Below, in pieces: positions 1 through 33,921 of a stretch of DNA of 33,921 bases. Origin of the DNA: Sneathiellales bacterium (GTDB lineage: Bacteria > Pseudomonadota > Alphaproteobacteria > JANQFL01); assembly GCA_028277845.1 (NCBI GenBank), contig JANQFL010000087.1, positions 77,704-111,624 of the forward strand. Reading direction: 5' to 3'. A program made the position numbers and the translations under genes. The first letter of the stretch is position 1; every line of letters starts with the position of its first letter. The notes under the pieces were generated by a model, which was not told where the DNA came from, did not search any database, and worked only from the letters and a program-made list of their open reading frames with translations.

Positions 1-24
1 CGCGCCTCCCAAAACTCTTTTCAT
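1..24 (-). CDS. Start of a third ABC transporter gene, probably the ThiY-type substrate-binding protein (partial)
   Basis: Only eight codons are visible before the window edge, reading MKRVLGGA. The ATG (complement of 22-24) lies 35 bases past the permease stop and is preceded by a good AAGGAG Shine-Dalgarno, so it is a real start. The Lys-Arg followed by hydrophobic residues fits the beginning of a signal peptide. A periplasmic substrate-binding protein is the missing third component of this transporter, so that is the expected product, but the sequence seen is too short to show it. Confidence 0.6.
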
Positions 25-59
25 GGAACGTACTCTCCTTGTCTCCAACAGGGGTCGAT

Positions 60-830
60 TCACTCCACCGACAACGCGCTGTCGGGCGACCAGGGCAGGG
101 CACGGCGCACCAACGCGTCAACGGTGAAATACAGAGCCAGTGTTATGCAGGCCAAAACGAACAGGGCGGCAAACATCAAATCCACCTGCATGCGGGCATT
201 GGCATGCAGCATCGCGAAACCCAGACCGCCACTTCCGCCCACCCACTCTCCGACGATCGCGCCGATCGGCGCCGTCGCTGCCGCAATGCGCAATCCGGAC
301 CCGAGCGCCGGCAGGGCCGCGGGAATTCGGATGTACCAGAGGATGCGTAACCGTGCATGCGATTGTCCGGCCGTCATTGTGGCGGCCAGATCGACCCATC
401 CAGGTTCGGTTCGGCGCAGGCCGTCAAGAAAGCTGGCGGTGACCGGAAAAAAGATGATCAACGTGGCCATCGCCACCTTTGAGGCCATGTCGTAACCCAG
501 CCACAACACTAGGATGGGCGCCAGCGCAAAGACGGGGAATGCCTGGCTGACGACGAGCATCGGCATGAGCCAGCGACGCGCAGGGCGAAAATGCCCGACC
601 ATCAGCGCGCTGAAACACCCGATGACTGTTCCAAGCAGCAATCCGAGCAAGATCTCGATGGTCGTCGTAATCGCATTCTCAAAAATGTAATCCCAACGCT
701 CGATCAGTTTCAGCACGACCAGCAACGGCGACGGCAGAATAAACGGCTCCACACCCGTCAGGATGACAACCAGCCACCACGCCGCAACAAGGCCCGCAAA
801 CGATATGAACCAGCGAAGCGCCGCTTTCAT
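60..830 (-). CDS. thiX: ABC transporter permease, thiamine-precursor type (ThiX-like)
   Basis: A 256-residue inner-membrane permease of the SsuC/TauC (BPD_transp_1) type. About six hydrophobic segments are visible, starting with residues 8-27. The conserved cytoplasmic EAA-like loop lies around the segment LAATMTAGQSHARLRILWYI, and a glycine-rich VGEWVGGSGGLG stretch typical of this subfamily follows. The start overlaps the end of the ATPase gene by four bases (ATGA), so the two are probably translationally coupled. Family membership alone cannot separate thiamine-precursor from sulfonate or taurine transport. The TPP riboswitch in front of the operon decides for a thiamine pyrimidine precursor such as HMP or its formylamino derivative. 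The exact substrate is inference. Confidence 0.85.
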   Translation of the reverse strand: MKAALRWFISFAGLVAAWWLVVILTGVEPFILPSPLLVVLKLIERWDYIFENAITTTIEILLGLLLGTVIGCFSALMVGHFRPARRWLMPMLVVSQAFPVFALAPILVLWLGYDMASKVAMATLIIFFPVTASFLDGLRRTEPGWVDLAATMTAGQSHARLRILWYIRIPAALPALGSGLRIAAATAPIGAIVGEWVGGSGGLGFAMLHANARMQVDLMFAALFVLACITLALYFTVDALVRRALPWSPDSALSVE

Positions 831-1621
831 TGTCCCGCTCCGTTCGTGCTTTCCTGGGCCAGTCGGGCCAGCAATTCGCCGTAGCTTTGACGCAGTGCAT
901 CATCCGTCGGATCGCGTGGTGGCAATCCAGGCGGACTCAAGGCCGTATCGAGCGTTGCAGGATGCCCCGACATGACATGTATGCGGTGACCGAGCCGCAG
1001 CGCCTCCAGCGGATCATGGGTCACCAGGACCACGGTACGCCCGGTCAATAGGCGCGCAGACAAGGCCTGCAAGCGGTGCCGCGTGATTGAGTCGACCGAA
1101 GCAAAGGGTTCGTCCATCAACACGATCGGCTTGTCTTCCATCAGCGTGCGGGCAAGGGCGGTCCGCTGGCGCATCCCACCGGACAGGGTTTGCGGCAGGT
1201 CACGTTCACGACCGGCCAGTCCGACTTCGGCCAGCAGTTTCCTGGCGCGTTCCTGGTTCAACGGCCGACGCCGCAGGCGGTTGCCCAACGAGACGTTGGC
1301 CAGGACATCGAGCCAAGGTAACAGTGAATCCCGCTGGTCCATGTAAGCACATTGGCCGGTCAGGGGCGCACCGTGATCTCCGACCGCCTCTACGCCGTTG
1401 TCTGCGGCAATCAGTCCAGCCAGGATGCGCAGTAAGGAGGATTTGCCGACACCGCTGGCGCCGAGAATACAGGTCGTCACGCCGGCCTCGATGCGTACAT
1501 CCAGTCCGGTAAACAACGGCCGACCGTCATGGGAGAGGGAAACACCGGGCAGGCGCAAGCCGACGGGTACACCGTGCTCGCTTTCCTTGAACGGGGATTG
1601 GCCGGCCTGGGAACCAGGCAT
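827..1621 (-). CDS. thiZ: ABC transporter ATP-binding protein, thiamine-precursor type (ThiZ-like)
   Basis: A 264-residue ATPase that powers the adjacent permease. The motifs are all present and in order: Walker A GASGVGKSS (residues 54-62), a Q-loop region around YMDQRDSLLPW (93-103), signature LSGGMRQR (146-153) and Walker B IVLMDE (166-171), with a downstream H-loop in LVTHDP. The first 20 or so residues are a family-variable extension. The ATG at 1621 sits seven bases from a purine-rich GGAGG run that forms the 3' strand of the riboswitch P1 helix, which supports this start. It is the first gene of the TPP-regulated operon. No anomaly was seen. Confidence 0.88.
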   Translation of the reverse strand: MPGSQAGQSPFKESEHGVPVGLRLPGVSLSHDGRPLFTGLDVRIEAGVTTCILGASGVGKSSLLRILAGLIAADNGVEAVGDHGAPLTGQCAYMDQRDSLLPWLDVLANVSLGNRLRRRPLNQERARKLLAEVGLAGRERDLPQTLSGGMRQRTALARTLMEDKPIVLMDEPFASVDSITRHRLQALSARLLTGRTVVLVTHDPLEALRLGHRIHVMSGHPATLDTALSPPGLPPRDPTDDALRQSYGELLARLAQESTNGAGQ

Positions 1622-1627
1622 TCTGGT

Positions 1628-1718
1628 ACTCCTCCCTCCGCCGGTATCAACCGGATCAGGTTCTAGGGGTCGTCACCTTTGCGGAGACCTCTCAGCCGAC
1701 AATCGGCTCCCCCGAAGT
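1628..1718 (-). promoter_or_regulatory. TPP riboswitch (THI element)
   Basis: On the minus strand the hallmarks of the THI element appear in order. These are a GGGGG/CCCC helix, a GCCGA/UCGGC stem, the invariant CUGAGA, then GAACCUGAUC, a CCGGU/ACCGG stem-loop, and GGAGGG near the 3' end. The closing P1 helix can be drawn as ACUUC (complement of 1714-1718) with GGAGU (complement of 1628-1632). The latter contains the Shine-Dalgarno of the ATPase gene, so ligand binding would hide the ribosome site directly. Thiamine pyrophosphate in the cell should therefore shut off synthesis of the transporter. The motif match is seen; the mechanism is inferred from the geometry. Confidence 0.92.
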
Positions 1719-1725
1719 TGCGCCG

Positions 1726-1753
1726 ACTATATCGGTTTCCGCGGTCCTGGCAA
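1726..1753 (-). promoter_or_regulatory. Sigma-70-like promoter of the TPP-regulated transporter operon
   Basis: On the minus strand a TTGCCA -35 (complement of 1748-1753) and a TATAGT -10 (complement of 1726-1731) are separated by 16 bases. The predicted start, about seven bases past the -10, falls at 1718-1719. That is the first base of the riboswitch P1 helix, and this coincidence supports the call. Confidence 0.55.
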
Positions 1754-1878
1754 CTCCGGCGTGTCGAATTGTCTAACGTTCCGGAAGATGGATCGATTTG
1801 CGGTGGAAATATCCCTCCATGACGGGGATACTGGACACGACCTATCCAGGGGGCGAATGGGATCAATAGCGGTATACG

Positions 1879-2211
1879 GTGACGAAGATGGCGAGTGAGT
1901 TGGCCAACGATCTGGGGGAGGCGTCCTACGGCCGTCGCTTGAGCGACAAGATACTGGCTGCCTTCAATCACGCTTACGCTCAGGGACATCGGGATATTGC
2001 CGATCAGTTGCTGCAATCTCTCAATCTTTGCCGTGATCTGGAAGGTGCCGAGCGAGTCAGTGGCGCGCTGGAACAGGCCAGGCTTTGGATGTTCTACGTC
2101 AAGGCGCGCGACCAGCTTGCCGCAGACCAGGAAAACGGCGGCGCGGGTGCCGGTGAGGCCGAAACAGCCATGCGGGACGCCTATTCGGCCTGGGAAAAGG
2201 CCAGGGGATAA
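1879..2211 (+). CDS. Conserved hypothetical protein, alpha-helical
   Basis: I do not recognise the family. The product is about 110 residues, soluble, rich in Ala, Glu and Leu, and looks fully helical, with an acidic Gly/Ala linker (ENGGAGAGEAE) before a last helix. The start is uncertain: GTG at 1879 and ATG at 1888 are both in frame and neither has a strong ribosome site. It is divergent from the transporter operon and lies 29 bases upstream of the deacetylase-family gene in the same direction, so the two may be cotranscribed. Codon use matches the neighbours. The uniform helical pattern and the absence of signal peptide or membrane segments suggest a small scaffold or regulator, but nothing more can be said. 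Confidence 0.6.
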   Translation: MTKMASELANDLGEASYGRRLSDKILAAFNHAYAQGHRDIADQLLQSLNLCRDLEGAERVSGALEQARLWMFYVKARDQLAADQENGGAGAGEAETAMRDAYSAWEKARG

Positions 2212-2240
2212 GTGTCCGCGGCGACACCCGGCTACACACC

Positions 2241-3341
2241 ATGACCGGCCCCGTCCTTATCGGCAGCGAGATCTACCGCGGTTCATCCTACGGCCGCAAT
2301 CACCCCTTATCGATTCCCAGGGTATCGCTGGTTCTTGATCTTTGCCGGGCATTGGGCTGGGTCGATGAAGCCAATTATGTGGACAGCCCGCAGGCGACGA
2401 CGGCGCAACTGACCCGGTTCCATACTCCCGACTACGTCGCGGCGGTACAACGCATCGAACGCGATGGCAGGGCGACGGCCGAGGACCGCGAGACGTACAA
2501 CATCGGGTACATGGAGAATCCGGTCTTTCCCGAGATGTTCCGCCGGCCGGCCACGGCGTGCGGCGGATCGATCAAGGCGGCGGAACTGGCAGCATTTGGC
2601 GGTGTGGCGTTTAATCCGGCCGGTGGCCTGCATCACGGCCAGAAAGGAAAGGCCAGCGGTTTCTGTTTCTTCAATGATCCCGTGCTGGCCATCTTCCGGC
2701 TTAAGGAACTGGGCCTGCAGCGGGTCGCCTATGTCGATATTGACGCCCACCACGGTGATGGTGTCGAAGCCGTATTTGCCGACGATCCGGCGGTCTTGAC
2801 CGTCAGCATGCATGAACGGGACCGCTGGCCGTTTTCCGGCACATCGTCCATTCCAGACAGCGCCGTCCTGAACCTGCCCGTGCCCAAGGGGCTGAATGAT
2901 GACGAGTGCGCTTTCCTGCTGGGCGAATGTATCGTGCCTGCCGTCGAGACGTTTCGGCCGGACGCCATCGTCATGCAATGTGGCGCGGACGCCTTGAAGG
3001 ACGACCCTCTCAGCAAGTTGGCCCTGTCGAACCGGGCGATTTGGTCCGCCGTTGACGCGGTGACGGCCTTGTCCGACAAGTGTGTCATAGTGGGTGGCGG
3101 CGGATACAATCCCTGGTCGGTCGCCCGTTGCTGGACCGGCATCTGGGGTACGCTCAACGGCCAGGCAACGGACATGGAATTGAGCCTGGAGACCCGGGCT
3201 CTCCTGCAAGACATCGAGTGGCGGCACAGTCTGGGCCGAAATCCGAAGAAACGCTGGTTCCGCACATTGGCCGACAAACCAAGACCCGGTCCGGTGCGCG
3301 ACTGTGTTCGCGCCCTGGCGGGACGATTCAAGGCGGCGTGA
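2241..3341 (+). CDS. Histone deacetylase / AcuC / acetylpolyamine amidohydrolase family protein
   Basis: A 366-residue zinc-dependent deacylase of the arginase-deacetylase fold. The catalytic His pair is seen in GLHHGQ (H131, H132). The metal-binding motif DIDAHHGDG (D166-G174) supplies Asp168 and His170. A later GADALKDDP supplies the third ligand, and GGGGYNP gives the substrate-loop tyrosine region. Length is normal for bacterial members. Bacterial enzymes of this family remove acetyl groups from acetoin-pathway proteins, polyamines or lysines; the substrate cannot be told from sequence. No acetoin or polyamine genes lie nearby, so the symbol acuC is not justified. It is followed by the DUF192 gene after 41 bases, same strand. 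Confidence 0.85.
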   Translation: MTGPVLIGSEIYRGSSYGRNHPLSIPRVSLVLDLCRALGWVDEANYVDSPQATTAQLTRFHTPDYVAAVQRIERDGRATAEDRETYNIGYMENPVFPEMFRRPATACGGSIKAAELAAFGGVAFNPAGGLHHGQKGKASGFCFFNDPVLAIFRLKELGLQRVAYVDIDAHHGDGVEAVFADDPAVLTVSMHERDRWPFSGTSSIPDSAVLNLPVPKGLNDDECAFLLGECIVPAVETFRPDAIVMQCGADALKDDPLSKLALSNRAIWSAVDAVTALSDKCVIVGGGGYNPWSVARCWTGIWGTLNGQATDMELSLETRALLQDIEWRHSLGRNPKKRWFRTLADKPRPGPVRDCVRALAGRFKAA

Positions 3342-3382
3342 ACGATTCCGGCACAGAACCGGAAAGGTCATTGGAGGGGCAG

Positions 3383-3850
3383 ATGATGACGGCAACGCGG
3401 TTTATCGCGGCCATTGTGATATATTTGGTATCCGGATTGCCAGTCCAGGCGGATCAGGGCGAAGACACATTTCAACCGCTTGTCATTGAAACCCGCACCG
3501 GCTTGCAGAAATTCCTGGTTGAAATAGCCGCGACGCCTGAAAAGCGGGCGGTCGGGCTGATGGGCCGGCAATCCATGCCGGAGAACAGGGGCATGCTGTT
3601 CGATTTCGGCACGGACCAACACATCAGTATGTGGATGAAGAATACTTACATTCCCCTTGATATGGCGTTCATTTCAAACAAAGGGGTTATCAAGAAAATC
3701 GTCAAGCGAACGGTTCCACATTCCTTGGCGCCCATCACATCGGGCCAACCTGTGCGGGCCGTACTTGAATTGAACGGTGGCCTCACCGACAGGTTGAAAA
3801 TCTCCATCGGCGACCTGGTACGGCATCCGATATTCAAGAACACAAAATAG
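3383..3850 (+). CDS. Exported DUF192 family protein
   Basis: About 155 residues beginning MMTATRFIAAIVIYLVSGL, a clear signal peptide with probable cleavage after VQA. The mature part carries the DUF192 signatures: GLMGRQSMPENRGMLFDF and MWMKNTYIPLDMAFI, followed by the conserved ...RAVLELNGG segment. The biochemical role of the family is not established. A GGAGG ribosome site at 3373-3377 fits both the ATG at 3383 and the next one at 3386. A longer in-frame extension from 3080 overlaps the preceding gene and is not part of this protein. The 169 bases after it are AT-rich and contain a weak GGGT/ACCC hairpin followed by ATTTT (3926-3942), which may end transcription. Confidence 0.85.
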   Translation: MMTATRFIAAIVIYLVSGLPVQADQGEDTFQPLVIETRTGLQKFLVEIAATPEKRAVGLMGRQSMPENRGMLFDFGTDQHISMWMKNTYIPLDMAFISNKGVIKKIVKRTVPHSLAPITSGQPVRAVLELNGGLTDRLKISIGDLVRHPIFKNTK

Positions 3851-4019
3851 CGACTTGTTAAAATCCATAAACCGTTACAATTAACCATTATTAAGTTAAA
3901 TATGAATTATTTGTTGTTTTCCAAAGGGTTTTAACCCATTTTCCACCGTGAGTTTGCTTGATTTTCCATACGCGGTTACATGCCGCGTCTCCCCCAACGA
4001 TCCAACCCGAGGGATGACT

Positions 4020-5048
4020 ATGGCAAAGCAGCCGCGGACCAAGACCCCGACGCGCAAACGCAGCAAACCGGCCAAGAGCCGCACGCCCACCAAAGACGAA
4101 CTTCTCGACTATCTCCGTTCCATGTTGCTGATCCGCCGATTCGAGGAAAAGGCGGGCCAGATGTACGGCATGGGTCTGATCGGCGGTTTCTGCCACCTGT
4201 ATATCGGCCAGGAAGCCGTGGTCACCGGCATGCAGGCGGTGATCGAGGATGGCGACGGCGTCATCACGTCCTACCGCGATCACGGCCACATGCTGGCCTG
4301 CGGCATGGACCCGAACCGGGTCATGTCCGAGCTGACCGGCCGCGGCAGCGGCTATTCCAAGGGCAAGGGCGGTTCCATGCACATGTTCAGCCGGGAAAAG
4401 AACTTCTACGGCGGACACGGCATCGTCGGCGCCCAGGTGCCGCTCGGCACCGGATTGGCCTTCGCCAACCGTTACCGCAAGAACGACAGGGTCAGCCTGA
4501 CCTATTTCGGCGACGGCGCCGCCAATCAGGGCCAGGTCTACGAAGCCTTCAACATGGCCCAGTTGTGGAAGTTGCCGGTGATCTACATCATCGAGAACAA
4601 CCAGTACGCCATGGGCACGGCGGTCAAGCGTTCGACGGCGGAAACCCATCTCTACCGGCACGGCGCCGGCATGGGCATTCCGGGCAAACAGGTCGACGGC
4701 ATGGATGTCATCGCCGTGCGCGATGCCGGTGAGGAAGCGGTTGCCCACTGCCGTGCCGGCAAGGGGCCAATCCTGCTGGAAATGAAGACCTACCGCTATC
4801 GCGGCCATTCCATGTCCGATCCGGCCAAGTACCGCTCGAAGGACGAGGTCAACAAGATGCGGGCCGAACACGACCCCATCGACCAGGTCCGTCAGCGGCT
4901 GCTGGATGCCGGTTTCGCCACCGAGGACGATCTCAAGGCCATCGACAAGGATGTCAAGGCCATCGTCTCCGAAGCCGCCGAATTCGCCCAGGAAAGCCCC
5001 GAGCCGGATCCGGCCGAGCTCTACGACGACGTCTATGTCGTCGCCTGA
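4020..5048 (+). CDS. pdhA: Pyruvate dehydrogenase E1 component, alpha subunit
   Basis: A 342-residue thiamine-pyrophosphate-dependent E1-alpha, which with PdhB decarboxylates pyruvate and acetylates the E2 lipoyl arm. The TPP-binding motif starts at GDGAANQGQ (about residue 164) and ends in ENNQYAMGT. The phosphorylation-loop-like [15 protein letters not shown] is present. The basic Lys/Arg/Thr-rich first 25 residues are common in alphaproteobacterial PdhA. I chose the ATG at 4020, not the upstream in-frame codons, because GAGGG lies six bases before it and conserved sequence begins shortly after. It heads pdhA-pdhB-pdhC-lpd-lipA on one strand. Confidence 0.95.
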
Positions 5049-5086
5049 TCCCGCGCGCGCAACATTCGCCTAAACGAGGCTCACCC

Positions 5087-6475
5087 ATGCCCATTCAAGT
5101 ACTCATGCCGGCGCTGTCGCCGACAATGACGGAAGGAACCATCGCCCGCTGGCTCAAGGCCGAAGGCGACAAGGTCGACGCCGGCGACGTCATCGCCGAA
5201 ATCGAAACCGACAAGGCCACCATGGAAGTGGAATCGGCCGACGAAGGCGTGATGGGACGGATCCTGGTGCCGGAAGGCACCGAGAACGTCAACGTCAACG
5301 CGGTCATCGCCCTGCTGCTGGAAGACGGCGAGGATGCTTCGGCCCTCGACGGCGCCGCGGCGGCGGCTCCGGCTGCGGCACCCGCCGCCGAACCGGAACC
5401 GGCCTCGGCGCCGGCTGAAACGCCGGATGCGGCGCCCGTGGCGGCTGTAAAGCCGGTCGAGGCCGATGTCCCGGCCGGTACCGAGTTCGCCCCGCTCACC
5501 GTGCGCGAAGCCCTGCGCGACGCCATGGCCGAGGAAATGCGCCGCGATCCGGATGTCTTCCTCATGGGCGAGGAAGTGGCCGAATACCAGGGTGCCTACA
5601 AGGTCAGCCAGGGTCTGCTCGACGAGTTCGGCGCCGACCGGGTGATCGACACGCCGATCACCGAACACGGTTTCGCCGGCCTCGGAGTCGGCGCCGCATT
5701 TTCCGGCCTTAAGCCGATCGTCGAGTTCATGACCTTCAATTTCGCCATGCAGGCCATCGATCACATCGTCAATTCGGCCGCCAAGACGCTCTATATGTCG
5801 GGCGGTCAGATGACCAGTTCCATCGTGTTCCGCGGACCCAACGGCGCGGCGGCCCGCGTCGGCGCCCAGCACTCGCAGGATTATTCCAGCTGGTATGCCC
5901 ACATCCCGGGCCTCAAGGTGGTGGCGCCGTATTCGGCGGCCGATGCCAAGGGCCTGCTGAAGTCGGCCATCCGCGATCCCAACCCGGTGATCGTGCTGGA
6001 AAACGAAATCCTCTACGGCGAGAGCTTCGACGTCCCGGTACTGGACGACTACACCGTGCCGATCGGCCTGGCCCGCATCATGCGGCCGGGCGCGGACGTG
6101 ACGATCATTTCCTATTCCCGCATGGTCGGCGTGGCCCTGGCCGCCGCCGATCAACTGGCTGAACAGGGCATCGATGCCGAAGTCATCGACCTGCGCAGCC
6201 TGCGCCCGCTGGACACGGACACGGTGGTGCAAAGCGTGCGCAAGACCAACCGGGCCGTCGTGGTCGAGGAAGGCTGGCCGGTCTGCGGCATCGGCTCTGA
6301 GCTGGGCCAGGTCATCATGGAGCAGGCCTTCGACTTCTTGGATGCGCCGGTGGCGCGGGTCAACGGCAAGGACGTGCCGATGCCGTACGCCGCCAACCTG
6401 GAACGCCTGGCCTTGCCGCAAGCCGATGACGTGATCGCCGCCGCGCGGTCGGTCTGCTACCGCGATACAGAGTAG
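5087..6475 (+). CDS. pdhB: Pyruvate dehydrogenase E1 component, beta subunit with N-terminal lipoyl domain
   Basis: A 462-residue fusion. Residues 1-80 are a biotinyl-lipoyl domain with the lipoylation lysine at K43 in [11 protein letters not shown]. An Ala/Pro/Glu-rich swinging linker (about 85-135) follows, then a transketolase-type E1-beta catalytic domain from [15 protein letters not shown] to the end. The catalytic part shows the usual [14 protein letters not shown] and [15 protein letters not shown] segments. An E1-beta carrying its own lipoyl domain is known from alphaproteobacteria and is not an assembly error: the domain is in frame and separated by a proper linker. The lipoyl domain is nearly identical at DNA level to that of pdhC over a short core (see findings). 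The gene starts 38 bases after pdhA. Confidence 0.95.
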
Positions 6476-6484
6476 GAGGGACGG

Positions 6485-7738
6485 ATGCCTATCACCGTAA
6501 CCATGCCCGCTCTGTCACCGACCATGACGGACGGCACCCTGGCCCGCTGGCTGGTCAACGAAGGCGACGAAGTGTCGTCGGGCGACGTGCTGGCGGAGAT
6601 CGAGACCGACAAGGCCACCATGGAAGTGGAATCGGTCGACGACGGTATCGTCGGCAAGATCCTGGTGCCCGGTGGCACGGAAAACGTCGCCGTCAACGCG
6701 CCGATCCTGCTGATCCTGGAAGAAGGCGAGGACCCATCGGCCTTGGAAGGCGCCGCCGCCATCCCGGTGCCGGCCCCGGCAGCCCCTGCCGAACCGGCCC
6801 CCGCGCCGGAAACGGCTCCGGCGCCTGCGCCTGCCGCGCCGGCAACCGCACCAACAGCGGGCGGCCGCGTGTTCGCCAGCCCGCTGGCCAAGCGACTGGC
6901 CGCCAACAACAACCTGGACATTGCGGCCATTCAGGGCTCGGGCCCGCGTGGCCGGGTGGTCAAACGCGACATCGAACGGGCCCTGAGCATGCCGGCCGCC
7001 GCCCAGCCTGCGGCCGCGGCTGCCGCAGCGGCGGCACCGGTGATGGTCGGCGACCGGCCGTACACCGAAATGCCCAACAACTCCATGCGCAAGACCATCG
7101 CACGCCGGCTGTCCGAGGCCAAACGCGACATCCCGCACATCTACCTGACGGTGGATTGTCGTATCGACGAGTTGCTCGACCTGCGCAAACGCCTTAACGC
7201 CAAGGCGGACGACTACAAGATCTCGGTCAACGATTTCGTCATCCGCGCCTGCGCCCTTGCGCTGCGCAAGGTGCCCGATGCCAACGTCTCGTGGACCGAC
7301 TCCGCCATCCTCAAGCATGACGTGGTCGACGTCTCGGTGGCGGTGGCCATCGAGGGCGGCCTGATCACGCCGATCGTGCGCGATGCCGACAAGAAGGGCC
7401 TGGCCGTCGTCTCCAACGAGGTCAAGGAACTGGCCGGGCGGGCCAAGGACGGCAAGCTGATGCCCGAGGAGTACCAGGGCGGCACGTTCTCGGTGTCCAA
7501 CCTAGGCATGTACGGCGTGCGCGAGTTCACCGCCATCATCAACCCGCCCCAGGCCGCCATCCTGGCCGTCGGCGCGGGCGAGCAGCGGCCGGTGGTCGAG
7601 GGCGGCGAGATCACGGTAGCGACGGTCATGTCGTGCACCCTGTCGTCCGATCACCGCGCCATAGACGGTGCCCTGGGTGCCCAATTCCTGCAGGTCTTCA
7701 AGGACTATGTCGAAGACCCGCTGACCATGCTGCTGTAG
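6485..7738 (+). CDS. pdhC: Pyruvate dehydrogenase E2, dihydrolipoamide acetyltransferase
   Basis: A 417-residue core-forming acetyltransferase. The order is lipoyl domain (1-80, lipoyl lysine K43), Pro/Ala linker, peripheral-subunit-binding domain (FASPLAKRLAANNNLD... RGRVVKRDIERAL), a second Ala-rich linker, and the catalytic domain. The active-site motif DHRAIDG near the end gives His390 and Asp394. Length and one-lipoyl-domain architecture are typical for alphaproteobacteria. A strong AGGAGGG ribosome site lies just before the ATG, which is nine bases after the pdhB stop. Confidence 0.95.
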   Translation: MPITVTMPALSPTMTDGTLARWLVNEGDEVSSGDVLAEIETDKATMEVESVDDGIVGKILVPGGTENVAVNAPILLILEEGEDPSALEGAAAIPVPAPAAPAEPAPAPETAPAPAPAAPATAPTAGGRVFASPLAKRLAANNNLDIAAIQGSGPRGRVVKRDIERALSMPAAAQPAAAAAAAAAPVMVGDRPYTEMPNNSMRKTIARRLSEAKRDIPHIYLTVDCRIDELLDLRKRLNAKADDYKISVNDFVIRACALALRKVPDANVSWTDSAILKHDVVDVSVAVAIEGGLITPIVRDADKKGLAVVSNEVKELAGRAKDGKLMPEEYQGGTFSVSNLGMYGVREFTAIINPPQAAILAVGAGEQRPVVEGGEITVATVMSCTLSSDHRAIDGALGAQFLQVFKDYVEDPLTMLL

Positions 7739-7753
7739 GGAAGGGCGCGAGCC

Positions 7754-9157
7754 ATGACCGATCAATCCTTCGATCTCATCGTCATCGGCGGCGGGCCGGG
7801 CGGTTACGTCGCCGCCATCCGCGCCGCGCAACTGGGCAAGAACGTCGCCGTCGTCGAGCGCGAGCACCTGGGCGGCATCTGCCTCAACTGGGGTTGCATC
7901 CCGACCAAGGCGCTCTTGCGTTCGGCGGAAGTCGGACACCTGATCCAGCGGGCCGCGGAATTCGGCTTCAAGGTCGACGGCGTCACGCCCGACCTGGACG
8001 CCATCGTCAAGCGCTCCCGCAAAGTGGCCAAGCAGCTCAACCAGGGCGTCGGACATCTACTGAAGAAGCACAAGGTGACCGTGTTCGACGGTCACGGCAA
8101 ACTGGCCGGCAAGGGCAAGGTTGCGGTTTCCAAAGACGGCAAGGATGTCGCCAGCCTGCAGTCAACAAACATCCTGCTGGCCACCGGCGCCCGAGCCCGC
8201 ACGCTGCCCAATCTGCAGCCCGACGGCGAGTTCATCTGGACCTACAAGGACGCCCTGGTCCCCAACACCATGCCGAAGAAGTTGCTGGTGGTGGGCTCCG
8301 GCGCCATCGGCATCGAGTTCGCCAGTTTCTTCATTACCCTCGGCGCGGACGTCACCGTGGTCGAGGTGCTCGACCGGGTGCTGCCGGTGGAGGACGCCGA
8401 GATTTCCGGCATGGCCGAGAAGGCGTTCAAGAAACACGGCATGACCATCCACACGTCGACCACCGTGGAAACGCTGAGCAAGACCAAGGCGGGTGTCGAC
8501 GCCGTGCTCAAGGACGCCAAGGGCAAGACGTCAACCGTCTCCGTCGACCGGGTCATCCTGGCTGTCGGCATCACCGCCAACACGGAAAATCTCGGTCTCG
8601 AGGGCACCGGCGTGAAGCTGGACCGGGGCCATGTGGTCACCGACAAGTGGGGCGCGACAGGCGAGAAGGGAGTCTACGCCATCGGCGATCTGACGGCTCC
8701 GCCATGGCTCGCCCACAAGGCCATGCACGAAGGCGTGGCCTGCGTCGAGAAGATGTTCGGTTTCGCCGGCGCCCACGCCCTGGACCCGGCCATGATCCCG
8801 GGCTGTACCTACTGCACGCCGCAAATCGCCAGCGTCGGCCTGACCGAGGAAAAAGCCAAGCAGGCCGGTCACAAGGTCAAGGTCGGCCGTTTCCCGTTCA
8901 TCGGTAACGGCAAGGCGATTGCCCTGGGCGAGCCCGAAGGCATGATCAAGACCGTGTTCGACGAAAAGACCGGCGAATTGCTGGGTGCCCACATGATCGG
9001 CGCCGAAGTGACGGAGCTGATCCAGGGCTACGCGGTGGCAAAAACCCTGGAAACCACCGAGCAGGAGTTGATGCAGACCGTATTCCCGCATCCCACCCTT
9101 TCGGAGATGATGCACGAATCGGTCCTTGACGCATACGGCCGAACCTTACATTTCTAG
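7754..9157 (+). CDS. lpd: Dihydrolipoyl dehydrogenase (E3)
   Basis: A 467-residue FAD/NAD-dependent enzyme that reoxidises dihydrolipoamide in the complex. An N-terminal FAD-binding [10 protein letters not shown] is followed by the redox disulfide in [15 protein letters not shown] (C43 and C48). The NAD-binding [12 protein letters not shown] comes next, then the C-terminal interface motif [10 protein letters not shown] with the active-site His and Glu. The gene lies 15 bases after pdhC with a GGAAGGG ribosome site, which supports this being the complex-specific E3. Confidence 0.96.
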
Positions 9158-9210
9158 AACATAGTCTTTTTGCCAGCCGGGCCGCGCCCGGACGGCGCAG
9201 CGTGGTAGCC

Positions 9211-10137
9211 ATGAGCGAAACCCGAAAACTGACTTCCGTGCAGGCCGGCGACGACAAGCCGACCTACAAGCGCAAGCCGCCATGGATCCGCGTCAAGGCG
9301 CCGACGTCGCGGGAATTCAATGAAACCCACAAGCTGATGCGCAGCCTGTCCCTCAATACCGTGTGCGAGGAGGCGGCCTGCCCCAACATCGGCGAATGCT
9401 GGTCGAAGAAACACGCCACGGTGATGATCCTGGGCGATATCTGCACCCGGGCCTGCGCATTCTGCAACATCACCACGGGCCAGCCGCGGCCGGTCGACGC
9501 GATGGAACCGGACAATGTCGCTATCGCGGTCGGCGAGATGGGCCTCAATCACGTGGTCATCACCTCCGTCGACCGGGACGATCTGGACGACGGCGGTGCC
9601 GATCAGTTCGTCAAGGTCATCGCCCGCATCCGCGAGACGGCACCCGACACCACCATCGAAATCCTGACGCCGGACTTCATGCGCAAGAAAGGCGCGCTGG
9701 AGCGCGTCATCGACGCCAAGCCCGACGTCTTCAATCACAATCTGGAAACGGTGCCGCGGCTCTATCCGACCATCCGCCCCGGCGCGCGCTATTACCATTC
9801 GCTGCGCCTGCTCGATCGGGTCAAGGAACGCGACCCCAATATGTTCACCAAGTCGGGCATCATGGTCGGTCTGGGCGAGACCCGCTCCGAGGTCTACCAG
9901 GTGATGGACGATTTCCGTTCGGCCGGGGTCGACTTCATCACCATCGGTCAGTATCTGCAGCCGACCAAACGCCATGCGGCCGTCGACCGCTTCGTCACCC
10001 CGGACGAATTCGCCGATTACGCCAAGATGGCGTGGGGCAAGGGTTTCCTCATGGTGTCGGCGTCACCGCTGACCCGTTCCTCGCACCACGCCGGCGAGGA
10101 TTTCGCGAAGTTGCGGGCCGCGCGTGACGGGTCCTGA
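9211..10137 (+). CDS. lipA: Lipoyl synthase
   Basis: A 308-residue radical-SAM enzyme that inserts two sulfurs into octanoyl groups on lipoyl domains. The auxiliary-cluster motif shows C52, C57 and C63 in [12 protein letters not shown], and the radical-SAM cluster shows C78, C82 and C85 in CTRACAFC. The conserved tail ...[10 protein letters not shown] contains the serine that binds the auxiliary cluster in this family. The ATG at 9211 is preferred over an in-frame GTG at 9202, though neither has a strong ribosome site. Placement directly behind lpd couples cofactor synthesis with the enzyme whose lipoyl domains it modifies. Confidence 0.95.
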
Positions 10138-10150
10138 GTTACCGTACTGA

Positions 10151-10618
10151 ATGCCGACACACGCCGAAAAACGCATCCTGCCCTATACGCCAGAGCAATT
10201 GTTCGACTTGGTCGCCGCCGTTGACCGGTATCCCGAGTTTCTGCCCTGGTGCGTCGGGTCCCGCATCAAGCGGCGCGAAGGACCCGTGATCCACGCCGAT
10301 CTCATCATCGGCTTTCGCATGTTCCGCGAACAGTTCACGTCAAAGGTCACCCTGGACCGCCCGCAACGCATCGATGTCAGCTACACGCGGGGTCCGTTTC
10401 GCTATCTGAACAATCACTGGATTTTCAATCCGGTGGGCAGCGACTCCTGCGAAATCGACTTCTACGTTGACTTCGAATTCCACTCGCGGCTGCTGCAGAA
10501 AATGATCGGCGCCCTGTTCAACGAGGCCGTCCGCCGCATGGTCGCGGCCTTCGAAACCCGGGCCGAACAGCTCTACGGCAGTCACGGACTACCGGTCGCC
10601 CCCCCGGAAAAAGCCTGA
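10151..10618 (+). CDS. START-domain coenzyme Q-binding protein, COQ10/RatA family
   Basis: A 155-residue polyketide-cyclase/START fold protein. Diagnostic segments are YTPEQLFDLVAAVDRYPEFLPWC near the N-terminus and the FEFHSRLLQKMIGALFNEAVRRM helix at the end. The family includes mitochondrial COQ10, which helps ubiquinone reach the respiratory chain, and bacterial RatA. The two cannot be separated here, so no symbol is given. It begins 13 bases after lipA, which suggests the same transcript, and a respiratory role fits the context better than the toxin role described for RatA. Confidence 0.88.
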   Translation: MPTHAEKRILPYTPEQLFDLVAAVDRYPEFLPWCVGSRIKRREGPVIHADLIIGFRMFREQFTSKVTLDRPQRIDVSYTRGPFRYLNNHWIFNPVGSDSCEIDFYVDFEFHSRLLQKMIGALFNEAVRRMVAAFETRAEQLYGSHGLPVAPPEKA

Positions 10619-10755
10619 TTCGGCGAATATTCCCCTGTTTTCTCACAAAATCTCAATTGTTTGTTCACATTCGGCTGCCACGCTTCTTGATGTTGTGGCT
10701 TGTGGGCAATTCCGTCCCACGCCATCAGAGGAGGATGGACCGGCATCGTCGGCAT

Positions 10756-11316
10756 ATGAACCTGATCGAACGTTATTTCCGGCGTGACTACGCGCCACTG
10801 CAAAACACCCGCTTATTGTACGCAGGCTCGGAATCAGGCGAGTACGAGCGCCTTGCAGCGTTGTTTGGAAAAAACGGTCACATCAGAGGCGCCAACGTCG
10901 CCGGGTGCAAGGACGCCATCGAGCTCCTGAAAACCTCCAGTTTCGACCTCGTCGTCTCCACCGAGCATTTGTCCGACGGCAGTGGCCTCGATTTGGCCCG
11001 TTTGTTGCGCAGCCGTCATCTCAGCCCGCGCCTCGGCCTTCCCATCATCCTGCTGTCCGAGAACGGCGATTCCGACCGGCTGGAAACCGCGGTCCGGGCC
11101 GGTGTCGACCTCGTCGCGCCGCGATCCGCATCTTCCAAGGCCCTGGCGCGTGTTGTCTCGAAACTGTTGGCTAATCCATTGCCTATCACGCGGACCCGCA
11201 GCTATATCGGCCCCGACCGACGGCGCCTACCGGGATCGATTTACCATGGGCCGCACCGGCGTGCGACCGACCGGCTAAGCCTGGCCGCCCGGCGGTACGA
11301 AACCATCCACGTCTGA
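10756..11316 (+). CDS. Receiver-like (pseudo-receiver) protein lacking the phosphorylation site
   Basis: About 186 residues from the ATG at 10756; an in-frame ATG at 10735 and an extension back to 10657 are also possible. A strong GAGGAGG directly abuts the 10735 ATG, which is too close for it, so the start stays open. The middle has the beta-alpha pattern of a CheY receiver: FDLVVSTEHLSDGSGLDL, then LPIILLSE, then AGVDLVAPRS. The usual phosphoacceptor Asp of the DLVLLD position is Thr here, the acidic pair near the N-terminus is absent, and the KP of strand five is replaced by AP. The tail YIGPDRRR...GPHRR is a motif I have seen behind receiver domains in alphaproteobacteria. Its function is unknown. 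It is convergent with cinA, separated by 11 bases. Confidence 0.7.
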   Translation: MNLIERYFRRDYAPLQNTRLLYAGSESGEYERLAALFGKNGHIRGANVAGCKDAIELLKTSSFDLVVSTEHLSDGSGLDLARLLRSRHLSPRLGLPIILLSENGDSDRLETAVRAGVDLVAPRSASSKALARVVSKLLANPLPITRTRSYIGPDRRRLPGSIYHGPHRRATDRLSLAARRYETIHV

Positions 11317-11327
11317 TATTCCGCGCC

Positions 11328-11834
11328 TCAGCTTCCGGCGCCGATCATGTCCAGCACCATATCCAGGGCGGCCTCCACCGTCATCAGGCGCACCTGCTCT
11401 CGGCCGGTGTCACCGAACCGGCATTCCCGGTGCACGGTCGTACCGGTCTTTGAGGCACAGGCCATGTGCACCAGGCCCACAGGTTTTTCGGCGCTGCCGC
11501 CGCCCGGACCCGCGATACCGGTACACGACACCGCGACATCGGCCAGGGATTGGGCGAGGGCACCTTCGGCCATGGCGCGGGCGACGTCTTCCGCAACGGC
11601 ACCCTGGTCGATGATCAATGCGGCATCCACCCCCAGCATCGCGGTTTTGGCCTCGTTGCTGTAAGTGACGAAACCACGCTCCAGCACCGCCGAAGACCCT
11701 GCGACTTGTGTAATCGCTCCTGCGATCAGGCCACCGGTACAGGATTCGGCAGTCGCCAGCTTCAGGCCGTTCCGGCTCATGGTTTCGACAATGACCGTGG
11801 CGCGATGTTGGACGGGGTCAGGGTAAAGACTCAC
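11328..11834 (-). CDS. CinA C-terminal domain protein, nicotinamide-nucleotide amidase (PncC-like)
   Basis: A 168-residue protein with only the CinA C-terminal domain. It shows ATAESCTGGLIAGAITQVAG at residues 28-47, FVTYSNEAKTAMLGV, and SCTGIAGPGGGSAEKPVGLV. Stand-alone proteins of this domain deamidate nicotinamide mononucleotide in NAD recycling. The N-terminal molybdopterin-binding-like half of full CinA is absent, which is normal for the short form. Its ATG overlaps the pgpA stop by four bases, making it the last gene of ispDF-pgpA-cinA. Confidence 0.9.
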   Translation of the reverse strand: MSLYPDPVQHRATVIVETMSRNGLKLATAESCTGGLIAGAITQVAGSSAVLERGFVTYSNEAKTAMLGVDAALIIDQGAVAEDVARAMAEGALAQSLADVAVSCTGIAGPGGGSAEKPVGLVHMACASKTGTTVHRECRFGDTGREQVRLMTVEAALDMVLDMIGAGS

Positions 11835-12310
11835 GAGGCTTTCCAGAAATAGATAGCGGCAAAAAGAATGGCTGCAGCGTAGACTCCTGCCAGAACGTCA
11901 TCAATCATGACGCCCAGCGGCCCTTTGACGCGTTTGTCCGCCCAACCGACCGGCCAGGGCTTGGCGATGTCGAAAAGCCGAAACAATGCGAACCCGGCGA
12001 TGTATTCGACGATCCCCGGCGTCACCATCGAAAGAGCGAGTAGCTGCCCGGCAACTTCATCGATAACCACTTCCTTCGGATCATCGCTGGGCGATGTCAC
12101 ATATCTGGCGGTCGCCCACCAGCCCACCAAAAAAGCAACTACGGCGCCCGCCAGAACGGCCGGTCCGCCGCCCAGGAGGTAAAGAATATACGCGAGCGGC
12201 AAGGCCGCTACGGAACCCCAGGTGCCGGGCGCGAACGGCATGCGCCCGATCCAGAACCACGTTGCCAGCATGGTTGGCAGGAGAGGACGGGCGTGTGCCT
12301 CAGTGCTCAT
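11831..12310 (-). CDS. pgpA: Phosphatidylglycerophosphatase A
   Basis: A 159-residue membrane protein that removes the phosphate from phosphatidylglycerophosphate to make phosphatidylglycerol. Family signatures seen are GTWGSVAALPLAYIL, DDPKEVVIDEVAGQLLAL (acidic metal site), FALFRLFDIAKPWPVGWADK and GVMIDDVLAGVYAAAI. Several hydrophobic segments span the inner membrane. The ATG at 12310 overlaps the ispDF stop by four bases. An in-frame extension to 12730 runs through ispDF and is not part of this gene. Confidence 0.92.
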   Translation of the reverse strand: MSTEAHARPLLPTMLATWFWIGRMPFAPGTWGSVAALPLAYILYLLGGGPAVLAGAVVAFLVGWWATARYVTSPSDDPKEVVIDEVAGQLLALSMVTPGIVEYIAGFALFRLFDIAKPWPVGWADKRVKGPLGVMIDDVLAGVYAAAILFAAIYFWKAS

Positions 12311-13488
12311 GCATCGTCCGGCAGTTTGACCGTGGCCACGGCGCTGGCGGCGATTCCCTCTCCCCGGCCCGTGAAGCCGAGTTTTTCTGTGGTGGTCGCC
12401 TTGATACTCACCCTGGCTACGTCCAAGTCCAACATGCCGGCAACCGACTGGCGCATGGCATCGCGGTGCGGGCCGATTTTGGGTGTTTCGCAGATGATGG
12501 TCACATCCACATTCGCGATGCGGCCGCCCAAGTCGGAAATTCGTCCGGCCGCGAAGGACACGAAGCGGTCGGACGGCGCACCTTTCCATTGCGGGTCGTT
12601 CGGCGGAAAATGCGCACCGATGTCGCCATCGCCGATGGCGCCGAGCAGGGCATCGGTCAAAGCATGCAAGGCCACATCGGCATCGGAGTGACCGGAGAGG
12701 CCCTTGTCGGACGGAATTTCGACACCGCACAGCACCACAGGTCCGGCGCCGCCAAAAGCGTGCACATCAAAGCCGGACCCGGTTCGGAAGGAAAACGCGC
12801 TCGTGGCACCGTTGAGGACCGTCATGAATTGCTCCGCACGCTGCAAATCTTCCGTTGTCGTAATCTTGAAATTCCGGTCATCGCCTTCGGCGAAGACAAT
12901 GCGAAGACCCGCCGCCTCGGCGACCGTCGCATCGTCGGTGTAGCCGGCCAATTGGTCCGCCGGGACGGCTTCGTGGGCTGCCAGCAAGGCGTCGAAGCGA
13001 AAGACCTGCGGCGTTTGCGCCCGCCATAGACCATGCCGGTCGACGGTTTCACCCACATGGCCGTCCCGTTCCCGTTTGAGCGTGTCCACCACCTGGGTAG
13101 CGGAGATGGCGCCGTCCGCGCCGTCCAGTCCGGCGATGGCATCGGTTATGGCCGCTTCCGTGACGAAGGGACGCGCGGCATCGTGAACCAAAACCACCTC
13201 GGCACCCGTTTGGACAAGGCTGCGCAGGCCGTTCAGTACCGATTGCTGGCGGCTGTCGCCACCGGTTACCGGTTCGAGAAGGTCCAAACCGTGCATGGCA
13301 TCGGCATACAACGCCTGATCGCCATCGGCGATCACCACGCGCACGGTATCGACCATGGGATGGAACAGGAACGTTTCGACACTGTGGCGCAATACCGTTC
13401 GATCCGCCAAGCGGGCGTATTGCTTGGGCACGTCCCCGCCGAAGCGGGCGCCGCGGCCGGCGGCAACGATCAAGGCCACTGTGGACAT
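12307..13488 (-). CDS. ispDF: Bifunctional IspD/IspF enzyme of the MEP isoprenoid pathway
   Basis: A 393-residue fusion. The IspD half (about 1-225) forms CDP-methylerythritol. It shows VALIVAAGRGARFGGDVPKQY with the CTP-binding glycine/lysine motif, and VLVHDAARPFV. The IspF half (about 230-393) cyclises the phosphorylated product. It shows GSGFDVHAF, LSGHSDADVALHALTDALLGA with the zinc ligands, and IKATTTEKLGFTGRGEGI. The two enzymes catalyse non-consecutive steps; the fusion is well known in alphaproteobacteria. It heads the minus-strand operon and is divergent from dusB across 170 bases that must hold both promoters. Confidence 0.96.
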   Translation of the reverse strand: MSTVALIVAAGRGARFGGDVPKQYARLADRTVLRHSVETFLFHPMVDTVRVVIADGDQALYADAMHGLDLLEPVTGGDSRQQSVLNGLRSLVQTGAEVVLVHDAARPFVTEAAITDAIAGLDGADGAISATQVVDTLKRERDGHVGETVDRHGLWRAQTPQVFRFDALLAAHEAVPADQLAGYTDDATVAEAAGLRIVFAEGDDRNFKITTTEDLQRAEQFMTVLNGATSAFSFRTGSGFDVHAFGGAGPVVLCGVEIPSDKGLSGHSDADVALHALTDALLGAIGDGDIGAHFPPNDPQWKGAPSDRFVSFAAGRISDLGGRIANVDVTIICETPKIGPHRDAMRQSVAGMLDLDVARVSIKATTTEKLGFTGRGEGIAASAVATVKLPDDA

Positions 13489-13658
13489 AGAATAGCGAAT
13501 CCCTTAGCAAACCATATGTTCTGATCGGCCTGACCATGATCGGGCGGCCGTCCGGACGCCCCGTTTTAGAGGCCGTCACCCCATCCTTGCAAGCGCCACC
13601 ACATTGGGATAGATTGCGGCCGCCTAATTTTTAAGCATATCTCTTTCGTGATTACTTT

Positions 13659-14660
13659 ATGACCAATGCACTGAAGCCGATCAAGGTTGGCCCGATCGAA
13701 ATTGCCGACCCGGTCATCCTGGCCCCCATGTCGGGCGTCTCCGATCAGCCGTTCCGCCGACTGGTCAAGCGTACCGGCGCCGGTCTGGTGATTTCCGAGA
13801 TGATCGCCAGCCAGGCGATGATCCGGCAGAACCGCAAGACCTTGATGATGGCCGACAACAGCTCGGGCGAGCACCCCATGGCCGTGCAATTGGCCGGCTG
13901 CGAGCCGGATGTCATGGGCGAGGCGGCCAAACTGAACGAGGACCGCGGCGCCGCCATCATCGACATCAACATGGGTTGCCCGGTCAAGAAAGTGGTCAAC
14001 GGCTATGCCGGTTCCGCACTCATGCGAGACCTCAAGAACGCGGCGAAGATTATTGAAAAGACGGTACAATCGGTCAACGTTCCGGTCACGTTGAAGATGC
14101 GTACGGGCTGGGACGACGCCTCCCGCAATGCCCCCGAATTGGCGCGCATCGCCGAAGATTTGGGCATCCGCATGATCACCGTGCACGGCCGCACCCGCTG
14201 CCAGATGTACAACGGCCGGGCCGATTGGGATTTCGTCCGCGAGGTCAAGGACGCGATCACGGTACCGCTGATCGTCAACGGCGACATCACCACCTACGAC
14301 GACGCCACGTCGGCTCTGGAAAAATCCGGTGCCGACGGCGTCATGATCGGCCGCGGCACATACGGCCGGCCGTGGTTCATCAACAATGTGATCCGATTCC
14401 TGCGCACCGGCGAACGGCCGGAAGAGCCGCCGTTGCAGGAACGCTACGACATCATGACCGGTCACTACGAAGCCATGCTCGGCTTCTATGGCGAAAAGAC
14501 CGGCGTGCGCATCGCCCGTAAGCATCTGGGCTGGTATTCCAAGGGCCTGCCGGGATCGGCGGAATTCCGCTCCAACGTCATGGCCAAGGGCACGGCCAAG
14601 GATGTCTTGGACGCGATGAAGGCCTATTTCGAGCCGCTGCTCGCCAAGGCGGCGGCATGA
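13659..14660 (+). CDS. dusB: tRNA-dihydrouridine synthase (DusB / NifR3 type)
   Basis: A 333-residue FMN enzyme reducing uridines in tRNA. It shows [14 protein letters not shown] at the start, the catalytic cysteine C107 in [11 protein letters not shown], the tRNA/FMN region [14 protein letters not shown], and the phosphate-binding [14 protein letters not shown]. The last codon overlaps the ntrB start by four bases (ATGA), so expression of the histidine kinase is probably coupled to this gene. The nifR3-ntrB-ntrC arrangement is long known in alphaproteobacteria. Confidence 0.95.
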
Positions 14661-15769
14661 CCAGTCCCGAACCAGGCTTATCCGACATGCTGCCCAATAC
14701 CGGGGCCATGTTGGCATCGCTGCCCAATCCGATCCTGCTGGTCGACCCCGAGAACACGGTTCAGTACGTCAACCCGGCGGCGGAAAGTCTGTTTCACGTC
14801 AGCGCCAGCTATCTGTGCGGCAAAAGCCTGGAGACCATCGCGCCGTTCGGCAGCCCGCTCGTTGCCCTGGTAGAACAGGTGCGGAGCGAGTCCCGCCCGG
14901 TGTCCGAATACAACGTGGTGCTGGGCACACCGAAAACCGAAACCCAGACCGTCAACATTCAGGGCACGCCTGTGGCCGAGGCCGCAGGGCACGTCTTGCT
15001 GTCCCTGCATGCCCACACCATCGCCCAGACCATGGACCGTGCGCTGGTCCACCGCAACGCCGTACGCTCGGTGGTCGGCATCGCGACGGTTCTGGCGCAC
15101 GAAATCAAGAACCCGTTGTCCGGGATTCGGGGCGCCGCGCAGTTGCTCGAGCAAAGCGCGAATGACGACGACAAACCGTTGACCAAGTTGATCTGCGCCG
15201 AAACGGACCGCATTTGCGAACTGGTCGACAGTATGGAGGCGTTTTCCGACGACCGGCCAATCGATCGCGGACCGGTCAATATCCACCGGGTACTCGACCA
15301 TGTGCACGACCTGGCGAAAAACGGCTTCGCCAAGAAGCATCGCATCATCGAGCATTACGACCCGTCGCTGCCGCCGGTTTACGGCCATCGCGACCAGTTG
15401 ATCCAGGTATTTCTCAATCTCATCAAAAACGCCGCAGAAGCCCTCCCCAGCGCGGGCGGCGAAATCGTGCTGACCACAGCCTACCGGCCGGGCGTTCGAT
15501 TGGCCGTGCCGGGCACCGGGGACCGGGTGCAACTACCGCTTGAAGTCACGGTGCAGGACGACGGCAAAGGCGTGCCCGAGGACCTGCTGCCCAATCTGTT
15601 CGACCCGTTCGTCACCACCAAGGCGGACGGCACCGGGCTGGGCTTGGCTCTTGTGGCCAAAATCATCAACGACCACGGCGGCACCATCGAATGCGAATCG
15701 AAGCCGCGGCGCACGGTGTTCCGTGTCCGCCTGCCGCTGCATCAACCCGAGGAAGGGGATCAGCCATGA
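14657..15769 (+). CDS. ntrB: Nitrogen regulation sensor kinase/phosphatase NtrB
   Basis: A 370-residue soluble sensor with no membrane segment. Residues 14-110 form a PAS domain ([20 protein letters not shown]). The dimerisation helix carries the phosphorylated His148 in [11 protein letters not shown]. The ATPase domain shows the N-box [11 protein letters not shown] and the G-boxes DDGKGVPE and GTGLGLALV. In the family, NtrB responds to PII protein bound to nitrogen signals and controls NtrC. Both ends overlap the neighbours by four bases. Confidence 0.94.
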
Positions 15770-17271
15770 GCGGCACCGTACTCATCGCGGACGACGACGC
15801 GGCGATCCGAACGGTTCTTGACCAGGCGCTGGGCCGGGCCGGATACGATGTCCGCAGCACGGGAAACGCGTCGACCCTGTGGCGCTGGGTCTCGAACGGC
15901 GAGGGCGACGTGGCCATCCTCGACGTCATCATGCCCGACGAAAACGGCCTGGACCTGCTGCCGCGGATCCGCCGCATCCGGCCCGACATGCCGATCATCG
16001 TCATGAGTGCCCGCAATACCCTGCTGACGGCGATCCGCGCCACCGAACGCGGCGCCTACGAGTACCTGCCCAAACCGTTCGACATCAACGAAGTCGCGAC
16101 GGTCATCGAACGGGCCCTGCAAGCGCCCGACACCGGCAACCGCAGCACATCGGAGGAAGGCGAGGGTGAGGAGAACCTGCCTCTGATCGGCCGTTCACCT
16201 GCCATGCAGGAAATCTACCGGGTGCTCGCCCGGCTGATGGCCACCGACCTGACCGTGATGATCAGCGGCGAATCCGGCACCGGCAAGGAGCTTGTCGCGC
16301 GCGCCCTGCACGACTATGGCAAACGCCGCAACGGGCCGTTCGTTGCCGTCAACATGGCGGCCATTCCACGCGAACTGATCGAAAGCGACCTGTTCGGCCA
16401 TGAGAAAGGCGCATTTACCGGCGCCGCCAACAAGTCCACCGGCCGCTTCGAACAAGCCGAGGGCGGCACATTGTTCCTCGACGAAATCGGTGACATGCCT
16501 CCCGAAGCCCAAACCCGGCTTCTACGGGTCCTGCAACAGGGCGAATACACCACTGTCGGCGGCCGCAGCCCGATCAAGACCAACGTCCGCATTATTGCCG
16601 CGACCAATCGGGACTTGCGGCAATTGATCAAACAGGGCCTGTTCCGCGAGGACCTGTTCTTCCGTCTCAATGTCGTGCCGATCCGCCTGCCGGCCCTGCG
16701 CGAACGCACCGAGGACATCCCCGATCTCGCCCGACACTTCTTCAGCGAGGCGGCGGATGAGGGGCTGCCGCTCAAGAGCATCGACAATGCCGGCATGAAC
16801 CGGCTCAAGCAGTATCACTGGCCCGGCAATGTGCGGGAACTCGAAAACCTGGTGCGCCGGCTCGCGGCCCTGTATGTTGAGGACGTCATCGGTCCCGACA
16901 TCATCGATACCGAACTGGCGGAAACCGGCGTGCCCCAGGCGGCCAGTTCCCCGCTCGAGGCGGACAGTCTGACGGCGGCCGTGGATCAACATCTGCAGCG
17001 TTACTTCGCCGCCCATGGTGACGAATTGCCGCCAACGGGCCTGTACATGCGTGTGTTGCGGGAATTGGAACGGCCGTTGATCATGCGCAGCTTGGCGGCG
17101 ACACGGGGCAATCAGATCAAGGCGGCGGAGCTGCTGGGCCTCAATCGCAACACCCTGCGCAAGAAGATTCGCGACCTGGGAATCGAAGTGGTGCGCAGCA
17201 GCGCCGTACACCCGACGTCAACGGAGACCCGGGTACAGGCATTCGATACTCAAGGCATCAACAACCTGTGA
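15766..17271 (+). CDS. ntrC: Nitrogen regulation response regulator NtrC, sigma-54 activator
   Basis: A 501-residue three-domain activator. The receiver domain has phosphoacceptor Asp53 in [11 protein letters not shown] and the conserved Lys103 in LPKPF. The AAA+ domain has Walker A GESGTGKE (168-175), the sigma-54-contacting GAFTGA loop (215-220), and Walker [12 protein letters not shown]. The C-terminal Fis-type helix-turn-helix is [20 protein letters not shown]. The true start is the ATG at 15766 overlapping the ntrB stop; an in-frame extension from 15691 is only ntrB sequence. All residues needed for sigma-54 activation are intact, unlike in NtrX below. Confidence 0.95.
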
Positions 17272-17275
17272 TGTT

Positions 17276-17298
17276 TTTTTGCAACTCTGTGGTATAAT
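17276..17298 (+). promoter_or_regulatory. Extended -10 promoter in front of ntrY
   Basis: A perfect TATAAT (17293-17298) is preceded by TGG, giving an extended -10 (TGnTATAAT). No good -35 stands at 16-18 bases upstream, which extended -10 promoters can do without. It lies in the 74-base gap between ntrC and ntrY, so ntrYX can be transcribed independently of dusB-ntrBC. A T-run at 17274-17280 precedes it but has no GC stem and is not a terminator. Confidence 0.55.
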
Positions 17299-17345
17299 AG
17301 TCGCGTGCTTCCGATTTCCAGCGACTGTCAACAGCCTTACCATCT

Positions 17346-19616
17346 ATGACAACAACCTCCGGGACTGCGAGTTCAGCGCCGTTTAGCCGACTCTTGAGCT
17401 GGACCCGTCAATACGGCGTCGGCCGCAAGGTCGCGATCGCATTGATGGTGTGTGCGCTGATCGCCGGGATCACGACCTATACCGCCTTGACCGGCGCGGG
17501 GCCGTTCGGACCCGACCCCGTGACGGTGCGTATCCTATTTCTGGTCGATCTGGTTTTGCTGCTGCTCATCGCGGCCTTCATCGCCCGCCGGCTGGTGACT
17601 TTGTGGGTCGAACGGCGCCGCGGATCCGCCGGGTCACGGCTGCACGTCCGCATCGTCGGTCTGTTCAGTTTGGTGGCCGTGGGACCTGCCATTTTCGTGG
17701 CCGCATTCTCGATCCTGTTCTTCAACTTCGTCATTCAGGGCTGGTTTAGCGATCGGATCCAGCAGGCGGTGCGCAATTCCATGGCGGTCGCCGAAGCCTA
17801 CCTGACCGAGCACCGCGACAATATCCGCACCGATGCCCTGGCAATGGCCAACGACCTCAATCAGGCCGCATCGCTGCTGCGGCAAAATCCGGCGCGATAT
17901 CGCCAGTTCGTTGCGGCGCAGGCGGATATCCGATCCCTGTCGGAAGCCATGGTGTTCGATTCCAGCGGCCAGATCATCGCCCGGTCCGGTCTGACCTTCT
18001 TGATGGAATTTTCCGAGATTACACCCGATTTTCTGCAACGGGCCGATGCGGAAACGGTGGTGGTTCTCACATCGGAAGGAGAGAGCCGGGTCCGCGCCCT
18101 GGTCAAACTGCGCGCCTACCTGGATTCCTATCTCATCGTCGGCCGCGTGATCGAGACCAATGTCATCGAACACGTGGAACGGACACGCAGCGCCGTCTCC
18201 CGTTACGAGAAATTGGAGAAGGAACGGCACGGTATCGAGATCACGTTCGTACTGATCTTCATTGTCGTCTCGCTGTTAGTACTGCTGGCCGCGGTGTGGT
18301 TCGGATTATCGATCGCCAACCGCATCGTCAGCCCGGTCGGCGCCCTGGTTGGCGCTGCGGAACGGGTGCGGCAGGGCGATCTCAGCACCAGCGTACCGGA
18401 ACAGGACGCCGACGATGAAATCGGCACGCTGAGCCGCGCCTTCAACCGCATGACCAACCAACTGGCCGGTCAACGCAGCGAACTGGTGGAAGCCAACAAA
18501 CAGTTGGACGAGCGGCGCATGTTCACGGAAGCCGTTCTGTCCGGCGTTTCGGCGGGCGTCATCGGCCTGGACCGCCATGGGCGGGTCAATCTGCCCAACC
18601 GTTCCGCTATAGACCTGCTGGGTATGGAACAGGAATCGATGATCGGTCAGAACCTGGCGGAAATCGTACCGCAAATGGCCGATCTGATCGCCGGAGCGCA
18701 ACGCAAGCGTCACCGTACGGTACAGGGCCAGGTGAACATCCTGCGTCACGGCAAACCGCGAAATCTGCTGGTTCGGGTCACCGTCGAAAGCACCGGAACG
18801 GAAACCGAAGGCATCGTCGTCACGTTCGACGACATCACCGACCTGATGACGGCTCAGCGCACGGCGGCCTGGGCGGACGTGGCCCGCCGCATCGCGCACG
18901 AAATCAAGAACCCCCTGACACCCATTCAGTTGTCGGCGGAACGATTGAAGCGAAAATACCTGAAGGAGGTGGAGAGCGATCCCGGCGTCTTCACCCAATG
19001 CACCGATACGATCATCCGGCAAGTGTCGGACATCGGGCGCATGGTCGATGAATTTTCGTCATTTGCCCGCATGCCCGCGCCAATCTTCCAGGTCGAGGAT
19101 CTCGGGGAGATCGTGCGCCAGGAACTGTTTCAACAGGAACTGTCCAACCCCGGCACGCGCTACTCGTTTCAGCATCCGGATGAAATCATCCGCTTGCGGT
19201 GTGACGGCCGTCAGGTCGCCCAGGCGCTTTCCAATTTGTTGCGCAACGCCGCCGACGCGGTCAACGCAGATGACATGGCGGACAAAACGGGCAAAATCGA
19301 CATTACCCTCAATGTCGGTGAACACGATATCGAACTCAACGTCGCGGACAACGGGCCGGGCCTACCGGTCGATTTGCGCGAAAGGTTGACCGAGCCCTAC
19401 ATCACGACAAAAGAAAAGGGCACTGGTCTGGGACTGGCAATCGTCAAGAAAATCATGGAGGAACACGGGGGAACACTCGACATGCAGGACGCTCCGGCAG
19501 GAGGAACTGTCATGCGACTTCTATTCCCGACCTCCGCCTTGATCACGGAAGCCGAACCCGAAAACGACGAACAACAGGGTGAAGCCGGCAGAGAACCGGA
19601 GAAAATGGTGTCATAA
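17346..19616 (+). CDS. ntrY: Membrane sensor histidine kinase NtrY
   Basis: A 756-residue kinase. Three or more N-terminal membrane segments (about residues 25-50, 60-80, 100-130) are followed by an extracytoplasmic sensor region and a further membrane helix (about 300-325, FVLIFIVVSLLVLLAAVWFG). A HAMP domain and a PAS domain (SGVSAGVIGLDRHGRVNLPN) come next. The kinase core has His518 in [14 protein letters not shown], an N-box NLLRNAADAV, and G-boxes DNGPGLPVD and GTGLGLAIV. Partner of NtrX; stop and start share one base (TAATG). Family work links NtrYX to nitrogen, redox and envelope control; the signal here is not known. Confidence 0.94.
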   Translation: MTTTSGTASSAPFSRLLSWTRQYGVGRKVAIALMVCALIAGITTYTALTGAGPFGPDPVTVRILFLVDLVLLLLIAAFIARRLVTLWVERRRGSAGSRLHVRIVGLFSLVAVGPAIFVAAFSILFFNFVIQGWFSDRIQQAVRNSMAVAEAYLTEHRDNIRTDALAMANDLNQAASLLRQNPARYRQFVAAQADIRSLSEAMVFDSSGQIIARSGLTFLMEFSEITPDFLQRADAETVVVLTSEGESRVRALVKLRAYLDSYLIVGRVIETNVIEHVERTRSAVSRYEKLEKERHGIEITFVLIFIVVSLLVLLAAVWFGLSIANRIVSPVGALVGAAERVRQGDLSTSVPEQDADDEIGTLSRAFNRMTNQLAGQRSELVEANKQLDERRMFTEAVLSGVSAGVIGLDRHGRVNLPNRSAIDLLGMEQESMIGQNLAEIVPQMADLIAGAQRKRHRTVQGQVNILRHGKPRNLLVRVTVESTGTETEGIVVTFDDITDLMTAQRTAAWADVARRIAHEIKNPLTPIQLSAERLKRKYLKEVESDPGVFTQCTDTIIRQVSDIGRMVDEFSSFARMPAPIFQVEDLGEIVRQELFQQELSNPGTRYSFQHPDEIIRLRCDGRQVAQALSNLLRNAADAVNADDMADKTGKIDITLNVGEHDIELNVADNGPGLPVDLRERLTEPYITTKEKGTGLGLAIVKKIMEEHGGTLDMQDAPAGGTVMRLLFPTSALITEAEPENDEQQGEAGREPEKMVS

Positions 19617-21031
19617 TGTCGAAAGACATACTGGTAGTAGACGATGAAATGGATATCCGGGATTTGATTTCCGGTGTTCTTTCGGACGAAGGGTATCAGA
19701 CCCGAACCGCGGCCAATTCGGACCAGGCCCTTGAGGCTATCCGCATACGGCGGCCATCCTTGCTGATCCTGGATATCTGGTTGCAGGGCAGCAGGCTCGA
19801 TGGGCTGGAGCTGCTGGATGAAATCAAATCGCTGGACCCCGAACTTCCGGTGATCATCATCAGCGGCCACGGCACCATCGAAACGGCGGTGTCGGCGATC
19901 AAGCGCGGCGCCTACGATTTCATCGAGAAGCCGTTCAAGGCGGACCGACTGCTGCTCAATGTCGCGCGCGCCATCGAGGCCGACGAATTGCGTAGGGAAA
20001 ACCGCGAACTCAAGCGCAGGGGGGCGCCGGAGACATCGCTGATCGGCAAGTCCGTCGCGATCTCGACCGTCAAGAACATGCTGGAAAAGGTGGCGCCCAC
20101 CGGCAGCCGCGTGTTGATCACCGGCCCCGCAGGCAGCGGCAAGGAAGTGGTCGCCCGGCTGTTGCACTCGTTGTCGCAACGCTCGGACGGACCGTTTGTT
20201 ACCGTGAACGCCGCGTCCATGGCGCCGGAACGCATGGAAATGGAATTGTTCGGCTTCGAGGAAACCGAAGGCGGCGGCAGCACCCAGCGACAGGTCGGCC
20301 TGTTCGAGCAGGCCCACGGCGGCACGTTGTTCATCGACGAGGTCGCCGACATGCCGTTGGAAACCCAGGGCAAGATATTGCGGGTGCTGGTGGATCAGAC
20401 CTTCGTCCGTCTGGGTGGCGCCAAAAGCGTCGAGGTGGATGTGCGGGTCATCAGTGCCACCAACCGCGACCTGGGCGCGGAGATGCGGGCCGGACGGTTC
20501 CGCGCCGACCTTTATCACCGTCTCAGCGTCGTGCCCATCGCCATCCCGTCACTGCAGGAGCGCATGGAGGACATCCCGCTGCTGGTGGAATATTTCGTGA
20601 CCCGCGAGGCGGAGTCGCTGGGCCTGCCCAAACGGGCCTTGTCGGATGAAGCCATGGCGGCCCTGCAAACGGCGGAATGGCCCGGAAATGTGCGCGAACT
20701 GCGTAACGTCATCGCGCGACTGATTATCCTCGCGCCGGATGATCCGGAAGCGGAAATCGGCGTCGACATGCTGCCACCCGAAATCGTCGACAAGCGCTCG
20801 GCAGTCATGCGGCCCGAACGCACCAAGGAAATCATGACGCTGCCGTTGCGGGAAGCACGGGAGTTTTTCGAGCGGGAGTATTTGTCCGCGCAAATCCAGC
20901 GCTTTGGCGGCAATATATCCAGAACGGCGGGATTCATCGGTATGGAGCGCTCGGCGCTGCACCGGAAATTGAAAACATTGGGGGTCACCGGAGCGGAACG
21001 GCCGGAGAGGATTCACAGTACGGGAGACTGA
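19616..21031 (+). CDS. ntrX: Response regulator NtrX, AAA+ domain without a GAFTGA loop
   Basis: A 471-residue regulator. The receiver shows Asp53 in LILDIWLQGSRLDG and the KPF lysine in FIEKPFKAD. The AAA+ domain has a modified Walker A GPAGSGKE and a Walker B GTLFIDEVADM. A Fis-type helix-turn-helix ends the protein (RTAGFIGMERSALHRKLKTLG). Where NtrC reads [10 protein letters not shown], this protein reads GFEETEGGGSTQRQ, so the sigma-54-contacting loop is missing. It therefore probably does not act through sigma-54. The gene is directly downstream of ntrY and is its cognate regulator. Confidence 0.94.
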   Translation: MSKDILVVDDEMDIRDLISGVLSDEGYQTRTAANSDQALEAIRIRRPSLLILDIWLQGSRLDGLELLDEIKSLDPELPVIIISGHGTIETAVSAIKRGAYDFIEKPFKADRLLLNVARAIEADELRRENRELKRRGAPETSLIGKSVAISTVKNMLEKVAPTGSRVLITGPAGSGKEVVARLLHSLSQRSDGPFVTVNAASMAPERMEMELFGFEETEGGGSTQRQVGLFEQAHGGTLFIDEVADMPLETQGKILRVLVDQTFVRLGGAKSVEVDVRVISATNRDLGAEMRAGRFRADLYHRLSVVPIAIPSLQERMEDIPLLVEYFVTREAESLGLPKRALSDEAMAALQTAEWPGNVRELRNVIARLIILAPDDPEAEIGVDMLPPEIVDKRSAVMRPERTKEIMTLPLREAREFFEREYLSAQIQRFGGNISRTAGFIGMERSALHRKLKTLGVTGAERPERIHSTGD

Positions 21032-21075
21032 CTCGTATCTGTCATCCGATGCCACGGCAACCGGGATAATCGAAC

Positions 21076-22452
21076 ATGAAAGTCATTGTGTGTGGGGCTG
21101 GCCAGGTCGGCTTCAATATCGCGCGGCAACTGGCCAGCGAAAAGAATGCGGTCACGGTGATCGACCAATCACCCGAGCTTGTGCGCAAGATTTGCGATTC
21201 ATTCGACGTGCAGGGTCATGTCGGCTTTGCGTCCCATCCCGAACTGCTGGAAAAGGCGGGTGCGGAAGATGCCGACATGATCATCGCCGTGACCTACGCC
21301 GACGAAGTCAACATGGTGGCCTGCCAGGTTGCCCATTCCCTGTTCAATGTGCCGACGAAAATCGCCCGGGTGCGCGCGCAGAGTTACCTCGATCCGGCCT
21401 GGGCGGATCTGTTCAGCCGCGACCAGATGCCGATCGACGTCATCATATCGCCGGAAATCGAAGTGGCCCGCGCCATCAACCGGCGCCTTCAGGTACCCGG
21501 CGCGTTCGACATGATCCCGTTCGCCGACGACAAGGTACGAGTCATCGGCGCCCGCCTTGATGAAAACTGTCCGATCGTCGATACGCCGCTTAAGCAGCTA
21601 ACCGAACTGTTTCCCGACCTGCATATCGTCATCACCGCCATTGTCCGCGGCGACCGCATGATCGTACCGAGCGGCGAGGATCAGATGCTGGTCGGCGACG
21701 AAGTCTATTTCGTCGTCGATACCGAACATGTCGCCCGCGCCATGCCGTTGTTCGGGCACGAGGAAACCGAGGCGCGGCGCATCATCATCGTCGGCGGAGG
21801 CAATATCGGACGTTTTCTGGCCGGCATGATCGAAGAGGAAAACCCCTCGGTCAAACTGCGCATGATCGAAATCGACGAGGCGCGTGCAGCGGCGGCGGCG
21901 GACATACTGAACAAGACCATCGTCCTGCGCGGCAGCGCCCTGGATGACGAAATCCTACAGGAAGCCAATGTTTCGGCGACCGAGACCATTGTCACGCTGA
22001 CCAACGACGACGAGGCCAATATCCTGTCGTCCTTGCTGGCCAAGCGCCAGGGCTGTCAAAAGAGCATCACTTTGGTCAACAACGCCTCATACGGCCCGCT
22101 GATCAGTTCGCTCGGTGTCGATGTGGTTGTCAATCCGCGGGCGACCACGGTCTCAAGCATCCTGCAGCACGTCCGCCGCGGACGCATCCGCGGCCTGCAT
22201 TCCCTGCGTGACGGCATGGCCGAAGTGATCGAGGCGGAGGCCTTGGAAACGTCGATTCTGGTCGGCGAACCGTTACGCGACATCAACCTTCCGGATGGAA
22301 TCATCGTCGGCGCCATCGTGCGTGGCGAGGCGGTCATCATTCCACGCGGCGATACCATCATCTTGCCCAACGACCGGGTGATCATGCTGGCGCTCCGCGA
22401 CATGGTGAAAAAGGTCGAGAAAATGTTCTCCGTCCGCCTCGAATTCTTCTAA
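21076..22452 (+). CDS. trkA: Trk potassium uptake regulatory protein TrkA
   Basis: A 458-residue cytoplasmic protein with two RCK units. Each begins with a nucleotide-binding Rossmann fold: VIVCGAGQVGFNIARQLA (residues 3-20) and IIIVGGGNIGRFLAG (about 235-250). Each is followed by an RCK-C domain. It gates TrkH in response to NAD(H)/ATP and is peripheral to the inner membrane. Length matches the standard two-repeat form. It follows ntrX after 44 bases and is followed by trkH after 23, giving a complete Trk system. Confidence 0.95.
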   Translation: MKVIVCGAGQVGFNIARQLASEKNAVTVIDQSPELVRKICDSFDVQGHVGFASHPELLEKAGAEDADMIIAVTYADEVNMVACQVAHSLFNVPTKIARVRAQSYLDPAWADLFSRDQMPIDVIISPEIEVARAINRRLQVPGAFDMIPFADDKVRVIGARLDENCPIVDTPLKQLTELFPDLHIVITAIVRGDRMIVPSGEDQMLVGDEVYFVVDTEHVARAMPLFGHEETEARRIIIVGGGNIGRFLAGMIEEENPSVKLRMIEIDEARAAAAADILNKTIVLRGSALDDEILQEANVSATETIVTLTNDDEANILSSLLAKRQGCQKSITLVNNASYGPLISSLGVDVVVNPRATTVSSILQHVRRGRIRGLHSLRDGMAEVIEAEALETSILVGEPLRDINLPDGIIVGAIVRGEAVIIPRGDTIILPNDRVIMLALRDMVKKVEKMFSVRLEFF

Positions 22453-22475
22453 CGGTCCGAACCGGGCGCGGCGCC

Positions 22476-23930
22476 ATGTCGTTTACGACGATCGTCAATA
22501 TCATCGGTTGGGCACTGGCCCTGTTCGCTGTCTCCATGTCGGCGCCGGCGATCGTGGGACTGGCGTACGGGGAAGGGAACCTGGCCGCGATTTATGCCAT
22601 GTTCGCCCTGATCACCCTGTTCGCCGGCGGCGCACTCATCTTGGCCACCCGGGACCAGGACCGGAAGCTGGGACGGCGCGAAGGTATTCTGCTGGCGGCG
22701 GCGGGCTGGGCGGCATTGCCGGCATTCGGCGCGTTGCCTTTGTTGTACGGCGGCGCCGTACAGAGTTTCACCGACGCCTATTTTGAAGCCTTGTCCGGAC
22801 TGACCACATCCGGCGCCACCGTGTTGCACAACCTCTCCAACACCGCTTACACCCATCTGTTCTGGCGCGCCGAGATGCAGTGGCTCGGCGGCCTGGCAAC
22901 GATCATGCTGGCCATGACGCTGTTTTCCCATTCCACGGTACAAGGTTCGTCTCTGTATCGCAGCGCCTTGCCACGGGGTGACAACCAGTCCATTGGTTTG
23001 CAGTTGGCTTATTCGGTCAAGTCCGTCTGGTGGATCTATGCCTTCATGACGGCGGCCTGCGCCGTATGTCTGTGGCTCGCGGGCATGACCGGTTTTGATG
23101 CCGTCGCCCATGCGTTCTCGACCATGTCGAGCGGCGGTTTCAGCACCCGCACGGAATCCATAACGTCGTTCAACAATCCGTGGATCGAAATCGTGCTGAT
23201 CGTCTTTATGATCGCGGCCGCCGTCAATTTCACCCTGCACTGGGCCCTGTTCCAAGGCCGTCCGCGTGAGTATCTCGACGATCCGGAAGTACGTTATCTG
23301 CTCGGCATTACAGTTCTCGGCACGGCCCTGTTGGCGATCATTCTGATCGGGACCGCTGGTGCCGGCACCCTGACACCTCTGCGCCAGGCCGCTTTCAACG
23401 TCACGTCGATGATCACCACCACGGGTTACTTCAGCGCCGACCCGACCTTGCCTTTACCCCTCATCATGATTTTCCTGTTGCTGGTGTTTCAGGTCATCGG
23501 CGGTTCGACCACTTCGACGGCGGGCGGCATAAAGCTGATGCGGCTCTCGTTGATGTTCAAGCAAAGCGCGCGCGAGCTGGCCCGGCTGGCGCACCCGCAT
23601 GGCGTTGTCCGACTGCACTACGGCCGGCAACGGGTGTCCGAAAGCGCCATGCGTGGGGTCTGGAGTTTTTTCGTCACCTTTTTCGCGGCCATGGCACTGA
23701 TCACGGTTGTCCTGGGAGTACTCGGACTGGACTTCCGAACAGCGATCACGGCATCCATAGCGGTGATGACCAACACCGGCGCCCCGTTTCCCGTCTTTTC
23801 CGGCCTGAGTGACGGATTCTCCGGTATGCAGGACGGTATCAAATGGGTACTTTCGGCCGGTATGTTGCTGGGCCGCCTGGAATTGCTGGCTTTGCTCGCC
23901 ATCGTCAATCCGCTGTTCTGGCGGAATTGA
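22476..23930 (+). CDS. trkH: Trk potassium transporter membrane subunit TrkH
   Basis: A 484-residue inner-membrane protein with about ten hydrophobic segments. The four imperfect pore repeats are recognisable by their filter glycine: GLTTSGATVL, TMSSGGFSTRT, MITTTGYFSAD and AVMTNTGAPFP. This is the ion-conducting subunit controlled by TrkA upstream. Start MSFTTIVNIIGWALALF leads straight into the first membrane helix. No anomaly was seen. Confidence 0.94.
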   Translation: MSFTTIVNIIGWALALFAVSMSAPAIVGLAYGEGNLAAIYAMFALITLFAGGALILATRDQDRKLGRREGILLAAAGWAALPAFGALPLLYGGAVQSFTDAYFEALSGLTTSGATVLHNLSNTAYTHLFWRAEMQWLGGLATIMLAMTLFSHSTVQGSSLYRSALPRGDNQSIGLQLAYSVKSVWWIYAFMTAACAVCLWLAGMTGFDAVAHAFSTMSSGGFSTRTESITSFNNPWIEIVLIVFMIAAAVNFTLHWALFQGRPREYLDDPEVRYLLGITVLGTALLAIILIGTAGAGTLTPLRQAAFNVTSMITTTGYFSADPTLPLPLIMIFLLLVFQVIGGSTTSTAGGIKLMRLSLMFKQSARELARLAHPHGVVRLHYGRQRVSESAMRGVWSFFVTFFAAMALITVVLGVLGLDFRTAITASIAVMTNTGAPFPVFSGLSDGFSGMQDGIKWVLSAGMLLGRLELLALLAIVNPLFWRN

Positions 23931-23963
23931 GCTGTCGACCAGGATTCAATTTAGGACGTCGCT

Positions 23964-24839
23964 ATGTCTCGTATCGCTTATGTAAACGGCCGCTATGTAC
24001 CGCACCAGGATGCCGCCGTGCATATCGAGGACCGCGGTTACCAGTTCGCGGACGGGGTGTACGAGGTTGTCGCCGTGGCCGACAGCCGCCTGGTCGACGC
24101 CGGGCCGCATCTGGACCGGTTGGACCGCTCATTGCGGGAACTGTCCATGAAGTCGCCGATGTCGCGGGCGGCATTGATGGTGGTGATCCGCGAAATGGTT
24201 CGCCGCAACAAGGTGCGCAACGGCATCGTTTACATGCAGGTCAGCCGCGGGGTTGCGCCGCGCGATCACGCCTTTCCGCCGGACCACGTCAAGCCGGCTC
24301 TGGTGATGACCGCCAAATCGGTCCCGCCAGCCAAGGTGGCCGCCGGCGTCGGGCAGGGCGTGCGCGTGGTGACTACTGCCGACATCCGTTGGCAACGCTG
24401 CGACATCAAGACCGTGGCGTTGCTGCCCAACTGCCTGGCCAAGCAGGAAGCCAAGACCGCGGAAGCGTTCGAAGCCTGGCAGGTTGATGGCGAAGGTTTT
24501 GTGACCGAAGGATCATCCACCAACGCCTGGATCGTGGATGCCGATGGTAACCTGGTCACGCGGCATCTGGGGGAGGATATCCTGCCCGGCATCACCCGAA
24601 AAACCATCATCGACCTGGCCAACCGCAAGGATATCGCCATCCACGAGCGGCCGTTTACGGTGGCGGAGGCGCAGGAGGCCAAGGAGGCGTTTATCACCAG
24701 CGCCACGTCCTTCGTCACGCCGGTCATTCAAATCGACGACCGGACGGTGGGCAACGGCCATCCGGGCAGCGTGGCCAGCGAATTGCGGGCGTTGTATCGG
24801 CAATACATCGACGAGGAATGCGGCGACCCGGTGCACTGA
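23964..24839 (+). CDS. Class IV aminotransferase, D-amino-acid aminotransferase-like
   Basis: A 291-residue PLP enzyme. Typical segments are FADGVYEVVAV near the N-terminus, the PLP-lysine K149 in CDIKTVALLPNCLAKQ, and EGSSTNAWIVDADG, followed by the phosphate-binding SATSFVTPVIQIDD. The pattern fits D-alanine aminotransferase better than branched-chain or 4-amino-4-deoxychorismate lyase relatives, but these are hard to separate by eye. The gene starts 33 bases after trkH on the same strand. A potassium-uptake/aminotransferase pairing occurs in related genomes; the functional reason is unknown. Confidence 0.85.
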   Translation: MSRIAYVNGRYVPHQDAAVHIEDRGYQFADGVYEVVAVADSRLVDAGPHLDRLDRSLRELSMKSPMSRAALMVVIREMVRRNKVRNGIVYMQVSRGVAPRDHAFPPDHVKPALVMTAKSVPPAKVAAGVGQGVRVVTTADIRWQRCDIKTVALLPNCLAKQEAKTAEAFEAWQVDGEGFVTEGSSTNAWIVDADGNLVTRHLGEDILPGITRKTIIDLANRKDIAIHERPFTVAEAQEAKEAFITSATSFVTPVIQIDDRTVGNGHPGSVASELRALYRQYIDEECGDPVH

Positions 24840-24861
24840 TCCGGCCTTGCCCGGCACATGT

Positions 24862-24915
24862 AATGTACGAAATCGATGCGTTGGATAGCGCGATCCACAC
24901 AATAATGCGTACATT
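24862..24915. repeat. Inverted repeat AATGTACG/CGTACATT downstream of the aminotransferase gene
   Basis: Perfect 8-bp arms at 24862-24869 and 24908-24915 flank a 38-base loop that itself can fold (GGAT/ATCC). It has no T-run, so a standard terminator is unlikely. It could end the trk operon transcript by other means, or be a regulator site or small RNA in front of hfq. Confidence 0.4.
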
Positions 24916-24983
24916 GTAACCGCGGGTTGAGTCCCAGCGCCGAATTTGGCCGGTGATCGTTGTACTTAAAAGAGAAATTTAAT

Positions 24984-25013
24984 TTGAGACAGGCCGGTTT
25001 CCCGGCACATAAT
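24984..25013 (+). promoter_or_regulatory. Candidate promoter of hfq
   Basis: TTGAGA (24984-24989) and CATAAT (25008-25013) are spaced by 18 bases inside the 293-base gap between the aminotransferase and hfq. This would give an hfq leader of about 110 bases. The leader contains a small GGCG/CGCC hairpin near 25068-25080 and an A-rich stretch directly before the ATG. A long A-rich leader fits known autoregulation of hfq in other bacteria, but that is inference here. Confidence 0.4.
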
Positions 25014-25132
25014 GTCCTTGCTTAATGGCTGATCCATAGCCATGTTGTTGAAAGTAGCCTCGTTTCGGCGCGTAACGCCGTCACACAAACCACATTGGAA
25101 AACTAAGTAGAACAAGAGCTAGGCACAAAAAA

Positions 25133-25387
25133 ATGGCAAGCGAAAAGCAGCAAAACATGCAGGACGTTTTTCTAAATCATGTCCGCAAAAATAAGATGCC
25201 TGTAACGATTTTCCTGATTAACGGCGTGAAACTTCAAGGCGTCATCACGTGGTTCGACAATTTCTGTGTACTTCTTCGCCGCGACGGCCATGCCCAATTG
25301 GTGTACAAACACGCAATTTCGACGGTCATGCCGGCGCAACCGGTTCAGCTGTTTGAACCCAGCGCGGAAGAAGCCGCAGCGGATTGA
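25133..25387 (+). CDS. hfq: RNA chaperone Hfq
   Basis: An 84-residue Sm-like protein that forms a hexameric ring and pairs small RNAs with mRNAs. The Sm1 motif spans [27 protein letters not shown] and ends in the conserved Phe-Asp-Asn-Phe (WFDNF). The Sm2 motif is YKHAIST. The tail is short and acidic (PSAEEAAAD), as usual in alphaproteobacteria. The sequence before the ATG is A-rich with a weak ribosome site. hflX follows after 25 bases, the classical hfq-hflX pair. Confidence 0.97.
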
Positions 25388-25412
25388 TCCAACGCGGGTG
25401 TATTGAGCACAG

Positions 25413-26738
25413 TTGCCGGATACCAGCGCACACAGTACCAAAGTCAGACGGAAACGGACTCTCGTCCTGCATCCGTATCTGCGCCGCCCCAACGGCAGCG
25501 ATGCCATACGTACGCCTGAAGCCCGGGTAGAGGAGGCGGCCGGCTTGGCCGAAGCCATCGGCCTCGACGTCGTTGAAGCGCACACTGTCGGTTTGAAGGC
25601 TTTCCGGCCCGCGACGATTTTCGGCCGCGGCAAGATGGATGAATTCGCCACGCTGGCCGCCGCGCACGGGATCGATGTCGTCATCATCGATTCGGCCGTA
25701 TCTCCGGTACAGCAACGCAATCTGGAAAAGCATCTCGGCAGCAAGGTCATCGACCGCACGGGATTGATCCTGGAGATTTTCGGTGATCGGGCACAAACCA
25801 AGGAAGGCCGGTTGCAGGTCGAGCTGGCGCATCTGACCTATCAACGCAGCCGCCTGGTGCGATCCTGGACCCACTTGGAACGTCAGCGCGGCGGTTTCGG
25901 TTTCCTGGGCGGCCCCGGTGAAAGCCAGTTGGAAATCGACCGGCGCCTGTTGGACGAACGGGTCACCAAAATCAAATCGGAACTCGAAACCGTCGTGCGG
26001 ACCCGCACACTGCATCGGGAAGGCCGCAAGCGCGTTCCGTATCCGGTCGTCGCCCTGGTCGGTTATACCAACGCCGGCAAATCGACACTGTTCAATCGCC
26101 TCACCAAAGCGTCGGTCGTGGCCGAGGACATGCTGTTCGCGACGCTGGATCCGACCATGCGGGAAGTCGCCTTGCCCAGTGGCCGCAAAATCATCCTGTC
26201 CGACACGGTGGGCTTCATTTCCGAATTGCCGACACATCTGGTGGCCGCGTTCCGGGCGACGCTGGAAGAGGTGACCGGCGCCGACCTGCTGTTGCATGTC
26301 CACGATTGTTCTCACCCCGATAGGGAGGCCCAGTCCCAGGACGTCCTCGACGTTCTCAAACATCTCGGGATCGAGGACTGTGAAGACCGCATGCTCGATG
26401 TCTTCAACAAGACGGACTTGTTGGACGCCGACAGCCTGAACGCGCTTCACAATCTTGCCGACCGCGACGAGCACAGCCTGCCGGTTTCGGCGGTAACGGG
26501 CGAAGGCTGCCATGCCATCCTGGAATGGATCGACCGCACCCTCAACGCAAGCCGTACGGCAGTGGACGTCACCATTCCGTTCGCCGACGGCGCCACCCTG
26601 GCGTGGGTATACCGGCGCGGCGAAATCCTCGAGCGCAGCGACGAGGAAGACGGCGTGCATCTGCGGGTGCGCCTCGACGGCAACGATCTTAAGAAACTCG
26701 ACCGGAAAGTGGGATCGCAACCAGTGCCCGTCGGCTGA
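25413..26738 (+). CDS. hflX: Ribosome-associated GTPase HflX
   Basis: A 441-residue GTPase that splits or rescues stalled ribosomes. An N-terminal HflX domain (YLRRPNGSDAIRTPEARVEE, IFGRGKMDEF) leads to the glycine-rich QRGGFGFLGGPGESQLE. The G domain follows with G1 GYTNAGKST, G3 DTVGFISELPTHL and G4 NKTD. The start is a TTG at 25413. An upstream in-frame GTG is followed by a stop, and no in-frame ATG lies before conserved sequence begins, so a TTG start is the best reading. Confidence 0.93.
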   Translation: MPDTSAHSTKVRRKRTLVLHPYLRRPNGSDAIRTPEARVEEAAGLAEAIGLDVVEAHTVGLKAFRPATIFGRGKMDEFATLAAAHGIDVVIIDSAVSPVQQRNLEKHLGSKVIDRTGLILEIFGDRAQTKEGRLQVELAHLTYQRSRLVRSWTHLERQRGGFGFLGGPGESQLEIDRRLLDERVTKIKSELETVVRTRTLHREGRKRVPYPVVALVGYTNAGKSTLFNRLTKASVVAEDMLFATLDPTMREVALPSGRKIILSDTVGFISELPTHLVAAFRATLEEVTGADLLLHVHDCSHPDREAQSQDVLDVLKHLGIEDCEDRMLDVFNKTDLLDADSLNALHNLADRDEHSLPVSAVTGEGCHAILEWIDRTLNASRTAVDVTIPFADGATLAWVYRRGEILERSDEEDGVHLRVRLDGNDLKKLDRKVGSQPVPVG

Positions 26739-26763
26739 GCGTTGGTCTAAATTGCCCCATTGA

Positions 26764-26792
26764 TTGACAAAATCGGCAACACTACCTATAAG
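26764..26792 (+). promoter_or_regulatory. Sigma-70-type promoter of groESL
   Basis: A perfect TTGACA (26764-26769) and TATAAG (26787-26792) are separated by 17 bases. The CIRCE element begins two bases after the -10, so a bound HrcA repressor would cover the transcription start. Confidence 0.75.
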
Positions 26793-26793
26793 C

Positions 26794-26818
26794 TGGCACT
26801 CGAGTTTGTGGAGTGCCA
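26794..26818 (+). promoter_or_regulatory. CIRCE operator (HrcA binding site)
   Basis: TGGCACTC (26794-26801), a nine-base spacer and GAGTGCCA (26811-26818) match the CIRCE consensus of GCACTC-N9-GAGTGC with perfectly paired eight-base arms. In alphaproteobacteria HrcA, assisted by GroE, represses groESL through this element until heat stress. hrcA itself is not in the window. Confidence 0.93.
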
Positions 26819-26869
26819 ACTCCACCCAAATCCAACATTTCCGACAGTTCGTTACCGAGGGAGGTATTT

Positions 26870-27157
26870 ATGAAGTTTCGGCCCTTGCACGACCGGGTCC
26901 TGGTAAAACGCGTCGATTCCGACGAGAAGACCGCCGGCGGCATCATCATTCCCGACACCGCACAGGAAAAGCCCATGGAGGGCAAAGTTGTCGCCGTGGG
27001 TACGGGCGCCCGCAGCGAAGACGGCAAGGTCACGCCGCTCGACGTCAAGAAAGGCGACCGCATCCTGTTCGGCAAATGGTCGGGTACCGAAGTCAAGATC
27101 GACGGCGATGACCTGTTGATCATGAAGGAATCCGACATCATGGGAATTCTGAGCTAA
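26870..27157 (+). CDS. groES: Co-chaperonin GroES
   Basis: A 95-residue Cpn10 that caps the GroEL ring. It shows [29 protein letters not shown] with the mobile loop region, and ends [16 protein letters not shown]. The ATG at 26870 follows GAGGGAGG at a good distance; longer in-frame starts upstream would run through the CIRCE element and are rejected. It is transcribed with groEL, 12 bases downstream. Confidence 0.97.
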
Positions 27158-28810
<1,653 letters not shown>

Positions 28811-28843
28811 AACAACCGTCGGAGCAATCCGACCGGAAACGGG

Positions 28844-28869
28844 AAGGGGCCGCATACGCGGCCCCTTTT
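28844..28869 (+). terminator. Rho-independent terminator of groESL
   Basis: GGGGCCGC (28846-28853), loop ATAC, and GCGGCCCC (28858-28865) are followed by TTTT, with AA before the stem pairing to the first Ts. It lies 33 bases after the groEL stop and between convergent groEL and mazG. On the minus strand the T-run is broken (TTCCC), so it serves mazG less well. Confidence 0.9.
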
Positions 28870-28891
28870 CATTTGGAACTATCGGACCGGA

Positions 28892-29737
28892 TCAGGTTTT
28901 CGACGCCGCCTTGGCCCGCTCCCATGCGGTCTCCCGCTCGTCCATGGATACATCGGCAACCGTTTTGCCTTGTGCGGCCAAATCCTGCTCCATCAGGCGG
29001 AAACGGTCCTCCACCTTGATGTTGGCCTTGCGCAGCGCGGTTTCCGGGTCGACATCCAGATGGCGCGCCAGATTGACCAATGTGAACAGCAAATCGCCCA
29101 TTTCCTCGGTGATGCGGTCCTGCGATTCGCCCTCGGCACGGGCATCGCGGAGTTCCTTCAGTTCCTCGTGCACCTTGTCGGTGACGGCATCGGCATCGGG
29201 CCAGTCAAAACCGACCCGACGGGCTCGTTTGCCGATCTTGAAGGCGCGGGTCAAGGCGGGCAGGGCGACGCTGACACCGTCGAGCGCGCTCTCCGGCCGG
29301 TTTTCCGCCGCCGCCTTGGCCTGCCGTTCGGCCGCCTTTTGCTCCTCCCAGGCCACGGTCTGTGCCGCCGACGAGGCAATGTCGGCCGAGCCGAAGACAT
29401 GGGGATGGCGCGTCAGCATCTTGGCGCAGATGGCCTCCACCACGTCATCGAACGCGAAATCGCCGTTTTCCGACGCTATCTGGGCATAAAACACCACTTG
29501 AAACAGCAAGTCGCCCAGCTCGTCCTTCAAGTGCATCATGTCGCCGTGGTGAATGGCATCGGCAACCTCGTAGGCTTCCTCGATGGTATGAGGCGCAATT
29601 GTCTCGAAGGTCTGTTCCTGGTCCCATGGGCAACCGCCGTCGGGATTGCGCAGCTGCGCCATGATGGCCAATAGTCGCCTGATCGGCGGCGCTGCCGGAT
29701 CGGAGAAACGGGAATCGGTCATACGGACATCATCCAT
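28892..29737 (-). CDS. mazG: Nucleoside triphosphate pyrophosphohydrolase MazG
   Basis: A 281-residue two-domain house-cleaning NTPase. The first domain shows LRNPDGGCPWDQEQTFETI and HTIEEAYEVADAI with the metal-binding EExxE pattern, then DELGDLLFQVVFYA. The second domain repeats this as EEMGDLLFTLVNLARHL. The start is either the ATG at 29737 or the in-frame ATG at 29722 (MTDSRF); no ribosome site decides. MazG near hfq-hflX is common in this group, but here it is inverted behind groESL. Confidence 0.93.
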   Translation of the reverse strand: MDDVRMTDSRFSDPAAPPIRRLLAIMAQLRNPDGGCPWDQEQTFETIAPHTIEEAYEVADAIHHGDMMHLKDELGDLLFQVVFYAQIASENGDFAFDDVVEAICAKMLTRHPHVFGSADIASSAAQTVAWEEQKAAERQAKAAAENRPESALDGVSVALPALTRAFKIGKRARRVGFDWPDADAVTDKVHEELKELRDARAEGESQDRITEEMGDLLFTLVNLARHLDVDPETALRKANIKVEDRFRLMEQDLAAQGKTVADVSMDERETAWERAKAASKT

Positions 29738-29891
29738 TGCCTGAACGCGCCCAGGTTATAGCGCAGGGTCCGTAACAGTGCACGGGGATCAGGCCGCGAT
29801 ATCTGCACTAAAAACTGCGAGATCCTTTGGTGACCGTTCAGCGGCTGTTCCATCCGGGACGAAATCGGGCATTTGTCACTCGAGACATCAT

Positions 29892-30400
29892 TTACATGCT
29901 GGGCGGCAATTTCCCGGACGGAGTCGAAAAGGCGAGTAGCCGTACACCGGCTTGTCCGGCATCCCGAATGCCGTAGTTCTGTTTGATACGCTCAAGCGTG
30001 CCGTCATCGACAAGTTCAGTCATGACCGATCGCAAAGTGGATAGCGCCTCGTCGGACAGATTTGTCGACGTCACCATCCACAATGTTGACCGTAAGACCG
30101 GTTCGCCAATCACCAGATTGCGGACAACCGGTTTCTGTTGCGAAGCCGGCCATTGCGCTTCGCCGGTAAAGGCAAACCAGCTGTCAACCCGTTGTCGCAT
30201 CAGCATGCGAAAGCTTTCGCTGCTGTTCTCGGTCCGAACCAGAACGCCATCGCCGAAATCATTGTTTTTCAAATATTTATCCAGGCGGCTGTTTCGGTAG
30301 ACAGCAATTTTTGACAAAGACCGGGCATCCCCAAGTGTATTGACCTTGGGCCGCTTCAGATTGATGAACGCGAACTCGAGACCGAAAACCAAGCCCCGCA
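29892..30400 (-). pseudogene. N-terminally truncated periplasmic solute-binding protein (SBP_bac_3-like)
   Basis: The C-terminal two-thirds of a family-3 binding protein is recognisable: FAFINLKRPKVNTLGDARSL, then MLMRQRVDSWFAFTGEA, then the closing LVDDGTLERIKQNYGIRD. The frame is open to 30455, but beyond about 30400 the residues (MPSFLAADRRRDAGFFPPL) look unrelated. There is no signal peptide and about 90-100 residues of lobe I are missing. The break coincides with a G8 run at 30401-30408 and with two small basic ORFs on the other strand. It is probably an inactivated remnant at the left edge of an inserted segment. A start codon and promoter are not evident. Confidence 0.65.
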
Positions 30401-30462
30401 GGGGGGGGAAGAAACCGGCATCGCGGCGTCGGTCCGCGGCCAAGAAAGAAGGCAAGAAGTGA
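30364..30462 (+). CDS. Small, very basic ORF (32 aa), possibly a truncated gene end
   Basis: ATG at 30364 to TGA at 30462 encodes 32 residues, about half of them Lys or Arg (KTKPRRGGKKPASRRRSAAK and following). The TGA overlaps the ATG of the next ORF (TGATG), a coupling arrangement. Its first third lies antisense to the truncated binding-protein gene, so either the true start is lost or this is the C-terminal end of a longer gene cut at the junction near 30400. No ribosome site is seen before 30364. The composition suggests nucleic-acid binding. I do not recognise it. Confidence 0.35.
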   Translation: MNANSRPKTKPRRGGKKPASRRRSAAKKEGKK

Positions 30463-30581
30463 TGGCGGCAGGACGTACCAAAACAGGACGGATCAAGAAG
30501 GGCTATCGGTTGACGGCCGGCGGTCGCGTTGTTAAGGCCGCGAAGAGGCGGAAATCACGTCGCAAACGCGGCTGTAAGTAA
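30462..30581 (+). CDS. Small basic protein (39 aa), candidate nucleic-acid-binding protein
   Basis: ATG at 30462 to TAA at 30581, with AAGAAGG a suitable distance upstream and an overlapping TGATG with the preceding ORF. The product has 16 Lys/Arg in 39 residues. It opens with an ordered-looking GRIKKGYRLTAGGRVVKAA and ends in KRRKSRRKRGCK. The front half is not random: GY and GGRVVKA suggest a beta-hairpin-like fold. Size and charge recall the packaging proteins of small ssDNA phages, or histone-like tails, but I cannot name a family. A hairpin with a T-run (30607-30653) follows. Confidence 0.45.
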   Translation: MAAGRTKTGRIKKGYRLTAGGRVVKAAKRRKSRRKRGCK

Positions 30582-30606
30582 CCAGTTTCAACATATGAGA
30601 CGCGGG

Positions 30607-30653
30607 AAAAATCCCACTTGAAACGGGATATACCGGGATATAACGGGATTTTT
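30607..30653 (+). repeat. Three tandem 10-bp repeats within a terminator-like inverted repeat
   Basis: ACGGGATATA (30623-30632), CCGGGATATA (30633-30642) and ACGGGATTTT (30643-30652) are head-to-tail copies at one helical turn. The outer sequences AAAAATCCC (30607-30615) and GGGATTTTT (30645-30653) are perfect nine-base inverted arms ending in T6. It may end transcription of the small basic ORFs, and the one-turn spacing also suits a protein-binding iteron. Confidence 0.5.
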
Positions 30654-30665
30654 TCACGCAAACGG

Positions 30666-30691
30666 AAAAAAACACGGGTTCACTCCGTGTT
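30666..30691 (-). terminator. Minus-strand intrinsic terminator (distal of two)
   Basis: On the minus strand AACACGG, a seven-base loop and CCGTGTT (complement of 30671-30691) run into seven Ts. This is a complete intrinsic terminator for leftward transcription. Confidence 0.6.
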
Positions 30692-30708
30692 CTACTTGAC
30701 CTAGCCTG

Positions 30709-30731
30709 AAAAAACCTTCGTAATGAAGGTT
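30709..30731 (-). terminator. Minus-strand intrinsic terminator (proximal of two)
   Basis: On the minus strand AACCTTC, loop ATTAC and GAAGGTT are followed by T6 (complement of 30709-30731). With the next one 18 bases further on, it forms a double stop for a leftward transcript. No protein gene ends just upstream: the nearest minus-strand gene ends at 31201, almost 500 bases away. Confidence 0.6.
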
Positions 30732-30741
30732 AACGGTGGCT

Positions 30742-30803
30742 CAAGACCCCGAAAACAAGGGAGGTTCTCGTCCAGAATGTGTCTGGAGGAGAACCTCGTC
30801 TTG
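30742..30803. other. Long structured hairpin, candidate noncoding RNA or replication/recombination element
   Basis: Nested perfect helices: CAAGAC (30742-30747) with GTCTTG (30798-30803); GAGGTTCTC (30761-30769) with GAGAACCTC (30789-30797); one G-G mismatch; TCCAGA (30771-30776) with TCTGGA (30782-30787); a five-base loop. The 13 bases CCCGAAAACAAGG bulge on the 5' side only. Twenty-one pairs with one-sided asymmetry are unlikely by chance. The strand that is functional is not known. On the minus strand it would sit directly upstream of the double terminator. Confidence 0.5.
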
Positions 30804-30810
30804 TATCTAC

Positions 30811-30881
30811 GGCGGGTCAGGTGGTTCCGGCGGATGGCCTCATCAACCGCTCCGCGCCGGGTTCAATTCCCGGGCCCGCTA
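30811..30881 (+). other. tRNA-like sequence: acceptor stem and T-arm, no normal D or anticodon arm
   Basis: A perfect T-arm (CCGGG, loop TTCAATT, CCCGG; 30857-30873) is followed by GCCCGCT. This pairs with GGCGGGT at 30811-30817 (five Watson-Crick and two wobble pairs), giving a seven-pair acceptor stem. The middle folds as one long arm, GGTGGTT with AACCGCT and an inner GATG/CATC, and not as separate D and anticodon arms; length is only 71. CCA is not encoded. T6 follows at 30886. It could be a decayed tRNA, an attachment site copied from a tRNA 3' end, or a tRNA-mimicking RNA. It is probably not a working tRNA. Confidence 0.4.
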
Positions 30882-31200
30882 TCGATTTTTTGCCCCTAAA
30901 AGTTAGCAATTTGTTAGGAGCAAGGAATTTTCCACATTTTAATGTGAAACATTCCTAAGCACATTTAGGGCATAGAGTATGCCTCTTTGCAAATTTTTTT
31001 CGCACTAGGATGCGGACTATCTGCCATGCAAATTTTTCAAATGGTTGAAGAGGTCACTTTTCGTCAACCAATTGGCAAAGGGATTCAATGAGTTATTTGG
31101 CAAACTTTTTGTGGTAAAATAACCGAGAATAACACACTATTAATTCCTCCATAAGATGCATATTTTTGCTCTGACATAGAAATATAGCGTCAATTGCGTC
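30882..31200. other. AT-rich noncoding block with inverted and direct repeats
   Basis: No convincing gene. The block is much more AT-rich than the rest of the window. It holds a 32-base near-perfect inverted repeat at 30924-30955 (13 of 15 pairs, TT loop) and GGCATA-GAG-TATGCC at 30969-30983. It also holds TGGTTGA/TCAACCA at 31042-31070, a direct repeat TTGGCAAA at 31072 and 31097, and GCAAATTTTT at 30988 and 31027. The composition and repeats suit a replication or control region of a foreign element. Confidence 0.45.
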
Positions 31201-31681
31201 CTATAGGCTTCTAGGGAGCTGCTTGGCAATAATTCGTGAAACCGTTTCTTTCCGATACCCCGAAACGATCAGCAAGGGCGGCGTTAGTCCAACCACGGGC
31301 GACAAATCGCATGATCTCAATATCCCGTTCGGCCTTAACCTGTTTCTTGCGTTTCTTTTCCTCGGTCCGGTAATAGTAGAACGTCGTTTCTGTGGGTGTG
31401 CCGGTACGCTCAAGATCGGCGGCGAGGCGGTCCAGATCGGCACCGGCGGCAACTTGATCATAGATCCATGGCCCGAGCTGATGGCGTAACCGTCCAAGGT
31501 CACGGGCGATGGATTTTCGCCGCGCGGCATCGGCTTCGAGACGGGCGTGCTTGTCACGGAGGAAGCGGGCAAGGCGCTCATAGAACTTCGCGGTTGGCAA
31601 TAGGGCGTGATCAGGGGTTTCGCCTAATAAGCTACTCATGGCCGACTTGATATCTTCTAGGTTGCTGATAGGGTAGGACAT
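31201..31681 (-). pseudogene. Helix-turn-helix protein with a one-base frameshift near its end
   Basis: The open frame (31211-31681, 156 aa) begins MSYPISNLEDIKSAM. It has a long charged helical middle (FYERLARFLRDKHARLEADAAR), a basic EEKKRKKQVKAER and the start of a helix-turn-helix, DIEIMRFVARGWTNAALADRF. It then runs into unrelated residues. Removing one T from the run at 31245-31247 (one A on the coding strand) gives GVSERTVSRIIAKQLPRSL and a stop at 31201, completing a canonical recognition helix. So the gene is broken, or the base is a sequencing slip. The family is unknown; the role is probably a DNA-binding regulator or recombinase accessory. Palindromes AACCGG and GGTTAACC at 31700-31711 lie just upstream. 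Confidence 0.6.
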
Positions 31682-31741
31682 AGCGCCGTAGTCCTGAACA
31701 ACCGGTTAACCCTTCGAATTTTGCAGAAAACTCGAATGAGA

Positions 31742-31769
31742 AGATTTCATAATTTATATTATGGGAAAT
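31742..31769. other. dif-like XerC/XerD recombination site
   Basis: The 28 bases split into AGATTTCATAA, TTTATA and TTATGGGAAAT. Compared with the classical E. coli dif (XerC arm ending CATAA, centre TGTATA, XerD arm TTATGTTAAAT), the inner CATAA and TTATG are exact, the centre differs at one base and the XerD arm at two. The outer half of the XerC arm diverges. It may be the chromosomal dif, a Xer site brought by a mobile element, or an AT-rich lookalike. Confidence 0.4.
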
Positions 31770-31862
31770 ATTTTGGAATCGCGTTCTGCGCGCATTTGGC
31801 TGCTGCATATCCTGCACCCATTCACAATTGCGAGACCTCGCTCTTTAACAATGTCGTTGCAC

Positions 31863-31882
31863 TTGTAATAATTTTGTTACAA
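31863..31882. promoter_or_regulatory. Palindromic site TTGTAA-N8-TTACAA before the STAS-like gene
   Basis: Perfect six-base arms at 31863-31868 and 31877-31882, 45 bases upstream of the start at 31927. TTGTAA could also be a -35 with TAGACT 17 bases downstream. It is a candidate operator/promoter only. Confidence 0.35.
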
Positions 31883-31926
31883 CTCTAGACTTAGTTGTCC
31901 AGGCGGATAACAAACATCATTCAGAC

Positions 31927-32334
31927 ATGGGCAACATGGCGCATCACATAAGTTGGTTTGCCAACAACAAGTGCTTTGTTGTGACCTGGAGCGGCGATAT
32001 CGATTTGACCGCCGCCAAGCAATATTTGTCGGATATCATAAATCACCCAGACTTTTCGGCCCGTCGCGGGGTGCTGCACGATATGCGCGAAGCCAGCGTC
32101 TCGATGTCATACGACGATGCGATCGACCTGCTGACCATTTACGACGTGGAAATCCGCAAAACACGGGCCGGCGTCGAATCCTCGATCCTGGTGAAAACTC
32201 CCTATCAGTTCGGCGTCGTCCGGCAGTTTCTGGCCCGCTTCGATCTCGAAGACGAAGTTTGGGTTACCTATGACGAAGCCGAAGCCAAGGACCGCATGGG
32301 ATTCGGCAACAACGGATCGAGCATACTGAACTGA
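31927..32334 (+). CDS. STAS/SpoIIAA-like hypothetical protein
   Basis: A 135-residue soluble protein; a second in-frame ATG at 31936 is possible and no strong ribosome site decides. The layout HISWFANNKCFVVTWSGDID, then LTAAKQYLSDIINHPDF, then RRGVLHDMREASVSM resembles the SpoIIAA-like/STAS fold. In that fold a strand-rich start is followed by a conserved Asp after a hydrophobic strand. The match is by pattern only. Codon use is back to the GC-rich chromosomal type, so it marks the end of the foreign-looking segment. No partner kinase or phosphatase lies nearby. Confidence 0.65.
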   Translation: MGNMAHHISWFANNKCFVVTWSGDIDLTAAKQYLSDIINHPDFSARRGVLHDMREASVSMSYDDAIDLLTIYDVEIRKTRAGVESSILVKTPYQFGVVRQFLARFDLEDEVWVTYDEAEAKDRMGFGNNGSSILN

Positions 32335-32431
32335 TCCGTACCTCGCCGGCCTCCCGCGCGAAATGCGCTCATAACTACACCATTAACGCGGCACCGTTTG
32401 TTTGCTAACATACCGGCAAGGACGTGATGCG

Positions 32432-32785
32432 ATGCACCAGCGGCGGAACGGACGGACCTGGCTCACGATTGTGGCGGCAACCGCTACGATGGCACTACTC
32501 GCTGCGTTCCCGGCCGCATCTCAGTCGGCCCTGGACGGTGCACCTTCGAAACCACGATTTTCCAAGCCGAAAGAGCGTGTGACCAAGGTACCGGAGTGCC
32601 GTTGCCAAAATTATGGCCGTTACCTGCTGGTCGGTCAGGCAGCCTGCATCAAGACCAACAAGGGACCGCGCATGGCGCGATGCATCCTCAAAGGTAACAA
32701 TACAATGTGGGAATTTCTGCCCGAAGGATGTCCGGTGGCGGAAAACAGACAGAGCATAGTCACTGCCAGCCAATTGCCGCAATAA
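32432..32785 (+). CDS. Exported small cysteine-containing hypothetical protein
   Basis: A 117-residue protein with a typical signal peptide (RRNGRTWLTIVAATATMALL, cleavage probably after SQS or AAS). The mature part begins disordered and basic (KPRFSKPKERVTK) and then has five cysteines: CRC, then single Cys in QAACIKT, MARCILK and EGCPVA. These could form disulfides in the periplasm. The family is unknown to me. The ATG at 32432 has AAGGA upstream at proper spacing; the in-frame TTG at 32402 is less likely. Confidence 0.65.
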   Translation: MHQRRNGRTWLTIVAATATMALLAAFPAASQSALDGAPSKPRFSKPKERVTKVPECRCQNYGRYLLVGQAACIKTNKGPRMARCILKGNNTMWEFLPEGCPVAENRQSIVTASQLPQ

Positions 32786-32791
32786 GCGCCA

Positions 32792-33004
32792 TTACTTATC
32801 CCGCTGTACGGAGTTCGCCAAATCGTACGGAATGGATCCACGACGTCGTCTGTTGCCGGAAACTTTGGGTCGGGGTTCGTTGCGCGCCGCCGGATTGGCT
32901 GAAGGATTGCCGTATGCCGCATTGGGACCCGGCGGCGGCATCACGGTCGTCCACGACCGGGACTTCGCATCTTCGGGTTTTTTCGACGGCATCGGGGTCG
33001 TCAT
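32792..33004 (-). CDS. Possible small proline-rich hypothetical protein
   Basis: The 391-base gap between the exported protein and the rhodanese gene contains this minus-strand ORF of about 70 residues: MTTPMPSKKPEDAKSRSWTT, a PPPGPNAAYGNPSANPAAR middle and a basic NRRRRGSIPYDL. It looks disordered, with third-position GC choice like real genes, but there is no ribosome site and a plus-strand ORF (32832-33053) competes. I give it low weight. Confidence 0.25.
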   Translation of the reverse strand: MTTPMPSKKPEDAKSRSWTTVMPPPGPNAAYGNPSANPAARNEPRPKVSGNRRRRGSIPYDLANSVQRDK

Positions 33005-33117
33005 TCCGACCGCGCCCATTCACTGCCGGCGACACCCTCACCTTCCCCCATAGTCGCTCTGCATTTCACGACCGAATGCTGTTGAATTGCGTCCCGGGCG
33101 CCCCACTTAGATGTCTT

Positions 33118-33141
33118 GATACCGCCCCGTCCGCCGGTATC
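33118..33141. promoter_or_regulatory. Inverted repeat GATACCG/CGGTATC upstream of the rhodanese gene
   Basis: Perfect seven-base arms (33118-33124, 33135-33141) with a ten-base spacer, 37 bases before the start codon. The geometry fits a dimeric repressor operator; no T-run follows. Confidence 0.4.
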
Positions 33142-33177
33142 GGAACCGCTTCCATACGCCGCAAAGAGTGCTTGTCC

Positions 33178-33576
33178 ATGTCCGACTTGAAGATCACACC
33201 CGTCACCGACCTGCTGGCCAAGGCCAACGCCGAAATCGAAACCATCAGCGTGGCCGACGCCATCGCGCTGAAGGACGACCCCAACGTGCAATTGGTCGAC
33301 ATCCGCGACGTGCGGGAACTGCATCGCGAAGGTCAGGTACCGGGCGCCTTTCACGCTCCGCGGGGCATGCTGGAGTTCTGGGTCGACCCGGCCTGCAAGT
33401 ACCACAAAGAGGTCTTCGCGTCGGGCAGGAAGTTCGTATTCTTTTGCGCTTCGGGCTGGCGCTCGGCCTTGACCACCCAGACTCTGCAGGCCATGGGTTT
33501 GACACCGGTGGCCCACATTGAAGGCGGTTTCAACGCCTGGCGTGATGCCGGCGGTCCGACTGAGCCGCACGACTAG
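33178..33576 (+). CDS. Rhodanese-like domain protein
   Basis: A 132-residue single-domain sulfurtransferase. It shows LVDIRDVRELHREGQVPGA, then the active-site cysteine in FFCASGWRSAL and the closing IEGGFNAWRDAGG. The ATG at 33178 is where family similarity begins; the longer open frame back to 32707 is not coding. The substrate is unknown. The stop codon TAG (33574-33576) is formed jointly by the gene (TA) and the first base of an inserted MITE (G). Confidence 0.88.
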   Translation: MSDLKITPVTDLLAKANAEIETISVADAIALKDDPNVQLVDIRDVRELHREGQVPGAFHAPRGMLEFWVDPACKYHKEVFASGRKFVFFCASGWRSALTTQTLQAMGLTPVAHIEGGFNAWRDAGGPTEPHD

Positions 33577-33776
33577 AGCAATTCCTCTTTAGATGGAATC
33601 CATTCTGTTTCTCGAGCGGCCTGCTCATCCGCCAGGAAGACGGGGCCGCGCGATGCGGTGCATCGCGCAAGCCGTCTGACGCCGTGGGGGGCGGCCGCTC
33701 GGAAACCCGGAGGGACGGGCGTATTGGCGCCAATACGCTCCGTCAGAATGCTTCCATCTAAAGAGGAATTGCTCTA
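33574..33776. mobile_element. MITE (199 bp between duplicated TA), IS630/Tc1-type
   Basis: Terminal inverted repeats of about 31 bp begin GAGCAATTCC at 33576 and end in its complement at 33774. They match over the outer 23 bases, then differ by TC versus G, then match over CATTCTG. TA flanks both ends (33574-33575 and 33775-33776), the hallmark of Tc1/IS630 transposition. Inside are GCGCGATGC/GCATCGCGC (33648-33668) and a perfect 20-bp palindrome (33719-33738), and no ORF. It is non-autonomous; a matching transposase must act in trans. Confidence 0.88.
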
Positions 33777-33865
33777 GTCCTCTTCACCAATTAAATTGAT
33801 ATGTTGCGCTTTTCATTGCGATCTGATTCCCTGTTTTCCGATTTGTGTGTAGAGGATGCAGTGTT

Positions 33866-33921
33866 TTGGCCAATATCAAATATGTTGTTGAACTAACGTT
33901 GGACGAGCGCGCGGCGCTTTT
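33866..33921 (+). CDS. IS630-like transposase, N-terminal fragment cut by the window edge
   Basis: A TTG start at 33866 with AGAGGA nine bases upstream opens a frame reading ANIKYVVELTLDERAALL after the initiator. The VELT-x-x-ERAAL pattern is the typical first helix of IS630-family transposases. Only 18 codons are visible, so completeness cannot be judged. An ATG at 33856 is in another frame and stops quickly. Whether this element mobilised the neighbouring MITE is open, since its own terminal repeats are not in view. Confidence 0.6.
   Translation, partial: MANIKYVVELTLDERAAL

Follow-up and report, generated by a model that had tools for sequence, protein, structure and literature searches.

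Bacterial Y RNAs of the YrlA type resemble a tRNA in their acceptor/T-arm half, whereas their lower half is modified. tRNA-Pyl and mitochondrial tRNA-Ser(UCN) make up for a small D arm by a longer anticodon stem (PMC7609411). Some phage tRNAs have changes in the anticodon loop by which they are predicted to escape the anticodon nucleases of the host (PMC10264068), and evasion of retron and other defences by phage tRNAs has been demonstrated (PMC11555353). The locus described here lies in a window of 33,921 nucleotides, the whole stretch of DNA that was analysed, which forms the end of a contig (C19) of an alphaproteobacterial draft genome. A motif scan and two relatives with pair-preserving changes (L063 and L120) delimit a tRNA-like RNA unit of 71 bases at 30811-30881 on the plus strand. 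Judged from its sequence, the unit probably is a genuine RNA gene that stems from a mobile element, and we favour, with reasonable though not high confidence, the reading as a noncanonical Met-type (CAU) tRNA gene that comes from a phage or mobile element and is read rightward.

The acceptor stem of the unit is formed by GGCGGGT (30811-30817) and GCCCGCT (30874-30880), and the T arm CCGGG-TTCAATT-CCCGG (30857-30873) has a canonical T loop in all three sequences and an invariant stem. Together they give 12 stacked pairs at 30811-30880. A scan for this motif, defined as a 5-bp T arm with a TTCRANY loop stacked on a 7-bp acceptor, found no other instance on either strand of the window, and 0.03 are expected per window by chance in Markov-resampled sequence, in agreement with the T arm and acceptor stem of a preliminary description of this DNA. 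The same description had the D and anticodon arms missing, which has to be revised. A mini D arm of 2 bp, GG-TGGTT-CC, is present at 30820-30828 in all three sequences, although it shows no variation among them and was in part required by the pattern used in the search, and an elongated, interrupted anticodon arm with covariation support follows at 30830-30855. In tRNA numbering, the unit has C8 and A9, a single base linking the D arm to the anticodon arm, and a one-base variable loop. The anticodon arm runs from GCGG-A-TGG through the nine-base loop CCTCATCAA (30838-30846) to CCG-CT-CCGC; the loop, read as CCU-CAU-CAA, contains CAT at 30841-30843, which places CAU at the anticodon position together with C32, U33, C37 and A38. 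The discriminator is A73 at 30881, followed by TCGATTTTTT and no encoded CCA, and a run of six T shortly downstream (30886-30891, plus strand) may mark the end of a transcript.

The acceptor and T arm are therefore those of a canonical tRNA, and the lower half is not. Instead of a D stem of at least three pairs with U8, there is a 2-bp stem with C8, and instead of a 5-bp anticodon stem with a 7-base loop, U33 and a purine at position 37, there is an interrupted stem of 4+3 bp, a loop of nine bases (or seven with a C-A mismatch) and C37, with U33 present. For a working tRNA, C8 and C37 are unusual, as are a D stem of 2 bp and a variable loop of one base. ARAGORN predicted no tRNA at 30811-30881, and Rfam, including RF00005, gave no call there; the best tRNA-type score was 17.8 bits for tRNA-Sec against a cut-off of 47, and a tRNA-Sec was rejected on this score and on the anticodon, which is CAU and not UCA. 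Under an energy model that has no tertiary contacts and no modified bases, the minimum-energy fold of all three sequences is not the cloverleaf; a pairing between the D-side CCGG and the 5' strand of the T stem is 4-7 kcal/mol better.

This more stable alternative hairpin, the unusual lower half with its C37 and nine-base loop, and the fact that the loop and the D region are the parts best conserved between the window and L063 all speak for the main rival to a decoding tRNA. This is a non-decoding tRNA mimic, whose acceptor/T-arm half would serve as a decoy for tRNA enzymes, EF-Tu or tRNA nucleases, and whose lower half would be free, for example, to offer the loop CCUCAUCAA for contact with an mRNA or a nuclease. 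We give it a clearly smaller chance than the Met-type tRNA gene. The 2-bp D stem and the approximately nine layers of the anticodon arm, counting its internal loop and C-A mismatch, would together come close to the canonical distance from elbow to anticodon, and because these layers sum to about the usual length, the unit might still fit the ribosome.

The first relative was found by a BLASTN search over 385 genomes of the class, in which one locus (L063, on G052:C99) covers the tRNA-like unit, with 84% identity over 64 columns. The locus coincides with L091, from a groundwater MAG, and belongs to an alphaproteobacterial order other than that of the window's host, represented by a single genome in the search set. 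The unit begins there six bases past a stop codon; a tRNA-Val(UAC) follows it directly, and an IS-type transposase gene lies further on. When the structure was imposed on both sequences, 21 of 21 pairs formed in each, with four two-sided and three one-sided changes. All three pairs of the inner anticodon-arm stem are changed with pairing kept, from TGG/CCG in the window to GAC/GTC in the relative. Eleven random stem substitutions left no pair broken in 2 of 400,000 trials, and pairing falls to at most 62% when the partner strands are slid out of register; these two-sequence pairing figures are inflated because the structure was partly derived from the same sequences, and the two-sequence shuffle control was weak (29/500). 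Other BLASTN matches starting near 30811 (G300, G027, G347 and others) were judged by eye to be chance-like Gly/Ser-type codon runs (GGC GGG TCA GGT GGT TCC) and were rejected. Among eight matches of a pattern scan over 84,980 genomes, only L091 is a relative, and a model built from the two sequences (R1) returned, under strict filters, no further member in the 385 genomes of the class or in 398 of the phylum. The adjoining tRNA-Val (L063:1573-1647) has the anticodon loop CU-UAC-CA with C37, a C31-A39 mismatch and the T loop TCCGAAT.

The second relative (L120:3482-3549) lies on a predicted phage contig with a terminase-like ORF. It was found by scanning viral contigs with a pattern restricted to the D and T arms; two of the three matches were coding-like and the third was L120. 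Its acceptor, which was outside the pattern, is a perfect 7-bp stem (GGGATGC/GCATCCT) that differs from the window's and is followed by A73; a random stretch would give such an acceptor with a probability of about 0.0015 per placement. Model R1, built without L120, scores it 30.1 bits, and neither ARAGORN nor Rfam made a call on this unit. The alignment of this relative comes from the model, the pattern in part dictated its D and T arms, and its anticodon stem is a different one of 6 bp. Over all three sequences, pairing in the acceptor, D and T stems is 100%, two-sided changes affect five of the seven acceptor pairs without breaking any, and the covariation score was reached in 2 of 500 shuffles. 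Homologues with compensatory changes, which the preliminary description had suggested looking for, are thereby found for the tRNA-like unit. Since the T and D stems never vary, evidence of covariation comes from the acceptor and, in two of the sequences, from the anticodon arm, and three sequences are the whole comparative base of the family. A three-member model (R2) scores its members at 73-89 bits, values that are high by construction, and ordinary host tRNAs at 26 bits or less.

The anticodon loop of L120, CUCUACAU, reads CU-CUA-CA, so that by its sequence this unit is possibly an amber (CUA) reading tRNA; its T loop is TTCGACT. C37 is unusual and is common to the window unit, L120 and the tRNA-Val beside L063, in the frame CU-NNN-CA. 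A change of anticodon to CUA within this frame, as decoding tRNAs would show it, argues against the non-decoding mimic. Another viral contig carries a unit that is possibly a further member (L108:2690-2762), with the acceptor GAGTGAT/GTCACTC and the sequence CCTCATCAA, directly past the stop of an ORF; it was left out of the family count owing to its 7-bp T stem and the lack of a score from models R1 and R2. The remaining viral pattern matches (L099-L107, L109-L112, L118 and L119) fold unlike the tRNA-like unit and were rejected, and searching phage and plasmid DNA with the region around the unit gave chance-level matches only.

The relatives also bear on whether the unit is a decayed tRNA gene, that is, a phage-type tRNA-Met captured long ago which lost its D stem and its function. 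The degraded D stem and the absence of a call by tRNA finders are consistent with decay, as is the relic-like island around the unit, described below. However, the same odd anatomy occurs in two distant relatives and every stem difference preserves pairing; independent decay is disfavoured because it would not give a common anatomy with such differences. Decay ranks next after the mimic and is in our view improbable. A bolder reading, which we put forward only tentatively and consider doubtful, is that mini-D-arm tRNAs with the CU-NNN-CA frame and C37 form a family scattered over phages and islands, which tRNA finders miss and which would serve translation or act as nuclease-resistant substitutes. 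On this doubtful family reading, the anticodons would be CAU in two genomes and the amber-reading CUA in L120.

With regard to origin, the best match of the window unit among the recovered tRNAs is a viral tRNA-Met (L062, score 81.3), followed by the host elongator tRNA-Met (65.5), against an alignment background with a median of 45 and a shuffle maximum of 51. The viral gene (L062:1745-1816, minus strand) belongs to an array of 16 tRNAs on the IMG/VR contig 3300049723_000014. The two have 17 of 17 T-arm positions, acceptor pairs 2-6, CAU, A73 and the lack of an encoded CCA in common. They differ in that the viral tRNA-Met, which ARAGORN calls, has an ordinary 4-bp D stem and an anticodon loop of 7 bases, whereas the window unit has the 2-bp D stem, the long interrupted anticodon arm and C37 and is not called. 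This Met preference is not seen in L063, which matches a tRNA-Lys best (61.1; viral tRNA-Met 58.0). The identity determinants of bacterial tRNA-Met are CAU, A73, G2-C71, C3-G70, C32, U33 and A37, and more weakly U4-A69/A5-U68 (PMC9976931). Of these, the window unit has A73, G2-C71, C3-G70, C32, U33 and CAU, and lacks A37 (C37) as well as U4-A69/A5-U68, which are likewise absent from the host tRNA-Met. That most Met identity elements are kept is a second point against the non-decoding mimic. Sequence and comparison thus show the fold, its preservation in two distant relatives, a similarity that is closest to a viral tRNA-Met, and the presence of most Met identity elements.

Nearly all host tRNAs encode CCA, and the window unit does not, which, together with relatives in mobile contexts (the terminase-like ORF on the contig of L120 and the IS beside L063), fits a tRNA of a phage or mobile element. 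The preliminary description had offered the capture of an attachment site from a tRNA gene as an alternative. A tRNA-like 3' half within an apparently acquired island would fit an att-site fragment of a host tRNA gene. Against this, no tRNA with a 3' end matching 30857-30881 was found among the recovered host tRNA genes or by a pattern search of the whole assembly, the host tRNAs continue into an encoded CCA, the unit includes the matching 5' acceptor strand, and whole homologous units exist elsewhere. We therefore regard this origin as extremely improbable. A tandem pair of odd tRNA genes elsewhere in the host (G000:C23:111000-111148; L034:1453-1601) consists of a tRNA-Phe(AAA) with an imperfect acceptor and a tRNA-Leu(UAG)-type gene without CCA; both look mobile-element derived.

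The unit lies in a stretch that extends from mazG (28892-29737, minus strand) to an ORF at 31927 and was probably acquired, its GC content being 0.43-0.56 and thus below the 0.62-0.64 found on its left. It contains two short Lys/Arg-rich ORFs (30340-30462 and 30459-30581), the second of which has no relative found in phages, and, read leftward, an ORF that weakly matches a helix-turn-helix (HTH) domain (31211-31681, minus strand), for which no relative was found in viral contigs or plasmids. The last part of this HTH-like ORF (31201-31681, minus strand) reads better in an overlapping frame (…ETVSRIIAKQLPRSL), and its sequence suggests a frameshift near 31250. No integrase was found in the island; this and the seemingly frameshifted end of the HTH ORF are what gives it the appearance of a relic. 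A further ORF (29892-30455, minus strand) resembles by eye the C-terminal part of a periplasmic solute-binding protein, has no Pfam match, and is possibly truncated at the island edge. Two and a half copies of the decamer CGGGATATAN occur at 30624-30650, and near-identical intergenic arrays occur in two other alphaproteobacteria, after lexA and a tRNA-Glu (L064) and upstream of recA (L065). In the AT-rich spacer, a strong AT-rich inverted repeat, GGAAT-TTTCCACATT-TTAATGTGAAAC-ATTCC, is found at 30926-30957 and is one of several palindromes between 30890 and 31120. Far from the island, an ABC transporter operon is preceded by an ordinary TPP riboswitch (1616-1723, minus strand; Rfam RF00059, 73 bits).

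Upstream of the unit, the 21-pair hairpin with a one-sided A-rich bulge that had been described earlier is present at 30742-30803. Its inner arms are 30761-30776 and 30782-30797, and its outer stem may use either CAAGAC (30742-30747) with GTCTTG (30798-30803), which leaves the A-rich bulge, or the adjacent ACAAGG. Its strength is reached by 4 of 300 sequences resampled at local composition, and it ranks only sixth among 60-nt stretches of the GC-rich window. Two leftward terminators had also been described, with no protein gene ending near them. The one at 30669-30693 (minus strand; 9 bp, -10.5 kcal/mol, with a T run) is clear, and the other at 30713-30731 (minus strand; 7-bp stem, -7.6 kcal/mol, four unpaired T) is marginal and was not called by the scan. 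As a correction to that description, the closest leftward ORF of appreciable size has its end at 31211, some 480 bases upstream of these terminators. If any RNA is made leftward, it would be either the last part of a transcript of the HTH ORF or a noncoding RNA of short length. The stretch 30694-30706 (plus strand) is complementary to 30811-30822 and could compete with the acceptor stem through a 12-bp helix (RNAduplex, -22.2 kcal/mol), a value that 20 of 2000 resampled upstream sequences equal. This outer helix on the acceptor 5' strand, together with the unusually good folding of 30694-30824 (z -7.3), would suit a single composite RNA, about 235 bases long, that switches as its upstream hairpin region and the unit compete for 30811-30822. 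We hold this to be very unlikely. The z-score comes mostly from one long hairpin, the L063 unit follows its stop codon with no hairpin or terminators before it, and no homologue of the upstream part was found in the class genomes or in phage and plasmid DNA searches. For the latter two reasons, the 21-pair hairpin and the leftward terminator were treated as separate elements, presumably of the same acquired island, and the single structured RNA of the preliminary description was given up; its other branch, a rightward tRNA-mimic, gained support from the compensatory base changes in the two relatives.

If the unit is a Met-type tRNA gene, 30811-30881 would be transcribed rightward, RNase P would cut the 5' end of the transcript, the host CCA-adding enzyme would supply CCA, and methionyl-tRNA synthetase would charge the product via CAU, A73, G2-C71 and C3-G70. 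By analogy with phage tRNAs, its most likely use would be to replace tRNA cut by host anticodon nucleases; a nuclease-resistant substitute is the most plausible use because phage tRNAs that are predicted to escape anticodon nucleases (PMC10264068) or that evade retron and other defences (PMC11555353) have been described. If this is confirmed, the tRNAs of phages and islands would include ones in which the D arm is reduced and the anticodon arm elongated, as otherwise seen in tRNA-Pyl and mitochondria. Such genes are missed by tools for counting tRNAs, so that tests of whether phage tRNAs supply codons or escape tRNA-cutting defences would rest on incomplete data, and the amber-type relative L120 would bear on the use of stop codons in phages. 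Even if the unit is a remnant or a mimic, it provides a concrete, searchable RNA model.

No description matching D-arm-reduced phage tRNAs was found in the literature searched, which does not prove novelty since the coverage was incomplete. A tmRNA was rejected, as the window has no Rfam match to one and the tmRNA of the host lies elsewhere, on contig C2. The unit is like bacterial Y RNA in having an acceptor/T-arm half and a modified lower half, and this identity is argued against because no Ro60 (TROVE) gene was found in the host genome, a draft that is 98% complete. Like the nuclease-escaping phage tRNAs, it appears as a tRNA-type gene of a mobile element with departures in the anticodon loop; those phage tRNAs (PMC10264068, PMC11555353) are otherwise ordinary cloverleafs. 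The reduced D arm or D loop, the elongated and sometimes broken anticodon stem and the short variable loop are features in common with tRNA-Pyl and mitochondrial tRNA-Ser(UCN) (PMC7609411). The window unit differs from the latter in being bacterial. It differs from tRNA-Pyl, which has CUA and an atypical T loop without TTC, in its CAU, the GG in its D loop and its TTC-type T loop (TTCAATT), and L120 has CUA but likewise a T loop with TTC.
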